A program made the position numbers and the translations under genes. Below the pieces are notes generated by a model that was given only the letters and a program-made list of their open reading frames with translations, made no database searches and was not told the origin of the DNA. Shown here piece by piece: positions 1 through 64,000 of a stretch of DNA of 64,000 nucleotides; within the stretch, counting starts at the first letter, position 1, and each line of letters opens with the position of its first letter. Origin of the DNA: Vannielia sp. (GTDB lineage Bacteria; Pseudomonadota; Alphaproteobacteria; Rhodobacterales; Rhodobacteraceae); contig NZ_JARGND010000011.1 of NCBI RefSeq assembly GCF_029212645.1, forward strand, positions 1 to 64,000. The letters run 5' to 3'.

Positions 1-307
1 CACCTGCGGCAGGTTTTTGCTGCACCTGCATTGCAAACTCGGCCAAGAGGACGTTGAACCGCGCAGGATCTTCCCACGAAGGCGCCAGGCTGGTGCCTCA
101 AAGTCATGCTCGTCGGGACGGGCGAAGGAGAGATGATTTTACGAGGAGACGTGAGCGAAGAGCAGTATCGGGCGGAGGGGTTTTTCGGAAGGTTCGGGAT
201 TTTTTGCTGCGGTTAAGCCAATTTTAGGCCGTTTAGGGCACACCCCTTAGGTGCGTTTGTTGCGGCCCTTCCGTGGTCCGTGGCCCCCCTGTGCTGGAGA
301 TATCCCT
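1..307. other. Left-edge region upstream of mcp, no confident gene
   Basis: No convincing gene is seen here. A 27-codon reading frame at 133-216 on the plus strand starts with ATG close behind AAGGAG, but its composition is not clearly coding. On the minus strand one frame reads plausibly as protein toward the left edge (ending ...AEFAMQVQQKPAAG), but it has an in-frame TGA upstream and no clear ribosome binding site, so it may be the first codons of a gene running off the window or simply noncoding. The right-hand part carries the mcp promoter region with a CtrA-like box. Confidence 0.4.
213..227 (+). promoter_or_regulatory. Candidate CtrA box upstream of mcp (TTAA-N7-TTAG)
   Basis: The sequence TTAAGCCAATTTTAG matches the alphaproteobacterial CtrA consensus TTAA-N7-TTAA at 7 of 8 fixed positions. 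It lies about 80 bases upstream of the receptor gene start. CtrA is known to control motility and chemotaxis genes in Rhodobacteraceae. A second near-match precedes the opposite che operon and a perfect one precedes cckA in this window. Binding is inferred. Confidence 0.4.
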
Positions 308-3300
308 GTGACGTTGCTGCGAAACATGCCGCTGAGCCGCAAGCTCCCCTTGATGATCATCACCCTTTTGGCGCTGGCTTGTCTGTCGCTCACCGCGTTC
401 TTTGTTTGGCAAAGCCGTCAAGCCGAATTGCAGGTGGCCGAGGCCACGCTGGGGCGGATCGTGACAGAGGATTCGGCGGCGCTGCAAAGCTGGGTCAATA
501 CCATCCGAAACGATCTGGAGGGGAACGCGCAGGAAACGCAAGTCACGCAGGCGCTGCAACGGTTTGATCATGCCTTTGAATCGGTTGGTGACACCCCGAC
601 CGAGACGCTGCAGCAGGCTTATATCGTCGATAATCCGCACCCGACGGGCCAAAAGCATTTGCTGGATTATGCTGATGACCGCAGTCCCTACAGCATTACA
701 CATAGGCGCTACCATCCGTTGTTTCGCACGTTGCGTCAGGTGCGCGGCTATCACGATATTTTCCTGTTCGATACCGATGGGAACCTTGTTTACAGCGTGT
801 TCAAACAGGCGGATTTTGCCACCAATTTTAACGCCGGGCCGTTTGCTGACAGTGGGTTGGGCGACGCCTATCGCAGCGCGATGGAACGTGCGGGCAGCGC
901 ACAGCCGGTGGCCTTTGTGGATTTCGCGCCCTACCACCCGTCGGGTGGGGCTTTTGCGGGCTTTGCGGCGATTGCGCTGAGGGGGCAGGCGGGCGAGACA
1001 CTGGGCGTGATGGTGATGCAAGTTCCTACCGATCAGATCACGCCCTTGCTGCGCCATAGCGGATCTGAGCTGAAAAAGGTGAATGTGAGCCTGATTGGCG
1101 GCGATCATCTGCCGCGCGACCGCGCGTTTGATGAAGGCACCGCACTGGTCAAAAGTCCGGCAATTGAAGCGGCGCTGGCGGGGCAAAGTGGCGAGGTCAA
1201 GGGCCTGTTGATGACCGGAGAACAGGGTGTGGGCCTCTACGCCCCGGTTGAACTGGCCGGATTTCGGTGGGCCGTGGTGGCCGAGCAGAGCTATGGCGCG
1301 ATTTTTGCGCGCTCAAACCGCTTGTTGCAACATATCGCAATCGGTTGCGCCGCCTTGATGCTCGTGGGTGTGGCGGCGGCGCTGTGGATGTCGCGCGGGA
1401 TCACGCTTCCAGTGAATCGGGTGCATAGTGGCTTGGAGCGGCTTGCCCAGGGCCAATATGACAGCCCTATGGGGGCAGGCGGGCGCCAGGATGAGATTGG
1501 CCAGATGGCTGAAAGCGCCGAATCCCTGCGGCACAAGCTCGTCGAAGCGCGGGCCGCAGAGCTTGACAATACGTTCCGTGGAGCGGGCTTTCAGGCGGGC
1601 TCGTCTCCGATGATGCTGCTCGATGGCGACTTGACGGTGACCTATGCCAACGAGGCGATGTTCGACTTTTTTGAAAGCAACGCCGCGATGCTGGCCAAGG
1701 CCGGAAAAGCGGCTGGGCGCGATGCCATGGTGGGCCGCCCCCTTGGTGAGTTGATGCCGAACGCCAGCCAGGTGAAAGCGGCGCTCGCTAGACCGGAGGA
1801 ACTGCCGACAACGGTGTTTTTCCGTATCGAAGACACGCGATTTGCACTCAAGATCGCGCCGGTTCGCGATGAGCGCGGCGAGGTGATCGGCACGGTGGCC
1901 GAATGGGCGAACGCGACGCAGGACTTTCTTGACCGGGCGTTGATGAACTCGATCGACCGCTTCCTTGCCACCATTCGGATGGATCGGGCGGGGCGCGTTC
2001 TTTCCGTGAACGATACTATGGCGAAGGTGCTTGGACGACAGTCAGACTCGCTGAGAGGTGAGCAGGCGCTTGACGTGTTCGACTTTGACGCAACACTTGC
2101 CTCCGAGCGCGGCGCGCTGCTCGACCGGCTGGACAAGGGCGAAGACGTTTTTGGCCTGTTCAAGCTTTGCGGCGCGGACGGCAAGCGCTATTGGCTGCAA
2201 GGGGGATTCAGCCCGGTACTCGATACCGATGGCAAGCCTGCGATGTTCCTGTTCGTGGGCTCCGATATCACGGTGGACCGTGAAAAACTGCTGGCCACCG
2301 AAGAGGAACAGGCCCGCAAGACGGTGGCGCAGGAGCTGGTCGTTGACAGGCTGCGCAGCGGCTTGAAAGCGCTGGCCGAAGGCGATTTGACTCTGACGCT
2401 CGATGAGAGCTTTGCGCCGGAATATGAAGAGTTGCGCCATAATTATAACGATGCTGCTACCGGCCTGCGCCAAGCCATGGCGCTGGTGCTCGACAATAGC
2501 GGCACGATTCACCGTGAGGTTCGGGGCATTGTAAACTCTGCGGATGATCTATCGAGGCGCACCGAGAAACAGGCGACCACGCTGGAAGAAACGGCAGCCG
2601 CGCTTGATCAACTCACCTCATCGGTGCGCTCTGCTGCTGAGGGCGCGACGCAGGCCAACCAGATGGCCAATGATGCGCGCGGCAATGCCGAAAAGGGCGG
2701 CGATGTTGTGAGTGAAGCGGTGTCGGCGATGAGCGAAATTGCCGAGAGTTCGGAGAAAATTACCAAGATCATCAATGTGATCGATGATATTGCTTTCCAG
2801 ACCAACCTGCTTGCGCTCAATGCAGGGGTTGAGGCCGCGCGGGCGGGTGAGGCGGGCCGCGGCTTTGCCGTGGTGGCCTCGGAAGTTAGAGCGCTGGCGC
2901 AGCGCAGCTCGGAAGCGGCGCGCGAGATTAATGCGCTGATTTCGGCCTCGGGTGATAGCGTGCGGCGCGGTGTGGATCTGGTGGGCGAAACTGGTAACGC
3001 GCTGCGCGGCATCGTCGCGAGCGTCAAGCGGGTTGCCAGCAATGTGGGCGAAATTGCCGCTTCTGCCCAGGAACAATCGGCAGGGTTGGGAGAGATCAAT
3101 TCGGCGATGAATCAGCTTGATCAGGTGACCCAGCAAAATGCCGCAATGTTTGAAGAGACCAACGCCGCCAGCCAGGCGCTATCGGATGAGGCGGATGGGT
3201 TGCGGGAAACCATGGCGCAATTCCGGCTTGGCGATGTAAGCGAAATGTCGACACCGCCAGAGCCGACCTTGCGCCGGCAGGAGGCTTCGGTGGGAACGGA

Positions 3301-3415
3301 CGCCCCTGCGTCAATCCCGCCGCCACCAACTTTCCAAAGCGCCCGGCGACCGGTGCCGGCAGGTAGCGCGGCGCTGGCCCCTGAGCCAGAAACCGACAGA
3401 TGGGAGGAGTTCTAG
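308..3415 (+). CDS. Methyl-accepting chemotaxis protein with PAS domains
   Basis: This is a transmembrane chemoreceptor of about 1035 residues that would pass ligand signals to CheA through CheW. The GTG at 308 is chosen because GGAGA lies seven bases upstream; the listed ORF starts earlier without such a site. One membrane segment lies near residues 12-32, followed by a large periplasmic cache-like sensor region and a second membrane segment near 355-375. A HAMP-like linker and two PAS-like regions follow. The conserved hairpin tip of the signalling domain is clear ([20 protein letters not shown]). The protein ends in RWEEF, which fits the xWxxF tether that recruits CheR and CheB. cheB and cheD follow on the same strand. 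Confidence 0.93.
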
Positions 3416-3451
3416 GGCAATGCTAGGCCAGAACGGTCGTTTTAGCCCGAA

Positions 3452-4561
3452 ATGACAAAAGCAGAGATCCCGCCGCGATCCCTTAAGGTCGAGTCCACAG
3501 GAATAGCCCCGCCGATGGAACCCAGAAAACGTGTTGTGATCGTGGATGATAGCGCTAGCCTCAGGGCTCTGCTGCGCCAACTCCTTGAACGAGATGGAAG
3601 ATTTGTGGTGACCGGCGAGGCGGGCGATCCCTATGAGGCGCGCGAGGTGATCCGCCGTGCGCCGCCTGATGTGGTGACGCTGGATGTCGAGATGCCGCGA
3701 ATGGACGGGCTATGCTTTCTGGAAAAGATTGTGACGCTGAAGCCTTTGCCGGTGGTCATGCTGTCTTCCACCACGGGCCGTGGCTCTGCGATGGCGATTG
3801 AGGCGCTCGCCATGGGCGCGGTCGATGCGGTCGGCAAGGATCGGCTGGCCGAGCCCGGCGCGGTGCAAAACCTTTGTGACCGGATCCACGATGCCGCCCA
3901 GGCAAGGGTTGTCAAAAGGATAACGCGCGCGCCATGGGTGGACCACGCGCAGTTTCGTTGGAACGGAAGGATCATCATGATCGGCTCTTCCACCGGGGGC
4001 GTGGAGGCGCTTGAGCGGGTGCTCGGCGGGATGCCCTCGAACGCTCCGCCCGTGGTGGTGGTGCAGCATATGCCGCAGCATTTCATGGAAAGCCTGACGC
4101 GCCGTTTGGCAGGACGACTTACGCCGCGCGTTGTGTTGGCGCGCAATGGGCTGGAACTGGAACAGGGGATGATCGCCTTTGCCCCTGGCGGACCGCACCA
4201 TCTGGCGTTGCGCCCTGGTCGCTGCCCGCAAGCTCTGCCTTGCACGGTTTTGGAGGAAGGATCGCTGGTGAATGGTCATCAGCCCTCGGTCGATCATTTG
4301 TTTTATTCGGCGCAGGCTTTTGCGAAGCGCGTTGTCGCGGTGCTGCTCACCGGGATGGGCCGGGACGGCGCCGAGGGGATGCTGGCGCTGCGTAGGGCCG
4401 GGGCGAGCAGCCTTGCTCAGGATGAACACTCCAGCACCGTTTGGGGCATGCCCCGTGTGGCTTGGGAAATTGGTGCGGCCGAGGCGCAAGTTTCGCTTGA
4501 CCACATGGCGGCGGCCCTGCTGGACCTGTGCGGCCAGACAGAACGGGTGGCCCAGTTATGA
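3452..4561 (+). CDS. cheB: Chemotaxis response regulator protein-glutamate methylesterase
   Basis: CheB removes methyl groups from receptor glutamates, and deamidates glutamines, when phosphorylated by CheA. The receiver domain covers about residues 25-145 with the acidic pair VDD and phosphoacceptor Asp78 (TLDVEMPRMDG). The C-terminal esterase domain shows Ser180 (GSSTGG), His206 (VVQHMP) and the LTGMGRDGA aspartate motif, the expected catalytic triad. An alternative ATG at 3515 would start directly before the receiver domain and give about 348 residues, closer to the family norm; neither start has a strong ribosome binding site. The stop overlaps the cheD start in ATGA, so the two are translationally coupled. 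Confidence 0.95.
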   Translation: MTKAEIPPRSLKVESTGIAPPMEPRKRVVIVDDSASLRALLRQLLERDGRFVVTGEAGDPYEAREVIRRAPPDVVTLDVEMPRMDGLCFLEKIVTLKPLPVVMLSSTTGRGSAMAIEALAMGAVDAVGKDRLAEPGAVQNLCDRIHDAAQARVVKRITRAPWVDHAQFRWNGRIIMIGSSTGGVEALERVLGGMPSNAPPVVVVQHMPQHFMESLTRRLAGRLTPRVVLARNGLELEQGMIAFAPGGPHHLALRPGRCPQALPCTVLEEGSLVNGHQPSVDHLFYSAQAFAKRVVAVLLTGMGRDGAEGMLALRRAGASSLAQDEHSSTVWGMPRVAWEIGAAEAQVSLDHMAAALLDLCGQTERVAQL

Positions 4562-5082
4562 GCGATCTTCGGCGCAATGCGATTCATGTGGCGCAAGGGG
4601 AGCATCGGGTGAGCTGCGATAGCGAGGTGATGCTGACGACGATCCTTGGCAGCTGTGTGTCGGTTTGCATGTGGGAACCGCAGGCGCGGCTGGGGGGAAT
4701 GAATCACATTTTGCTTCCCGGCGGTGATGGCACCGATCTTTACAAGACGGCGGTTGGTGCCAATGCGATGGAATTGTTGATCAATGGCATGTTGAAAGCC
4801 GGGGCCGAGCGCAGTCGATTGGAGGCGAAGGTTTTTGGCGGGGCGCGCATGATCCGGGCCACCAGTGATATCGGCGCGCGCAACGGAACGTTTGTGCTGG
4901 AGTTTTTGCGGCGCGAGGGCATTTTGCTGACTGGAGAAAGCCTTGGCGGGACGCAAGGGCGGAGGGTGCAGTATTGGCCTGAGAGCGGACGGGCGCGCCA
5001 ACTGCTGATCGCCAAATATGAAGAGGCGAATGTGCCTCTGCCGACGCAAGCGGAGACTGGCAGCGACTTGGAATTGTTTTGA
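4558..5082 (+). CDS. cheD: Chemoreceptor glutamine deamidase CheD
   Basis: CheD deamidates receptor glutamines and can also modulate CheC-type phosphatases. The ATG at 4558 overlaps the cheB stop, giving 174 residues; the listed ORF start at 4528 lies inside cheB and is not needed. Catalytic residues are visible as Thr27, Cys33 and His50 in TTILGSCVSVCMWE and GGMNHILLPGG. Their spacing equals that of the characterised Thermotoga enzyme (Thr21, Cys27, His44). It closes the plus-strand arm of the chemotaxis locus and converges on the minus-strand che operon. Confidence 0.95.
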   Translation: MSDLRRNAIHVAQGEHRVSCDSEVMLTTILGSCVSVCMWEPQARLGGMNHILLPGGDGTDLYKTAVGANAMELLINGMLKAGAERSRLEAKVFGGARMIRATSDIGARNGTFVLEFLRREGILLTGESLGGTQGRRVQYWPESGRARQLLIAKYEEANVPLPTQAETGSDLELF

Positions 5083-5089
5083 GAGGGTG

Positions 5090-5118
5090 AAAAGGCACTC
5101 CGCGATGCGGTGCAGGAA
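5090..5118 (-). terminator. Possible terminator of the minus-strand che operon
   Basis: Read on the minus strand, GCACCGC-ATC-GCG(ga)GTGC forms an imperfect hairpin followed by CTTTT. It lies between the convergent cheD and orf128 ends. The stem has a two-base bulge, so the call is tentative. Confidence 0.35.
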
Positions 5119-5219
5119 AAAGCCGCCATGTTGTCGATTGCACCGGTTGACGGCGGCCCTGAGGGGTAACAAAGCTAAATGGGGAGATTGAAATGGCAAT
5201 CTTCGCGCGCGAGAACGCC

Positions 5220-5606
5220 TTAGAACAGGTGAATATCACCGGGCGGCTGTTCTTGCTCCAAGGCCGTTTCTCCGCCGGACAAGAGCGCGATACGGCAGCT
5301 TTCAAGCCGTAGGAGTCCGGCCAAGGTGGCGACGCAGATACGTTCGTCGGCACCGGAACTTTCGGCAGCAAGGTGAGCGGCTGCGCGCAGGTCATCCAAC
5401 GTTTGGTGAATGAGATCAAGACCTTGCAACTCCCTCAACTGGGCGTCGCTGGGATGCCCAGCACCGTCCAGAAAGCGCGACAAGTCTTGCTGCATCTGCG
5501 CCGTGCGTCCGGCCAGCCCATCGAGGGTGGTGGCCAACCGCGCCATTAACTCTGCCATTGGCAGTTCGGCAGCATCGGCAGGCGCTGGGCGGGAAGGCGG
5601 GTTCAC
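5220..5606 (-). CDS. Small helical che-operon protein, CheZ-like signature (function unknown)
   Basis: I do not recognise this 128-residue protein as a named family. It is the last gene of the minus-strand che operon; its GTG start overlaps the TGA stop of the second cheY in GTGA, so it is very likely translated with it. The sequence is predicted almost entirely helical, rich in Ala and Leu. The central segment LQGLDLIHQTLDDL has an Asp followed four residues later by Gln. That is the spacing of the catalytic pair of the CheY-P phosphatase CheZ (Asp143 and Gln147 in E. coli, QDLTGQ). At 128 residues it is much shorter than CheZ at 214. A role as a CheY-P phosphatase or CheY partner is my inference. 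Confidence 0.8.
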   Translation of the reverse strand: MNPPSRPAPADAAELPMAELMARLATTLDGLAGRTAQMQQDLSRFLDGAGHPSDAQLRELQGLDLIHQTLDDLRAAAHLAAESSGADERICVATLAGLLRLESCRIALLSGGETALEQEQPPGDIHLF

Positions 5607-5989
5607 AGCCGACCCACCACGGCTTCCATGCAGTTCTGCAAGTCTTTGGGTTGAAACGGCTTCTTGATGAAGTTGTTCATACCAAGGGCGCGGCCAGTAT
5701 CGATGATCTGCTTGTCTGCTTTGCCGGTGATCAGGATGAAACCGATGGCCTTGAGCCGTGCGTGGGTGCGCAGCGCCTTGAGCAGCTGCAGGCCGTCCAT
5801 CCCAGGCATGTTATAGTCGGAGATCACAAGATGGGCCGGCTTTTTTTCCAGTTCGGCCATGGCGGCATTTCCGTCAGTCGTGTAGCGCACATTGGTCACG
5901 CCCATCGCATCGAGGGCTTGCAGGATGAGACCACGGCTTGTGGACATGTCATCGACAACCATGACGTGGAGCTTTTCGCGAAGGGACAT
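5603..5989 (-). CDS. cheY: Single-domain response regulator CheY (second copy)
   Basis: A stand-alone receiver domain of 128 residues that would be phosphorylated by CheA and act on the flagellar motor or as a phosphate sink. The start MSLREKLH is chosen because AGGAG precedes it at good spacing; the longer ORF reaches into cheR. The acidic pair VVDD (residues 11-14), phosphoacceptor Asp58 (VISDYNMPGMDG), the ITG switch threonine and the KKPF lysine are all present. It follows cheR after four bases and overlaps the downstream orf128. Together with the copy at 9611 it gives two CheY proteins in one operon, a common alphaproteobacterial arrangement. Confidence 0.95.
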   Translation of the reverse strand: MSLREKLHVMVVDDMSTSRGLILQALDAMGVTNVRYTTDGNAAMAELEKKPAHLVISDYNMPGMDGLQLLKALRTHARLKAIGFILITGKADKQIIDTGRALGMNNFIKKPFQPKDLQNCMEAVVGRL

Positions 5990-5993
5990 CAGG

Positions 5994-6923
5994 CTACTCC
6001 TGCTGTGGCCCGGATTTTCCAGGCTCTGTGTTGGGCAGATAGGTGAAGGTCGTTTGGCCGACCTGCTGGAAATCGCGGGTTGAGGCAGGATCAATCCGTT
6101 CGGAGTGACCGAGGTAAAGCGCGGCGCCGGGCGAGCAGACGCCAGCGAAGCGATCAATCAGCTTTTTCTGGGTGCCCTGATCGAAATAGATCATCACGTT
6201 GCGGCAAAAGATGGCGTCGAAACGACCGGTCATGGGCCAGTTTGACATCAGGTTGAGCCGGTTGAACGCGATCAGGGATTTGAGCTCTGGCGCGGCTTCG
6301 ATTTCGTGCTCACCAACCGCAGGGTTGAAGAACCGCTTGCGTCTGGCGGGGGCGATTTGCTCGGCGAGATCGGCGGGATAGATACCAGCGCGGGCGGCGG
6401 TTAGGATTTGACGATCGACGTCGGTGGCCAAGATGCGCAGATCATACCTGGAGGCTTCGGGGAATTGCTCCAATATGACCATGGCGAGGGAATATGCCTC
6501 CTGCCCCGATGAGCAGGCCGCTGACCAGAGGCGGACGCGCCCGCCCGCGCGTGCGCGGCGTTCCAGGGTGGGCAGAATCTGGTTTGCGAAATGCTCGAAA
6601 TGGTGGTTCTCGCGGAAAAAACTGGTGACATTGGTGGTGAGCGCCGAGATCAGGTTTTCACGCTCTTGCGTGCCGTTTGGCCCTTCGATCAGCGCAACAT
6701 ATGTGGCGGCATCGGGCAAGCCGAGCGCGCGCAGGCGCTTGCCGATCCGCGAGAAAACCACGGCGGCCTTTTCGGGCAGGATGCTGAGGGCCGCCTCTGT
6801 GTGCGCGATGCGGGCAATCGCATCGAACTGGGCGCGTTGGTCTGCCGACAAGGGGGGTGTTGCGGCGGGTGGCGGCGAGGTGGGACGCGCATCCGGGTAG
6901 GGGATGGGGGCGGCGTGGCTCAT
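5994..6923 (-). CDS. cheR: Chemotaxis protein methyltransferase CheR
   Basis: CheR methylates receptor glutamates with S-adenosylmethionine. The 309-residue protein has the N-terminal helical domain ending in TTNVTSFFRENHHF (near 96-109), the SAM-binding loop WSAACSSGQEAYSLAM (133-148), the acidic ILATDVD strand (164-170) and the CRNVMIYFD motif. The first 25 residues are Pro/Ala-rich and look like an extra disordered tail. The start overlaps the cheW stop in ATGA. The receptor in this locus ends in a CheR-type tether pentapeptide, so the pair fit together functionally. Confidence 0.96.
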   Translation of the reverse strand: MSHAAPIPYPDARPTSPPPAATPPLSADQRAQFDAIARIAHTEAALSILPEKAAVVFSRIGKRLRALGLPDAATYVALIEGPNGTQERENLISALTTNVTSFFRENHHFEHFANQILPTLERRARAGGRVRLWSAACSSGQEAYSLAMVILEQFPEASRYDLRILATDVDRQILTAARAGIYPADLAEQIAPARRKRFFNPAVGEHEIEAAPELKSLIAFNRLNLMSNWPMTGRFDAIFCRNVMIYFDQGTQKKLIDRFAGVCSPGAALYLGHSERIDPASTRDFQQVGQTTFTYLPNTEPGKSGPQQE

Positions 6924-7396
6924 GCGGCTTCGCTATCCGGTTGCGGCAGGACGGCGGCGAGATCAAGCACGCGCAACATGCGGTCTTCGTAGATGGTGAG
7001 CGCGCGCACGCATTTCAGCGAACCATCGGAGGACATATCGGGCGGGGCCTGAAGCTCGCTGTCGGAGACGGTGAAGATATCGGAGACGGCATCGACCAGC
7101 AGGCCAACGGTGTTGTCGCCGGATTGAACCACGACGATGACGTTGCGGTCGGTCTTTTCGCCCGCCGGAATGGCCAGCCGTTTGGCGAGGTCGATGATGG
7201 GCAGGACCGTGCCGCGCAGGTTGATGACCCCGCGCACGTAGGGCGGCGCGTGAGGCAGGGGGGTGGCCTCTGTCCAGCTGCGGATTTCGCGCACCGAGAT
7301 AATGTCGATCGAGTATTCCTGGAGGCCGACATGGAAGCTGAGAAGCTCTTGGCGGGAAGGGTCCTGTTCGGTATCTTCTATTGCGGGTATGTTCAT
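6920..7396 (-). CDS. cheW: Chemotaxis coupling protein CheW
   Basis: CheW couples receptors to CheA in the array. The 158-residue protein starts at MNIPAIED; the longer ORF reaches into cheA. Conserved family features include the FHVGLQEYSIDIISVREI strand, the PYVRGVINLRGTVLPIIDL core and a C-terminal ILDL-like strand (VLDLAAVLP). It lies four bases after cheA and overlaps cheR. Nothing unusual is seen. Confidence 0.96.
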   Translation of the reverse strand: MNIPAIEDTEQDPSRQELLSFHVGLQEYSIDIISVREIRSWTEATPLPHAPPYVRGVINLRGTVLPIIDLAKRLAIPAGEKTDRNVIVVVQSGDNTVGLLVDAVSDIFTVSDSELQAPPDMSSDGSLKCVRALTIYEDRMLRVLDLAAVLPQPDSEAA

Positions 7397-7400
7397 GGTG

Positions 7401-9611
7401 TTATCCTGCAATGGCAAAGGGTTGTGCGGAGTGAGGGCCGCTGGAGCCAGCACTGGCGATCAGGTCGGTGGGATCGAGGATCAGGGCGATGCGACCGTTG
7501 CCCAGGATGGTCGCGGCGGCGATGCCGGCGACCCTTCCGTAGCTTTCCTGAAGGCCCTTGATCACGACCTGCCGCTGCTCGACGATCCGGTCAACCACCA
7601 GCGCGGTGCGGGAGTTGTCCTCGGACGTGATCAACAGCACCGAGCGCCCCTCGTAACCTTCAAGCGGGGTGCGGAAACCCAGCTCTACGGCGAGGTCGAG
7701 GATGGGCACAAATTCTTCGCGGATGCGCACGAGGGTGGTATCGGCGCCAAGCTGCTCTATATCGGCGGCGGTGAGGGTGAGGGTTTCGGCGATGGAGCCG
7801 AGGGGGACCACGAGAGTTTCACCACCGGTTTCCACGACCATGCCATCGAGCACCGCGAGGGTGAGGGGCAGGGAGATGGAGAATGTGGTGCCACTGCCCG
7901 GCTCGGAGGTGATGGTAACGCGCCCGCCAAGTGCCTGAATGGCAGAGCGCACGACATCCATGCCGACCCCGCGACCGGAAAGATCGGAGACCTCCGTGGC
8001 GGTAGAAAAACCGGGGAGAAACAGAAGGTTATCAATTTCCTGATCCTGCATCTGCACGCCGGGGGGGATGAGACCCTTATCCTCGGCGATTTGTTTGACG
8101 CGCTCGCGGTTGATGCCGGAGCCATCATCCTTGACCTCCAGCACGACGCGGCCCGATTTATGGGCAGCGGTGAGGGTGACGATGCCATCTGCGCTTTTGC
8201 CAGCGGCGAGGCGGCCATCGGTATTTTCCAGCCCGTGATCGACCGCGTTGCGCACCATATGGGTGAGGGGGTCGGCGAGGCGCTCCAGCACGGTTTTGTC
8301 GATCTCGGTTTGCTCGCCTTCGGTGACGAAGCGCACGGATTTTCCGACCATGGCGGAGCTTTCGCGGATGATGCGGCTCATCCGCTGGAACAGGGATTTC
8401 ACCGGCTGGGCGCGAATCATCATCACGCTTTCCTGAATGTCGCGCGTGAGTTGGAGGAATTCCTCAAGCCCGGAGCCGACGGCGGAATTGGTGGGCACCC
8501 CGGCCTCGGTGATGCTTTGGGAGAGCATGGCCTGATTGATGACCAGCTCGCCAACGAGGTTCACCAACCGCTCGATGCGATCGAGATCGACGCGGACGGT
8601 GGCTTTGGCGCTGCCGGTGGATTTGTCTTTGGATTTGGCCGGAGCGGGGGGGCTGGAGGCCGAGGGCGGCGTGGCGGGGGCGGGTTCTGGCGTGGCGTCC
8701 TGGGGCGGGGTGTCATCATCGGGCCGGGGGCCGGGGATAACGATGTTCTCAAGGTCAATGCTCTCGAGATCAGGCAGGGCCGGGGCGCTGCCGGTGGCCT
8801 CGATGGAGAGTTCGCAGAGGCCATCGACGAACTCGAAAACCTCGGCGATTTCCTCTTTGCGGGCGGAGGTTTCGAGCGTGATGTGCCAGCCGACGACGCC
8901 CTGTTCGGGGACAAGGCCGGTAAGATCTGGCAGGTTGGAGAGATCGCAGGTGATGTGCGGTTCGCCAAAATCGCGCAGGGCGGCGAGCATGTGGCGGGGT
9001 TCGTTCCCTGAGGCGAAGAGTTCGGCGGCAGGGTGGAAGGCGATCTTGAAGCCCGCAGGGGCGGAAGAGGTGGGCGGAATGGCGGGGTCATCAAGGGGCG
9101 CGTCAAGGTCCATCAGGGCGAAGCCGCTGTGGTCATCGCCGTCGATGGGATCAAGCGAGAGGGACATTGGGGTGAAATCGGCGCCCTCCGCCTCTTCGGC
9201 CTCTTCCTCGGCCAGCCGTGCGCCGACCAGTGCCTCAAGATCAACGAGGATCAACTCGACGGTGGCGTCATCGAGGCTTTCATCATCGCGCGAGGCGCGG
9301 ACCAGATCGAAGAGCACATCGGCCCCGCGGAAGAAGAGCGAGATGGTATCGCGGGTGGGCTCAAGGCGTCCGTTGCGGATTTCGTCCATCACCGTTTCGA
9401 AGCGGTGGGCGAAGCGCACGAGGGCCTCCAGCCCAAAGGCCCCGGCGCCGCCCTTGATAGAGTGGACGGCGCGGAAGCACACATTGATGGTTTCACTGTC
9501 GAAATCGCCATCATCCATGGCGGTGAGCCCGTCTTGCAGGCTTTCGAGCAGTTCCTCGCATTCGATAAAGAACGAGGCGCGGATTTCGGCCATCGGATCA
9601 ATATCAGCCAT
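7401..9611 (-). CDS. cheA: Chemotaxis histidine kinase CheA
   Basis: CheA is the central kinase: it autophosphorylates and passes phosphate to CheY and CheB. The 736-residue protein shows the phosphotransfer domain with His50 (FRAVHSIKGGAGAFG), a long acidic and Pro/Ala-rich linker (about 135-345) that holds the P2 region, the dimerisation helices (near 350-400), the ATP-binding domain (HMVRNAVDHGLE, DDGSGI, GRGVGMDVV) and a C-terminal CheW-like domain. The start overlaps the upstream cheY stop. The +strand 582-residue ORF over the same bases is an antisense shadow. Confidence 0.97.
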   Translation of the reverse strand: MADIDPMAEIRASFFIECEELLESLQDGLTAMDDGDFDSETINVCFRAVHSIKGGAGAFGLEALVRFAHRFETVMDEIRNGRLEPTRDTISLFFRGADVLFDLVRASRDDESLDDATVELILVDLEALVGARLAEEEAEEAEGADFTPMSLSLDPIDGDDHSGFALMDLDAPLDDPAIPPTSSAPAGFKIAFHPAAELFASGNEPRHMLAALRDFGEPHITCDLSNLPDLTGLVPEQGVVGWHITLETSARKEEIAEVFEFVDGLCELSIEATGSAPALPDLESIDLENIVIPGPRPDDDTPPQDATPEPAPATPPSASSPPAPAKSKDKSTGSAKATVRVDLDRIERLVNLVGELVINQAMLSQSITEAGVPTNSAVGSGLEEFLQLTRDIQESVMMIRAQPVKSLFQRMSRIIRESSAMVGKSVRFVTEGEQTEIDKTVLERLADPLTHMVRNAVDHGLENTDGRLAAGKSADGIVTLTAAHKSGRVVLEVKDDGSGINRERVKQIAEDKGLIPPGVQMQDQEIDNLLFLPGFSTATEVSDLSGRGVGMDVVRSAIQALGGRVTITSEPGSGTTFSISLPLTLAVLDGMVVETGGETLVVPLGSIAETLTLTAADIEQLGADTTLVRIREEFVPILDLAVELGFRTPLEGYEGRSVLLITSEDNSRTALVVDRIVEQRQVVIKGLQESYGRVAGIAAATILGNGRIALILDPTDLIASAGSSGPHSAQPFAIAG

Positions 9612-9994
9612 CAGGCGGCTCCCTTTCCGGCGACCATGTTGAGGGCGCGGATCAGCTTGGAAGGATCGAATGGCTTAACAATCCAGCCGGTTGCACCGGC
9701 GGTGCGGGCGCGGCTTTTGAGTTCGTCGGCGCTTTCGGTGGAGAGCACGAGGATCGGGATTGCCTGATAGGTATCCTGCGCGCGCACGGCATCAATGAAG
9801 CCAAAACCATCCATGCGGGGCATGTTGATGTCGGTGATGATGGCATCGGGCTGTTCGCTCATGTCTTTGAGCGTTTCAAGCCCGTCGACCCCGTCTTCGG
9901 CGGTGGTGGCCTCAAACCCGGCCTGTGTGAGGGCGAGGCGGAGCATGTCGCGGATTGTGCGACTGTCGTCCACGGCGAGGATGGAGAGGCTCAT
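9611..9994 (-). CDS. cheY: Single-domain response regulator CheY (first copy)
   Basis: A 127-residue receiver domain starting at MSLSILAV; the ORF extension upstream lies in the STAS gene. The acidic pair VDD, phosphoacceptor Asp55 (IITDINMPRMDG), the STES switch region and the VKPF lysine are intact. It overlaps cheA (ATGA) and the upstream STAS gene (ATGA), placing it second in the operon. It differs considerably from the second copy at 5603, so the two probably do different jobs, for example motor binding and phosphate sink. That division is inferred. Confidence 0.95.
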   Translation of the reverse strand: MSLSILAVDDSRTIRDMLRLALTQAGFEATTAEDGVDGLETLKDMSEQPDAIITDINMPRMDGFGFIDAVRAQDTYQAIPILVLSTESADELKSRARTAGATGWIVKPFDPSKLIRALNMVAGKGAA

Positions 9995-10281
9995 AAGGCG
10001 GGCTCCTTGCTGCATAGATCGTCAGGGGTGAGCCCGAATATGGCGAGTTGGGCGGCGCACTCCTTGGAGAGGCCCTCCAGCGAGAGGGGGAGGCCGCTTT
10101 TGCGCCAGGTGGCGGCGGCAGAGAGCAAGACCTGCAGGCCGGGGGTGCCGATAGCCTCGCAGGCGGTGGCCTCCAGCGTGAGGGGCTTGCCGACATGCGC
10201 CTTGAGATCGGTGGCGAGCGGCCCGGCGGAGGGGAGATCAAGCCGAGCGGGCAGGGCGAGGCGGTGGTATGCATCGCTCAT
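9991..10281 (-). CDS. STAS-domain protein heading the che operon
   Basis: A 96-residue protein resembling STAS domains (anti-sigma antagonist-like, MlaB type). It has the LPARLDLPSAGPLATDL start strand, a central GTPGLQVLLSAAATWRKSGLPLSL segment and a C-terminal LFG-like IFGLTPDD. Small STAS proteins at the head of che operons are found in several alphaproteobacteria, but their partner is not known to me. The usual phosphorylatable Ser/Thr position in the SSG-type motif reads as GTPG, so the threonine could serve. The start MSDAYHRL is chosen because the longer ORF has only noncoding sequence ahead of it. Confidence 0.75.
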   Translation of the reverse strand: MSDAYHRLALPARLDLPSAGPLATDLKAHVGKPLTLEATACEAIGTPGLQVLLSAAATWRKSGLPLSLEGLSKECAAQLAIFGLTPDDLCSKEPAL

Positions 10282-10375
10282 GGTGCGGCTCCCCAAAGGC
10301 GGGAGGTGATGGCTGTGAGCATGGGACGGCTCCTTCATCCAATCAGGGTCATCTTTGAGGGATGCCCCAGATGAA

Positions 10376-10390
10376 TTAAGATTGGCTTAC
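10376..10390. promoter_or_regulatory. Candidate CtrA box upstream of the che operon (TTAA-N7-TTAC)
   Basis: The sequence TTAAGATTGGCTTAC matches the CtrA consensus TTAA-N7-TTAA at 7 of 8 fixed positions. It lies about 95 bases upstream of the STAS start of the minus-strand che operon, in the 205-base gap to glk. The matching box upstream of mcp suggests common control of both arms. Binding is inferred. Confidence 0.4.
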
Positions 10391-10487
10391 GGAAAGTAAG
10401 GAAATCGCCCGCAGCGCAAAACGAAGGGCCGGTCCACGGGAAAACGGCCCGCCAGGGCGGGGGGAGCAGCCAGCGCTGCCTGGGGGA

Positions 10488-11459
10488 TCAGGTTAGAGTG
10501 TGGCTGTTGAGGTGGTGCGCCGAGCCGATCAGCGCGGCGTAATCATCCTGCACCAATGTCACCGAGAAATTGCCCATGAAGCCCGCAAAGCGGCCCTTGT
10601 CGCGGAAGGCGGTCGCGAAGGTGGGGGTGGTGAGCAGCGGGGCAAGGCCGAGCGCGACGCCGCCCACGAGGAAAATGCCGCCAAAGGGCAGGTGAATGAG
10701 GGCAAGATTGCCCGAAACGGTGCCAAGGATGCGCAAAAACACCTCGACGGCCTCAACCGCGCGGGGATCGGAGCCATCGCAGGCGGCGGCGATAATCTCG
10801 GCACCGCGCAGCTCGGCGCTGGCCTCGGACTCAGTCCCGCGCCATTGATAAACACGCTCCAGCCCGCGCCCGGAGAGCACGTCTTCAACTGCGGGGAAGC
10901 CATGGGCGGTTTCGACGTAGCGACACAGGCGCAGTTCTTCCTCGGTGCGGATGGGCATGTTGGCGTGGCCAGCTTCGGAGGCGGGCACATAGCGCCCGGA
11001 AGCAGTGGCCAGAACCGGCGCGGCATTGAAGCCGGTGCCGACATTGATCACCAGTTGCGCGGCGTTCGGCCCCGGTGTGGCGCTGGAGGTGACAACCGGG
11101 GTAAGCGAGGAGGGTTCAAGGTGGCCAAGGGCGTGGCCCTGCGCCTGAAGATCGTTCAGCACGGCGACATTTTCGACCGGGGCGCCGGTGGCGCGGGAGA
11201 TGGTTTCGCGGTCGAGCTGCCAATCGAGGTTGGTCATGGAGGCCGCGCCATCGCGCACCGGCCCGGCCACCGCCACACAGGCGCGCTGCACATTGGCGCC
11301 GCCGGTTTGGCGCAGATACTCGGCGATCACGCTTTCAAAGCCCGGAAACTTCGCGTTGGCGTAGCGATGGATGGTGGAGTGATCAATCTCGGGGCCGTGG
11401 GCGAGGGCGACGCGGGTGTTGGTGCCGCCGATATCGGCGATGAGGGCGGTGTGGGTCAT
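10488..11459 (-). CDS. glk: Glucokinase
   Basis: Phosphorylates glucose to glucose 6-phosphate with ATP, the entry step after hydrolysis of imported glucosides. The 323-residue protein belongs to the bacterial glucokinase family: ATP-phosphate motif IADIGGTNTR (8-17), LNDLQAQG (sugar-binding region with the catalytic Asp), NVGTGFNAA, SEAGHANMP and the GRGLERVY segment are present. The start overlaps the stop of the GH1 glucosidase gene (ATGA), and both follow the LacI regulator, so glk is the last gene of a three-gene minus-strand operon that diverges from aglEFGAK. Confidence 0.93.
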   Translation of the reverse strand: MTHTALIADIGGTNTRVALAHGPEIDHSTIHRYANAKFPGFESVIAEYLRQTGGANVQRACVAVAGPVRDGAASMTNLDWQLDRETISRATGAPVENVAVLNDLQAQGHALGHLEPSSLTPVVTSSATPGPNAAQLVINVGTGFNAAPVLATASGRYVPASEAGHANMPIRTEEELRLCRYVETAHGFPAVEDVLSGRGLERVYQWRGTESEASAELRGAEIIAAACDGSDPRAVEAVEVFLRILGTVSGNLALIHLPFGGIFLVGGVALGLAPLLTTPTFATAFRDKGRFAGFMGNFSVTLVQDDYAALIGSAHHLNSHTLT

Positions 11460-12778
11460 GTGCGCTCCGAAAGGGCTGCCTTGAGCGCGTCATACGAGGC
11501 CTTGGGGGTGCGTTGCAAGCTGGCGAAGTCGGTGTGGACGAGGCCGAAGCGGGGGGCATAGCCGAAGGCCCATTCAAAATTATCAAGCAGGGACCACACA
11601 TAATAGCCCTTGCAAGGCACGCCCGCCGCGAGGGCGCGCTGCACCGCATCGAGGTGGCTGTTGAGGTAGGCGATGCGCTCAACGTCGGCACGACCGGGGG
11701 TATCATCCCAAGCCATGCCGTTTTCGGTGACGTAAAGTGGCAGATCGCCGGTGTATGTAGCGGCGGTGTTTTTGAGGAAGTGCTCAAGCCCGTCGGGGTA
11801 AATCTCCCACCCCAGTTGGGTTTTGTCGAGCGGGCCTTCGACCTCGCGCAGCGAGGGCCATGCGCCGGGATCGGGGGCAATCAGCTTTCGGGTGTAGTAA
11901 TTGAGGCCGCACCAATCGAGAGGCTGGGCGATGATGCCAAAATCATCCTCCCATCCGGCGGGCATGTGGGGGGCGAGGCCGGTGAGCACGTCTTCGGGGT
12001 ATTCCTGCTTGAACAGGCCAGAGAGGAACCAGCGGTTATAGAGGCCATCATAAAGCGACGCGGCTTGCGCGGCCTCGGGGGTGTCATCGACCGGCTCGGC
12101 ATATTCGAGGTTGCAGACCGCGCCGAGGTTATCCATGCCGAGCGAGCGCATTGCCTCGATGGCGTGGCCATGCGCCAGAAGGACATGGTGCATGGCGCGG
12201 GCGGTGGCGCGGATATCCCGCACGCCGGGGGCGTGCTGGCCAAGGAAATGCGACAGCCAGCTGACGCACCATGGCTCATTGATCGGCGCGGCCGACCAGA
12301 TGCGGTCCCCGAGGGTGGACATGATGGTATAGGTGTAATCGGCAAACCACTTGGCCACATCGCGGTTGCGCCAGCCGCCAAGATCAAGCAGGGCGGAGGG
12401 CATTTCCCAGTGGTAGAGCGTGGCGGCGGGCTTGATGCCGCGCTCCAGCATCCCATCGACCAGCCGGTCATAGAAATCGACCCCTTCGGCATTTACCGGG
12501 CCAAAGCCATCGGGCAGAACGCGCGCCCATGAGATAGAGAAGCGATAGGAGTCAAAGCCCGCATCGGCAATGAGATCAAGGTCTTGCGGCCATTTGTGAT
12601 AGTGATCGCAGGCCAGAGCGCCATTTTCAGCGCCGGCCACATTGCCGGGGGTGGCGGCGAAATCATCCCATTGGGTGCGCCCGGCGCCGCCCGTGGCGTG
12701 GCCTTCGATCTGATAGGCGGAGGTGGCGGTGCCAAAGAGGAACCCCTCGGGAAAATCGGCGCGGCTGTGGTGGAGCAT
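11456..12778 (-). CDS. Beta-glucosidase, glycoside hydrolase family 1
   Basis: A 440-residue cytoplasmic GH1 enzyme expected to hydrolyse beta-glucosides to glucose. Family features are the N-terminal FPEGFLFGTATSAYQIEG, the LYHWEMP strand, the acid/base Glu168 in INEPW and the nucleophile Glu352 in VTENG. There is no signal peptide. It sits between the LacI regulator and glk. A beta-glucosidase inside an otherwise alpha-glucoside cluster suggests that the operon also handles beta-linked disaccharides or gluco-oligomers; the exact substrate cannot be read from the sequence. Confidence 0.93.
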   Translation of the reverse strand: MLHHSRADFPEGFLFGTATSAYQIEGHATGGAGRTQWDDFAATPGNVAGAENGALACDHYHKWPQDLDLIADAGFDSYRFSISWARVLPDGFGPVNAEGVDFYDRLVDGMLERGIKPAATLYHWEMPSALLDLGGWRNRDVAKWFADYTYTIMSTLGDRIWSAAPINEPWCVSWLSHFLGQHAPGVRDIRATARAMHHVLLAHGHAIEAMRSLGMDNLGAVCNLEYAEPVDDTPEAAQAASLYDGLYNRWFLSGLFKQEYPEDVLTGLAPHMPAGWEDDFGIIAQPLDWCGLNYYTRKLIAPDPGAWPSLREVEGPLDKTQLGWEIYPDGLEHFLKNTAATYTGDLPLYVTENGMAWDDTPGRADVERIAYLNSHLDAVQRALAAGVPCKGYYVWSLLDNFEWAFGYAPRFGLVHTDFASLQRTPKASYDALKAALSERT

Positions 12779-12787
12779 GTGCGGATC

Positions 12788-13822
12788 CTAGCGTGTGGGG
12801 GCGGGGCCGGTGGACCGTCCGATGATGAGATCTGCCTCCAGCAGATGCTGGTTGGGGCCGATTGTTGGGTCTGTGATCATGGCCAGAAGCACCTCGGCGA
12901 CCTTGGTGCCTGCGAGGCGCACAGAGCTGCGCGTGGCGGTAAAGAGGGGCACTTCGGCGCCGTTCTTGAAGTAACTGAGATCATCGTCATGGGTGATGAT
13001 TGAGACATCGCGGCCCATTTCCAGCCCGGCGTCTTCCACCGCGCGGCGGATGCCGATGGCGGTGATGAGCGAAGAGGCGATGAAGGCGCTGGGCGGGTTG
13101 GGCAGGGCGAGCATGGTGCGGGTGGCGAGGTGGCCGTAGCTTTCGGTCATTTCGTCGGTGCGCATCAGGGCGGGATCGGCGGTGAGGCCGCGCTCGGCCA
13201 GCACGCTCAGGTAGCCTTCGCGGCGGCGCTGGGCAAAATCCATCCGCTCAAGACCATTCAGCAGGGCGATGCGGGTATGCCCCAAGTCGGCCAGGAAGGC
13301 GGTGGCGCGCTCAAACGCGCGGCGGTTGTTCACATCAATCCAGCTATAACTTGCCTCGTCCTCGATGCCGGGCACCCGGCCATGGACCACGAAGGGCAGG
13401 CCAACCTCGCGCAGGAGGGCAATGCGGGGATCATCGGTGCGCGGGCCGTGGATGACGATGCCGTCCACCGAGTGGCGGTGGGCCATGGTGCGATAGGCAA
13501 TGTCTTCGTCACTATCGGGCACGACCGAGAGCATCATATCGTATCCGGCCTGCGCATAGGCCTCGCCGGCCCCTGCGATGAAATCCCCGAACACCGGGTT
13601 CATCATCTCGTGGTTGGTGGAGATCGGGATCACATGCCCGATCGCCATCGAACGCCCGGTAGCGAGGCTGCGGGCGCGGGTGTTGGGGCGGTAATTGTGC
13701 TGCGCCGCAGCGTCAAGCACGCGCTTTCGGGTGGCTTCGGCAACCTCGGGATAGCCGTTCAGCGCCCGGCTGACCGTGGTTTGCGATAGCCCCAGATTCG
13801 CCGAGAGTTGCTTGAGATTCAT
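12788..13822 (-). CDS. aglR: LacI-family transcriptional regulator of the glucoside cluster (AglR-like)
   Basis: A 344-residue repressor-type protein. The N-terminal helix-turn-helix and hinge helix are typical (LKQLSANLGLSQTTVSRALNGYPEVAEATRKRV), followed by a periplasmic-binding-protein-like sugar domain. The start MNLKQL is chosen over the listed ORF start because LacI proteins begin directly at the DNA-binding motif. It is the first gene of the minus-strand operon with the GH1 gene and glk, and diverges from aglE. A palindrome AAAGCGCTTT sits just upstream of its start. The symbol rests on position, not on a recognised ortholog. Confidence 0.88.
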   Translation of the reverse strand: MNLKQLSANLGLSQTTVSRALNGYPEVAEATRKRVLDAAAQHNYRPNTRARSLATGRSMAIGHVIPISTNHEMMNPVFGDFIAGAGEAYAQAGYDMMLSVVPDSDEDIAYRTMAHRHSVDGIVIHGPRTDDPRIALLREVGLPFVVHGRVPGIEDEASYSWIDVNNRRAFERATAFLADLGHTRIALLNGLERMDFAQRRREGYLSVLAERGLTADPALMRTDEMTESYGHLATRTMLALPNPPSAFIASSLITAIGIRRAVEDAGLEMGRDVSIITHDDDLSYFKNGAEVPLFTATRSSVRLAGTKVAEVLLAMITDPTIGPNQHLLEADLIIGRSTGPAPTR

Positions 13823-13838
13823 GGGGCAGCTGCCTTTC

Positions 13839-13848
13839 AAAGCGCTTT
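13839..13848. promoter_or_regulatory. LacI-type operator AAAGCGCTTT
   Basis: A perfect ten-base palindrome with the central CG typical of LacI-family operators, placed 17 bases upstream of the regulator's own start. It would allow autoregulation of the regulator-GH1-glk operon. A related site lies downstream of the aglE promoter. Confidence 0.6.
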
Positions 13849-13963
13849 CAAACTGCGGTCAATTTAGCGGGCGTGCGAGGGCGCGTCAAAGGGGCAGCGC
13901 AGAATCAACTTTGCTGCACCTGCGAGATAACCCTTGCGGTGAAGGGGTTTTCCACCGTGCCGG

Positions 13964-13993
13964 TTGACCTTTTGGCTGAGGTGCGCGTAGGCT
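13964..13993 (+). promoter_or_regulatory. Candidate aglE promoter
   Basis: TTGACC at 13964-13969 and TAGGCT at 13988-13993 are separated by 18 bases and lie about 115 bases upstream of aglE. The -35 is good and the -10 is weak. The operator-like palindrome at 14001-14014 falls where the transcript would start, a good place for repression. Confidence 0.4.
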
Positions 13994-14000
13994 TTGGTAT

Positions 14001-14014
14001 CCAAAGCGGTTTGG
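14001..14014. promoter_or_regulatory. LacI-type operator-like site CCAAAGCGGTTTGG
   Basis: CCAAA and TTTGG form inverted arms around GCGG; the core AAAGCGGTTT differs from the palindrome upstream of the regulator gene by one base. It lies between the candidate aglE promoter and the gene, so repression of aglEFGAK by the divergent LacI protein is likely. This is inferred from sequence and position. Confidence 0.5.
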
Positions 14015-14108
14015 TGCTGCGAGTCGTGAACGGCCTGCCACAACCGACGCCAGACCTGGACCTTGGCGGGATGCCGCTTAGGTCTGATACAACTGGGAGG
14101 AGAATGCC

Positions 14109-15377
14109 ATGAAGCTTCACATCAAATCAACCTGCGCCGTTCTGGCACTGCTGGGCGCCCCGGCGATGGCCGAGCGGGTTACGGTGGCGGGGCCGTGGAT
14201 TGGGGTGGATGAGGAGCATGTGCAGGTGATGCTGGAGCTCTTTGCCGAGAAGACCGGCCATGATGTGCGCTACACCGGCTCTGACAGCTTTGAACAGCAG
14301 ATCGTGATTGATGCCGAGGCGGGCTCGGCGCCCAATGTGGCGGTGTTTCCACAGCCCGGCCTTGCCGCCGTGATGGCCGAGCGCGGCTTTCTTACGCCAT
14401 TGGCCGAGGGCACCGACGATTGGTTGAAAGAGAATTACGCCGCCGGGCAAAGCTGGGTTGATCTGGGCACCTATGCGGGGCCGGATGGCGGGGATGCGCT
14501 TTACGGGTTTTTCTACAAGGTCGATCTGAAGAGCCTTGTCTGGTACATCCCCGAGAACTTTGAAGATGCCGGGTATGAGGTGCCTGAAACGCTGGAAGAA
14601 CTGAAGGCGCTCAGCGATCAGATCGTGGCCGATGGAGACACGCCCTGGTGCATTGGGCTTGGCTCTGGCGGGGCGACGGGCTGGCCCGCGACCGACTGGG
14701 TGGAAGACATGCTGCTGCGCACCCAGCCGCCTGAGGTCTATGACCAGTGGGTGAGCAACGAGATCCCCTTCACCGATCCCAGGGTGATTGGCGCGATTGA
14801 AGCCTTTGGTGAGTTTGCGCTGAACGATGCCTATGTGGCTGGCGGCTCGGACGCGGTGGCGACCATCGACTTCAGGGAAAGCCCCAAGGGTTTGTTTGAA
14901 GCCCCGCCGCAGTGCTACCTGCACAAACAGGCGAGCTTCATCCCCAGCTTCTTCCCCGAGGGGAGCGAAGTAGGCGAGGATGTGGACTTTTTCTACTTCC
15001 CGGCCAGTGGTGAGGGCGATCTGGGCCAGCCGGTGCTGGGTGCGGGCACGCTTTGGGCGATCACCAAGGACAGCCCCGGCGCGCATGATCTGATCGACTT
15101 TCTCAAGACCCCGGAAGCGCATGAAATCTGGATGGCCCGCAAGGGCTTTTTGACGCCGCACAAGGGGGTGAACCCCGATGCCTTTGGCGATCCGACCCTG
15201 CGCAAGATGAACGAAATCCTGCTTGGCGCGACGACCTTCCGGTTTGACGGCTCTGATCTGATGCCCGGCGCGGTGGGCGCAGGCTCGTTCTGGACGGGGA
15301 TGGTGGATTATGTCGGTGGCAAGCCTGTCGCCGAGGTGGCTGCGCAAATCCAGCAAAGCTGGGACGCGGTGAAGTGA
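14109..15377 (+). CDS. aglE: Alpha-glucoside ABC transporter, periplasmic binding protein
   Basis: The 422-residue sugar-binding lipoprotein-type or soluble periplasmic component of an alpha-glucoside importer. It starts with a signal peptide cleaved after AMA (about residue 21). The rest is an extracellular solute-binding family 1 protein, with the conserved end stretch for alpha-glucoside binders (FLTPHKGVNPDAFGD). The ATG at 14109 follows AACTGGGAGGAGAATGCC, a strong ribosome binding site. It leads the aglEFGAK operon. Known substrates of related systems are sucrose, maltose and trehalose. Confidence 0.93.
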   Translation: MKLHIKSTCAVLALLGAPAMAERVTVAGPWIGVDEEHVQVMLELFAEKTGHDVRYTGSDSFEQQIVIDAEAGSAPNVAVFPQPGLAAVMAERGFLTPLAEGTDDWLKENYAAGQSWVDLGTYAGPDGGDALYGFFYKVDLKSLVWYIPENFEDAGYEVPETLEELKALSDQIVADGDTPWCIGLGSGGATGWPATDWVEDMLLRTQPPEVYDQWVSNEIPFTDPRVIGAIEAFGEFALNDAYVAGGSDAVATIDFRESPKGLFEAPPQCYLHKQASFIPSFFPEGSEVGEDVDFFYFPASGEGDLGQPVLGAGTLWAITKDSPGAHDLIDFLKTPEAHEIWMARKGFLTPHKGVNPDAFGDPTLRKMNEILLGATTFRFDGSDLMPGAVGAGSFWTGMVDYVGGKPVAEVAAQIQQSWDAVK

Positions 15378-15485
15378 TCTAACCTGCGTGGCCCGGTGCG
15401 AGGGCATCGGGCGGCGCTGTAGGGGGCAGCCCCTACCAAGCTGCGCCGCAAGGGCGCGGATATGGCAACCGGGGAGGGCCGCCAG

Positions 15486-16490
15486 ATGCATCCGGCACTA
15501 CAGGGGCTTTTGACCATCCTCATTGGGGTTGGGGGCTGCGTTGGATACTTTTACCTCTCCAATATCTTCCTCGACAAGGTGCTGTTTCCGGCGAGAGGCC
15601 CCCATACCGGGCGCAATATCAACCGCGCCAACCTGATCCGCCCCTGGCTGTTTCTGGCGCCTGCGCTGATGGCTCTTGGGTTATACCTTGCTTACCCGGT
15701 GGTCGAAACACTGCGGCTATCGCTGACGGATCGGGTGCCGGGGGGCGGCTATGAGTGGGCCGGGTTTCAGAATTACGTTCAAATGTGGAACGATCCGAAG
15801 TTTGGCGAGGCGCTGTTCAACAACATCCTTTGGCTGATCGTGGTGCCGGCGCTTTCAACCGCCTTTGGCCTGCTGGCCGCGCAACTGACGGACCGGATCA
15901 AATGGGGCAGCGTGGCCAAGTCGATCATCTTCATGCCGATGGCGATTTCATTCGTGGGCGCGGCGGTGATCTGGAAGCTGGTTTATGACTATCGCCCCGC
16001 GGGGCAAGACCAGATTGGCGTGCTCAACGCGATTGTGGTGGGGCTGGGCGGCGATCCCCATGCCTGGCTCACGGTGCCGTTCTGGAACAACTTCTTTTTG
16101 ATGGCGGTGCTGATCTGGATTCAGACCGGCTTTGCCATGGTGATCCTGAGTGCGGCGCTGCGTGGCATCCCCGAAGAAACGGTGGAGGCCGCGATTGTGG
16201 ACGGGGCAAACCCGTTTCAGATTTTCTTCAAGATCAAGGTGCCGCAGATCATGGGCACAATCGTGGTTGTCTGGACGACGATCACCATCGTGGTGCTGAA
16301 GATCTTCGACATCGTATTCGCCATGACCAACGGCCAGTGGGAAACGCAGGTTCTGGCGAATTACATGTATGACAAGCTGTTTCGCGCCAATGACTGGGGC
16401 GTTGGTTCGGCGGCGGCGATGGTGATCATGCTGCTGGTGACGCCGATCCTTGTGTGGAACGTTTACAACGCCCGCAAGGAGATGCGCTGA
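15486..16490 (+). CDS. aglF: Alpha-glucoside ABC transporter permease AglF
   Basis: A 334-residue inner-membrane permease. The ATG at 15486 is chosen because GGGGAGGG precedes it; the listed start at 15462 has no comparable site. An extra N-terminal hydrophobic segment (about 5-25) precedes the usual six segments of the family 1 permeases. The EAA loop that contacts the ATPase is visible near 225-245 (EAAIVDGANPFQIFFKIKVP). The gene is 108 bases after aglE and 27 bases before aglG. Confidence 0.93.
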   Translation: MHPALQGLLTILIGVGGCVGYFYLSNIFLDKVLFPARGPHTGRNINRANLIRPWLFLAPALMALGLYLAYPVVETLRLSLTDRVPGGGYEWAGFQNYVQMWNDPKFGEALFNNILWLIVVPALSTAFGLLAAQLTDRIKWGSVAKSIIFMPMAISFVGAAVIWKLVYDYRPAGQDQIGVLNAIVVGLGGDPHAWLTVPFWNNFFLMAVLIWIQTGFAMVILSAALRGIPEETVEAAIVDGANPFQIFFKIKVPQIMGTIVVVWTTITIVVLKIFDIVFAMTNGQWETQVLANYMYDKLFRANDWGVGSAAAMVIMLLVTPILVWNVYNARKEMR

Positions 16491-16517
16491 TGGCCTGCGT
16501 CGTGGGGAGGGCAACCG

Positions 16518-17672
16518 ATGGATAACATTGCAGGGCGCAAGAGCGGGCTGAACTGGGCGGTTCATATCTCGGTGGTGGCGCTGGTGCTGCTGTGGATTTT
16601 CCCGACGGTGGGGCTGTTTGTTAGCTCGTTTCGCACCGGCGATCAGATCAGTGCGTCGGGCTGGTGGAAGGCGCTGTTTCCAACCGAGGAGATCGTGCAA
16701 TACCGCGCCGATGATCCCGATGAGGCGCGCCTGCCGGATGGGTCCGGCTATGTGGTGCGTGGCAACCTGTTTGGCCCCGAGGGCGGCGCCAATGAAGTGA
16801 CGGCCTGGGGCACCTCCAGCCGGGATGTGGCGGCCTATGCGCCCGGCGATCTGGCCGATCTGGGCGATGGCGAGACAATGCGTGTAGAGGCCGATGGCAG
16901 CTATGAGTGGCGCGGCAATGAAGACCAGCTCAGCGGGCGCGGGCAGCGGGTGTTTTTAAGCACCACGGTGCCGCCGAGCTTTACGTTGGACAACTATGAG
17001 CGGGTGCTGCTTTCGGGGGACCGAACCGACAGTATGGCCAAGGCGTTTTTCAACACGCTCACCGTGACCATCCCGGCGACGATCATACCGATCCTTGTGG
17101 CGGCTTTTGCGGCCTATGCGCTGGCGTGGATGGATTTTCCGGGGCGCGCTTTGCTGATTGCGGCGATTGTGGCGCTGCTGGTGGTGCCGCTGCAACTGGC
17201 GTTGATCCCGCTGCTGAAGTTTCACAACGAAATCGGCATCGGCAAGGGCTACCTGGGGGTGTGGCTGGCGCATACCGGCTTTGGCCTGCCGCTGGCGATT
17301 TATCTGCTGCGCAACTACATGGTCGGCCTGCCGCGCGATATCATCGAGAACGCCAAGGTGGATGGGGCGACGGATTTTCAGATTTTCACCAAGATCGTGC
17401 TGCCGCTCAGCTTTCCGGCGCTGGCGAGCTTTGCGATTTTTCAATTCCTGTGGACATGGAATGACCTGCTGGTGGCGATGGTGTTCCTGATCGATTCCAG
17501 CGGCGAGACCACGGTGATGACCCGGCAGATCGTGGAGCTATTGGGCACGCGCGGCGGCAACTGGGAAATTCTGGCAACGGCGGCCTTTGTTTCCATCTCG
17601 GTGCCGCTGGCGGTGTTCTTCCTGATGCAACGATACCTGGTGCGCGGCCTGCTGGCCGGCTCCGTAAAATGA
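16518..17672 (+). CDS. aglG: Alpha-glucoside ABC transporter permease AglG
   Basis: The partner permease, 384 residues. After the first membrane segment (about 13-35) there is a roughly 110-residue hydrophilic periplasmic loop before the second membrane segment, then the normal MalG-type core. The EAA loop reads ENAKVDGATDFQIFTKIVLP (about 275-295). The length is longer than MalG (296) because of the loop; as far as I recall the AglG family is about this size, so the loop is probably normal for the family rather than an insertion here. Seven bases separate it from aglA. Confidence 0.93.
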   Translation: MDNIAGRKSGLNWAVHISVVALVLLWIFPTVGLFVSSFRTGDQISASGWWKALFPTEEIVQYRADDPDEARLPDGSGYVVRGNLFGPEGGANEVTAWGTSSRDVAAYAPGDLADLGDGETMRVEADGSYEWRGNEDQLSGRGQRVFLSTTVPPSFTLDNYERVLLSGDRTDSMAKAFFNTLTVTIPATIIPILVAAFAAYALAWMDFPGRALLIAAIVALLVVPLQLALIPLLKFHNEIGIGKGYLGVWLAHTGFGLPLAIYLLRNYMVGLPRDIIENAKVDGATDFQIFTKIVLPLSFPALASFAIFQFLWTWNDLLVAMVFLIDSSGETTVMTRQIVELLGTRGGNWEILATAAFVSISVPLAVFFLMQRYLVRGLLAGSVK

Positions 17673-17679
17673 GGCGCAT

Positions 17680-19335
17680 ATGACGATGATTTCGAGCGTG
17701 GAAGCGGCCCGCGAGGCGCGTGTGGCAAACCCGGATTGGTGGCGCGGGGCGGTGATTTATCAGGTTTATCCGCGCAGCTATCAGGACAGCACGGGCGATG
17801 GGGTGGGCGATCTTGCCGGGATCACCCGGCGGCTGGGTCATATTGCCTCGCTCGGGGTGGATGCGCTGTGGATCAGCCCGTTCTTCAAGAGCCCGATGAA
17901 GGACTTCGGGTATGATGTGAGCGATTATTGCGATGTTGACCCGATGTTCGGCACGCTCGCGGATTTTGATGCCTTGATCGTGCGCGCCCATGAGCTTGGG
18001 GTGAAGGTGCTTATTGATCTGGTGCTGAGCCACACCTCGGATCAGCATCCGTGGTTTCAGGAAAGCCGCGCCGACCGGACCAACCCGAAGGCGGATTGGT
18101 ATGTATGGGCCGACCCGAAGCCAGATGGCACGCCGCCCAACAACTGGCTCAGCATCTTTGGCGGCTCGGCCTGGCAGTGGGATGGCGGGCGGATGCAATA
18201 CTATCTGCACAACTTCCTGACCTCGCAGCCCGATCTCAATTTCCACTGTCCGCAGGTCAAGGCGGAGCTGCTGGAGGTGGCGGAGTTCTGGCTGGAGCGC
18301 GGGGTGGATGGTTTCCGCCTCGATACGATCAACTTTTACACCCATGACGCAGAGTTGCGCGACAACCCGGCGCTTGATCCGGCCCTGCGCAATGATCAGA
18401 CCGCCCCGGCGGTGAACCCCTACAACTGGCAGGAACATCTTTACGACAAGTCCCGCCCGGAAAATCTGGGGTTTTTGCGGGAGTTGAGGGCGGTGATGCG
18501 CCCTTACGGCGCGGCGGCGGTGGGCGAGGTGGGCGATGCGCAGCGTGGCCTTGAGATCCTTGGCCAATACACGCGCGGCGATGATCTGATGCACATGTGC
18601 TACGCCTTTGAGCTGCTGGCCAAAGACCTGCCCACGGCGCAATACGTGGCCGATGTGATGCACCGCGTAGAGCGGGTGGCGCGCGATGGCTGGGCCTGCT
18701 GGGCGTTTTCCAACCATGACGTGCCGCGCCACACATCGCGCTGGGGCCTGAGCGACGCCGCAACCAGGGCCTATGCGGTGCTGATGATGTGCCTGCGCGG
18801 CTCGGCCTGCCTTTACCAGGGCGAGGAGCTGGGGCTGGGCGAGGCGGATGTGGCCTATGAAGACCTGCAAGACCCTTATGGCATTGAGTTCTGGCCCGAG
18901 TTCAAGGGCCGCGATGGCTGCCGCACGCCGATGGTGTGGGACGCGGGCGTGCATGGCGGTTTCAGCGAGGCGAGCGCCGCGCGGCCATGGTTGCCGGTCG
19001 CCCCGGAGCATTTGCTCAAGGCCGTGGCCGAGCAGGAGGGAGACAGCGCCTCGATGCTTGCGCACTACCGCCGCGCGGTGGCTCTGCGAAAGGGGTATCC
19101 TGTGCTGGCCAAGGGCGCGCAGGAGATCGAGGCCGAGGGCGATGTGCTGCGCATCACACGCCACGGTGAGGGCAAAGAGATGCTGTGCCTGTTCAACTTG
19201 AGTGAAACGGCCTGCACGGCAGAAGCGGGTGAGGGCTGGGCGGCGATCGAGAAGGCAGGCGCGCTGGGCGCGGTTGCGCCGCTAAACAGGCAAGTGGCGC
19301 TTGGGCCGTGGGGCTTTGCCCTGTTGGCGCGCTGA
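17680..19335 (+). CDS. aglA: Alpha-glucosidase, glycoside hydrolase family 13
   Basis: A cytoplasmic 551-residue enzyme that releases glucose from imported alpha-glucosides. GH13 motifs are complete: region I (LVLSHTSDQHPWF), nucleophile Asp215 (GFRLDTINF), acid/base Glu283 (AAVGEVGD) and Asp347 (FSNHDVPR). The N-terminus WWRGAVIYQVYPRSYQDSTGDG is typical of oligo-1,6-glucosidase and alpha-glucosidase members. It lies between the permease genes and the ATPase gene. The minus-strand 585-residue ORF here is a shadow. Confidence 0.94.
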   Translation: MTMISSVEAAREARVANPDWWRGAVIYQVYPRSYQDSTGDGVGDLAGITRRLGHIASLGVDALWISPFFKSPMKDFGYDVSDYCDVDPMFGTLADFDALIVRAHELGVKVLIDLVLSHTSDQHPWFQESRADRTNPKADWYVWADPKPDGTPPNNWLSIFGGSAWQWDGGRMQYYLHNFLTSQPDLNFHCPQVKAELLEVAEFWLERGVDGFRLDTINFYTHDAELRDNPALDPALRNDQTAPAVNPYNWQEHLYDKSRPENLGFLRELRAVMRPYGAAAVGEVGDAQRGLEILGQYTRGDDLMHMCYAFELLAKDLPTAQYVADVMHRVERVARDGWACWAFSNHDVPRHTSRWGLSDAATRAYAVLMMCLRGSACLYQGEELGLGEADVAYEDLQDPYGIEFWPEFKGRDGCRTPMVWDAGVHGGFSEASAARPWLPVAPEHLLKAVAEQEGDSASMLAHYRRAVALRKGYPVLAKGAQEIEAEGDVLRITRHGEGKEMLCLFNLSETACTAEAGEGWAAIEKAGALGAVAPLNRQVALGPWGFALLAR

Positions 19336-19348
19336 GGGAGGAAAGACG

Positions 19349-20437
19349 ATGGCTGATCTGAAACTGACCGATGTGGGCAAGACCTATGGTGGCAAGGTTG
19401 AGGTTTTGAAAGGCATCAACCTTGAGATCGAAACCGGCGAGTTGATCGTATTTGTCGGCCCGTCTGGCTGCGGCAAGTCCACCCTACTGCGAATGATCGC
19501 CGGGCTGGAAAAGATCACTGCGGGCACGCTGGAGATTGACGGGCAGGTGGTGAACGACGTGCCGCCATCGCAGCGCGGCATCGCCATGGTGTTCCAGTCC
19601 TACGCGCTTTACCCGCATATGACGGTGCGCGACAACATGGCCTTTGCGCTGAAGCTGGCCAAAAAGTCTGCCGCTGAGATTGACGCGGCGGTGAAGCGGG
19701 CCGCTGACAAGCTGCAACTGACCGAGTACCTTGATCGCCTGCCAAAGGCGCTTTCGGGCGGGCAGCGCCAGCGGGTCGCGATTGGCCGCAGCATCGTGCG
19801 GGACCCGAAGGTTTACCTGTTTGACGAGCCGCTTTCCAACCTTGATGCCGCATTGCGGGTGGCGACCCGGATCGAGATTGCACAGTTGAAGGAGCAGATG
19901 CCCGAGAGCACGATGGTTTACGTGACACATGACCAGGTGGAGGCGATGACGCTGGCGACGCGGATCGTGGTGCTGGCGGACAAGGGCATCGCGCAGGTTG
20001 GCTCTCCGCTGGATTTGTATGAGCGCCCAGAGAACGAATTTGTGGCGCAGTTCATCGGCAGCCCCGCAATGAACCTGATCCCCGGAGAGGTGGTTGGCAC
20101 CGGCGCGCAGACCCGAGTGAAGCTGGAGGGCGGGGTGGCAACCTCTGCCGTGCCCACCACGGATGCGCACATGGGATTGCAGGTGAACGTGGGCATCCGG
20201 CCCGAGGATTTGCAGGCCTGCGGGGCGGATGAGGCGGCGTTTACCGGCGTGGTGGAAATCACCGAAAAGCTGGGAGAGGTGACGCTGCTTTACTTCAAGG
20301 CGCAGGGCGGGCGGGATCCGGTGATTGCCAAGCTGCCGGGCATTCACAACGGGATGCGCGGCGAGGAGGTGTGCCTGACGGCGGCACCGGAGAAGGTGCA
20401 GCTTTTCGCAAACGGGCGCTCGCTGCTCTATCGTTGA
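19349..20437 (+). CDS. aglK: Alpha-glucoside ABC transporter ATP-binding protein
   Basis: The 362-residue MalK/UgpC-type ATPase of the importer. Walker A GPSGCGKST (37-45), Q-loop FQSYALYPHM, signature LSGGQRQRVA (135-144) and Walker B VYLFDEP (155-161) are intact. A C-terminal TOBE/OB-type regulatory domain follows from about 235. The start MADLKLTD has GGGAGGAAAG upstream. It is the last gene of aglEFGAK; I see no strong terminator before guaB. Confidence 0.95.
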   Translation: MADLKLTDVGKTYGGKVEVLKGINLEIETGELIVFVGPSGCGKSTLLRMIAGLEKITAGTLEIDGQVVNDVPPSQRGIAMVFQSYALYPHMTVRDNMAFALKLAKKSAAEIDAAVKRAADKLQLTEYLDRLPKALSGGQRQRVAIGRSIVRDPKVYLFDEPLSNLDAALRVATRIEIAQLKEQMPESTMVYVTHDQVEAMTLATRIVVLADKGIAQVGSPLDLYERPENEFVAQFIGSPAMNLIPGEVVGTGAQTRVKLEGGVATSAVPTTDAHMGLQVNVGIRPEDLQACGADEAAFTGVVEITEKLGEVTLLYFKAQGGRDPVIAKLPGIHNGMRGEEVCLTAAPEKVQLFANGRSLLYR

Positions 20438-20577
20438 GGCGGCGCAGCGCCAGCGGGCTGGGCGAGGCCGGTCACGTAGGGCTTTTTGGCGGTGCCGCGC
20501 CTCGGGTTGCCGGGGCCGTGGGGGCCGGGATGTCAATATATCGCGTATTCTCTCTTTTCCCTCACTGCATTTCGTGA

Positions 20578-22068
<1,491 letters not shown>

Positions 22069-22096
22069 GGGACTTGTGAGGCGAGGTTAAAGCGTA

Positions 22097-23269
22097 ATGA
22101 CTCCTGCTGCCCGGATTGCTGCCGCCGCTGAGGTGCTAGATGAAATCCGTGGAGGTGTGGCGGCAGAGCCTGCGCTCACCCGCTGGGGGCGTGGCCACCG
22201 CTTTGCCGGCTCCAAAGACCGCGCCGCGATCCGGGATCATGTGTTTGACGCGCTGCGCTGCCGCGCCAGTTTTGCCGCTTGGGGTGGTGGAGAAACGGGC
22301 CGTGCTTTGATGCTGGGGATGCTGCGGGCGGAGGGCCGTGACCCGGCCACGGTGTTTAACGGTGAAGGCCATGCGCCGGAGCCGTTGAGCGAGGCTGAAA
22401 CTGCGGCTGGTGGCGCACCAGAGGGGATGGCGGCGCTTGATTGCCCGGCATGGGTGTCGGGTGCGTTGCTGGCCAGCCTTGGCGATGATTTTGAAAGCGT
22501 TATGAGGGTCTTGCAGCGCAGAGCTGATGTGTTTTTGCGGGCTAATGTGCTGCGTGCCAGCCGGGAGGAGGCCGCGCAGGCGCTCGCTGATGAAGGGATC
22601 GTAGCCGAGCCCGGCCCGCTTGCTCCCGAGTGCCTGAAGGTGGTGGAGGGCGCGCGGCGGATCAAGCTTTCGCAGGCCTACCTTGATGGGCTGGTCGAGC
22701 TTCAGGATGCCGCGTCACAGGCGGTTTGTGCGCACATCCCGCTGCCAGAAACGGGCAAGGTGCTGGATTATTGTGCGGGAGGTGGCGGCAAGGTGCTGGC
22801 GCTGGCCGCGAGATCGCCCGGTTTGAGCTACGCCGCCCATGATGCTTTTCCAAAGCGCATGAAAGACTTGCCAGCTCGCGCTGAGCGGGCGGGTGTTGAC
22901 GCGCGGCTGGTTTCTGAAAGTGACGTCGAAACAGTTGCTTACGATGTGATCCTCACAGATGTTCCCTGTTCGGGTTCAGGGGCTTGGCGCCGCCAACCTG
23001 AGGCGAAATGGGCGCTCGACCAAGCCACCCTCGATGGGCTGCTGACCGTTCAACAGGAAATACTGGACACCGCCGCGCGCCTCGTTGCGCCGCGCGGGAC
23101 GTTGGCTTACGCGACTTGTTCGATGCTGAACGCTGAAAATGGCGATCAGATTTCCGCGTTTCTGGCCCGTAACAGCGCTTTCGAGATGGTATCCGAGCGG
23201 AGGTTCTCGCCGCTTGAGGGGGGAGACGGGTTTTTTCTTGCACTCCTGCGGAGATGCGGTGAGGCTTGA
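22097..23269 (+). CDS. rsmB: RsmB/NOP-family 16S rRNA cytosine methyltransferase
   Basis: A 390-residue SAM-dependent RNA m5C methyltransferase. SAM motif I reads VLDYCAGGGGKVLALAA (about 217-233). The two active-site cysteines are in DVPCSGSGAWRRQPE and YATCSMLNAEN. The N-terminal NusB-like part is present but short. Alphaproteobacterial guaB is often followed by this gene. Its exact target cytosine cannot be read from the sequence, so the symbol is by family. Confidence 0.85.
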   Translation: MTPAARIAAAAEVLDEIRGGVAAEPALTRWGRGHRFAGSKDRAAIRDHVFDALRCRASFAAWGGGETGRALMLGMLRAEGRDPATVFNGEGHAPEPLSEAETAAGGAPEGMAALDCPAWVSGALLASLGDDFESVMRVLQRRADVFLRANVLRASREEAAQALADEGIVAEPGPLAPECLKVVEGARRIKLSQAYLDGLVELQDAASQAVCAHIPLPETGKVLDYCAGGGGKVLALAARSPGLSYAAHDAFPKRMKDLPARAERAGVDARLVSESDVETVAYDVILTDVPCSGSGAWRRQPEAKWALDQATLDGLLTVQQEILDTAARLVAPRGTLAYATCSMLNAENGDQISAFLARNSAFEMVSERRFSPLEGGDGFFLALLRRCGEA

Positions 23270-23299
23270 TGCGTCTCTAAGTTGTGCTTCGGTGAGGTT

Positions 23300-23314
23300 T
23301 TAATCCCCGGTTAA
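23300..23314 (+). promoter_or_regulatory. Perfect CtrA box upstream of cckA (TTAA-N7-TTAA)
   Basis: TTAATCCCCGGTTAAC contains both TTAA half sites at seven-base spacing, an exact match to the CtrA consensus. It is 50 bases upstream of the cckA start. CckA is the kinase that drives CtrA phosphorylation, so this would be feedback control of the kinase by its own output. Binding is inferred. Confidence 0.6.
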
Positions 23315-23363
23315 CGATTTTCGGGCGATTGTGTTGTGAACCGAATCAAGGGAGTCCCGTGCC

Positions 23364-25676
23364 GTGTCGCACCCCGCGCTGTCGCCACAACCAGTTGCCC
23401 GTATGGCGCAGGTCTTAAGTGAAAAGTTCTGGATCCTCGGCGGAATTTCCGCCGTGTTGATCTGTGCCGGCCTCTATCTCCCGCACCCGTCGCTCACCCT
23501 GGTCTTTCTGGCATCGGGCGGCACTCTTGTGGCGTTGGCGCTGCTGGTGCGGTTGATCTCAAGTCGCCAGGTGGCGGCCGAACAAGCCCTTTCGGAGACG
23601 ATCTCAGGCTTTATCGAACATGACAACGCGCCCTCGGTGACAACTGATATGGATGGCGCCATCCGCACAATGAACAGCAGTGCCCGCGCCAAGCTTCCGG
23701 CTGAGCATGGCGATACTCTTGGCCGCGCTCTGCGTGACATGGTTGCAAACCCCGCCGCGCTGCTGTCTCGGCTGCAAAACCGGGCCGAGGCGCGAGGCCA
23801 TGCGTCGGAAGATGTGGTCACACGCAAAGGGCAAATGCGCATCGTTGTGCATCGCCTCGGGGAGGAGGGGTTTCTTTGGCGGTTGGAAGAGATTGCTGAG
23901 CGGGACACTGGCCGCGGCGCCGATGCGTTGAGTCTGCCGATGATGACTGTCGGCAAATCCGGGGCGATCCTGTTTATGAACGAGGCGTTGAAACGCGTGC
24001 TTGGCGGGCGGCTCAAACGGCTTGATGAAGTGTTTTTGCAGGCTCCCAGTGATCGCTTTTCGGGGCCGATGGTGCTGCACGGCAAAGGCGGCGATCTGGC
24101 CTGCCATGTTGTTGAAATCGCAGGGCAGATCGGGCGGCGGGAGATTTATCTGTTACCTGCCGAAGAGGCCCAGGATTCTGTCCTGAACGGTGCTAGCGCG
24201 GCGATTATGGATCAAATGCCTGTCGCTCTATTGCGCATTCGCCGCGATGGCATGGTGAGCATGGCCAACCGTCAAGCGCGGGAATTGTTGGCCGAAGAAC
24301 AGATGGAGGGCACAGCATTTTCGGAACTGGTAGAAGGCCTTGGCCGCTCGGTGCTGGATTGGCTAGCCGAAGTTGCGGATGGGCGCGGCCCGATCCGCTC
24401 GGAAGTCGTGCGGGCCCGCAAGTCGGTGAAAGACGTGTTCCTGCAGATATCGCTGAAGCGGGTAACAGAAGACGGTGAAATATCACTCGTGGCCGTGCTG
24501 AACGATGCGACCGAATTGAAAACGCTTGAGGCGCAATTCGTTCAAAGCCAGAAGATGCAAGCGATTGGCCAGCTAGCCGGTGGGGTGGCGCATGATTTCA
24601 ACAATCTGCTGACGGCAATTTCAGGCCACTGTGACTTGCTGCTCCTGCGCCATGATCAGGGTGACCCTGACTATGGCGACCTGGTGCAGATCAATCAAAA
24701 CGCCAATCGCGCGGCCTCTCTCGTTGGCCAGCTTCTGGCCTTCTCACGCAAGCAAAATCTCCAGCCGGAAGTGCTCGACATGCGTGACACCCTATCGGAC
24801 CTTGGGCATTTATTGAACCGCTTGGTTGGCGAGCGGTTGCGGCTATCCCTCACTCATGATCCCGAGCTCGCCCCGATTCGCGCCGATAAACGGCAGTTGG
24901 AACAGGTAATCATGAACCTTGTGGTCAATGCCCGTGACGCCATGCCGGATGGCGGCTGTATCACCGTTGAAACCGAGAATCGCCAGCTGGACACAGAGAT
25001 GCAGCGTGACCGGGTCACGGTGCCGCCAGGGGCGTATGTGGTAGTATCGGTGCGCGACGAGGGTAGCGGCATCCACCCTGATAAGATCAGCAAGATTTTT
25101 GAACCCTTTTGGAGCACCAAAGGCACCAAGGGCACGGGGCTTGGGCTTTCGACAGCCTATGGTATTGTCAAACAGACGGGCGGCTACATTTTTGTGGACA
25201 GTGTGCTGGGGGAGGGGAGCTGCTTCACGCTCTTCTTCCCGGCCTATGATCGCCCGGCCGAACCGCCGCAGGTGGTGCCCGAGCAGGTGCTGGAACAGGC
25301 CGCGCTACAGGGCGAGGGGGTGATTTTGCTTGTTGAAGACGAGGCGCCGGTCCGTGCCTTTGCGTCCCGCGCGCTCAGGATGCGCGGCTACACCGTGCTG
25401 GAGGCCGAAAGTGCGGAGGAAGCGCTGGTGGTTCTTGAGGACAACGCGCTTGAGATCGATGTTTTTGTGACAGATGTCATCATGCCGGGGATGGATGGGC
25501 CGAGTTGGGTGAAGAAGGCGCTGGAAGTGCGCCCAGGCACCAAGGTGGTGTTCGTATCGGGTTATGCTGAGGATAGTTTCGACAGTGATCAAGCGCTGAT
25601 TCCCAACTCCGTTTTCTTGCCGAAACCCTTTTCCCTCAACGAGTTGACGGCGACGGTGCACCAACAGATCCATTAG
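23364..25676 (+). CDS. cckA: Hybrid sensor histidine kinase CckA
   Basis: The upstream kinase of the CckA-ChpT-CtrA phosphorelay. The 770-residue protein has two N-terminal membrane segments (about 22-42 and 45-65), two PAS-like regions (about 80-330), the HisKA dimerisation helix with the phosphorylated His in [14 protein letters not shown] (about 412), an ATPase domain ([34 protein letters not shown]) and a C-terminal receiver domain with the aspartate in [11 protein letters not shown] (about 700). The start is GTG with AGGGAG upstream. In Roseobacter-group species this relay controls motility and gene transfer agent genes more than the cell cycle. Confidence 0.94.
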
Positions 25677-25708
25677 CGCCGCTTCACCAGAGTTGTATTC
25701 TAGGCTCT

Positions 25709-25754
25709 TAAACGGATTTCCAATCCCCACCTAAACGGATTTCCAATCCCCACC
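25709..25754. repeat. Tandem 23-base duplication at the sulfotransferase stop codon
   Basis: TAAACGGATTTCCAATCCCCACC occurs twice in direct tandem (25709-25731 and 25732-25754) with no mismatch. Read on the minus strand, the first copy encodes the last residues GGDWKSV of the sulfotransferase and its stop; the second copy lies outside the gene. Because the unit is not a multiple of three but carries the stop, the protein end is unchanged. Confidence 0.9.
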
Positions 25755-26348
25755 GGAGACGAGTGTGCGGTAGAGAAGGAGGTCTTTCTTGAGGTTTTCC
25801 TCCAACGGCGCGTGCAAATCCTCGGCGATTTTAAGATCACCCGGTGGGGAGACATTAGCGCGGGGCAGGTCGAGTTTGCAGTCGAGACGCTCTTCGAGAA
25901 AGGCCACCAAATCTTCCATCCGTTCGTAGGGGAAGAGGTAATCAACGCCGACCTTGTCATTCTCGGTTCGCAGAAAACGCCATTGTCGCCCGAGGCGACT
26001 GTAAGGGGGCTGTGGGTCTGTCAGGTAGCCGCTGAGGAAGCTGGAAAAATCCATTTCCCGGGTGGAATTGAGCTTGCCGTTGAGGTCGTCGCGCCGACGA
26101 TAGCGATACCAACTGCCCAACCAGTCAATTGGATCACGCATCATCGCAACGAACCGAAAGCGGCTGAACTCATCGTGCGTCAGTAATCGCGGCAGCGCGG
26201 TTTGCGCCCAAGAGTAGGTCATATGTTTGATTTTTGGAGGGTGGCGAAACATCACATCAATGTGTTCGGCAAGCGCCAACTCGAGCGCATGAGTTCCGGT
26301 CTTTGGTGTGGCCATCAAGACGAGCCCGGCGTCCCAAAAAATCAGCAT
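25731..26348 (-). CDS. Sulfotransferase family protein
   Basis: A 205-residue PAPS-dependent sulfotransferase-like protein. The 5'-phosphosulfate motif is at the N-terminus (LVLMATPKTGTHAL, with the Lys-Thr-Gly-Thr core) and the 3'-phosphate motif is FVAMMRDPIDWLGSWYRYRR. Small proteins of this type in Roseobacter-group bacteria are of unknown acceptor. It stands alone between cckA and recA, pointing away from recA. Its base composition looks lower in GC than its neighbours, which may indicate transfer, but I could not compute this. The 3' end is duplicated in tandem. Confidence 0.85.
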   Translation of the reverse strand: MLIFWDAGLVLMATPKTGTHALELALAEHIDVMFRHPPKIKHMTYSWAQTALPRLLTHDEFSRFRFVAMMRDPIDWLGSWYRYRRRDDLNGKLNSTREMDFSSFLSGYLTDPQPPYSRLGRQWRFLRTENDKVGVDYLFPYERMEDLVAFLEERLDCKLDLPRANVSPPGDLKIAEDLHAPLEENLKKDLLLYRTLVSGGDWKSV

Positions 26349-26477
26349 CTACTACAACCATTCCCTGTTGGGTTTCAGGTTTTTCGTAAACGTTCACGCT
26401 TCATTAACCAAGGGGCGCGCAGGATGGTTCGGTAAGATTTGTCTTGCTTTGTTCTCTTTTTGGTCCGATACGGATTG

Positions 26478-26492
26478 GAACAAGAGGTGAAC
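26478..26492 (+). promoter_or_regulatory. SOS box (LexA site) upstream of recA, GAAC-N7-GAAC
   Basis: GAACAAGAGGTGAAC is an exact match to the alphaproteobacterial LexA-binding consensus, a direct repeat GAAC-N7-GAAC. It lies 52 bases upstream of the recA start codon, where it could block transcription. LexA repression of recA is established for Rhodobacter and relatives. Confidence 0.75.
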
Positions 26493-26544
26493 AATAGCAG
26501 TCATTGCCGCCCCTAGCGGCGTATGAAATAAGGATGGAAACCAC

Positions 26545-27630
26545 ATGGCAACGGCGGACCTTCTCAGCATGAGCGACAAGAAGAGCGGTGACAAGCAAAA
26601 GGCGCTGGATAGCGCTCTGGCGCAGATCGAACGGCAGTTTGGCAAGGGCTCGATCATGAAACTGGGGGGCGAGAACGCCCTGCCTGACATCGAGGCAACC
26701 TCGACCGGCTCCCTGGGTCTCGATATCGCACTTGGCATTGGCGGGCTTCCGAAAGGCCGGGTTGTTGAGATTTTCGGCCCCGAATCTTCGGGCAAGACCA
26801 CGCTGACCCTGCATTGCGTGGCCGAGGAGCAGAAAAAAGGCGGGGTGTGCGCTTTTGTGGATGCCGAGCACGCGCTTGACCCGCAATATGCCAAAAAGCT
26901 CGGCGTGGACCTTAATGAACTTCTGATCTCGCAGCCCGACACTGGTGAGCAGGCGCTGGAAATTGTCGACACGCTTGTGCGCTCTGGTGCCGTGAGCATG
27001 GTTGTCGTCGATTCCGTTGCCGCGCTGACGCCGAAATCGGAACTTGAAGGTGATATGGGCGATAGCAGCGTGGGCGTGCATGCCCGGCTTATGTCACAGG
27101 CGATGCGCAAGCTCACCGGGTCGATCTCGCGCTCCAATTGCATGGTGATCTTCATCAACCAGATCAGGATGAAGATTGGCGTGATGTTCGGCTCGCCCGA
27201 AACCACGACCGGCGGCAATGCGCTGAAGTTTTACTCCTCGGTGCGCCTTGATATCCGCCGCATCGGCGCGATCAAGGACCGTGACGAGGTTGTGGGCAAC
27301 GCGACGCGCGTGAAGGTTGTGAAAAACAAGGTCGCGCCGCCTTTCAAGCAGGTGGAATTCGACATCATGTATGGCGAAGGTATTTCGAAAACCGGCGAGC
27401 TTCTGGACCTTGGTGTCAAGGCGGGGGTGGTTGAAAAATCCGGTTCCTGGTTCTCTTACGGGGATGAGCGGATTGGGCAGGGGCGTGAAAACTCCAAGCT
27501 GTTCCTCAAGGAGCACCCGGATGTTGCGCTGGAGATCGAAGACAAGATTCGCGCCGCCCATGGCCTCGATTTTGATGGCGACATGAGCGATGCTGACACC
27601 GGCGAAGGTGAGGATATCCTGGAGGCGTGA
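26545..27630 (+). CDS. recA: Recombinase RecA
   Basis: The DNA strand-exchange protein and LexA co-protease, 361 residues, cytoplasmic. Walker [10 protein letters not shown] (about 74-82), Walker [15 protein letters not shown]-binding loops L1 ([12 protein letters not shown]) and L2 ([13 protein letters not shown]) are intact. The C-terminal tail is acidic as usual ([13 protein letters not shown]). The start ATGGCAACG follows AAGGATGG. An alternative internal start at MSDKK, nine codons in, would also give a normal RecA. A hairpin terminator follows. Confidence 0.97.
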
Positions 27631-27654
27631 CCCTGCCACAGCGTTGATTTTTTT

Positions 27655-27684
27655 GGGCGGGCCAGTGATGGTGCCGCCCCTTTT
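27655..27684 (+). terminator. Rho-independent terminator after recA
   Basis: GGGCGG ... CCGCCC forms a six-pair stem around a 13-base loop and is followed by CTTTT. It sits 25 bases after the recA stop and before alaS. Confidence 0.65.
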
Positions 27685-27766
27685 CACATTCGCCCGTGGA
27701 CAGGCCCTGACGGTGGCGATACACCTTTCCGAACCCATGGAAACCACCCTCGAGGCCGCCTGAAAC

Positions 27767-30421
27767 ATGCGCACGCTGAACGACATTCGCACCACTTTTC
27801 TCGACTATTTCGCCCGACAGGGGCATGAGGTTGTCGACAGTTCACCGCTGGTGCCGCGCAATGACCCTACCTTGATGTTCACCGCCGCCGGGATGGTGCA
27901 GTTCAAGAACCTGTTTACCGGGGTTGAGCGCCGCGATTACAGCCGCGCCACAACGGCGCAGAAATGTGTGCGTGCCGGCGGAAAACACAACGATCTGGAC
28001 AATGTGGGCTATACCAACCGGCACCATACGTTCTTTGAAATGCTGGGGAATTTCTCGTTTGGGGATTACTTCAAGGACGATGCGATTGCCTTTGCCTGGG
28101 AGTTGATCACCAAGGAGCTTGGCGTCAACAAAGACAAGCTTTTGGTGACGGTTTACCATACCGACGATGAGGCGGTGGAGATTTGGAAGAAGGTTGCTGG
28201 GCTTTCGGATGATCGCATTTTGCGTATCGCGACCGATGACAACTTCTGGTCTGCCGGGCCAACCGGACCTTGCGGCCCCTGTACCGAAATCTTTTACGAT
28301 CACGGCGAGCAGTTTTGGGGCGGCCCTCCGGGCACGCCGGATGAGGATGGTGACCGGTTCATCGAAATCTGGAACCTCGTTTTCATGCAGTATGAGCAGT
28401 TCGAGGATGGCCGCCGGGAGAATCTGGCGGCGCAGTCGATTGATACGGGCATGGGGATTGAGCGGGTGGCCGCGCTGTTGCAGGGCACCAATGACAACTA
28501 TGCGACCGACCTGATGCGCTCGTTGATCGAGGCGAGCGGCCATGCGTCTAACAGTGACCCGGATGGCGAGGGGCGCACACACCATCGGGTGATTGCCGAT
28601 CATCTGCGCTCGACCTCTTTCCTGATCGCCGATGGCGTGATGCCTTCGGCGGAGGGGCGTGGCTATGTGCTGCGGCGGATCATGCGCCGGGCGATGCGGC
28701 ACGCGCATTTGTTGGGCACCAAAGACCCGTTGATGCACCGTTTGGTGCCTGCGCTGGTGCAACAAATGGGCGCGGCTTACCCTGAATTGGGGCAGGCGCA
28801 GAGCCTCATTGAAGAGACATTGCAGGCCGAGGAAACCCGTTTTCGCCAGACCCTGGATCGCGGCTTGAAGCTGCTCGATGAAGAGATTGTGGATCTGCCG
28901 GAAGGGGCCGAATTGCCGGGTACGACGGCGTTCAAACTTTATGATACCTATGGCTTCCCGCTGGATTTGACGCAGGATGCGCTGCGCGAAAAGGGCCGTG
29001 CGGTGGATACCGAAGGCTTTGACACGGCGATGGCGGAGCAAAAGGCCAAGGCGCGGGCAAGCTGGGCCGGCTCGGGTGAGGCGGCGGATGCGACGATCTG
29101 GTTTGATCTGGCCGAGGAGCATGGGGTCACCGAGTTTTTGGGCTATGACACCGAGGCGGCGGAGGGGCAGATCCTGGCCGTTGTGAAGGGGTCCGACAGG
29201 GCCAAATCGGCGGCCGCGGGGGAAGAGTTGCAGCTGGTGCTGAACCAAACGCCGTTTTATGCCGAAAGCGGCGGGCAGGTGGGCGACACCGGCGCAATTC
29301 GCACGAAAACGGGGCGCGCCGTGGTGACGGATTGCCGGAAGGCGGCGGGCGTGTTCATCCATTTTGCGCGGGTTGAAGAGGGGCAGATCGAGGCCGGGCA
29401 GGGCGCGGAGCTTGAGGTGGATCACGGGCGGCGCACGCTGATCCGGGCCAACCACTCGGCCACGCATCTGCTGCATGAGGCGCTGCGCAACGCGCTTGGT
29501 GAGCATGTTTCACAGCGCGGGTCGCTCAATGCGCCTGACAGGCTGCGGTTTGACTTTTCGCACGGCAAGGCGCTGAGCGCCGAAGAGATCGCCGGGATCG
29601 AGGCTGAGGTGAACGAATTTATCCGCCAGAACACGCCAGTTGAAACCCGCATCATGACGCCGGATGACGCGCGTGCGCTTGGAGCGCAGGCGTTGTTTGG
29701 CGAGAAATATGGGGATGAGGTGCGCGTGGTTTCGATGGGCCGCGCGGGCACCGGCAAGGGCAGTGATGGCGAGACCTATTCGCTGGAGCTTTGCGGTGGC
29801 ACCCATGTGGCGCGCACCGGTGATATCGGGGCTTTTGCGCTGACCGCGGAAACGGCGTCGTCCTCGGGGGTTCGCCGGATCGAAGCGCTGACGGGGCAGG
29901 CCGCTTTGGGCGAGTTGCGTGGGCGTGATAAGGCGCTGGCTGAGATTGAGGGAATGTTGAAAAGCTCCGGGCCGGAGGTGATTGCGCGGGTGAAGTCCCT
30001 CATCGAGGAGCGCAAGGCGCTCACCAATGAGGTGGCGCAGCTTCGCCAGCAGCTTGCGCTTTCGGGCGGGGGCGAGGCCCAGGCGGAAATCGCCGAGATT
30101 AACGGGGTTCCCTTTATTGCGCAGGTGTTGTCGGGGGTGACGGGCAAGGATTTGCCGGGGTTGATTGACGCCCACAAGGAGAGCCTTGGCTCGGGGGCTG
30201 TGTTGCTGATCGCCGATGCGGGAGGCAAGGCCGCTGTGGCGGCCGGGGTCACCCGTGATTTGACCGACACGCTTTCGGCGGTGGACCTTGTGAAGGCCGC
30301 CGTGGTGGAGCTTGGCGGAAAGGGCGGCGGTGGCCGGCCCGATTTGGCGCAGGGCGGTGGCCGTGACGCCTCGAATGCAAAGGCCGCGATTGCCGCTGCC
30401 GAAGCCGTGATAGGAGGCTGA
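27767..30421 (+). CDS. alaS: Alanyl-tRNA synthetase
   Basis: Charges tRNA-Ala; 884 residues, a normal length. Class II motif 2 region [19 protein letters not shown] (about 85-103), motif 3 [13 protein letters not shown], the editing domain with the zinc ligands [11 protein letters not shown] and [14 protein letters not shown], and the C-Ala oligomerisation domain with a glycine-rich end ([16 protein letters not shown]) are visible. The gene follows recA, a common order in alphaproteobacteria. The stop at 30421 is followed at once by a DUF1330 gene. Confidence 0.97.
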
Positions 30422-30422
30422 T

Positions 30423-30710
30423 ATGCCCGCACTTTGGATTGCCCATGTAACCGTGACCGATGACGAGGCCTATGGCAAATATGCCAAGCTTGCCGGGCCT
30501 GCGATTGCCGCCCATGGGGGCAGCTTTATCGCCCGTGGTGGCAAGTTTGTGCAGCTTGAGGGCAAGGAGCGGCCGCGCAATGTGGTGGCGCGTTTCCCCA
30601 GTGTTGATGCGGCGGTTGAGTGCTACCACTCGCCCGAATATCAAGAGGCGCTGAGCCACGCGAAGGGGGCCTCGGAGCGCGAATTGATGGTGGTTGAAAC
30701 CTCGGAGTGA
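30423..30710 (+). CDS. DUF1330 domain-containing protein
   Basis: A 95-residue protein of the DUF1330 family, a dimeric alpha+beta (ferredoxin-like) barrel fold of unknown function. Typical features are the N-terminal IAHVTVTDDEAYGKYAKLAGPAIAAHGG and the central RNVVARFPSVDAAVECYHSPEYQEAL, where the SPEYQ motif is diagnostic. The start follows the alaS stop by one base, after AGGAGGCTGAT, so it is cotranscribed with alaS. A strong bidirectional hairpin follows. Confidence 0.9.
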   Translation: MPALWIAHVTVTDDEAYGKYAKLAGPAIAAHGGSFIARGGKFVQLEGKERPRNVVARFPSVDAAVECYHSPEYQEALSHAKGASERELMVVETSE

Positions 30711-30740
30711 GGGGCGTTCGCGCAGCCGCAACCGGATAAG

Positions 30741-30773
30741 AAAAAGGGCTCCGCGATGCGGGGCCCTTTTTTT
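30741..30773. terminator. Bidirectional rho-independent terminator between DUF1330 gene and typA
   Basis: AAAAGGGCTCCGC-GAT-GCGGGGCCCTTTT pairs over 13 positions with one G-U pair, with a T run on the plus side and A's on the other side that serve the minus strand. It separates the convergent alaS-DUF1330 unit and typA. Confidence 0.88.
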
Positions 30774-30815
30774 GCGTTTGTGATCCGTGTTGTGGCGTTG
30801 GAGCGCCTGTCAGCC

Positions 30816-32630
30816 CTAGGAGCGGGCGGCTTTTTTGCGCTCATGTGGGTCAAGGTAGCGCTTGCGCAGGCGGATCGCGTTGGGGGTCACCTCAACCAGC
30901 TCATCGTCGTTGATATAGGCGATGGCCTCTTCGAGGGAGAGGGTGATTGGCGTGGTCAGACGCACGGCTTCATCGGTGCCCGAGGCGCGCACGTTGGTGA
31001 GCTTTTTGCCCTTCAGCGGGTTCACTTCAAGATCGTTCTCGCGGGAGTGCTCGCCGATGATCATGCCTGTATAAACAGGGGTTTGCGCCCCGATGAACAT
31101 GCGGCCACGGTCTTCGAGGTTCCAGAGCGCATAGGCCACGGCCTCGCCCGGTTCCATTGAGATGAGCACACCGGCGCGGCGGCCGGGAATGGGGCCTTTA
31201 TGCGGGGCCCAGCCGTGGAACACCCGGTTGAGCACGCCTGTGCCGCGCGTGTCGGTGAGAAATTCGCCATGATAGCCGATCAGCCCGCGAGAAGGGACGT
31301 GGGCGACGATGCGGGTCTTGCCTGCACCGGCTTGCTTCATCTCGACCAGTTCGCCTTTGCGGGCGCCGGTGAGCTTTTCGATGACGGCGCCGGAGTGGTC
31401 GTCATCCACGTCGATGGTGGCCTCTTCGATCGGCTCCATCTTCACGCCGTCTTCCTCGCGCATGATCACCTGCGGGCGGGAGATTGAAAGCTCAAACCCT
31501 TCGCGGCGCATGTTTTCGATCAGCACGCCCATTTGCAATTCGCCGCGGCCTGACACCTCAAAGGCTTCGCCGCCCGGTGTGTCGGCGATCTTGATGGCGA
31601 CGTTTTGCTCGGCCTCTTTCATCAGGCGTTCGCGGATCACGCGGGACTGCACCTTTTTGCCATCGCGGCCAGCCAGGGGGCTGTCGTTGATGCCGAAGGT
31701 CACGGTAATGGTGGGCGGGTCGATCGGCTGGGCGTCGAGCGGCTCATCAACGGCGAGGGCGCAGATCGTATCGGCCACGGTGGCCTTTTGCATCCCGGCG
31801 ATGGACACGATGTCACCCGCCTGGGCTTCATCAATGTCTTGCAGGCCGAGGCCACGGAAGGCCTGAATTTTGGTGGCGCGGAACTGCTCGATCTTCTGGC
31901 CGTTGCGGGTGAGCGCCTGAACGGTGGCGCCAACCTTGAGCTTGCCGCTTTCAACGCGGCCTGTCAGCAGGCGGCCAACGAAGGGGTCAGAGCCGAGCGT
32001 GGTGGCCAGCATGCGGAAGTCTTCGTCCTGGCGCGCGATCTGGCGCGGCTTGGGGACGTGGTTGACGACCAGCTGGAACAGCGCATCGAGGTTCTTGCGG
32101 GGGCCATCAAGCTCGGCGTCGCACCAGCCGTTACGCCCGGAGGCGTAGAGGTGCGGAAAGTCGAGTTGGTCTTCGTCGGCATCGAGCGCGGCGAAGAGAT
32201 CAAACACCTCGTCAAGCGCGCGATCCGGCTCGGCGTCGGGTTTGTCGACCTTGTTGAGCACCACGATGGGGCGCAGGCCAAGGGCGAGGGCCTTGGAGGT
32301 GACGAATTTGGTTTGCGGCATCGGGCCTTCGGCAGCGTCCACCAGCAGCACCACACCATCGACCATCGACAGGATGCGCTCGACCTCGCCGCCAAAGTCG
32401 GCGTGGCCGGGGGTGTCAACGATGTTGATCCGGGTGCTCTTCCATTCCACCGAGGTGGCCTTGGCAAGAATGGTGATCCCGCGCTCGCGCTCAAGGTCAT
32501 TGCTGTCCATCGCCCGCTCGGCAACGGCCTGGTTTTCGCGGAACGCGCCAGACTGCTTGAGAAGCTCGTCCACCAGTGTGGTTTTGCCATGGTCCACGTG
32601 GGCGATGATGGCGATATTGCGAAGATCCAT
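30816..32630 (-). CDS. typA: Translational GTPase TypA/BipA
   Basis: A ribosome-associated GTPase related to EF-G, important under stress and in 50S assembly. The 604-residue protein starts [18 protein letters not shown]; the listed ORF runs 66 residues further upstream through noncoding sequence. G1 AHVDHGKTT (10-18), G2 region RERGITI, G3 DTPGHADF, G4 NKVD and the C-terminal TypA-specific stretch ([23 protein letters not shown]) are present. It ends in RKKAARS, a basic tail. The gene is apparently monocistronic. Confidence 0.96.
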
Positions 32631-32885
32631 TGAAGCGCGTCCTTTGTCTGCTCGCGCCGCGCATATACGGCACCGCAGCGAAAGGCCAGCGCGAATGAGC
32701 GTTAACGGATGACTTGCGGGTGCGCGAGGACAGGGTTGCGCTGCGACGCGCAGAGAAAGCGGCCATTGGTGATCATGACTGTCTCCCAAAAAGGGGAGGT
32801 GCCAGAAAGGGCGGAGATTGCATCTCACGGGGTGCGAGCCGCTTGCCTGCCGGTTGGTTTGGGCCTGTCGAGCGGGCGGGCAGGC

Positions 32886-33221
32886 TCAATGGGTGGTGGT
32901 TGCCGAGAAGAGATGCAGGACCAGAACGCCCGAGATAATCAGGGCGAGGCCGATAATGGCGGGCAGATCGAGCTTTTGGCCATAGATGATAAGCCCCATG
33001 AACGCGATCAGCACGATGCCCACGCCGGACCAGATGGCATAGACAACGCCCACCGGCATGACCTTGAGCGCCAGTGACATGAAGTAGAACGACAGCGCAT
33101 AGCTTAGCACCACAATTGCCGCCGGGCCGATGCGGGTGAAGCCCTTGGTGGCGGGCAGGGCGGTCGTGCCAAGCGTTTCGGTGATGATGGCGAGGATCAG
33201 GTAGAGGTAATGGGTGGGCAT
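32886..33221 (-). CDS. Small multidrug resistance (EmrE/SMR) family transporter
   Basis: A 111-residue inner-membrane protein with four hydrophobic helices (about 3-21, 33-52, 58-76 and 85-104). Glu15 (ITETLGTTAL) matches the essential Glu14 of EmrE, and the helix 3 packing motif (VVYAIWSGVGIVLIAFMG) is typical of drug-exporting SMR members rather than guanidinium exporters. Proton-driven export of cationic compounds is the family role. The gene is preceded by a DUF4328-like gene on the same strand 48 bases away, possibly one operon. Confidence 0.9.
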   Translation of the reverse strand: MPTHYLYLILAIITETLGTTALPATKGFTRIGPAAIVVLSYALSFYFMSLALKVMPVGVVYAIWSGVGIVLIAFMGLIIYGQKLDLPAIIGLALIISGVLVLHLFSATTTH

Positions 33222-33269
33222 GGGGCGCTCCGGGCAGAAGGGGGATGAGGGCCGGTGCTTTGGCCCTGT

Positions 33270-33947
33270 TCAGAACGCGGTGCCACGGCGAGCGGTGCGG
33301 CTTGCCTGCGCGTCCAGCCCGGCGCTCACCTCGCGCATGTAGCGGATGAAGAGCAGGCCGGAAACCACCGTGAAGGCCGAGGCGAAGGGCGAGGACCAGT
33401 TGCTGAAGGTCACATCGGCCACGGTTTCGGCCCCCATGAAGCTGCGAAAGCCGAGGTTGGCCACCAGATTGCCGATGATCCAGCAGGCCCAGAGCGTTTT
33501 GAGGTAGCCCGGCGCGGGGGCCTTTAGGGTTTCGTCGCCCTCGGTGGCAAAGGTGATAAGCTGGCGCATTTTCTTGAACGGCATGAAGAGGTTGGCGATG
33601 GGTACGATGAACCAGAGCCAATGCGCATGCCCGCCCGAGCGCGCCTCGTTGGTGGAGAGCAGTTTGGCCAGTTCACCGGCGCGGTAAAGGAATATCGCGT
33701 TGATCACGATGCAGGTGACAAAGACCGCAAAGAAGACCATCGCGGCGATGGCTAACACCCCGTAGAGCGCCAATAGGCCGTCACTCAACGCGTCTTCGTA
33801 GAGCATATCAGGCGGCAGGCCGGAGAGCATGAAGCTTTCGGCCACATCAAGGGCTGAGAGGGCCAAATCAACGATGAGGTAAGCCACGGTAAAGCCCACG
33901 GCGAGAGGAAGGATACGGGTGGACGGGGTTTTGGTGTGGCTGGTCAT
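33270..33947 (-). CDS. DUF4328-like membrane protein
   Basis: A 225-residue membrane protein of unknown function, starting MTSHTKTPST; the longer listed ORF has only noncoding sequence ahead of this. About four to five hydrophobic segments are seen (near 16-35, 62-92, 115-135, 155-175, 190-210). The middle segment HAHWLWFIVPIANLFMPFKKMRQL has the W-x-x-P-x-x-NL-x-x-P pattern that marks DUF4328 proteins. The stop lies 48 bases before the SMR transporter gene. Confidence 0.78.
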   Translation of the reverse strand: MTSHTKTPSTRILPLAVGFTVAYLIVDLALSALDVAESFMLSGLPPDMLYEDALSDGLLALYGVLAIAAMVFFAVFVTCIVINAIFLYRAGELAKLLSTNEARSGGHAHWLWFIVPIANLFMPFKKMRQLITFATEGDETLKAPAPGYLKTLWACWIIGNLVANLGFRSFMGAETVADVTFSNWSSPFASAFTVVSGLLFIRYMREVSAGLDAQASRTARRGTAF

Positions 33948-34128
33948 GGCGGCAGGATAGGGGCGCGGGCAGGGCGGGCCAACAGGAAGATCGCGGGAGC
34001 CGCGCTTAGGCCGGTGGTTGGCGGGCAACCGTAGCCGATGGGCCACGCCCCGGCGTGGGGGCGGTTGTGGTTTGGGGCCAGGCGGCGTGGGTGGGGTGCG
34101 GTGGGCGCAACGCCCACCGCCCGGATTT

Positions 34129-35337
34129 TTACAGTGCCTTTTGCAGGTTCTCGTCGATCTTTTCGAGGAAGCCCATGGTGGTGAGCCAGCTTTGTTCGGG
34201 GCCGACGAGCAGGGCGAGGTCTTTGGTCATGTACCCGGCTTCGACCGTGTCGATCACCACCTTTTCCAGCGTTTCGGCAAAGTGCATCAGCTTGTCGTTG
34301 TCATCCAGCTTGGCACGGTGCTTCAGCCCACCCGTCCAGGCGTAGATCGAGGCGATGGAGTTGGTTGAGGTGGCCTCGCCCTTCTGGTGCTGGCGGTAGT
34401 GTCGGGTGACGGTGCCGTGGGCGGCCTCGGCCTCAACGATCTTGCCATCGGGCGTCATCAATTGAGAGGCCATGAGGCCGAGCGAGCCAAAGCCCTGTGC
34501 CACGGTATCGGACTGCACATCGCCATCGTAGTTTTTGCAGGCCCAGACAAACTTGCCGTTCCACTTGAGGGCGCAGGCGACCATATCGTCAATCAGGCGG
34601 TGCTCATACCAGATGCCCGCTTCCTTGAACTTCTCTTCAAATTCGGCCTCGTAGATCTGCTGGAACAGGTCCTTGAAGCGGCCATCATAGGCCTTGAGAA
34701 TGGTGTTCTTGGTGCTGAGGTACACTGGCCAGCCGATATCGAGCCCATAGTTGAGCGAGGCGCGGGCAAAGTCGGCGATGCTGTCATCAAGGTTGTACAT
34801 GCCCATGTAAACCCCGGCGGAGGGCGCATCATAAACCTCGCGTTCGATCACCTCGCCATCCTCGGCCTCGAACTTCATCGTTAGCTTGCCCTTGCCGGGG
34901 AAGTGGAAATCGGTGGCCTTGTACTGATCGCCAAAAGCATGGCGGCCAACCACGATGGGAGAGGTCCAGCCGGGCACGAGGCGCGGCACGTTCTGGCAGA
35001 TGATCGGCTTGCGAAACACCACACCGCCAAGGATGTTGCGGATGGTGCCATTGGGCGAGCGCCACATCTTTTTGAGGCCAAATTCCTCGACCCGCGCTTC
35101 ATCGGGGGTGATGGTGGCGCATTTCACGCCAACGCCAACCTCTTGGATCTTTTCGGCGGCATAAATGGTGATCTGGTCATCGGTCTCGTCGCGCACTTCC
35201 ATGGCGAGATCGTAATAGAGTAGATCAATATCCAGATAGGGCAGGATCAGCTTTTCCTTGATGAAATGCCACATGATGCGGGTCATTTCATCACCGTCCA
35301 GCTCGACGACGGGGTTTTCTACCTTGATCTTGGACAT
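34129..35337 (-). CDS. icd: NADP-dependent isocitrate dehydrogenase, dimeric (eukaryote-like) type
   Basis: Converts isocitrate to 2-oxoglutarate in the TCA cycle, producing NADPH. The 402-residue protein belongs to the subfamily shared by alphaproteobacteria and eukaryotic cytosol or mitochondria: [26 protein letters not shown] start, [18 protein letters not shown] substrate loop, [22 protein letters not shown], and [17 protein letters not shown] for NADP binding. It lies about 100 bases from a second, structurally unrelated isocitrate dehydrogenase on the same strand. Confidence 0.95.
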
Positions 35338-35435
35338 CGCGTTGTCTCCCTGGGGGCCTGGTGGATTTTTGCCTAGAGTCGCCGCTTGCAGTAAAGCGGC
35401 GGGGGATTGTTCAATCCGGCCGCCGCTTTGTTGAT

Positions 35436-37640
35436 TTAGTCGATGATGGCGTTGAACGTTGCGCTCGGGCGCATCACCCCAGCCAGTTTTGCGCCGTCGC
35501 CGTGATAGTAGCCACCGATATCAGCGGGTTTGCCCTGAACTGCGGCCAGTTCGCCGGTAATTTTGGCCTCGTTCTCGGCCAGTGCCTGCGCGATGGGCGC
35601 AAATTCTTTGGCCAGAGCGGCATCATCGGACTGGGCCGCGAGCGCTTCGGCCCAGTAGCGGGCAAACCAGTAGTGGCTGTCGCGGTTGTCAGGCTCGCCA
35701 ACCTTGCGCGAGGGCGAGTGGCCGTTATCGAGGATGCCCTGGGTTGCGGCTTCAACCGCATCGCCCAGCACGCGGGCCTTGGCGTTGTCCTTTTGGTCCG
35801 CGAGGAAGGTGAGGCTTTCGCCCAAGGCGCAGAACTCGCCAAGGCTGTCCCAGCGCAGGTGGTTCTCTTCGAGAAGCTGCTGAACGTGCTTGGGGGCCGA
35901 GCCGCCAGCGCCGGTTTCAAACAGGCCGCCGCCGTTCATCAGCTTCACGATGGAGAGCATCTTGGCCGATGTGGCCAGCTCAAGGATCGGGAAAAGGTCG
36001 GTCAGGTAATCGCGCAGCACGTTGCCGGTGATGGCAATCGTGTTCTCGCCCTTGGTGATGGTTTCCAGCGAGGCGCGGGTGGCTTCCCGCGGGGCCATGA
36101 TCTCGAACTTGTCGGCCACGCCCCTGGCTTCGAGGATTGGTTTCACATAGGCGATCAGCTCGGCATCGTGGGCGCGGCTGGCATCGAGCCAGAAGATCGC
36201 GCGGTAGCCGGTGGCTTTTTGACGGTCAATCGCGAGGTTCACCCAGTCTTCGATGGGGGCCTTGCGGGCCGAGGCCGAGCGCCAGATATCACCCTTTGCG
36301 ACCTTGTGCTCATGGATCACGGTGCCATCGCCCAGCACCATTTTGACGACGCCATCCTCGGGGATTTCAAAGGTGGTGGGGTGGGAGCCGTATTCTTCGG
36401 CCTTTTGTGCCATCAGGCCGATGTTTTGCACGGTGCCAGCGGTGGCGGGGTTCAGCTTACCGTTGGCTTTGAAGAACTTGATCGCCTCGTCATAGACCGG
36501 TGCGTAGGAGTTGTCGGGGATCACGCAAACGGTGTCGGCCTCTTTGCCATCGGGGCCCCAGCCCTTGCCGCCTGCGCGGATCAGCGCGGGCATGGAGGCG
36601 TCGATGATCACATCGGAGGGGACGTGCAGGTTGGTGATGCCCTTGTCGGAGTTCACCATATACATCGGCGGGCGGGCGGAGGTGACTTCATCAATCGCGG
36701 CCATGATCTCGGACTCGCCTTTGACGCGCTCCAGCAGATCGCCTAGGCCGGAGTTGGGGTTGACCCCAAGCTTGGCCAGCCTGTCGCCAAAGGTGTCGAA
36801 CACCGGCGCGAGCCATGCCTTGACCGCATGGCCAAAGATGATCGGGTCGGAGACCTTCATCATGGTGGCCTTCATGTGCAGCGAAAACAGCACGCCTTCG
36901 GCTTTGGTCTTTTCGATTTCCTCGGCGAGAAAATCATCGAGCGCGGCGGCGCTCATGAAGGTTGCGTCAACCACAGTGCCCGCCGGGTAGGAGAGGCCGT
37001 CTTTCAGCAAGGTCTCGCCGGAGCCGCTTTCAAGCACGATCTTGGCCGTGGCGTCATCCGGCAGAGTGGTGGAGGCCTCATTGGAGAAGAAATCATCGCC
37101 GTCCATCGCGGCGACGCGGGTTTTGCTATCGGCGGACCACTCGCCCATGCGGTGCGGATTGGCCTGGGCAAATTTCTTGACCGCACCGGCGGCGCGGCGG
37201 TCAGAATTGCCTTCACGCAGAACCGGGTTCACCGCCGAGCCTTTGAGGCCATCATACTTGGCGCGCACGGCTTTCTCTTCGTCGGTGCCGGGGGTTTCGG
37301 GATAGTCGGGAATGGCAAAGCCCTGAGATTGCAGCTCTTTCACGGCGGCCACAAGCTGGGGCACGGAGGCCGAGATATTGGGCAGCTTAATCACATTGGC
37401 TTCGGGCGTTTTGACCAGCTCGCCCAGCAGGGCCAGATCGTCATTCACCCGCTGCTCTGCGCTGAGGCTCTCGGGGAAGGTGGCAAGGATGCGACCGGCC
37501 AGCGAAATGTCTTTCTGGCCGACCGAGATGCCAGCCGCCTTGGCAAAGCGCTGGATCACCGGCAGCAGCGAGGCGCTGGCCAGTTCGGGAGCCTCATCAA
37601 CCTTGGTGTAGACGATATCGGGAGTTTCGGTGTTACCCAT
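35436..37640 (-). CDS. icd2: NADP-dependent isocitrate dehydrogenase, monomeric type
   Basis: A second isocitrate dehydrogenase of 734 residues, the normal size of the monomeric enzyme of Azotobacter and Corynebacterium. The start [21 protein letters not shown] is chosen; the 1016-residue ORF continues upstream only because no stop occurs, and overlaps the divergent DUF2235 gene. Family stretches include [33 protein letters not shown] (substrate Ser loop), [16 protein letters not shown] and a C-terminal [29 protein letters not shown]. The strain carries both IDH types side by side, so they may be used under different conditions. The symbol is descriptive. Confidence 0.94.
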
Positions 37641-37752
37641 CGGTGAGCCCTCTTTCTGCGCTTGGGATATGAGCGTCGCCAAGCCCGGTGCGGGCGGCGG
37701 CGGGATTCGACTGTTGTGCTGTCTGTATCGGAAAAACGGAGCCGGGGGAAGC

Positions 37753-37772
37753 CGGTATGCTTTGGTATACCG
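37753..37772. promoter_or_regulatory. Inverted repeat CGGTAT-N8-ATACCG between icd2 and DUF2235 gene
   Basis: The arms CGGTAT and ATACCG are perfect inverted repeats; the right half contains GGTATACC, itself palindromic and like operators of GntR-type regulators. It lies in the 204-base divergent promoter region. It could control either or both genes. Role is inferred. Confidence 0.4.
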
Positions 37773-37844
37773 TCGCAGGCGGCGCAGGCGACAGGCGAGA
37801 GAAACCCCGCTATACTCGCCCTTTTGGTGTGAGGCATATTCAAA

Positions 37845-39053
37845 ATGAAACGCATTGCGATATTTTGTGATGGAACGTGGAACCGCCCCGACGCCCCCGA
37901 TCCGACGAATGTGTATCATCTGCACGGGATCACCCGGCAAACCGGCAAAGACGGCACGACTCAGTTGCTCAAATATATCCCCGGCGTTGGCACCGGTTTT
38001 GGCAAGGAGGGGCTGGCTAAAACGTGGGATCGCGTGGCGGGCGGGGCGTTTGGCGTGGGGGTGACGGGCAAGATCCTTGCTGGCTATACCTTTCTGGCCG
38101 AGCATTATGAGCCGGGCGATCAGATTTACATTTTCGGCTTTTCGCGCGGGGCCTTCACGGCGCGTTCGCTGGCCGGGTTGATCCGCGCCTCTGGCCTGCC
38201 GCGCCATGGTGAGGCGCATCGGGTGGGCGAGGCGCTGCGGCGCTATCGCAGCGGTGCCCCTGCCACGCGGCCCTCTAGCGACGAAAGCCATGAGTTTCGG
38301 CTGGGATATTCGCCCGATATTGCCACCAGCCAAAAGGAGGTGGATTGGCGCGTGACGCGAGGCCACCCGGAGCCACCGCTGCTGACGATCACCTACCTTG
38401 GGGTGTGGGATACGGTGGGGGCGCTTGGCATTCCGGGGCATTACAAGCTGCTGGCGGGGCTGTTCAACAAAAGCCAGGGGTTCCATGATGCGCAGCTCTC
38501 TTCAATGGTGATGGCGGCGCGCCACGCGGTTTCGATTGATGAGCGCCGCAAGAGCTTTCCGCCGACACTGTGGGGGAACCTGGGCGAACTGAACCGTGAA
38601 ACGCCGGAGCGCCGCCGCAGCTACCAGCAGCTATGGTTTGCCGGGGATCACGGCTCGGTTGGCGGCGGCGGGGATATTGTGGGGCTGTCAAACATCGCGC
38701 TGCGCTGGGTGGCCAAAGGTGCTGTGGAGCAGGGGCTTGAGATGCGCGCGACCCGATTGGCCGTGCTTGCCGCCGATGAAGACCATCACGCGGCGCTGTT
38801 TAACACCACGGCACCGCCGAGCTTTTTTACAAAGCTGATGCGCCGCAAGGTGCTGGACCGGGTGGGCAGGCTCACGGTGCCTGATCCCGCAACGGGCGAG
38901 GCCAGAGAGGTGCCGATCGGGCCGGATTACGTGTGGGACATTTCGCAGCCGGCGCGCCGCCGCTGGCTGGAGGACAGCGGCTACCGCCCGCCCGCGTTAG
39001 AGCCTTTGGGGCCGGAGTTTGTGCAGCATGAGGCGGAGCCGCCGGTGAGCTGA
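37845..39053 (+). CDS. DUF2235 domain protein (alpha/beta hydrolase, Tle-like)
   Basis: A 402-residue protein with the DUF2235 catalytic domain found in phospholipase-like enzymes and some type VI secretion effectors. The N-terminus [23 protein letters not shown] and the nucleophile elbow [19 protein letters not shown] (Ser in GFSRGA, about 103-108) are typical. There is no signal peptide and no neighbouring vgrG, hcp or immunity-like gene in the window, so it is not shown to be a secreted toxin. It stands alone on the plus strand. A housekeeping lipase or hydrolase role is equally possible. Confidence 0.88.
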
Positions 39054-39143
39054 CGGGCGGCGCTGCCAGAAGAGATATTGAGCCTCCGGCGGGGATATTT
39101 CTGGCAAGAAAATGCAAAATGACCGTGGTCAATTTTGCGAGCA

Positions 39144-39719
39144 TCAAGCCCCGAAGAAGGCGCGTACTTTGGGGCCGACCCATGCCCAGAGACCGGGGGC
39201 GCCGCACTCCATCGGCGGGCGTAGGCGGCTTTCGACCGTGGCATAATCAACGTTGTAAGGGGTCCAGCTCGCGCCGCCGTTGGCGAGGTTGAGCACCGGC
39301 GGTTGAAAGCGGTCGAGGGCCTTCGCAAAGCGGGCATCGGCGGTTTCGGCGGCCTCGAACTCATCCCAAAGGGCACGAAGCTCTTGGGCCTGGGCTTCGG
39401 GCAGCAGGCCGAAAATACGATCAGCGGCGGCGGATTCGGCAGCTTCGATGGCGGCCTGGTCGAGACCCGCCTCGAAAATCGGCGCATCGCCTGCGTCGAT
39501 TTCAACAAGATCATGGATCAGCGCCATGCGGATCACGCGGTTGATGTTGACGCCCGCCGGGGCTTCACCCTCCAGCACCAGCGCAAAAAGAGCGAGGTGC
39601 CAGCTATGTTCGGCGGAGTTTTCCTGCCGGGAGTTATCGGCAAGGCGTGAGGCACGTTCGATCCCGCGCAGCTTGCAGGCCTCGGTGAGAAAGGCGATCT
39701 GCGCGTCGAGGGCAGACAT
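39144..39719 (-). CDS. HD-domain phosphohydrolase, YfbR-like
   Basis: A 191-residue HD-superfamily metal phosphohydrolase related to 5'-deoxynucleotidase YfbR. Metal ligands are visible as His in NSAEHSWHLALFALVL and the His-Asp pair in RMALIHDLVEIDAGD. Starts MSALDAQIAFL is preferred over the listed M four codons earlier, but neither has a clear ribosome binding site. The gene follows the small 86-residue gene and is likely cotranscribed with it and with the hydrolase gene upstream. The nucleotide substrate is not known. Confidence 0.88.
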   Translation of the reverse strand: MSALDAQIAFLTEACKLRGIERASRLADNSRQENSAEHSWHLALFALVLEGEAPAGVNINRVIRMALIHDLVEIDAGDAPIFEAGLDQAAIEAAESAAADRIFGLLPEAQAQELRALWDEFEAAETADARFAKALDRFQPPVLNLANGGASWTPYNVDYATVESRLRPPMECGAPGLWAWVGPKVRAFFGA

Positions 39720-39720
39720 G

Positions 39721-39981
39721 TTAGTGCCCATCGTCCATCATCTGCGGCCCGGTATCCTTGGTGAGGAAGCCCTGTTCGACCTGCTTTTCGAGGAACTGGC
39801 GGGCGCGCCGCTCTGCCGTGCGCACGCGGATCGAGGTGAGAAAGGTTTCTTCCATGGTGGTCGAGGTTGCGCCAAGCTGCTTTGCAACGGCGCGCACCAC
39901 ATCATCCTCGTCGCCCAGCTTGGCGGCGCTGGCCAGGGTATCGGCGGCCAGTTTGTCAGCGAGGTCTTCGAGAACACCCAT
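39721..39981 (-). CDS. Conserved small protein of unknown function
   Basis: An 86-residue cytoplasmic protein that I do not recognise. It is mostly helical, acidic at both ends, with a central basic segment (RVRTAERRARQFLEKQ) and an acidic C-terminus (MMDDGH). Translation-like coding pattern and tight packing between two genes support it as real. It starts with ATG after GGAGGCC, a good ribosome binding site, and its stop is beside the start of the HD-domain gene. A function cannot be assigned. Confidence 0.75.
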   Translation of the reverse strand: MGVLEDLADKLAADTLASAAKLGDEDDVVRAVAKQLGATSTTMEETFLTSIRVRTAERRARQFLEKQVEQGFLTKDTGPQMMDDGH

Positions 39982-39990
39982 TCTGGCCTC

Positions 39991-40647
39991 CTAGCGGCTG
40001 GTTTCTGTCAGCCGGCGGCGCACGTAGGTGTCCACCTCGCCGAGCATCGTATCCATGTGCGGCTCTTCAAAGAAGTGGCCGGCACCCTCTATCTCGGTGT
40101 GGGTGATGGTGATGCCCTTTTGCTCGTGCAGCTTGTCGACCAGCAGGTGGGTGTCTTTCGGCGGGGCCACACGGTCGGCGGTGCCGTTGATGATAAGGCC
40201 GGACGAGGGGCAGGGGGCGAGGAAGGAGAAATCATACATGTTGGCCGGTGGAGACACCGACACAAACCCGGTGATCTCGGGGCGGCGCATCAAAAGCTGC
40301 ATCCCGATCCACGCGCCAAACGAGAAGCCCGCGACCCAGCAATGCTTGGCGTTGGTGTTCATCGACTGGAGATAATCAAGCGCCGAGGCGGCGTCTGACA
40401 GCTCGCCAATGCCCTGATCATACTCGCCCTGCGAGCGGCCCACGCCACGGAAATTGAACCGCAGCACGGTGAACCCCATGTTGTGGAACGTATAATGCAG
40501 ATTATACACCAAGCGGTTATTCATCGTGCCCCCGAATTGCGGGTGGGGGTGCAGGATGATCGCGATCGGCGCATCCTTCACGTTTTTCTGCGGGTGATAA
40601 CGGCCTTCTAGCCGGCCTTCAGGGCCGGGGAAAATCACTTCAGGCAT
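39991..40647 (-). CDS. Alpha/beta hydrolase of the dienelactone-hydrolase-like group
   Basis: A 218-residue cytoplasmic hydrolase with conserved HPHPQFGGTMNNRLVYNLHY and VLRFNFRGVGRSQGEYDQG, features of a widespread bacterial family of small serine hydrolases of unknown substrate. The nucleophile elbow is GFSFGAWIG; the acid is in INGTADRVAP and the base His in IEGAGHFFEE. The gene leads a three-gene minus-strand unit, nine bases before the small protein gene, and is divergent from the iscR-suf operon. Confidence 0.88.
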   Translation of the reverse strand: MPEVIFPGPEGRLEGRYHPQKNVKDAPIAIILHPHPQFGGTMNNRLVYNLHYTFHNMGFTVLRFNFRGVGRSQGEYDQGIGELSDAASALDYLQSMNTNAKHCWVAGFSFGAWIGMQLLMRRPEITGFVSVSPPANMYDFSFLAPCPSSGLIINGTADRVAPPKDTHLLVDKLHEQKGITITHTEIEGAGHFFEEPHMDTMLGEVDTYVRRRLTETSR

Positions 40648-40704
40648 ACCTGACCTTTTTTGTCCTCTTTTTGCCGGGAACGGTTGACGCCGTGCCGCGC
40701 CAAA

Positions 40705-40721
40705 CCTAGAAACATTCTAAA
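40705..40721 (+). promoter_or_regulatory. Irr-type iron control element upstream of iscR (TAGAA-N3-TTCTA)
   Basis: CCTAGAAACATTCTAAA matches the alphaproteobacterial iron control element TTTAGAA-N3-TTCTAAA at 15 of the 17 positions counting the free bases. It lies 110 bases upstream of iscR. Irr binds this element and represses or activates iron genes under low iron in rhizobia and Rhodobacteraceae. Binding here is inferred from the match. Confidence 0.7.
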
Positions 40722-40830
40722 TTGATGCGAACATACCCGGACGGGTCGCATGGGAGGTAATGGCCCAAGCCCTCGCCGTCAATGGATATTGGTAAATCGC
40801 TGCATATGCAGCCGAGATGAGGACCTGCTC

Positions 40831-41325
40831 GTGAAACTTTCGACCAAGGGGCGCTATGCGATGGTGGCTTTGGCTGACCTGGCTTTGAGCCAGGGCGATG
40901 GGCTTGTGTCGCTGGCGGCAATTTCCGAGCGGCAGAAGGTGTCCTTGTCTTATCTGGAGCAGCTGTTCGTGAAGCTGCGCCGCGCCGGGCTGGTTGAAAG
41001 TGTGCGCGGGCCGGGCGGTGGCTACAAGCTGGCGCGCAGCCCTTCGGAAATTCGCGTGGTTGAGGTGCTTGAGGCGGTTGATGAGACTGTGAGCGCAATG
41101 CATACCGGGGCGGGGGCCAAGGGCGCTGTCTCGGGGAGCCGGGCGCAGAGCATGGTCAACCGGCTCTGGGAGGGGCTTTCGGCGCAGGTTTATGTGTTTC
41201 TGCATCAGGCGCGGCTTTCGGACGTGGTTTCCAACGCGATGATGCCGTGCCCCGCCGTGCCGACCCTGTTTGAAGTGGTTGATGAATGCGTGGATGGTGC
41301 CGAGACCGATGAGGCGCGCACATGA
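40831..41325 (+). CDS. iscR: Rrf2-family iron-sulfur regulator IscR without the usual cysteines
   Basis: A 164-residue winged-helix regulator of the suf operon. GTG at 40831 is chosen because GAGGA precedes it and because Rrf2 proteins begin (M/V)KLSTKGRYA. The helix-turn-helix reads LAAISERQKVSLSYLEQLF and the wing VRGPGGGYKLAR. The three cysteines that hold the cluster in E. coli IscR (92, 98, 104) are absent; this stretch reads HTGAGAKGAVSGSR. Only Cys140 and Cys153 remain. R. sphaeroides IscR is known to lack the classical ligands and to repress the isc-suf operon with a cluster bound through fewer cysteines, and this protein fits that type. Confidence 0.9.
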   Translation: MKLSTKGRYAMVALADLALSQGDGLVSLAAISERQKVSLSYLEQLFVKLRRAGLVESVRGPGGGYKLARSPSEIRVVEVLEAVDETVSAMHTGAGAKGAVSGSRAQSMVNRLWEGLSAQVYVFLHQARLSDVVSNAMMPCPAVPTLFEVVDECVDGAETDEART

Positions 41326-41368
41326 GGGCGCGGTTTCCTAGCGGGATGACGGCGCGTGGAGTGGTCCT

Positions 41369-42442
41369 GTGAAACGCTGCTACCTAGATCATAACGCCAC
41401 CGCGCCTTTGGTGCCTGAGGCCCGCGCCGCGATGCTTGCCGCGATGGGCCTCGCGGGCAACCCTTCGTCAGTCCATGCCGAGGGGCGTGCGGCCAAGGCG
41501 GCTGTTGAGCGGGCGCGCGCGCAGGTGGCGGCCGGGGTGGGCTGCAAGCCGCAGGAGGTGGTTTTCACCTCGGGCGCAACCGAGGCTGTGCGGGTTTTGG
41601 CCAATGCGAAGGCCCATGGCGGCGCGGTTCTGGTGCAGCCAACGGCGCATGACGCGCTTTGGGCGCATCGGTCTCCTGAGGCTCCGGGCGAGGCTGCCGT
41701 GACCTATGCGATGGGGTTGGCGAATAGCGAAACTGGGGTGATCAGCACCTTGCCAAAACGTGACGCGCAAGGCGGCTTTGAGGTGGACGGCACGCACTGC
41801 CGCTGGCTGCTGGTGGATGCCACGCAGGCGGTGGGGCGGATGCCCTTTGCCTTTGGCTGGTCGGGGGCCGATATGGCAATCATCTCGGCGCATAAACTGG
41901 GTGGGCCAAAGGGCGTAGGCGCGTTGATCCTGCGCGAGGGGCTCGACATTGATCCGGTTTCACTGGGCGGCGGGCAGGAAATGGGCCGCCGCTCTGGCAC
42001 GGAAAATGTGATTGGGATCAGTGGTTTCGGTGCCGCAGTTGAAGCGGCTCAGGCGCGGCTTGAGCGCGGTGACTGGGAGGCCATTGCCGCAAGGCGCGAT
42101 ACTTTGGAGGCGCGGGTGGCAGAAGCCGCGCCGGACGCCATATTCATAGGGCAAGACGTGCCCCGCCTGCCAAACACCTCCTGCTTTGCGGCACCGGGGT
42201 GGAAGGGGGAAACCCAGGTGATGGCGATGGACCTTGCAGGCTTTGCCATCAGCGCCGGATCGGCCTGCTCCTCGGGCAAGGTACGCGAAAGCCGGGTGCT
42301 GCGAAACATGGGCTACGGCGAAGACATTGCCCGCTCGGCGATACGGGTGTCGCTGGGGCCGGACACAACGGATGAAGAAATCGCGCGCTTTGCAGATTGC
42401 TGGGGCGCGCAATGGGAAAGACACATGGCTCGCGTTGCGTGA
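41369..42442 (+). CDS. Cysteine desulfurase, NifS/IscS type
   Basis: A 357-residue PLP enzyme that takes sulfur from cysteine for cluster assembly. The active-site Lys is in IISAHKLGGPKGVGALI and the persulfide Cys in ISAGSACSSGKV, the class I (IscS/NifS) loop with extra residues around the Cys. The N-terminus CYLDHNATAPL is typical. It follows iscR by 43 bases and precedes sufB. Having this class I enzyme together with sufS in one operon is usual in Rhodobacteraceae suf clusters. Confidence 0.93.
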   Translation: MKRCYLDHNATAPLVPEARAAMLAAMGLAGNPSSVHAEGRAAKAAVERARAQVAAGVGCKPQEVVFTSGATEAVRVLANAKAHGGAVLVQPTAHDALWAHRSPEAPGEAAVTYAMGLANSETGVISTLPKRDAQGGFEVDGTHCRWLLVDATQAVGRMPFAFGWSGADMAIISAHKLGGPKGVGALILREGLDIDPVSLGGGQEMGRRSGTENVIGISGFGAAVEAAQARLERGDWEAIAARRDTLEARVAEAAPDAIFIGQDVPRLPNTSCFAAPGWKGETQVMAMDLAGFAISAGSACSSGKVRESRVLRNMGYGEDIARSAIRVSLGPDTTDEEIARFADCWGAQWERHMARVA

Positions 42443-42475
42443 AGAACGCCGCATAAGCTACCGAAAGGAAACGAA

Positions 42476-43987
42476 ATGAACGATCTTGATGTGAAAGAAG
42501 GCGTCGATGCTGAAACCGTGGAAGCCGTGCGTGCCATGGGGGCCTACAAATACGGCTGGGAAACCGACATCGAGATGGACTTCGCCCCGATGGGCCTCAA
42601 CGAGGAAATCGTGCGGCTGATCTCGGCCAACAACGAAGAACCGGAGTGGATGACCGAATGGCGGCTCGAGGCCTACCGCCGCTGGTTGACCATGGAAGAG
42701 CCGGATTGGGCGATGGTCGATTACCCTGAAATCGACTTTCAGAACCAGTATTACTACGCCAAGCCCGCCTCGATGAAGGAAAAGCCCAAGAGCCTGGATG
42801 AGGTTGATCCGGCCCTGCTGGCGACCTACGCAAAGCTGGGTATCCCGCTGAAGGAGCAGATGATCCTGGCCGGGGTTGAGGGGGCAGAGGACGCCCCCGC
42901 CGAGGGCCGCAAGGTGGCCGTTGACGCGGTGTTTGACAGTGTCTCGGTTGGCACGACCTTCAAGGCAGAGCTGGCCAAGGCGGGCGTGATCTTTTGCTCG
43001 ATTTCCGAGGCGATCAAGGACCACCCCGAACTGGTGAAAAAGTACCTTGGCAGCGTGGTGCCACAGGCGGATAACTTTTACGCCTGCCTGAATTCGGCTG
43101 TCTTTTCAGATGGGTCCTTCGTGTATGTGCCGCCCGGTGTGCGCTGCCCGATGGAGCTTTCCACCTATTTCCGCATCAACGCCGAAAATACCGGCCAGTT
43201 CGAACGCACGCTGATCATTTGCGACAAGGAAGCCTATGTGAGCTACCTTGAGGGCTGCACCGCGCCGCAGCGCGATATCTCACAACTGCATGCCGCCGTG
43301 GTGGAAATCGTGGTGATGGACGATGCAGAGGTGAAATATTCCACCGTGCAAAACTGGTATCCCGGCGATGAAAACGGCAAGGGCGGCATTTACAATTTCG
43401 TCACCAAGCGGGCCGATTGCCGGGGCGATCGGGCCAAGGTGATGTGGACACAGGTTGAAACCGGCTCTGCCGTGACCTGGAAGTATCCAAGCTGCATCCT
43501 GCGGGGCAATGAGAGCCAGGGCGAGTTCTACTCGATCGCCATCGCCAACAACATGCAGCAGGCCGATACCGGCACCAAGATGATCCACCTCGGGAAAAAC
43601 ACCAAGAGCCGGATCGTCTCGAAAGGGATCAGCGCCGGGCGGGCGCAAAACACCTATCGCGGCCTCGTTTCGATGCACCCCAGGGCGAAGGACAGCCGTA
43701 ATTATACCCAATGTGACAGCCTGCTCATCGGCTCTGACTGCGGCGCGCATACGGTGCCCTATATTGAGGTGAAGAACAGCTCCTCGCGGGTAGAGCATGA
43801 GGCGACGACATCGAAGGTAGATGACGACCAGCTCTTTTATTGCCGCCAGCGTGGCATGGACGAAGAAGAGGCCGTGGCGCTTGTGGTCAACGGGTTCTGC
43901 AAGGAGGTGCTGCAAGCTCTGCCGATGGAATTTGCCATGGAAGCACAGCAGCTTGTGGCGATCTCGCTCGAAGGCTCCGTGGGCTGA
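42476..43987 (+). CDS. sufB: Fe-S cluster assembly scaffold SufB
   Basis: The scaffold component of the SufBCD complex, 503 residues, a normal length. The N-terminal extension and the beta-helix core are visible: [56 protein letters not shown], and the C-terminal [30 protein letters not shown]. The start ATGAACGATC follows GAAAGGAAACG. The stop TGA overlaps the next ATG in TGATG. Confidence 0.97.
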
Positions 43988-44145
43988 TGCTTGTGGGGTT
44001 GGTCACGCGGGGCCACGCGTTTCAGGGGGCGGCGTATCAGCCGGCCTCTGCGGCTGATGCAAGGCTTTACGTCGATCTGGGTTTTGAAGTGATCAATAGC
44101 AAGCTGATGGTCTCGGCCTGTGGCACTGCGGTTAAATTGGGGTAG
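43987..44145 (+). CDS. Small ORF between sufB and fkbM-like gene (hypothetical, 52 residues)
   Basis: A 52-residue frame whose ATG overlaps the sufB stop (TGATG), so it could be translated by coupling. The sequence [19 protein letters not shown]... shows no recognised family and no membrane segment. Its end is nine bases before the next gene. Whether it is a real gene is uncertain. Confidence 0.4.
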   Translation: MLVGLVTRGHAFQGAAYQPASAADARLYVDLGFEVINSKLMVSACGTAVKLG

Positions 44146-44154
44146 GGAACAGTT

Positions 44155-45054
44155 ATGGCAATCGGCCCACAGCAGCGAGCCAAGTGGCTCATCAAGCAGT
44201 TGGAGCTGGAGGCACCGCTCCAGATTGCCGATATCGGCGCGCGCATTTCAAACGAGAAGCCGGTGTATCGCCGCATTCTCCAGCTTGAGGCGGGCAAGCT
44301 GCACGCGTTCGAGCCGGAGCCGAAAGCCTTCAAGGAACTGGAGGAGAGCAAGCCGGACTATGCAACGCTTTACAACGTAGCGGTGGGCAAGCCCGGCAAG
44401 GCCACATTCTTTGCCCATCACATTGGTTCGCTGTCGTCGATCTTCAAGTTTGCCCCGGCCTGTGCGGAGTATCTCAACAAGGGGTTTTGGGTGAAGCGCC
44501 CGATCACCGAGATGGAGGTGGAGCTGGTAGCGCTTGATGAGGTGGAGGGCTTTCCCAAGCTCGATATCCTCAAGATGGATGTGCAGGGCGCGGAGCTTGA
44601 TATCATGCAAGGCGGCATGAAAACGCTGGCCGAAACGGTGATGGTGATCCCCGAGGTTCGGTTTTACCGGATGTATCAGGATGAGCCGATGTGGGCCGAT
44701 CTTGATGGCGAAATGCGCAAGCAGGGCTTTGTTTTGCACAAGTTCCTGCACCAAAAAACCGTGACCCTGCGGTCGCGTCGCTGGAAGAAGTTTGCCAAGG
44801 GGGCGGGCAGCCAGCTTCTGGATGGGGATGCGGTTTATATCCGCAATCTCGAAGCGCCTGAAAAGGTGAGCACGCATCAGCTGAAGGCGCTGGCGCTGGC
44901 CGCCGATGCGCTGTGCCAAAGCTATGATCTTTGCGCCTTTTGCCTTGAGCAACTGGTGCAGCGCGAGGTGCTGGAGCCAAAGGTGATCGCGGCCTATGTC
45001 AACCGCCTCCCTGCTGAGGTTCTGGCCCCCGAAGACGATAAGGTTAACGCCTGA
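44155..45054 (+). CDS. FkbM-family methyltransferase-like protein in the suf operon
   Basis: A 299-residue protein with the FkbM SAM-dependent methyltransferase core: IADIGARISNEKPVYRRI (SAM loop, though GA replaces the usual GxG), HAFEPEPKAFKELE, YNVAVG, and the LDILKMDVQGAELDIMQGG motif. C-terminal 70 residues are extra and helical. FkbM proteins usually methylate oxygens in sugars or secondary metabolites, which does not fit iron-sulfur assembly, yet the gene lies in the operon between sufB and sufC. It may be an insertion or an independent gene. Confidence 0.82.
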   Translation: MAIGPQQRAKWLIKQLELEAPLQIADIGARISNEKPVYRRILQLEAGKLHAFEPEPKAFKELEESKPDYATLYNVAVGKPGKATFFAHHIGSLSSIFKFAPACAEYLNKGFWVKRPITEMEVELVALDEVEGFPKLDILKMDVQGAELDIMQGGMKTLAETVMVIPEVRFYRMYQDEPMWADLDGEMRKQGFVLHKFLHQKTVTLRSRRWKKFAKGAGSQLLDGDAVYIRNLEAPEKVSTHQLKALALAADALCQSYDLCAFCLEQLVQREVLEPKVIAAYVNRLPAEVLAPEDDKVNA

Positions 45055-45184
45055 GCCATGCCTCTCCACGCAGCCATATCCTTGCCGTCACAGCGGCTTC
45101 TCCACCCCAATTGCCTCGGGGTTTTCGCTGTGTCGTCATACTCTTGCCGTGAGTTTGCGAAAAGCTGCTCACAGGTAGAAGGAC

Positions 45185-45706
45185 GTGGGTGGCATCGTGG
45201 CAGTAACAGACATCAACAGTTTCAACGACCGCTTGTCGCGGATCAACAGCGGCAAGCAATGGGTGCCCGAGGGCGTTGTTCATCAAACGGCTCATCAACG
45301 CCAAGGGCGCAACGGGGTCTTTGCCCGGCTGTTTCGCACGATTTCCCTGCCAATGGCTTTTGGCATCGGGGTCGTCTCGGTGATCATCGCCCGCTGGGCG
45401 CGCTTTGCGATCTACGGGTTGCAAAGCCCCGGCGCGGATGTGGCGATAGAAACCATGCTGATCGACGGCGTATTGGCGATGGCGCTTGGCTTCGTCATCG
45501 GCCAGATGACGGCGCTGAAATCGGCCAGCCAAATGTTGGCCAAGGGTTTTGGCGTGACGGCCTGCGTTGTGGGGATGCATCTGCTCGTGCATCGCGCGCC
45601 CGACCTCTTCACCGAGCTGTTCTCGCCGGAGTGGGTGAACCAGATCATCACCAGCACCGACCGCAACGGCATCCTGTTTCTCAGCTTCCCGGACCTTCCG
45701 TTCTGA
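45185..45706 (+). CDS. Membrane protein of unknown function between fkbM-like gene and sufC
   Basis: A 173-residue protein with about three hydrophobic segments (near 54-78, 90-107, 118-135) after a 50-residue hydrophilic N-terminus. I do not recognise the family. The start is ambiguous: the GTG at 45185 has AAGGA too close, and a GTG at 45197 is a better-looking alternative that shortens the protein by four residues. A 130-base gap before it may hold a promoter. It precedes sufC by about 100 bases. Confidence 0.6.
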   Translation: MGGIVAVTDINSFNDRLSRINSGKQWVPEGVVHQTAHQRQGRNGVFARLFRTISLPMAFGIGVVSVIIARWARFAIYGLQSPGADVAIETMLIDGVLAMALGFVIGQMTALKSASQMLAKGFGVTACVVGMHLLVHRAPDLFTELFSPEWVNQIITSTDRNGILFLSFPDLPF

Positions 45707-45756
45707 AGCTTCAGCGGCCTGCAGGCCGCGTTTCCCCAACACTTGAACCATTGCTC

Positions 45757-45781
45757 CCGGGCGGCCAAAAGGCCCCCGGGC
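45757..45781 (+). other. GC-rich stem-loop in front of sufC
   Basis: CCCGGG(C)GGCC-AAAA-GGCCCCCGGG pairs over ten positions with one bulge and no following T run. It lies 25 bases before the sufC start. It could be an RNA processing or stability element that adjusts SufC and SufD levels relative to SufB. Confidence 0.45.
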
Positions 45782-45805
45782 GGCTTGCTATGCAAAGGTA
45801 AAAAA

Positions 45806-46561
45806 ATGCTCGAAATCAAAAACCTGCACGTAAAACTTGAAGAAGAAGACAAGCAGATCCTCAAAGGCGTTGATCTCACGGTAGAGACCGGCAAGGTGCA
45901 TGCGATCATGGGGCCGAACGGCTCGGGCAAATCAACGCTGTCCTATGTGCTTTCGGGGCGTGATGGCTATGTTGTCACCGAGGGCAGCGCCGAGCTTGAA
46001 GGCAAGGATCTGCTGGAAATGGAGACCGAAGAGCGCGCCTCCGAGGGGCTGTTTCTGGCGTTCCAATACCCGGTTGAAATTCCGGGCGTGTCCAACATGA
46101 CCTTCCTGCGCACCGCCGTGAACTCGCAGCGCAAGGCGCGTGGCGAGGAGGAGATGAGCGCGGGCGATTTCCTGAAGCTGGTGCGCGAGCGCGCCAAGAG
46201 CCTCAAGATTGATGCGGATATGTTGAAACGCCCCGTCAACATGGGCTTTTCGGGCGGTGAGAAAAAGCGCAACGAGATCCTGCAAATGGCGATGCTTGAG
46301 CCGAAGATGTGCATCCTCGACGAAACCGACTCGGGCCTTGATGTGGACGCGATGAAACTGGTCGCCGAAGGGGTGAACGCGCTGCGCAACGAGGGGCGCT
46401 CATTCCTTGTGATCACCCACTACCAGCGGCTCTTGAACCACATCAAACCGGATGTGGTGCATATCATGGCCGATGGTCGCATCGTCAAAACCGGTGGCCC
46501 GGAACTGGCCCTTGAGGTGGAAGAGAACGGCTATGCCGATATTCTGGCGGAGGCGGTGTAA
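45806..46561 (+). CDS. sufC: Fe-S assembly ATPase SufC
   Basis: The ABC-type ATPase of SufBCD, 251 residues, soluble. Walker A GPNGSGKST (35-43), signature region MGFSGGEKKRNEILQMA and Walker B CILDETDSGLDVD are present. The start MLEIKNLHVKLEEEDKQIL is chosen; the listed ORF begins 21 codons earlier in the hairpin region. The stop overlaps the sufD start (TAATG). Confidence 0.97.
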   Translation: MLEIKNLHVKLEEEDKQILKGVDLTVETGKVHAIMGPNGSGKSTLSYVLSGRDGYVVTEGSAELEGKDLLEMETEERASEGLFLAFQYPVEIPGVSNMTFLRTAVNSQRKARGEEEMSAGDFLKLVRERAKSLKIDADMLKRPVNMGFSGGEKKRNEILQMAMLEPKMCILDETDSGLDVDAMKLVAEGVNALRNEGRSFLVITHYQRLLNHIKPDVVHIMADGRIVKTGGPELALEVEENGYADILAEAV

Positions 46562-47871
46562 TGGCAGCGCTGACACGCAAGGAAACCATGGCCCAGCAAC
46601 GCCGTGCGCAGGCCGCCGAGCGGCTCGCGGCGATGGCGGTGCCTGCGGTTTCGAGCTGGTCAAAAGCGCCGCGGGATGCCGCGCGCGCCCGGCTGTTGGA
46701 CATGGGTTTGCCGCATCGGCGGGACGAGTACTGGAAGTATACCGATCCAACCAGCCTCGCCCAGCCTGAGCCGGTTGAAGCGGCCACCTTTGACCCGCAG
46801 GAAACCCTGATATTTGCCCAGCATGAGCGGTTGCATCTGGTGTTTTCCGATGGGGTTTTTGACGCCGAGGCCAGCGATCCGCTGGAGGGCGAGGGGATCG
46901 AGATTGCCCGCCTTGCCGAGGCCGAAACCGCCGATATCCACTGGGCGCAGGATCTCTATGGCACGCTGGAAGCCCGTGGGCAGCAACCGGTGAACCGGCC
47001 CTTGGCCGCTCTTAACAGCGCCTTGGCGCAGGACGGTGTGCTGATCCGCGTCACCGGGCAGGTCGAGCGGCCTGTGCACATCACCTATTTGCGCCGTGAT
47101 ACCGCCTCGGATGTGATCCTACACCATGTGGTGAAGGTTGAGCCGGGCGCAAAGATCACCCTGCTCGAAAACGGCCCCGCAGCCGCCCGGCTGAACACCT
47201 GCCTTGAGGTCGACGTCGCCGATGGCGCGGCGTTTCACCACATTCGTGCGCAGGGCCGTGACCATGAGCGCCGCGCCGCGTGCCACATGTTTGCGCGGCT
47301 TGGCGAGAAGAGCGTTTTCAAATCCTTCACCCTCACCGTCAACGGGGTGCTCACCCGCAACGAGGCGGTGATCGAGTTTACCGGCGACGATGCGGTGGCC
47401 CATATCGCTGGCGCTGCTTTGGGCGAGGGTGATTACCTGCATGATGACACGGTTTTCATCACCCATGATGCGGTGAACTGCGAAAGCCGCCAGGTCTTCA
47501 AGAAGGTGCTTCGCAAAGGCGCGCGTGGTGTGTTTCAGGGCAAGATCCTGGTGAAGGACGGCGCCCAAAAGACCGATGGCTACCAGTTGAGTCAGGCCTT
47601 GCTGCTAGATGATGACGCCGAGTTTGACGCCAAGCCAGAGCTTGAAATCTACGCGGATGATGTCGCCTGTTCGCACGGCTCCACCACCGGCGCGATTGAC
47701 GAGGAGGCGCTGTTTTACCTGCTGTCGCGCGGTATCTCCAAGGGGGAGGCCGGTAACCTGCTGGTGCTCGCCTTTTTGGCCGAGGCCATTGAGGAGATCG
47801 AGGACGATGAGCTTGCCTCGGAAATTACCGAGCGGTTGAGCGGCTGGCTCTCCCGGCACAGCAAGGACTGA
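46561..47871 (+). CDS. sufD: Fe-S assembly protein SufD
   Basis: The SufB paralog in the SufBCD scaffold, 436 residues, normal size. The conserved C-terminal half is clear: LGEGDYLHDDTVFITHD, ESRQVFKKVLRKGARGVFQGKI, and ADDVACSHGSTTGAIDEEALFYLLSRGI. The ATG overlaps the sufC stop by one base, showing coupling. Six bases later the first YIP1-like gene begins. Confidence 0.96.
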   Translation: MAALTRKETMAQQRRAQAAERLAAMAVPAVSSWSKAPRDAARARLLDMGLPHRRDEYWKYTDPTSLAQPEPVEAATFDPQETLIFAQHERLHLVFSDGVFDAEASDPLEGEGIEIARLAEAETADIHWAQDLYGTLEARGQQPVNRPLAALNSALAQDGVLIRVTGQVERPVHITYLRRDTASDVILHHVVKVEPGAKITLLENGPAAARLNTCLEVDVADGAAFHHIRAQGRDHERRAACHMFARLGEKSVFKSFTLTVNGVLTRNEAVIEFTGDDAVAHIAGAALGEGDYLHDDTVFITHDAVNCESRQVFKKVLRKGARGVFQGKILVKDGAQKTDGYQLSQALLLDDDAEFDAKPELEIYADDVACSHGSTTGAIDEEALFYLLSRGISKGEAGNLLVLAFLAEAIEEIEDDELASEITERLSGWLSRHSKD

Positions 47872-47877
47872 CCGCCC

Positions 47878-48393
47878 ATGGCCGTCACGACCGAGATCCT
47901 GCGCAGTTGGACGCGCCCGCGCAAGGTGATGCGCGGGTTGCTTTCGGCGGGGCAGCGCGAGGACCGCGCGATCATGCTGCTGCTTGCGGGCTGCTTCGTG
48001 ATTTTCATCGCGCAATGGCCCCGGCTGGCCCGCGATGTGGAGTTGAACACGGCTGCGGGGGCCGAAACGGACCAGCCTTTGCAAATGCTGATCGGCGGCG
48101 CGCTTTTTGCGTGGCTGTTCATCATGCCGGTTGTGTTTTACGGGCTCGCGGCGCTGTCGCATCTGGTGATGCGCGCGTTTGGCGGGCGGGGCGGCTGGTA
48201 TGGCGCGCGGCTGGCGCTGTTCTGGACGGTTCTCGTGATCTCGCCGCTGATGCTGCTGCAAGGGCTGACGGCGGGGCTGGTTGGCCCCGGACCGGCGCTG
48301 ATACTGGTGCAAACCATCGTGGCGGTGGGGTTCTTTGCCCATTGGACACTTTGCCTGCGTGAGGCGGAATTTGGCGCGGGAGCAGGGGCATGA
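47878..48393 (+). CDS. YIP1-family membrane protein, first copy
   Basis: A 171-residue inner-membrane protein of the YIP1 type with four to five hydrophobic segments (near 36-52, 72-98, 115-138, 140-158). Function is unknown. It begins six bases after sufD and overlaps the next, similar gene (ATGA), so it is in the suf operon. YIP1-like pairs in the suf clusters of Rhodobacteraceae are, to my knowledge, recurrent, which hints at a membrane link for the pathway, but no role is established. Confidence 0.78.
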   Translation: MAVTTEILRSWTRPRKVMRGLLSAGQREDRAIMLLLAGCFVIFIAQWPRLARDVELNTAAGAETDQPLQMLIGGALFAWLFIMPVVFYGLAALSHLVMRAFGGRGGWYGARLALFWTVLVISPLMLLQGLTAGLVGPGPALILVQTIVAVGFFAHWTLCLREAEFGAGAGA

Positions 48394-49004
48394 CCGGCAC
48401 GCGGCCCTCTCTGGGCGAGTTGTTGCGGCTCACGGCCAATGATCCGCGCCGCGCCATTGTGGCGATCAAGGCGATGGAGCTTCGCCCCGCCGTCGCGTGG
48501 CAGGCCTTTGCGCTGGCTCTGGTGCTGACGCTGCTGATGATCCACGGGCTTTCGATGCTCGCCGGAACGCCCGAGCCGGTTGAAGGGGCACTGGCCCCGG
48601 CGCTGATCGGCAATCCGGTTCTGCTGGGCGTGCTTCAAGGCTGCATCATGGTGCTGATGGCCTTTGCGATCCACTGGGTTGGCCGGGCCTTTGGCGGCAC
48701 CGGGCGGCTGGAGGATGCGATAGGCTCGCTCGCGCTTTTGATTTTTGCCATGCTCGTGCTCAATGTGGTGGAGTTTATCATCATCACGCTGTTGCCGATC
48801 GCGGCGGCTGGGGTGGTGCCCTTTCACTTCGTGATTTTCTTCTACTTGCTGACGATGTTCGTCACCGAGTTACATGGTTTCAACCGTCCGCTGTTTGTGT
48901 TGGGCGGCATCGTTCTGACAATGGTGGGCAGCATGATCGGGCTGTCGATCATGCTGGCTATCCTGATCGTGGTGGTCACCGGGGGGGCTCCTGCCAATGT
49001 ATGA
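48390..49004 (+). CDS. YIP1-family membrane protein, second copy
   Basis: A 204-residue membrane protein related to the preceding one: a hydrophilic N-terminus with an RPSLGELLRLTANDPRRAIVAI segment, then five hydrophobic helices (near 42-60, 75-95, 115-140, 145-165, 172-196). It overlaps the first copy by four bases and the sufS start by eight, so all are cotranscribed. Function unknown. Confidence 0.78.
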   Translation: MTGTRPSLGELLRLTANDPRRAIVAIKAMELRPAVAWQAFALALVLTLLMIHGLSMLAGTPEPVEGALAPALIGNPVLLGVLQGCIMVLMAFAIHWVGRAFGGTGRLEDAIGSLALLIFAMLVLNVVEFIIITLLPIAAAGVVPFHFVIFFYLLTMFVTELHGFNRPLFVLGGIVLTMVGSMIGLSIMLAILIVVVTGGAPANV

Positions 49005-50217
49005 TATCAATTCCATTCGCGCCGATTTCCCGATCCTCGCCCGCGAGGTGAACGGCAAGCCGCTGACCTACCTCGACAATGGGGCAAGTGCGCAAAAGCC
49101 TTGCGCGGTGATTGAGGCTGTCACCCGCGGCTATGAGAGTGAATATGCCAATGTTCACCGTGGCTTGCATTACCTTTCCAACCTTGCGACCGACAAGTAC
49201 GAGGCGGTGCGCGGCAAGGTGGCCCGCTTCCTTGGGGTGAAGGACGAGCAAGAGATCGTCTTCAATTCCGGCACCACCGAGGGGATCAACCTGGTGAGCT
49301 ACGGTTGGGCGGCGCCGCGCCTTCAGGCGGGCGATGAGATTGTCCTGTCGGTGATGGAGCATCACGCCAATATCATCCCCTGGCACTTCCTGCGCGAGCG
49401 CCAGGGCGTGGTGCTGAAATGGGTTGAGCCGGAACCTGATGGCTCTCTGCCCGCCGAAAAGGTGCTGGAGGCCGTCGGTCCGCGCACCAAGCTGGTTGCG
49501 ATTACCCATATGTCGAATGTTCTCGGCACGGTGGTTGATGTGGCGACCATCGCAAAAGCCTGCCGCGCACAGGGGGTGGCCACGCTGGTGGATGGCTCTC
49601 AGGCGGCGGTGCACATGCCGGTGAATGTTGACGCGATTGGCGCGGATTTCTACGCGATCACCGGCCACAAGCTCTATGGCCCTTCCGGCTCTGGCGCGAT
49701 CCACATTCGCCACGAGCGCATGGCCGAGATGCGCCCCTTCATGGGCGGTGGTGACATGATCCGCGAGGTGAGCCGTGACGCGGTAAGCTACAATGACCCG
49801 CCGATGAAGTTCGAGGCCGGAACGCCGGGTATTGTGGCAACCATCGGCATGGGCGCGGCGCTCGATTACATGATGGACCTTGGGATGGAGAATATCGCCG
49901 CCCATGAGGCCCGCTTGCGCGACTATGCCCGCAGCAGGCTGCACGGTCTCAACTGGCTCACCGTGCAGGGCGATGCGCCTGATAAGGGCGCGATCTTTTC
50001 GTTCACGCTTGATGGGGCAGGGCACGCGCATGACATTTCCACCGTGCTCGACAAGCGCGGCGTGGCAGTGCGCGCCGGGCATCACTGCGCCCAGCCGCTG
50101 ATGGAGCATCTCGGCGTGACCGCAACCTGCCGCGCCTCCTTTGGCCTCTACAACACCGAGGGCGAGGTCGATACGCTGGTCTCGGCTCTGGAGCTGTGCC
50201 ACGACCTTTTTGCCTGA
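48997..50217 (+). CDS. sufS: Cysteine desulfurase SufS (class II)
   Basis: The class II desulfurase that supplies sulfur to SufBCD, 406 residues. The PLP Lys is in YAITGHKLYGPSGSGAIH and the persulfide Cys in AVRAGHHCAQPLMEHLGV, the class II short loop. The start overlaps the second YIP1 gene. No sufE or sufA is seen after it; instead the operon ends and a tRNA gene follows. The usual SufE-type partner must be encoded elsewhere if present. Confidence 0.96.
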   Translation: MYDINSIRADFPILAREVNGKPLTYLDNGASAQKPCAVIEAVTRGYESEYANVHRGLHYLSNLATDKYEAVRGKVARFLGVKDEQEIVFNSGTTEGINLVSYGWAAPRLQAGDEIVLSVMEHHANIIPWHFLRERQGVVLKWVEPEPDGSLPAEKVLEAVGPRTKLVAITHMSNVLGTVVDVATIAKACRAQGVATLVDGSQAAVHMPVNVDAIGADFYAITGHKLYGPSGSGAIHIRHERMAEMRPFMGGGDMIREVSRDAVSYNDPPMKFEAGTPGIVATIGMGAALDYMMDLGMENIAAHEARLRDYARSRLHGLNWLTVQGDAPDKGAIFSFTLDGAGHAHDISTVLDKRGVAVRAGHHCAQPLMEHLGVTATCRASFGLYNTEGEVDTLVSALELCHDLFA

Positions 50218-50266
50218 CATTGCCCATTGCGGGAGCAAGGCGAGGCGGCTATATGGGGCCGCAAGC

Positions 50267-50343
50267 GGACCCATAGCTCAGCTGGATAGAGTGTCGCCCT
50301 CCGAAGGCGAAGGCCGTAGGTTCGAATCCTACTGGGTCCGCCA
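50267..50343 (+). tRNA. tRNA-Arg, anticodon CCG
   Basis: The 77 bases fold as a standard cloverleaf: acceptor GGACCCA/TGGGTCC, D-arm GCTC/GAGT, anticodon stem TCGCC/GGCGA with loop CTCCGAA (anticodon CCG, reading CGG), T-arm GTAGG-TTCGAAT-CCTAC. The discriminator is G and CCA is encoded. It follows sufS by 49 bases. Confidence 0.97.
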
Positions 50344-50439
50344 TTCCACTTAATGCGATTTTTCAGGCTGGCAGGGCCGGTCGGCTTTGCGCGTGGTCCG
50401 GTTGCCGAAGCCCGCGCCTTGGCTGGCGTGTAGGGCCTC

Positions 50440-52044
50440 TTGTCTGAAAGGGTGATTTCCCTATTGTTGCAGGATCAAAGCGGCAAGCAGGAGGCGCCGG
50501 TGGCGAGGTCCCCCATTCATCTGTTGATCGGTGCGCCGCGTTCCGGCACGACTTGGCTGTTCAATAATCTCAAGCACCAGCCCGGTGTTTTTACGCCCAT
50601 CGCCAAGGAGGTGCGGTATTGGAACGGTGGGCCGCCGCAGGAGCGTGTGGTGCAGATGTGCGGGCCGCTGCGCGAAGAGGCGTTGGCGCTGCCAGATGCG
50701 GCAGAGCAGTCTGCATGGTTGGACCGCTGGAGCCTGATTGACGGGCGCAGCCCGCGCGATGGCGCTGAGTATCTGGATCTGATGCAGGCCCAGGGCCGCC
50801 CGTCGATGGATATCTCGCCGATCTATTCCATTTTGCCGCCCGGAACGATTAGCAAGGTTGCCGCTTGCCTGCCTGCGGGCAGCAAGGTGGGGTATTTCTT
50901 GCGCGAGCCGGTGGGGCGCATGGCATCGCAGATGAACCTGCATTACCACCTGCACGGCCTGTTCCGAGGCCCGGCGGCCGCTTCCACGGTGCAAGCGTTT
51001 TTAGAGACCGGCCACCAGCGGCGGCGGAGCGATTACGCGAGCAATATCGAGAAATGGTCACAGGTTTTTGGCGAGCGTTTCCGGGCCTTCCTCTACGATG
51101 ACTTGCAGGACGATCCCTTGGCCTTCCTGAACGCTGTGGCCGGGCACTTTGGCTTTGACATTAACCAGGATATTGCGCGCGAGACCGTCGAAACCGTGCA
51201 TGGCGGTTCTGGCGACCGCGCGCCCCGCCCCAATGCGGCGATGAAAAAGCAGATTGCCGGTTCGATCTTGCCGCTGGTTGAGCGTTTTGCCGAGAAGATT
51301 CCGCAACCGGGCACCAAGTGGTTGCACATGGCCGAGGCTCAGGCCGCTGCCGAGGTGCCGGTGAAGGACGTGAAGCAGGATGTGAGCCCCCGCGTGGAAA
51401 CGTTGATGCGGGTCTGCGAAAGCCTGGGCGACAATTGCGAATATGGATTTTGGCAACGGCACCGCGGCTATGAGCCTTCCAGCCTTTTTCGCTGGGCGGT
51501 CACCCCGATTGACAGCCTGCTGGCATATCTGGAAAAACCCGCACCACTCTTCAATGTCGATAATCTGACAGCGTGTTCGCCGGGGATGGTGGAAGACGCG
51601 CGGTTTGGGTTCAGGTTTCATTCCAAGCTGGTTGAGCGTGATGAAGAGGGGGCGCTGCAAATCCTGCAAGACCCTGCGCAATTTGCTGAGGTCTACGCCG
51701 CCGAGCTGCAAAAATGGCGCCACCTTGAAGCGAGGTTCCGAACGTTGCTTCGCAAGCCCGGCCTTTTCATCGTGAAACGCAACAAGCCGCTGGAACGGGG
51801 GCAGGTGACCTCCCTGGCGGCGCAGCTTCATCGGCGCAACCCGGCGCATTTGGTGCTGTGGGTTGAAGAGGGGGAGAGTCATGAGATTGAGGAACTTGGC
51901 GGAGGTATCCTGCGGGCTGAACTGCCGGCTTTTGCCCGCTATGTGAGGGCCGATCAATACCACCCCGAAGGCTGGACGCGGATCATGCATAGCCTGCTGG
52001 AGATCGAACCTGTTGAGGCGCTGATGAAGCGCATCCACAACTAA
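50440..52044 (+). CDS. Two-domain protein: sulfotransferase fused to a C-terminal domain of unknown function
   Basis: A 534-residue protein. Residues about 24-290 form a PAPS sulfotransferase: HLLIGAPRSGTTWLFNNLK (5'-phosphosulfate loop) and KVGYFLREPVGRMASQMNLHYHLHG (3'-phosphate region). From about 325 a second domain begins with RVCESLGDNCEYGFWQRHRGYEPSSLFRWA, a pattern I have seen in proteins of unknown function that resemble DUF1796 putative cysteine peptidases; it holds Cys, but no triad can be shown. The start is TTG in the track; a GTG four codons later is an alternative. It is directly downstream of the tRNA gene and alone. Confidence 0.8.
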   Translation: MSERVISLLLQDQSGKQEAPVARSPIHLLIGAPRSGTTWLFNNLKHQPGVFTPIAKEVRYWNGGPPQERVVQMCGPLREEALALPDAAEQSAWLDRWSLIDGRSPRDGAEYLDLMQAQGRPSMDISPIYSILPPGTISKVAACLPAGSKVGYFLREPVGRMASQMNLHYHLHGLFRGPAAASTVQAFLETGHQRRRSDYASNIEKWSQVFGERFRAFLYDDLQDDPLAFLNAVAGHFGFDINQDIARETVETVHGGSGDRAPRPNAAMKKQIAGSILPLVERFAEKIPQPGTKWLHMAEAQAAAEVPVKDVKQDVSPRVETLMRVCESLGDNCEYGFWQRHRGYEPSSLFRWAVTPIDSLLAYLEKPAPLFNVDNLTACSPGMVEDARFGFRFHSKLVERDEEGALQILQDPAQFAEVYAAELQKWRHLEARFRTLLRKPGLFIVKRNKPLERGQVTSLAAQLHRRNPAHLVLWVEEGESHEIEELGGGILRAELPAFARYVRADQYHPEGWTRIMHSLLEIEPVEALMKRIHN

Positions 52045-52077
52045 AGTAAGCTGATTGGGTGACCCCGAAACGAGAAA

Positions 52078-52097
52078 CGCCCGGAGCGTTCCGGGCG
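52078..52097. terminator. Bidirectional terminator-like hairpin
   Basis: CGCCCGGA-GCGT-TCCGGGCG is a perfect eight-pair stem in the gap between the convergent sulfotransferase fusion and the DUF882 gene. The T run is weak on the plus side (ATTAAT) and TTTC on the minus side. Confidence 0.6.
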
Positions 52098-52134
52098 ATT
52101 AATCATGAGTGGTGGCGTGTGTATCGGCGGTGCT

Positions 52135-52707
52135 TCAGCGACCCCACTGGCGCACGACGCCGCAATCCATATGCACGAAGTTGGAGCCGGAGTAGCGGCC
52201 CACGCCACCGGCCTTGCAGGCGGCAGCGGCCTTGGCGACCTGAGCGACCGAGCGCGAGCCGATGCGCAGATCGGCGGCTTGGCCTTTCATGTGCAGCGAG
52301 TTCTTGGCGACACCAGAGGAGCGCGCGCGCAGCATCGCATTGGTGGCCGGGCTGCGGTAGCCGGAGAGGAGCAGGTAAGGCTCGGAGATATCGAGCAGGT
52401 TATGCGCGGCGGCCATGATATCAATCGTGCGCAGGTCCATGCCGCGCACTTCATCCCGGCGCCAGTCACGCATGAAATAGTTTATCTCTTTTTCAACGTC
52501 CTTGATGTAGCTGCCTTCGATCCAGTAGATCGCATCGAGCTTTTCGCCGGTTCGGCCATTGTGCATGCGGATCTGGCGAATATCACCTGCGCCGCGCAGG
52601 AAGCCTGCTGCCTTGGAGTAGGTGGGCGCTGCGACTACTGCGGTCGCTGCAAAAGCGCCCAAAAGCCCGCGCCGCGAAATCTTCGTGGAACCAACTGCTC
52701 TGGTCAT
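52135..52707 (-). CDS. Tat-exported DUF882/YcbK-like peptidase-fold protein
   Basis: A 190-residue periplasmic protein with a twin-arginine signal (ISRRGLLGAFAATAVVAAP). The mature part has the M15-like zinc-site pattern: SLHMKGQAADLRIG supplies His and Asp, and NFVHMDCG supplies the last His. DUF882 proteins resemble peptidoglycan L,D-endopeptidases or carboxypeptidases. The start MTRAVGS at 52707 is chosen because GAGGAC lies six bases upstream; the listed ORF is longer. It is divergent from an L,D-transpeptidase, fitting a cell-wall role. Confidence 0.9.
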   Translation of the reverse strand: MTRAVGSTKISRRGLLGAFAATAVVAAPTYSKAAGFLRGAGDIRQIRMHNGRTGEKLDAIYWIEGSYIKDVEKEINYFMRDWRRDEVRGMDLRTIDIMAAAHNLLDISEPYLLLSGYRSPATNAMLRARSSGVAKNSLHMKGQAADLRIGSRSVAQVAKAAAACKAGGVGRYSGSNFVHMDCGVVRQWGR

Positions 52708-53098
52708 GCCTGTCCTCGTGCCCCTGGCCGCCGTTGAGGCTGGCCTGTTCATCTTCTCATCCCCAGATGTCCTGTTTCTATGCCACAAAGCGATTCTCCG
52801 GCCAAGATGCAATTCTGTCGCGCCACCGTTTCCTCGACCAATAGGCGGGAAATTGCTTAAAATCCCGTTGCTTTTGGCAGAGGTGCGGCAAGGCTTGGGC
52901 GAGACCTTGTTGCAACAGGTCTGCCAGCCAGAATTTGGCCATAATTACCTGATTCTCATCAATTTCTCCATTTTCCATCACTGGGGCGGCCGAGAGGCGC
53001 GAGTGACTTGCCTTAAATGTGAATCGACAACTGGCCTGCCTTCTGCGATTCCTGCGGCCAGTTAACGTGACAGTTCGAACAGTAGTCCCGAGGACAAC
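52708..53098. other. 391-base divergent intergenic region
   Basis: It lies between the DUF882 gene (minus) and the L,D-transpeptidase gene (plus), so it must hold two promoters. I see no long coding frame. A ten-base palindrome TGTTGCAACA at 52908-52917 and CATAAT at 52940 are possible operator and -10 elements, but no -35 at good spacing goes with the latter. Nothing else is recognised. Confidence 0.5.
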
Positions 53099-54712
53099 AT
53101 GACATTTATTCACACGCAGCGCCCGCTGCGCGCCATAATCACCGTATTCATTTTGGCCCTGAGCGCCGCCGTTTTGGCAATGCCTCAAGGGGCCCGTGCC
53201 CAGAGTGCCGCTTTCAAGCAGGCCGTGGCCGAAACTGCCGCCCGTGACCGCGCCGTGGCAACCTTTTATCGCTCCCGTGATTACGCCCCCATTTTTACCG
53301 GCCGCAAAGACGGCAGCCGCCGTTCGGCCCTGCTCAAGGCGCTCGGCACAGCCGACGATCATGGCCTGCCGACAGCCCGTTACCCCGCCAAAAAGCTCAA
53401 GGACGCCTTCCGCGCAGCCAAGTCGCCGCGCGAGCGGGGGCAGGTTGAGGTGATGGCGGCGCAGATGTTTGTGCGCTTCGCCCGTGATCTGCAAACCGGT
53501 GCGCTGGAGCCGCGCAAGATTGACAGTGGCATCGTGCGCTCGATCCCGCGCCGTGACCCGGTGGCGCTGCTCAATGCCTATGCAAAAACCTCGCCCTCGA
53601 AGTTCATGAAAAGCCTTGCGCCGCGCACGCCGGAATATACCCGGCTGATGAAGGCGAAGTTGCAGCTTGAAAAAACGGTGGGCCGTGGTGGCTGGGGCCA
53701 GCCGGTTCAGGCCAAGGCGTTGAAGCCCGGCCAATCGGGTGGCGCGGTTGTGCAGCTGCGCAACCGGTTGATCGCCATGGGCTATATGCGCCGCAAAAGC
53801 GGCCAGAGCTACGATGCCAACATGCAAAAAGCGGTGCAGCTTTTCCAGATTGACCATGGGCTGAACCCCGATGGCACGGCTGGCCCTTCGACCATGGCCG
53901 CGATCAACAAGAGCGCCGTGCAACGGTTGCAATCTGTCATGGTGGCCATGGAGCGTGAGCGCTGGCTCAACAAACCGCGCGGCAAGCGCCATGTGCTGGT
54001 CAACATCCCGAGCTACAAGGCCCAGATCATCGACAACGGCAAGGTCACCTTCGAGACCCGCACTGTGGTGGGGTCCAACCAGTCTGACCGTCGCACGCCC
54101 GAGTTTTCGGACGTGATGGAGCATATGGTGATCAACCCCACCTGGAATGTGCCGCGCTCCATCGCGACCAAGGAATACCTGCCGCTGTTCAAGCGCAATC
54201 CGGGCGCGGCGGGCCACCTTCAGCTTTACGATAACCGGGGGCGCAAGGTGAGCCGGAGCAGCGTGAACTTCAACGCTTACAACGAGCGCAACTTTCCCTA
54301 TGCGATCAAGCAGCCGCCATCGCGCCGCAATGCGCTTGGCCTAGTGAAGTTCATGTTCCCCAATAAATACAACATCTACCTGCATGACACCCCGTCAAAG
54401 AACCTGTTCGCCCGCGAGGCGCGTGCCTTCTCGCATGGCTGTATTCGCCTGCAACAACCGTTTGATTTTGCCTATGCGCTGCTCGCCAAGCAAACCCGCG
54501 ATCCGCAGGGGCTGTTTCAGGCGCGGCTGAAAACCGGCTCGGAAAACGTGGTGCCGCTGGAAACCCAGATCCCGGTTCACCTGATCTACCGCACGGCGTT
54601 TACCCAGCCTAAGGGCCGGATGAATTACCGCGAAGATGTGTATGGCCGTGACGGGCGTATCTGGGCGGCGCTGGCCAAGGCTGGCACCCGGTTGCGCGGG
54701 TCTGCCAGCTAA
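53099..54712 (+). CDS. L,D-transpeptidase (YcbB-like) with peptidoglycan-binding domain
   Basis: A 537-residue periplasmic enzyme that would make 3-3 crosslinks in peptidoglycan. A signal peptide ends near residue 35 (ARAQS). A peptidoglycan-binding domain 1 lies about 215-265 (VVQLRNRLIAMGYM, VQLFQIDHGLNPDGTAGPSTMAAIN). The catalytic YkuD domain follows (about 300-470) with the Cys motif AFSHGCIRLQ. The start ATGACATTTATTC has GAGGACAAC upstream. It is followed 22 bases later by lpxD, so it leads an envelope operon. Confidence 0.93.
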   Translation: MTFIHTQRPLRAIITVFILALSAAVLAMPQGARAQSAAFKQAVAETAARDRAVATFYRSRDYAPIFTGRKDGSRRSALLKALGTADDHGLPTARYPAKKLKDAFRAAKSPRERGQVEVMAAQMFVRFARDLQTGALEPRKIDSGIVRSIPRRDPVALLNAYAKTSPSKFMKSLAPRTPEYTRLMKAKLQLEKTVGRGGWGQPVQAKALKPGQSGGAVVQLRNRLIAMGYMRRKSGQSYDANMQKAVQLFQIDHGLNPDGTAGPSTMAAINKSAVQRLQSVMVAMERERWLNKPRGKRHVLVNIPSYKAQIIDNGKVTFETRTVVGSNQSDRRTPEFSDVMEHMVINPTWNVPRSIATKEYLPLFKRNPGAAGHLQLYDNRGRKVSRSSVNFNAYNERNFPYAIKQPPSRRNALGLVKFMFPNKYNIYLHDTPSKNLFAREARAFSHGCIRLQQPFDFAYALLAKQTRDPQGLFQARLKTGSENVVPLETQIPVHLIYRTAFTQPKGRMNYREDVYGRDGRIWAALAKAGTRLRGSAS

Positions 54713-54734
54713 ACCGCAAGCCGGAGCACAGCCT

Positions 54735-55817
54735 ATGCCGGTCATCCACCGGATCGAAGATATCGCCGCCGCCCTCGCAACCCGTTACGAGGGCGATGGT
54801 GCTTTTGGTGTAAGCTGTGCCGCCGAACCGGCCCGCGCCCAAGCCGATGCGTTGGCGCTGGCGATGGACCCCAAGTTTGCCGCCGGGCTGGAGCAGGGGG
54901 CCGCGAAGGCCGCGATGCTTTGGGAGGGGGCGGATTGGCAAGGCATGGGGCTGGTGGCGGCGATCTTTGTGCCGCGTCCGCGCTATGCCATGGCGGGCCT
55001 CACGGCGATGCTGGACGAGGGCGCGCAAATTGCGCCCGGCGTGCACCCGTCGGCGGTGATTGCCGAAGGGGTGGAGCTGGGGGCAGGGGCCGCGATTGGC
55101 CCCTTCGTTGAAATCCGCGACGGGGCTGTCATTGGGCCCAACGCCCAGATCGCTGCCCACGTCAGCATTGGGCGCAACACCCGGATCGGGGCAGATTGCC
55201 TGCTGCACGAAGGCGTGCGCATTGCCCATAGCGTTACCATTGGCGATGGCTTCATTGCCCAGCCCGGCGCTGTGGTGGGGGGGGATGGCTTTTCCTTCGT
55301 GACCCCTGAGCCGGGCGCCGTAGAGGCGGTGCGCGCCTCGCTGGGGGACCGGGACGGCAAGGCGCAGCAGGCCTACGCGCGCATCCACAGCCTTGGCGGT
55401 GTGGTGATTGGTGACAGCGTTGAGATTGGCGCCAATGCCTGCATTGATAGGGGCACGATCCACGCCACCGAGATCGGCTCGGGCACCAAGATCGACAACC
55501 TCGTGCAGGTGGGCCACAACGTGCGTGTGGGCCGCGATTGCCTACTCTGCGGGCAGGTTGGCATTGCCGGCTCCACCCGTTTGGGCGATCGGGTGGTGCT
55601 TGGTGGGCAGGTTGGCGTGACCGACCACCTGGAGATTGGCGATGATGTGATCGCCGGGGCGGGCACGCTTTTGCGCACGAACCAGCCCAAGGGCCGCGTT
55701 ATGCTGGGCAATCCGGCAATGGAGATGAAAGCCTCTATCGAGGCCTATAAAGGGCTGCGGCGGCTGCCACGGCTTGCCGCGCAGGTGGCCGACCTCAGAA
55801 AGCATCTTTCCAAATGA
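54735..55817 (+). CDS. lpxD: UDP-3-O-acylglucosamine N-acyltransferase LpxD
   Basis: Adds the N-linked 3-hydroxyacyl chain in lipid A synthesis. The 360-residue protein has an N-terminal nucleotide-binding domain (about 1-100; DALALAMDPKFAAGLEQ) and then many left-handed beta-helix hexapeptide repeats (IGPFVEIRDGAVIGPNAQIAAHVSIG). The catalytic His261 is in KIDNLVQVGHNVRVG. The ATG at 54735 is chosen over the listed ORF start, which lies inside the preceding gene. It is not in the usual lpxD-fabZ-lpxA order; it sits between an L,D-transpeptidase and an acp-fabF pair, so it may be a second LpxD. Confidence 0.92.
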   Translation: MPVIHRIEDIAAALATRYEGDGAFGVSCAAEPARAQADALALAMDPKFAAGLEQGAAKAAMLWEGADWQGMGLVAAIFVPRPRYAMAGLTAMLDEGAQIAPGVHPSAVIAEGVELGAGAAIGPFVEIRDGAVIGPNAQIAAHVSIGRNTRIGADCLLHEGVRIAHSVTIGDGFIAQPGAVVGGDGFSFVTPEPGAVEAVRASLGDRDGKAQQAYARIHSLGGVVIGDSVEIGANACIDRGTIHATEIGSGTKIDNLVQVGHNVRVGRDCLLCGQVGIAGSTRLGDRVVLGGQVGVTDHLEIGDDVIAGAGTLLRTNQPKGRVMLGNPAMEMKASIEAYKGLRRLPRLAAQVADLRKHLSK

Positions 55818-55865
55818 GCCGTGAGTCCCTAAATCTGCGGTGGGCGTAACAGACAGGTGGGCGGT

Positions 55866-56132
55866 ATGTCGGACGCAGTGAAAGAGAAGGTGATCGAGAT
55901 CATCGCCGAGCAGGCGGTTCTCGAAAAATCCGATGTGAAGATGGACAGCACTCTTGAGGACCTTGGGATTGATAGCCTTGGTCTGGTCGAGAGCATCTTT
56001 GCCATCGAAGAGGCCTTTGATATCCAGGTCCCCTTTAACGCAAATGAACCCTCGGAAAGCGATTTTGATATCTCCTCAGTGGCTGCCATTGTGAAGGCGG
56101 TTCAAGGGCTTGTCCGGGAGCAGGCGGCCTGA
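55866..56132 (+). CDS. Acyl carrier protein, dedicated type
   Basis: An 88-residue acyl carrier protein. The phosphopantetheine serine is Ser37 in LEDLGIDSLGLVESIFAIEEAF. The start is the ATG at 55866 behind AGGTGGGCGGT. It is somewhat longer than housekeeping AcpP (about 78), with an extra loop (NANEPSESDFDISS). It follows lpxD and precedes a beta-ketoacyl-ACP synthase by 25 bases, so it probably carries a particular acyl chain for lipid A or another envelope lipid. It is not obviously the rhizobial AcpXL. Confidence 0.9.
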   Translation: MSDAVKEKVIEIIAEQAVLEKSDVKMDSTLEDLGIDSLGLVESIFAIEEAFDIQVPFNANEPSESDFDISSVAAIVKAVQGLVREQAA

Positions 56133-56157
56133 CGGCCCCGCTGAAAAAGGCCATGCA

Positions 56158-57366
56158 ATGAAGCGCGTTGTGATCACCGGGATGGGCACGATCAATGCCC
56201 TCGGAAAAAACGTGCCCGACACGATGGCGGCGCTTGCCGAGGGCCGTTGCGGCATAGCCCCGATCAACATTCGTGATGTCGACCGCCTGTCGATCAAGAT
56301 CGGCGGGCAGGTGCGCGGCTTCGAACCGGAAGCACATTTCAACCGTCAGCAAATCGCGCTTTATGATCGATTCACCCAGTTCACCATGCTTGCCGCCAAG
56401 GAGGCGATCTCACAATCCGGGCTGGAGTTTCATGGGTTGTTGGCCGATGAGGCGGGCGCGATCTTTGGCACCGCTGGCGGCGGGGTGAACACCTGGGACG
56501 AGAATTACCGCACGGTCTATGAAGAGGGGAAGAACCGGGTTCATCCCTTCGTTGTCCCCAAGCTGATGAACAACGCCGCCGCCTCGCATGTGTCGATGGA
56601 ATATAACCTGAAGGGCGCGAGCTATTCGGTGTCGACGGCCTGTGCAAGCTCCAACCATGCGATGGGCCAGGCCTTCATGATGGTGCGCTCCGGCCAGAGC
56701 CGCGCCATGGTGACGGGCGGAGCCGAGGCGATGCTGTCGTTCGGCGGGATCAAGGCCTGGGAAGGGCTGCGGGTGATGTCGAAAGACGCCTGCCGCCCGT
56801 TCTCGGCCAACCGCAACGGGATGGTGCAGGGTGAGGGCGCGGCGGTGTTCGTGTTTGAAGAACTGGAGCACGCCCGCGCCAGAGGGGCCGACATCATCGC
56901 CGAGGTGGCGGGGTTTGCCATGACCTCCGATGCATCTGACATTGTGGTGCCCTCCAAACAGGGGGCCGCTCGGGCGGTGCGCGGGGCGCTGCGCGATGCG
57001 GCGATGGCGGCGCAGGATGTGGGCTACATCAACGCCCATGGCACCGGCACCTCGGCCAATGACAAGACCGAATGCGCGGTGGTAGCCGATGTGTTTGGCC
57101 CGCACGCCGACAAGCTGATGATCTCTTCAACCAAATCCATGCACGGCCACCTGATCGGCGGCACTGGCGCGGTTGAGCTGCTGGCCTGCATCATGGCGCT
57201 GCGCGACGGCATCATCGCCCCCACCATCGGTTATGAAGAGCCGGACCCGGAATGCACGCTGGACGTGGTGCCCAATGAGGCGCGCGAGGCCAAGGTTGAT
57301 GCGGTGCTGTCCAATGCATTCGCCTTTGGCGGGCTGAACGCGGTGCTGGCGTTGCGCAAGGCTTGA
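56158..57366 (+). CDS. Beta-ketoacyl-ACP synthase II (FabF type)
   Basis: A 402-residue condensing enzyme. The catalytic Cys162 is in SVSTACASSNHAMG, with His294 (INAHGTGTSAND) and His329 (STKSMHGHLIGGTGAVE). The start MKRVVITGMG is chosen; the listed ORF reaches into the acp gene. Its own acp lies directly upstream, so this is likely a specialised synthase rather than the housekeeping fabF. A hairpin terminator follows after 115 bases. Confidence 0.93.
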   Translation: MKRVVITGMGTINALGKNVPDTMAALAEGRCGIAPINIRDVDRLSIKIGGQVRGFEPEAHFNRQQIALYDRFTQFTMLAAKEAISQSGLEFHGLLADEAGAIFGTAGGGVNTWDENYRTVYEEGKNRVHPFVVPKLMNNAAASHVSMEYNLKGASYSVSTACASSNHAMGQAFMMVRSGQSRAMVTGGAEAMLSFGGIKAWEGLRVMSKDACRPFSANRNGMVQGEGAAVFVFEELEHARARGADIIAEVAGFAMTSDASDIVVPSKQGAARAVRGALRDAAMAAQDVGYINAHGTGTSANDKTECAVVADVFGPHADKLMISSTKSMHGHLIGGTGAVELLACIMALRDGIIAPTIGYEEPDPECTLDVVPNEAREAKVDAVLSNAFAFGGLNAVLALRKA

Positions 57367-57480
57367 CGCCCCGCCTGGCGGGCTGGGCTGATCTTTGCCT
57401 TTCGCTGGGCCGCGCTTACGCCTGATCTGGCGGCTGTTGTCGAGATGATCCGCACCGCCTGAAAACCCGCGCGGCAAAGC

Positions 57481-57515
57481 AAAAACGCCGCCCCCAAGGG
57501 AGCGGCGTCTTGTTT
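57481..57515. terminator. Bidirectional terminator between fabF-type gene and ialB
   Basis: ACGCCGC ... GCGGCGT pair over seven positions around CCCCAAGGGA, flanked by AAAAA on the left and TCTTGTTT on the right, so it can work on both strands. It separates convergent genes. Confidence 0.8.
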
Positions 57516-57542
57516 GCGTTCAGCGGGCTTTCGCCGGTGCGA

Positions 57543-58214
57543 TCAGTTTGCCGCAGCCCCGGAGTTCTTGGCGACGAGCGCGTCATAACCCGCGGTGAAG
57601 CCGGTCAGCGACAGCGACAGCGGCACCTTTTGATCCGGTGCGCCTGCGGGCACAATGGTGATCGTTGCGGAATTGCCGCCCTTGAAGCCGGTGATATCGG
57701 CCTGGGTGAAACCAACCCGGCTGATACAGCCGATCTGGGTGCAGAAGGTGAAGGGATAGCGCTTGCCCTGGGCCCCATCGACCGAGATCGAAATCTGCTC
57801 GGTGAGCAGGGTTTCGAGCGGGGTCACGATGTTTGCGCCCGCTGCGGCCTGTGCTCCCGGAGGCAAGGCGAACATATTGAATTCAGCTACAGAATTGCCG
57901 TTCTGGTCCTTCACCAGCTGATAAAGCTGGCAAGGTTCGGGCTGGTCGGTGCCGGTGCGAATGCAGCGCAACTCCCAATCGCCGTGCGAGCTGAATACAT
58001 AGGTTTCGCCGTTGGTGCCGGCTTCGTTTTCGCCGTCGGGCGTGCCCATGTTAAGGCCGGCCTCGGGGCTTGGCGCCTCGCTTTCGGTGGCGTCTTCGGC
58101 GGCGGGGGCCTCAGCGACCGGAGCCTCTTCGGCGGGTGTTTCGGTATCTTGTGCCCAAAGCGGAGCCGCTGCCAGAAGCAACGTCAGGGGAAGGGCTTTC
58201 GTAAGAGTCTGCAT
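57543..58214 (-). CDS. Invasion associated locus B (IalB) family protein
   Basis: A 223-residue exported protein. A signal peptide ends at APLWAQ (about residue 22), followed by an acidic and Ala/Pro-rich linker (about 23-60). The IalB domain has the start WELRCIRTGTDQPEPCQLYQLV with paired cysteines, and a later pair in FCTQIGCISRVG. Start MQTLTKAL is chosen because GAGGAC precedes it. The family is named after a Bartonella invasion locus, but in free-living Roseobacter-type bacteria the role is unknown. It is followed by a terminator. Confidence 0.88.
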   Translation of the reverse strand: MQTLTKALPLTLLLAAAPLWAQDTETPAEEAPVAEAPAAEDATESEAPSPEAGLNMGTPDGENEAGTNGETYVFSSHGDWELRCIRTGTDQPEPCQLYQLVKDQNGNSVAEFNMFALPPGAQAAAGANIVTPLETLLTEQISISVDGAQGKRYPFTFCTQIGCISRVGFTQADITGFKGGNSATITIVPAGAPDQKVPLSLSLTGFTAGYDALVAKNSGAAAN

Positions 58215-58356
58215 GTCCTCAGCAACCTTTTTATGGCCTTTTGAACTCGTCAGGCCGTTTAACATGGGTTTTGGGGGATGTCAGGGAGAAATCTTGCCTG
58301 TCTGACGGGGCTGTGAACGTGGCCGTGCGGCGCGTGAGGCAAGGGGGCGATGTGGC

Positions 58357-58385
58357 AATTAAATAAGGGCCCCGAAAGGCCCTTA
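58357..58385 (-). terminator. Terminator-like hairpin on the minus strand
   Basis: TAAGGGCC-TTTCGG-GGCCCTTA is a perfect eight-pair stem followed on the minus strand by TTTAATT. It lies about 150 bases upstream of ialB, where a gene end would not be expected. Confidence 0.5.
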
Positions 58386-58536
58386 GTCGAGGGTCATTTG
58401 CGCCCTCTGCGCTGGCTTTGCCAGTGCGAATTTTGGTTCTCCCTGTCGGACTGGCCGACTTGATGAGCGAACGCTAGGCGAAGAAAATGCGACCGTCAAC
58501 AACTAAAAGAAAAGCCTGCAAGAAATTGAACATGCT

Positions 58537-58568
58537 AAAAAAAAGCCGCGTCACAGGTGTGACGCGGC
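58537..58568 (-). terminator. Strong orphan rho-independent terminator on the minus strand
   Basis: GCCGCGTCAC-ACCT-GTGACGCGGC pairs perfectly over ten positions and is followed on the minus strand by eight T's. No minus-strand gene ends here; the next gene upstream on that strand is beyond 60 kb and has its own hairpin. Confidence 0.8.
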
Positions 58569-58685
58569 CAGTCTGACAGGGAGGAAGTCAATCCGGGCCA
58601 AGAAGGCCAAGGCCCGAACAAGATGAAGACTGGCAGATGAAGGTTAATACTTTATGTTGGGCGCGAACGGATTTTGGAGAAGTCG

Positions 58686-60239
58686 ATGAGTGACAGCATT
58701 TTTGCAGGCGGCGGCGGGGAAAATTATGGCGAGCCACAGGAGCTTTTGCTGAAATACGCCAATCGCCACGGGCTGATCGCGGGCGCAACGGGCACCGGCA
58801 AGACGGTGACCTTGCAGATTCTGGCCGAGAGCTTTTCGGCCAATGGCGTCCCTGTCTTCATGTCCGACGTGAAGGGCGACCTTTCGGGGCTGGCCGTTGC
58901 AGGCTCGGAAACCGCCAAACCCCATGCCTCCTTCATGGACCGCGCAAAAACCATCGGCTTTGCGGGGTATCGTTATGAGGGCTTTCCCGTCACGTTTTGG
59001 GACCTTTATGGCGAACAGGGCCACCCGGTGCGCGCGACGGTGGCCGAGATGGGGCCGCTTTTGCTGTCGCGCCTGATGGAACTATCAGAAGCGCAGGAAG
59101 GAATCCTTAACATCGCGTTCCGGGTGGCCGATGAACAAGGGCTGCCACTGCTGGACCTCAAGGACTTACAGGCGCTTCTGGTGTGGGTTGGTGAAAACCG
59201 CGCTGAGCTGAGTTTGCGCTATGGCAATGTGTCCACCGCCTCGATCGGGGCGATCCAGCGGCGGCGGTTGGTGCTGGAAAATCAGGGCGCTGTGCAGTTT
59301 TTTGGCGAACCGGCGCTGGAGCTTTCGGACCTGTTCCTGACCGATGCCGAGGGGCGCGGAAGGATCAACATTTTGGCGGCAGACAAGTTGATGGGCTCGC
59401 CCCGGCTTTATGCCACCTTCCTGCTGTGGATGCTGTCGGAATTGTTTGAAACCCTGCCCGAGGTGGGGGACCCGGAAAAGCCCAGGCTGGTGTTCTTTTT
59501 TGACGAGGCGCACCTGCTGTTTGACGATGCCCCCAAGGCGCTGATCGACAAGGTGGAGCAGGTGGCGCGGCTGATCCGCTCGAAGGGCGTAGGGGTTTAC
59601 TTTTGCACGCAAAATCCGGGGGATGTGCCTGATGATATCCTGGGCCAATTGGGCAACCGGGTGCAGCACGCGCTGCGCGCTTTCACGGCCAGGGACCGGC
59701 GTGAATTGCGGCAGGCGGCGGAGACGTATCGGGACAATCCGCGCTTCTCGACGGAGCAGGCGATCCGTGAGGTTGGGGTGGGCGAGGCGGTGACGTCATT
59801 CCTGGTGAAAAAGGGGATGCCGGGGGTGGTGGAGCGTACGCTCATTCGCCCGCCATCCTCGCAGCTTGGCCCGCTTGCGGTGGCGGATCGGCGCGGCGTT
59901 ATGGCGGCTTCTCCGGTGGCTGGGAAGTATGATCAGACTCTGGATCGCGACAGCGCTTACGAGATGCTTGCCAAACGCGCTGAAACGGCAGCGAAAGCGG
60001 CGGAAGAGGCTGAAAAGGCGGAAGAAGATGCCGGGATGGCGGAGCGGGAATACCGCGCCGGGCGGCGCTATTCGGGCAGTCGTGTGGGGCGCTCAACGGC
60101 CAAGCCTGCGCGCAAACGCTCCAGCCGGTCAGACTCGGTTGGCGAGGTTTTTGCAAAGAGTTTCGCCCGCCAGCTTGGCACCCGCAGCGGCAAGGCGCTG
60201 GTGCGGGGGATCTTTGGCACGCTTTTTTCGGGGCGGTAG
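58686..60239 (+). CDS. HerA-like / DUF853 ATPase (YjgR family)
   Basis: A 517-residue helicase-type ATPase. Walker [15 protein letters not shown] (about 34-47) and Walker [15 protein letters not shown] are clear, followed by the sensor region [25 protein letters not shown]. The N-terminus has [29 protein letters not shown]. The C-terminus (about 420-517) has a Glu/Ala-rich helix and an Arg-rich stretch, common in this family. The ATG at 58686 is behind GGAGA; the listed TTG start lies four codons earlier. Members resemble the archaeal DNA-end resection helicase HerA, but the bacterial role is unproven. Confidence 0.92.
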
Positions 60240-60260
60240 GGCGCGGCGGCGTTAACCGCG

Positions 60261-60286
60261 AAAAAGCATGGGGCCACACCCCATGC
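60261..60286 (-). terminator. Terminator on the minus strand after the dienelactone-hydrolase-family gene
   Basis: GCATGGGG-TGTGG-CCCCATGC pairs perfectly over eight positions and is followed on the minus strand by TTTTT. It lies about 180 bases past the stop of that gene and converges on the HerA-like gene end. Confidence 0.65.
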
Positions 60287-60309
60287 ACAAGCGATGCACA
60301 ACCCATGCG

Positions 60310-60325
60310 CATGTCATTTGACATG
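60310..60325. repeat. Perfect inverted repeat CATGTCA-TT-TGACATG
   Basis: Seven-base arms flank TT in the gap between the HerA-like gene and the next gene. Neither adjacent gene starts here, so a promoter operator role is not obvious. It could be a protein-binding site or part of an RNA structure. Confidence 0.5.
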
Positions 60326-60463
60326 CCGAAGACGGGTTAACGCGGCGCACGGTGGGGCTTGACTGGGGCGTCCTATCGCGCCGCCGCGAGACGGTGGAAC
60401 GCTTGCCCGTGGGTGGCGCTCGACCGGTGCCTTCGGCGTGATTCCGGTCGAGAGCCGTTCGCT

Positions 60464-61363
60464 TCAGGTGAGATATTTGTCAAACCAGGCGGTGGTGCGA
60501 TCCCAGGCCAGTTTGGCGGCGTCTTCGTCATAGCGGGGCGTGGTATCGTTGTGGAAGCCGTGGTTGGCGCCTTCGTAGATGTAAGCCTCGTAGGTTTTGC
60601 CGTGTTCCTTTAACGCCGCTTCATAGGCGGGCCAGCCTGCGTTGACGCGCTCGTCAAGTGCGCCGTAGTGGAGCAGCAGCGGGGCCTGGATTTTGGGGAC
60701 ATCGGCGGGATCGGGCTGGCGGCCATAGAAGGGGACCGAGGCGGCCATTTCGGGGTAGGCCACAGCCAGCGCGTTGCACACGCCGCCGCCGTAGCAAAAG
60801 CCCACCGCGCCAACCTTGCCGGTGGAGCCTTCATGGCTCATCAGGTGCTCGAACCCGGCGAAAAAGTCATTCATCAGCTTGGCGCCATCAAGCTCCTTTT
60901 GCATGGCGCGGCCCTCATCATCATTGCCGGGATAGCCGCCGAGCGGGGTGAGGCCATCGGGGCCTAGGGCGAGGTAACCGGCCTTGGCGGTGCGGCGTAC
61001 GACATCCTCGATATAGGGGTTCAGCCCGCGATTTTCGTGGATCACCAGCACGGCGGGCAGCTTGCCGGTGGCACCGGCGGGCTTGGCCATTAGGCCTTTG
61101 ATCGTGCCGTGGCCATTGGGGCTTTCATACTCGACGATCTCGGTTTCGATCTCGGGATCATCGGGGGCGACCTGCTGGGCGAGCGCGTAATTGGGCTGGA
61201 GGCTTTCAAGGACGGCAGCAGCGGTAACGCCGGCTGCCACGTATTTGCCGGCACCTTTGAGGAAATCGCGCTTCGTCATCTTGCCGTGGACGTAACCATC
61301 ATACATTTCGAGCAGCTTCGGGTGGAAATCGGCGGCGGTCATGCGGCTTTGTGGCTTGGTCAT
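60464..61363 (-). CDS. Dienelactone-hydrolase-family protein with an N-terminal export-like segment
   Basis: A 299-residue protein. The N-terminal 60 residues contain [25 protein letters not shown], like the signal of exported members of this family, but with a single Arg rather than a twin-Arg pair (KRDFL). The hydrolase domain has Cys190 in [13 protein letters not shown], Asp237 in [10 protein letters not shown] and His268 in GANHGFHND, the Cys-Asp-His triad of dienelactone hydrolase. The start MTKPQSRM is chosen because GGGAGACTGCC precedes it. The substrate is unknown; many such proteins act on lactones or esters. Confidence 0.9.
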
Positions 61364-61420
61364 GGCAGTCTCCCTTGGGTGGTCGCGTTGGACGTGGAGT
61401 GAGCCTAAAGCGGTAGGGGC

Positions 61421-61439
61421 GGAACGCACATCACGTTCC
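61421..61439. promoter_or_regulatory. Inverted repeat GGAACG-N7-CGTTCC upstream of the dienelactone-hydrolase-family gene
   Basis: The six-base arms are perfect and lie 58 bases upstream of the gene start, a good operator position. The arms are inverted, not direct, so this is not an SOS box. The regulator is unknown. Confidence 0.45.
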
Positions 61440-61566
61440 TGCGAAGAGCGTCATGGAGTGGGTTCGAAGGCGGGGGAAGGGGACATTCGGCGAAGAATCG
61501 CATAAAAGCCGACGGAGAGCGCCTGTTCGGGCGTATTATCGAAGGACGTAAAGAAGGGATGCACTG

Positions 61567-62205
61567 ATGATCCGCCTTGCCACCGCTGTGACGATTTCGG
61601 CCATGCCGGGCTGCCTGCTTGCCGAGAGATTCATGGGCGAGGTTTGGGCGGATAACTGGTTTGAGATGCGCATCAACGGGGTTCAGGTGGCAGAGGACAG
61701 TGTGGCGATCACCACCGAGCGGTCATTCAATGCCGAGCGCTTTACCTTTGAGGCCGAGCGGCCCTTTGTAATTGGGCTGGTGGCCAAGGATTTTGTCGAG
61801 AACGACAGTGGGTTGGAATATATCGGCACGCCGCGCCAGCAGCTGGGCGATGGTGGGGTGATTGCGCAGATCAAGGGCGAGAACGGCCGGGTGGCTGTGG
61901 TGAGTGATGCCGAATGGCAGTGCAAGGTGATCCACACCGCGCCGCTCGATAAATCCTGTGCTGCCAGCCATGCGCCGGTGGCCGGGGTCGGGGCCTGTGC
62001 CTTTGAGATTTCACCAGAGCCGGAGGGCTGGGATGAGGCCGGGTTTGATGCGCGCGCATGGCCGCAGGCGGAGGTTTACTCAGAGCGCAATGTGCGGCCC
62101 AAGGGCGGCTATGACCAGATCCAGTGGGACAAGGCCGCCAGTTTCATCTGGGGTCCGGACCTTGAGCAAAGCAACACGGTGCTCTGCCGGGTGGTGGTGG
62201 AGTAG
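61567..62205 (+). CDS. Secreted protein of unknown function
   Basis: A 212-residue protein with an N-terminal signal (MIRLATAVTISAMPGCLLAER). A Cys at 16 inside the signal could be a lipobox, but the pattern PGCLLA is not canonical. The mature part has one conspicuous stretch, GYDQIQWDKAASFIWGPDLEQSNTVLCRVVVE, which resembles the final strand pair of jelly-roll carbohydrate-binding domains; this is a weak likeness. Two inner cysteines (KSCAASHAPVAGVGACAF) could form a disulfide. It stands between a divergent hydrolase gene and convergent purF. Confidence 0.75.
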   Translation: MIRLATAVTISAMPGCLLAERFMGEVWADNWFEMRINGVQVAEDSVAITTERSFNAERFTFEAERPFVIGLVAKDFVENDSGLEYIGTPRQQLGDGGVIAQIKGENGRVAVVSDAEWQCKVIHTAPLDKSCAASHAPVAGVGACAFEISPEPEGWDEAGFDARAWPQAEVYSERNVRPKGGYDQIQWDKAASFIWGPDLEQSNTVLCRVVVE

Positions 62206-62245
62206 GCGCGCGCGCGTAGCGCCTTGGGGGTGAGATGGCGGCGCG

Positions 62246-63700
62246 TTACTCGGCCGCCTTCATCTCGAAGCCGCTTTCGATCATGTCGGATGGCTCGACG
62301 GGGTATTCGCCCGAGAAGCAGGCATCGCAATATTGCGGGCACTCGGCGTTGCGGCCTTTGCTCTCACCGACGGCGCGGTAGAGGCCATCGAGCGAGATGA
62401 ATTTGAGGCTGTCGACACCGAGATAGGAGGACATTTCATCCGCGCTCATGGTGGCGGCGAGCAGCTTGGAGCGTTCGGGCGTATCGACGCCGTAAAAGCA
62501 GGGCCAGGCGGTGGGGGGCGAGGCGATGCGGAAGTGGACTTCTTTGGCCCCCGCATCAAGGATCATTTCCTTGATCTTGCGCGAGGTGGTGCCACGGACC
62601 ACGGAATCATCCACCAGGATCACCCGCTTGCCCTTGATCAGCGCGCGATTGACGTTGAGCTTGAGGCGCACGCCCATGTTGCGGATCTGCTCGGTGGGCT
62701 CGATGAAGGTGCGGCCCATATACTGGTTGCGGATGATGCCCATGGCGTAGGGGATGCCGCTGGCAAGGCTGAAGCCGATGGCGGCGGGGGTGCCGCTATC
62801 GGGCACCGGGCAAACGAGATCGGCCTCGACCGGGGCTTCCTTGGCCAGTTCGCGGCCAATCGCCTCGCGGGTTTCATAAACCGAGCGCCCGCCAAGGATG
62901 CTGTCGGGGCGCGAAAAGTAGACGTGCTCGAAGATGCAGAAGCGGCTCTTCTTGGAGCGGAAGGGTTGGCGGCTTTCGACACCGTCCTTGGTGATGACGA
63001 CCATTTCGCCCGGCGCGATTTCACGCACAAATTCGGCGCCGATGATATCGAGCGCGCAGGTTTCAGAGCTGAGCGCCCAGCCGTCGCCGAGCTTGCCGAG
63101 CACCAGTGGGCGCACGCCCAGCGGGTCCCGCACGCCGATCAGTTTGGTGCGGGTCATGGCGACGATGGAAAACGCGCCCTCGACCCGGCGCAGCGCATCT
63201 TCCATGCGGGCAGGGATATCGCGCTGGAGCGAACGGGCCATCAGGTGGATGATGCATTCGCTGTCTGACGAGCTTTGAAAAATCGAGCCGCGCTCAACCA
63301 GCTCGCGGCGCAGGGCGGCGGCGTTGGTGATATTGCCGTTGTGGGCAATCGCCGCGCCGCCCATGGCGAACTCGCCAAAGAAGGGCTGCACATCGCGGAT
63401 TTGCGTGTTGCCCTTGGAGCCGGCGGTGGAGTAGCGGACATGGCCGATGGCGATCGGCCCCGGCAGGGTTTGCATCAACGGGGCTTTGGTGAAGTTGTCG
63501 CGCACATAGCCAAAGCGGCGGGCCGAGTTGAAGCCGTGCTCCATATCATGGCTGACAATGCCGCCAGCCTCTTGCCCGCGATGTTGCAGGGCGTGCAGGC
63601 CCAGGGCGACAAAGTTGGCGGCGTCTTCAAACCCGATCGCGCCGAAAACGCCGCACTCCTCGCGGAGTTTGTCATCGTCGAAAGGATTGGCGGGGGGCAT
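62246..63700 (-). CDS. purF: Amidophosphoribosyltransferase PurF
   Basis: Catalyses the first committed step of purine synthesis, making phosphoribosylamine from PRPP and glutamine. With the ATG at 63700 the protein is 484 residues and the nucleophile is Cys16 in DDDKLREECGVFG after a 15-residue propeptide, as in Bacillus-type enzymes that carry a cluster. The listed TTG start adds ten residues. Glutaminase residues RYSTAGSKGNTQIRDVQP and the PRPP loop VILVDDSVVRGTTSRKI are intact. Three or more Cys near the C-terminus (CPQYCDACFSGEYP) could bind a Fe-S cluster. It follows cvpA as usual. Confidence 0.95.
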   Translation of the reverse strand: MPPANPFDDDKLREECGVFGAIGFEDAANFVALGLHALQHRGQEAGGIVSHDMEHGFNSARRFGYVRDNFTKAPLMQTLPGPIAIGHVRYSTAGSKGNTQIRDVQPFFGEFAMGGAAIAHNGNITNAAALRRELVERGSIFQSSSDSECIIHLMARSLQRDIPARMEDALRRVEGAFSIVAMTRTKLIGVRDPLGVRPLVLGKLGDGWALSSETCALDIIGAEFVREIAPGEMVVITKDGVESRQPFRSKKSRFCIFEHVYFSRPDSILGGRSVYETREAIGRELAKEAPVEADLVCPVPDSGTPAAIGFSLASGIPYAMGIIRNQYMGRTFIEPTEQIRNMGVRLKLNVNRALIKGKRVILVDDSVVRGTTSRKIKEMILDAGAKEVHFRIASPPTAWPCFYGVDTPERSKLLAATMSADEMSSYLGVDSLKFISLDGLYRAVGESKGRNAECPQYCDACFSGEYPVEPSDMIESGFEMKAAE

Positions 63701-63832
63701 GGCCTTTTGGCCTTGCTGGGTGGCGGGCAAGGGGCAGCTCCGATTTCGCTGTGTGGCGTTGGCCTTCGTTTAGCGATTGACGCAGGGGCTGTCATCCCTT
63801 TGTCATGGAGATCGCCCCGGAAAGTGAACGGA

Positions 63833-63864
63833 TTTTTCGCTTTGTCTGAAAATAAAGCGAAAAA
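63833..63864. other. A/T-rich perfect stem-loop between cvpA and purF
   Basis: TTTTTCGCTTT and AAAGCGAAAAA are perfect 11-base inverted arms around a ten-base loop. It lacks a trailing T run beyond the stem on either strand, so it is not a standard terminator. It sits 133 bases before purF, where a purine-responsive attenuator or regulator site could act. Confidence 0.45.
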
Positions 63865-63872
63865 GGCGCGGA

Positions 63873-64000
63873 TCAGTTGCTGGTTGCGTCAACCGGCTGG
63901 TCGGGCAGGGCGGTGGGATCGGCGGGGACGATGGCCTCGGTCGGGCCGCAGGAGCGCTCGGTGAGGTTGTCCATCCGGTCGGAGAACCACTGCATCACGC
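63873..64000 (-). CDS. cvpA: CvpA-family protein, C-terminal end (partial)
   Basis: The last 41 codons of a minus-strand gene cut off by the window edge. They read VMQWFSDRMDNLTERSCG...VDATSN and end in TGA. CvpA (colicin V production protein homolog) precedes purF in most proteobacteria, and a Pro/Asp-rich tail of this kind is common in Rhodobacteraceae CvpA. The call relies on position and tail, since the membrane part is outside the window. Confidence 0.65.
   Translation of the reverse strand, partial: VMQWFSDRMDNLTERSCGPTEAIVPADPTALPDQPVDATSN

Follow-up and report, generated by a model that had tools for sequence, protein, structure and literature searches.

A divergent relative of CheT at the end of a Rhodobacteraceae chemotaxis operon is a candidate auxiliary CheY-P phosphatase

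The last gene of a chemotaxis operon in the window (the whole 64,000-nucleotide stretch of Vannielia sp. DNA that was analyzed) encodes a small protein that profile comparison and operon type mark as a divergent homologue of CheT, a recently reported rhizobial protein that aids the shut-off of the swimming signal. We consider it likely that this gene encodes the CheT of its operon, a small three-helix auxiliary phosphatase for which the CheY1-type protein CheYa would be the favored substrate and whose tail would dock an adaptation protein. In the Rhodobacteraceae, the protein probably does CheT's signal-shut-off job. The CheT family itself is already known (Agbekudzi et al. 2024, doi 10.1111/mmi.15303), and a 2025 review already mentions CheT, in general terms, as one of the extra proteins that bacteria like R. 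sphaeroides possess. What appears to be new, as far as our searches show, is the breadth and divergence of the CheT-type family in the Rhodobacteraceae, a third invariant residue (Gln61), the absence of CheZ from the sampled family, and a tail shared with CheD.

The gene occupies positions 5220 to 5606 of the minus strand. It has 128 codons beginning with a GTG and is closed by TAA at 5222-5220, and its translation includes LQGLDLIHQTLDDL; the plus strand has no open frame across the same interval. The initial annotation had reported an open reading frame of 128 residues here, lying at the end of a che operon, and we find the same: the gene is on the minus strand, starts with GTG, and is the last of seven minus-strand genes. 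The operon begins with a gene for a single STAS domain protein (9991 to 10338; STAS_2 in Pfam), the counterpart of Sinorhizobium meliloti CheS (30%, E = 3.7e-8). It is followed by cheYa (9611 to 10015), which is of the CheY1, or phosphate-sink, type (64% to S. meliloti CheY1 versus 36% to S. meliloti CheY2), and then by cheA (7401 to 9611; 46% to S. meliloti CheA), cheW (6920 to 7453; 53% to S. meliloti CheW), the actual start of which is probably an ATG near 7396, and cheR (5994 to 6923; 46% to S. meliloti CheR). Next comes cheYb (5603 to 5989), which is of the CheY2, or motor, type (43% to S. meliloti CheY2 versus 28% to S. meliloti CheY1 by BLASTP); the PDB chain nearest to its product is 1p6q, S. 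meliloti CheY2. The GTG of the cheT-like gene and the stop codon of cheYb share 4 bases (GTGA; distance −4).

Facing this operon on the plus strand are genes for a chemoreceptor (MCP; 251 to 3415), for CheB (3452 to 4561; 45% to S. meliloti CheB), and for CheD (4528 to 5082; PF03975, 49% to S. meliloti CheD), which ends in SDLELF. The receptor ends in the pentapeptide RWEEF, of the CheR-tethering kind, and, judged by eye, PAS-like stretches apparently lie N-terminal to its signaling domain. Apart from the receptor, every other protein encoded in the cluster has a counterpart in the S. meliloti che operon by BLASTP, with identities of 45 to 53% for CheA, CheW, CheR, CheB, and CheD, and on this comparison the operon as a whole is orthologous to that of S. 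meliloti. The two share the type cheS-cheY1-cheA-cheW-cheR-...-cheY2. They differ in that the window gene directly follows the motor-type cheY whereas S. meliloti cheT follows cheD, and in that cheB and cheD lie on the opposite strand in the window, unlike in the S. meliloti operon.

S. meliloti CheT is a D-x3-Q protein that speeds the dephosphorylation of only one of two CheY proteins (PMC12654446). Our reference sequence for it is the open reading frame that an annotated che operon of S. meliloti (CP090106.1) carries between cheD and fliF. Because the window protein and this sequence are only weakly similar when compared directly (26% identity; BLASTP E = 0.029 in a single comparison), homology to CheT rests on the profile and the operon. 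A profile of 17 Rhodobacteraceae sequences, with no CheT among them (profile A1), matched S. meliloti CheT with an E value of 8.6e-8 and Shinella CheT with an E value of 2.4e-10. When the same profile was aligned with the single S. meliloti CheT sequence by hhalign, the probability was 90.7 and the E value 1.2e-6 over 94 columns; the match spans residues 12 to 109 and sets D-x3-Q against D-x3-Q. The two proteins are also similar in length (124 amino acids in S. meliloti and 128 in the window) and in layout, both having LQG[IL]DLxxQ in mid-protein and a terminal tail GD[FI]xxF, which reads GDFEAF in S. meliloti CheT and GDIHLF, which is not a strict aromatic pentapeptide, in the window protein. 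A Pfam scan of the window protein gave no match and an NCBIfam scan nothing above noise (best E = 0.033); we found no model in either collection that covers the CheT-type family, and S. meliloti and Ruegeria records file the gene as encoding a hypothetical protein. As a separate observation, CP090106.1 (3.7 Mb) is filed as pSymB of S. meliloti Ak57 and carries the main che-flagellar region, which is normally chromosomal, so its label may be wrong.

Single-sequence searches recovered few of the true homologues. With the window protein as query, a search of 199 Rhodobacteraceae genera yielded about 15 real homologues, each directly 3′ of a cheYb orthologue; matches to PurH were regarded as chance and dropped. 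Profile A1 found matches in 73 of the 199 genera, a similarity-based count that is silent on che operons without the gene. An Oceanicola MAG and Vannielia litorea both encode close relatives in a matching operon arrangement. For nearly every Rhodobacteraceae homologue that was examined, the gene adjoins cheY; at nearly all retrieved loci it stands beside cheY or cheD, and rhizobial-type operons in other families carry homologues 3′ of cheD as well. In most homologues no more than a few bases separate the start from the cheYb stop, and overlaps of 1 or 4 bases are frequent; the start codons of several were taken as those nearest the cheY stop. A search of plasmids with the same query gave no match. 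Separately, the conjugative Agrobacterium plasmid pAtCFBP6624 was seen to carry a stand-alone cheY (L174:4998-5384; 78% to S. meliloti CheY2) close to two genes for flagellin, with no other che genes within the 10 kb shown.

The D-x3-Q motif occurs once in the window protein, at residues 64 to 68 (codons Asp64-Leu-Ile-His-Gln68, 5403 to 5417, minus strand), and these are the proposed phosphatase residues. The initial annotation had cautioned that the match is short, and rightly so: 49% of shuffles of the protein's composition contain D-x3-Q, so the motif alone is no more than chance. It becomes meaningful because it is invariant among homologues. The annotation had suggested looking for conservation of the Asp and the Gln, and in an alignment of 75 alphaproteobacterial homologues (CheT among them, nearly all in che operons, mean identity 20%) both are kept in the same columns in 75/75 sequences. 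Gln61 (5424-5426, minus strand) is likewise invariant, and these three residues and the start Met are the only invariant positions. That the motif arose by chance in some unrelated helical protein, a reading that the shuffles taken by themselves would have allowed, is refuted by this alignment, and we regard it as extremely improbable.

The protein had also been described as helical, and an AlphaFold2 model, built from an alignment of three sequences, predicts just that. It has three helices (17-49, 54-82, and 88-109) at a mean pLDDT of 70.7, with values of 80 to 88 in blocks over residues 21 to 80 and below 50 in the tail region, which is predicted to be disordered. Asp64 and Gln68 sit before the midpoint of the second helix; on a helical wheel they and Gln61 lie within 60 degrees of one another, on the side facing away from Leu63, Ile66, Leu70, and Leu73. 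The monomer model is a generic three-helix bundle of moderate confidence, and the PDB fold search made with it returned generic helical bundles and was uninformative. Searching PDB sequences with the profile turned up nothing beyond coiled coils and further helical proteins matched by chance, which were rejected.

CheZ acts through the catalytic residues Asp143 and Gln147, and the spacing of these two had led the initial annotation to propose a CheZ-like CheY-P phosphatase. The idea about function gains support from the 75/75 conservation and from homology to S. meliloti CheT, but the assignment to the CheZ family does not stand. A true, shortened member of that family would account for the identical D-x3-Q spacing, the all-helical nature, and the pathway that the two are inferred to share, and a review notes that S. 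meliloti CheT, as modeled by AlphaFold, is highly similar to E. coli CheZ (PMC12654446). However, profile-profile comparison of the 75-sequence family with an alignment of 18 alphaproteobacterial CheZ sequences gave a probability of 0.5% and an E value of 0.12, off register and with the wrong residues paired; the CheZ family model PF04344 had no match in Pfam scans of the window protein; and CheZ was not among the 50 best PDB fold matches. Around the motif CheZ has an invariant FQDxTGQ, whereas the family of the window protein has LQxxDxxxQ. CheZ (E. coli structure 1kmi) is about 220 amino acids long as against 128, its C-terminal SQxDIDALL region is absent from the window protein, and the compact three-helix monomer model may differ from the long helical hairpin and dimeric four-helix bundle of CheZ; alphaproteobacterial CheZ ends in an SQxxIDALL-type peptide, and the CheT-type family has G[DE][IV]x[LW]F instead. 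Membership in the CheZ family is therefore very unlikely in our judgment, and the common D-x3-Q most plausibly reflects one chemistry used by two families that are separate or only very remotely related. Another class of CheY-P phosphatases, CheC/CheX/FliY, consists of alpha/beta proteins that use E-x2-N; the window protein differs from these in being helical, in having D-x3-Q, and in lacking any Pfam match to them.

CheZ is absent from the sampled Rhodobacteraceae: PF04344 had no match at E ≤ 10 in the source genome and was found in 0/199 genera of the family. The annotation had held that most alphaproteobacteria lack CheZ, which is borne out for the Rhodobacteraceae but does not carry over to the class, since CheZ scored above the family cut-off in 61 of the 172 alphaproteobacterial genomes sampled.

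These observations suggest a mechanism. The invariant Asp64 and Gln68, together with Gln61, would enter the active site of CheY-P from a shared face, close to where the second helix begins. There, Gln68 would position a water and Asp64 would contact the conserved lysine, in the manner of Gln147 and Asp143 of CheZ. The favored target on grounds of homology would be the CheY1-type sink CheYa, encoded at the start of the operon; once dephosphorylation had emptied the sink, CheA would drain phosphate back from the motor protein CheYb and the signal would end. A flexible linker would bear the terminal tail GDIHLF (residues 123-128; 5223 to 5240, minus strand), which is conserved although the linker before it is variable and of low confidence in the model, and which probably serves to dock an adaptation protein, possibly CheR.

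In its choice of substrate this proposal departs from the initial annotation, which had taken the coupled CheY as the expected partner. Agbekudzi et al. in 2024 reportedly identified CheY1, the phosphate sink, and not the motor protein CheY2, as the substrate of S. meliloti CheT, whose activity is said to be modest, at about two-fold. The coupling itself is confirmed by the 4-base overlap, but it does not identify the substrate, because the coupled CheY is of the CheY2 type and S. meliloti CheT reportedly acts on the CheY1 type. CheYa appears to be the likelier substrate than CheYb because it is the CheY1 orthologue. A CheY1-type CheY is present in 6/6 homologue-bearing genomes tested. In one genome (G441), the operon reads cheR-cheB-cheD-cheY-cheW-cheT-like gene-receptor; its only operon CheY is of the CheY1 type, no CheY2 type was found in the genome at the threshold used, and this operon may identify the true CheT partner. 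Taken together, these observations favor CheYa over CheYb, though only indirectly.

Two other readings accept the homology to CheT and differ from ours in what the protein does. In the Rhodobacteraceae, the substrate could have shifted to the coupled motor protein CheYb, on which the CheT homologue would act directly, as CheZ does. That cheYb is the constant neighbor of the gene in this family, with the cheT-like start at or near its stop in most homologues, would fit such a shift, as would the lack of a CheZ to do the job. The S. meliloti homologue, however, reportedly acts on CheY1 and not CheY2, rhizobia-type operons place the gene after cheD, so that the coupling is not general, and in G441 the only CheY found with the gene is of the CheY1 type. 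The selectivity of CheT for a single CheY is documented (PMC12654446), and we think a shift to CheYb rather improbable. Alternatively, the window protein could be an adaptor that binds CheY-P and CheR and so links termination to adaptation, with D-x3-Q kept for binding in a protein that is not a working phosphatase. The complex of S. meliloti CheT with CheR (PMC12654446) and the conserved tail after a variable linker are consistent with this. Yet the residues that have stayed invariant while nearly all else drifted include the catalytic Asp and Gln of CheZ at the same spacing, and S. meliloti CheT enhances the dephosphorylation of one CheY (PMC12654446), which together make a pure adaptor unlikely. 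A CheT-type phosphatase acting on CheYa remains our preferred reading.

The tail deserves separate comment. Across the CheT-type family it takes the form G[DE][IV]x[LW]F after the variable linker, with the Gly present in 57/65 and the terminal Phe in 58/72 sequences at the respective alignment columns. Alphaproteobacterial CheD has a G[DE][IV]ELF terminus at most loci, the last residue being exactly Phe in 38/54. This terminus closely resembles the CheT-type tail and recalls the receptor pentapeptides, which at the loci examined are C-terminal and of the DWEEF type. No such terminal tail was seen in CheA, CheB, CheR, or CheW at these loci. Among 44 long open reading frames of the window, a terminal Phe is found in only two and the tail pattern in none; the set comprised the longest non-overlapping frames, so cheD was probably left out of it. 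The published criterion for a receptor pentapeptide is xZxxZ, where Z is F, W, or Y (PMC7390727); S. meliloti CheT, ending in DFEAF, satisfies it, and most Rhodobacteraceae CheT-type members do not strictly do so. These acidic-hydrophobic-aromatic tails raise the tentative idea, which we think less likely than not, that a single terminal docking code is common to alphaproteobacterial CheT, CheD, and receptors. If so, CheT and CheD would compete with the receptors for CheR or CheB, coupling termination to adaptation, and the binding of CheT to CheR would be explained.

The CheT family is far more divergent than its rhizobial examples suggest. Its invariant Gln61, three residues before the Asp, is a further residue worth mutating, and the tail common to CheT and CheD makes the unexplained CheT-CheR binding testable. 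For the Rhodobacteraceae, a large family without CheZ in the 199 genera sampled, the window protein provides a concrete candidate for signal termination.
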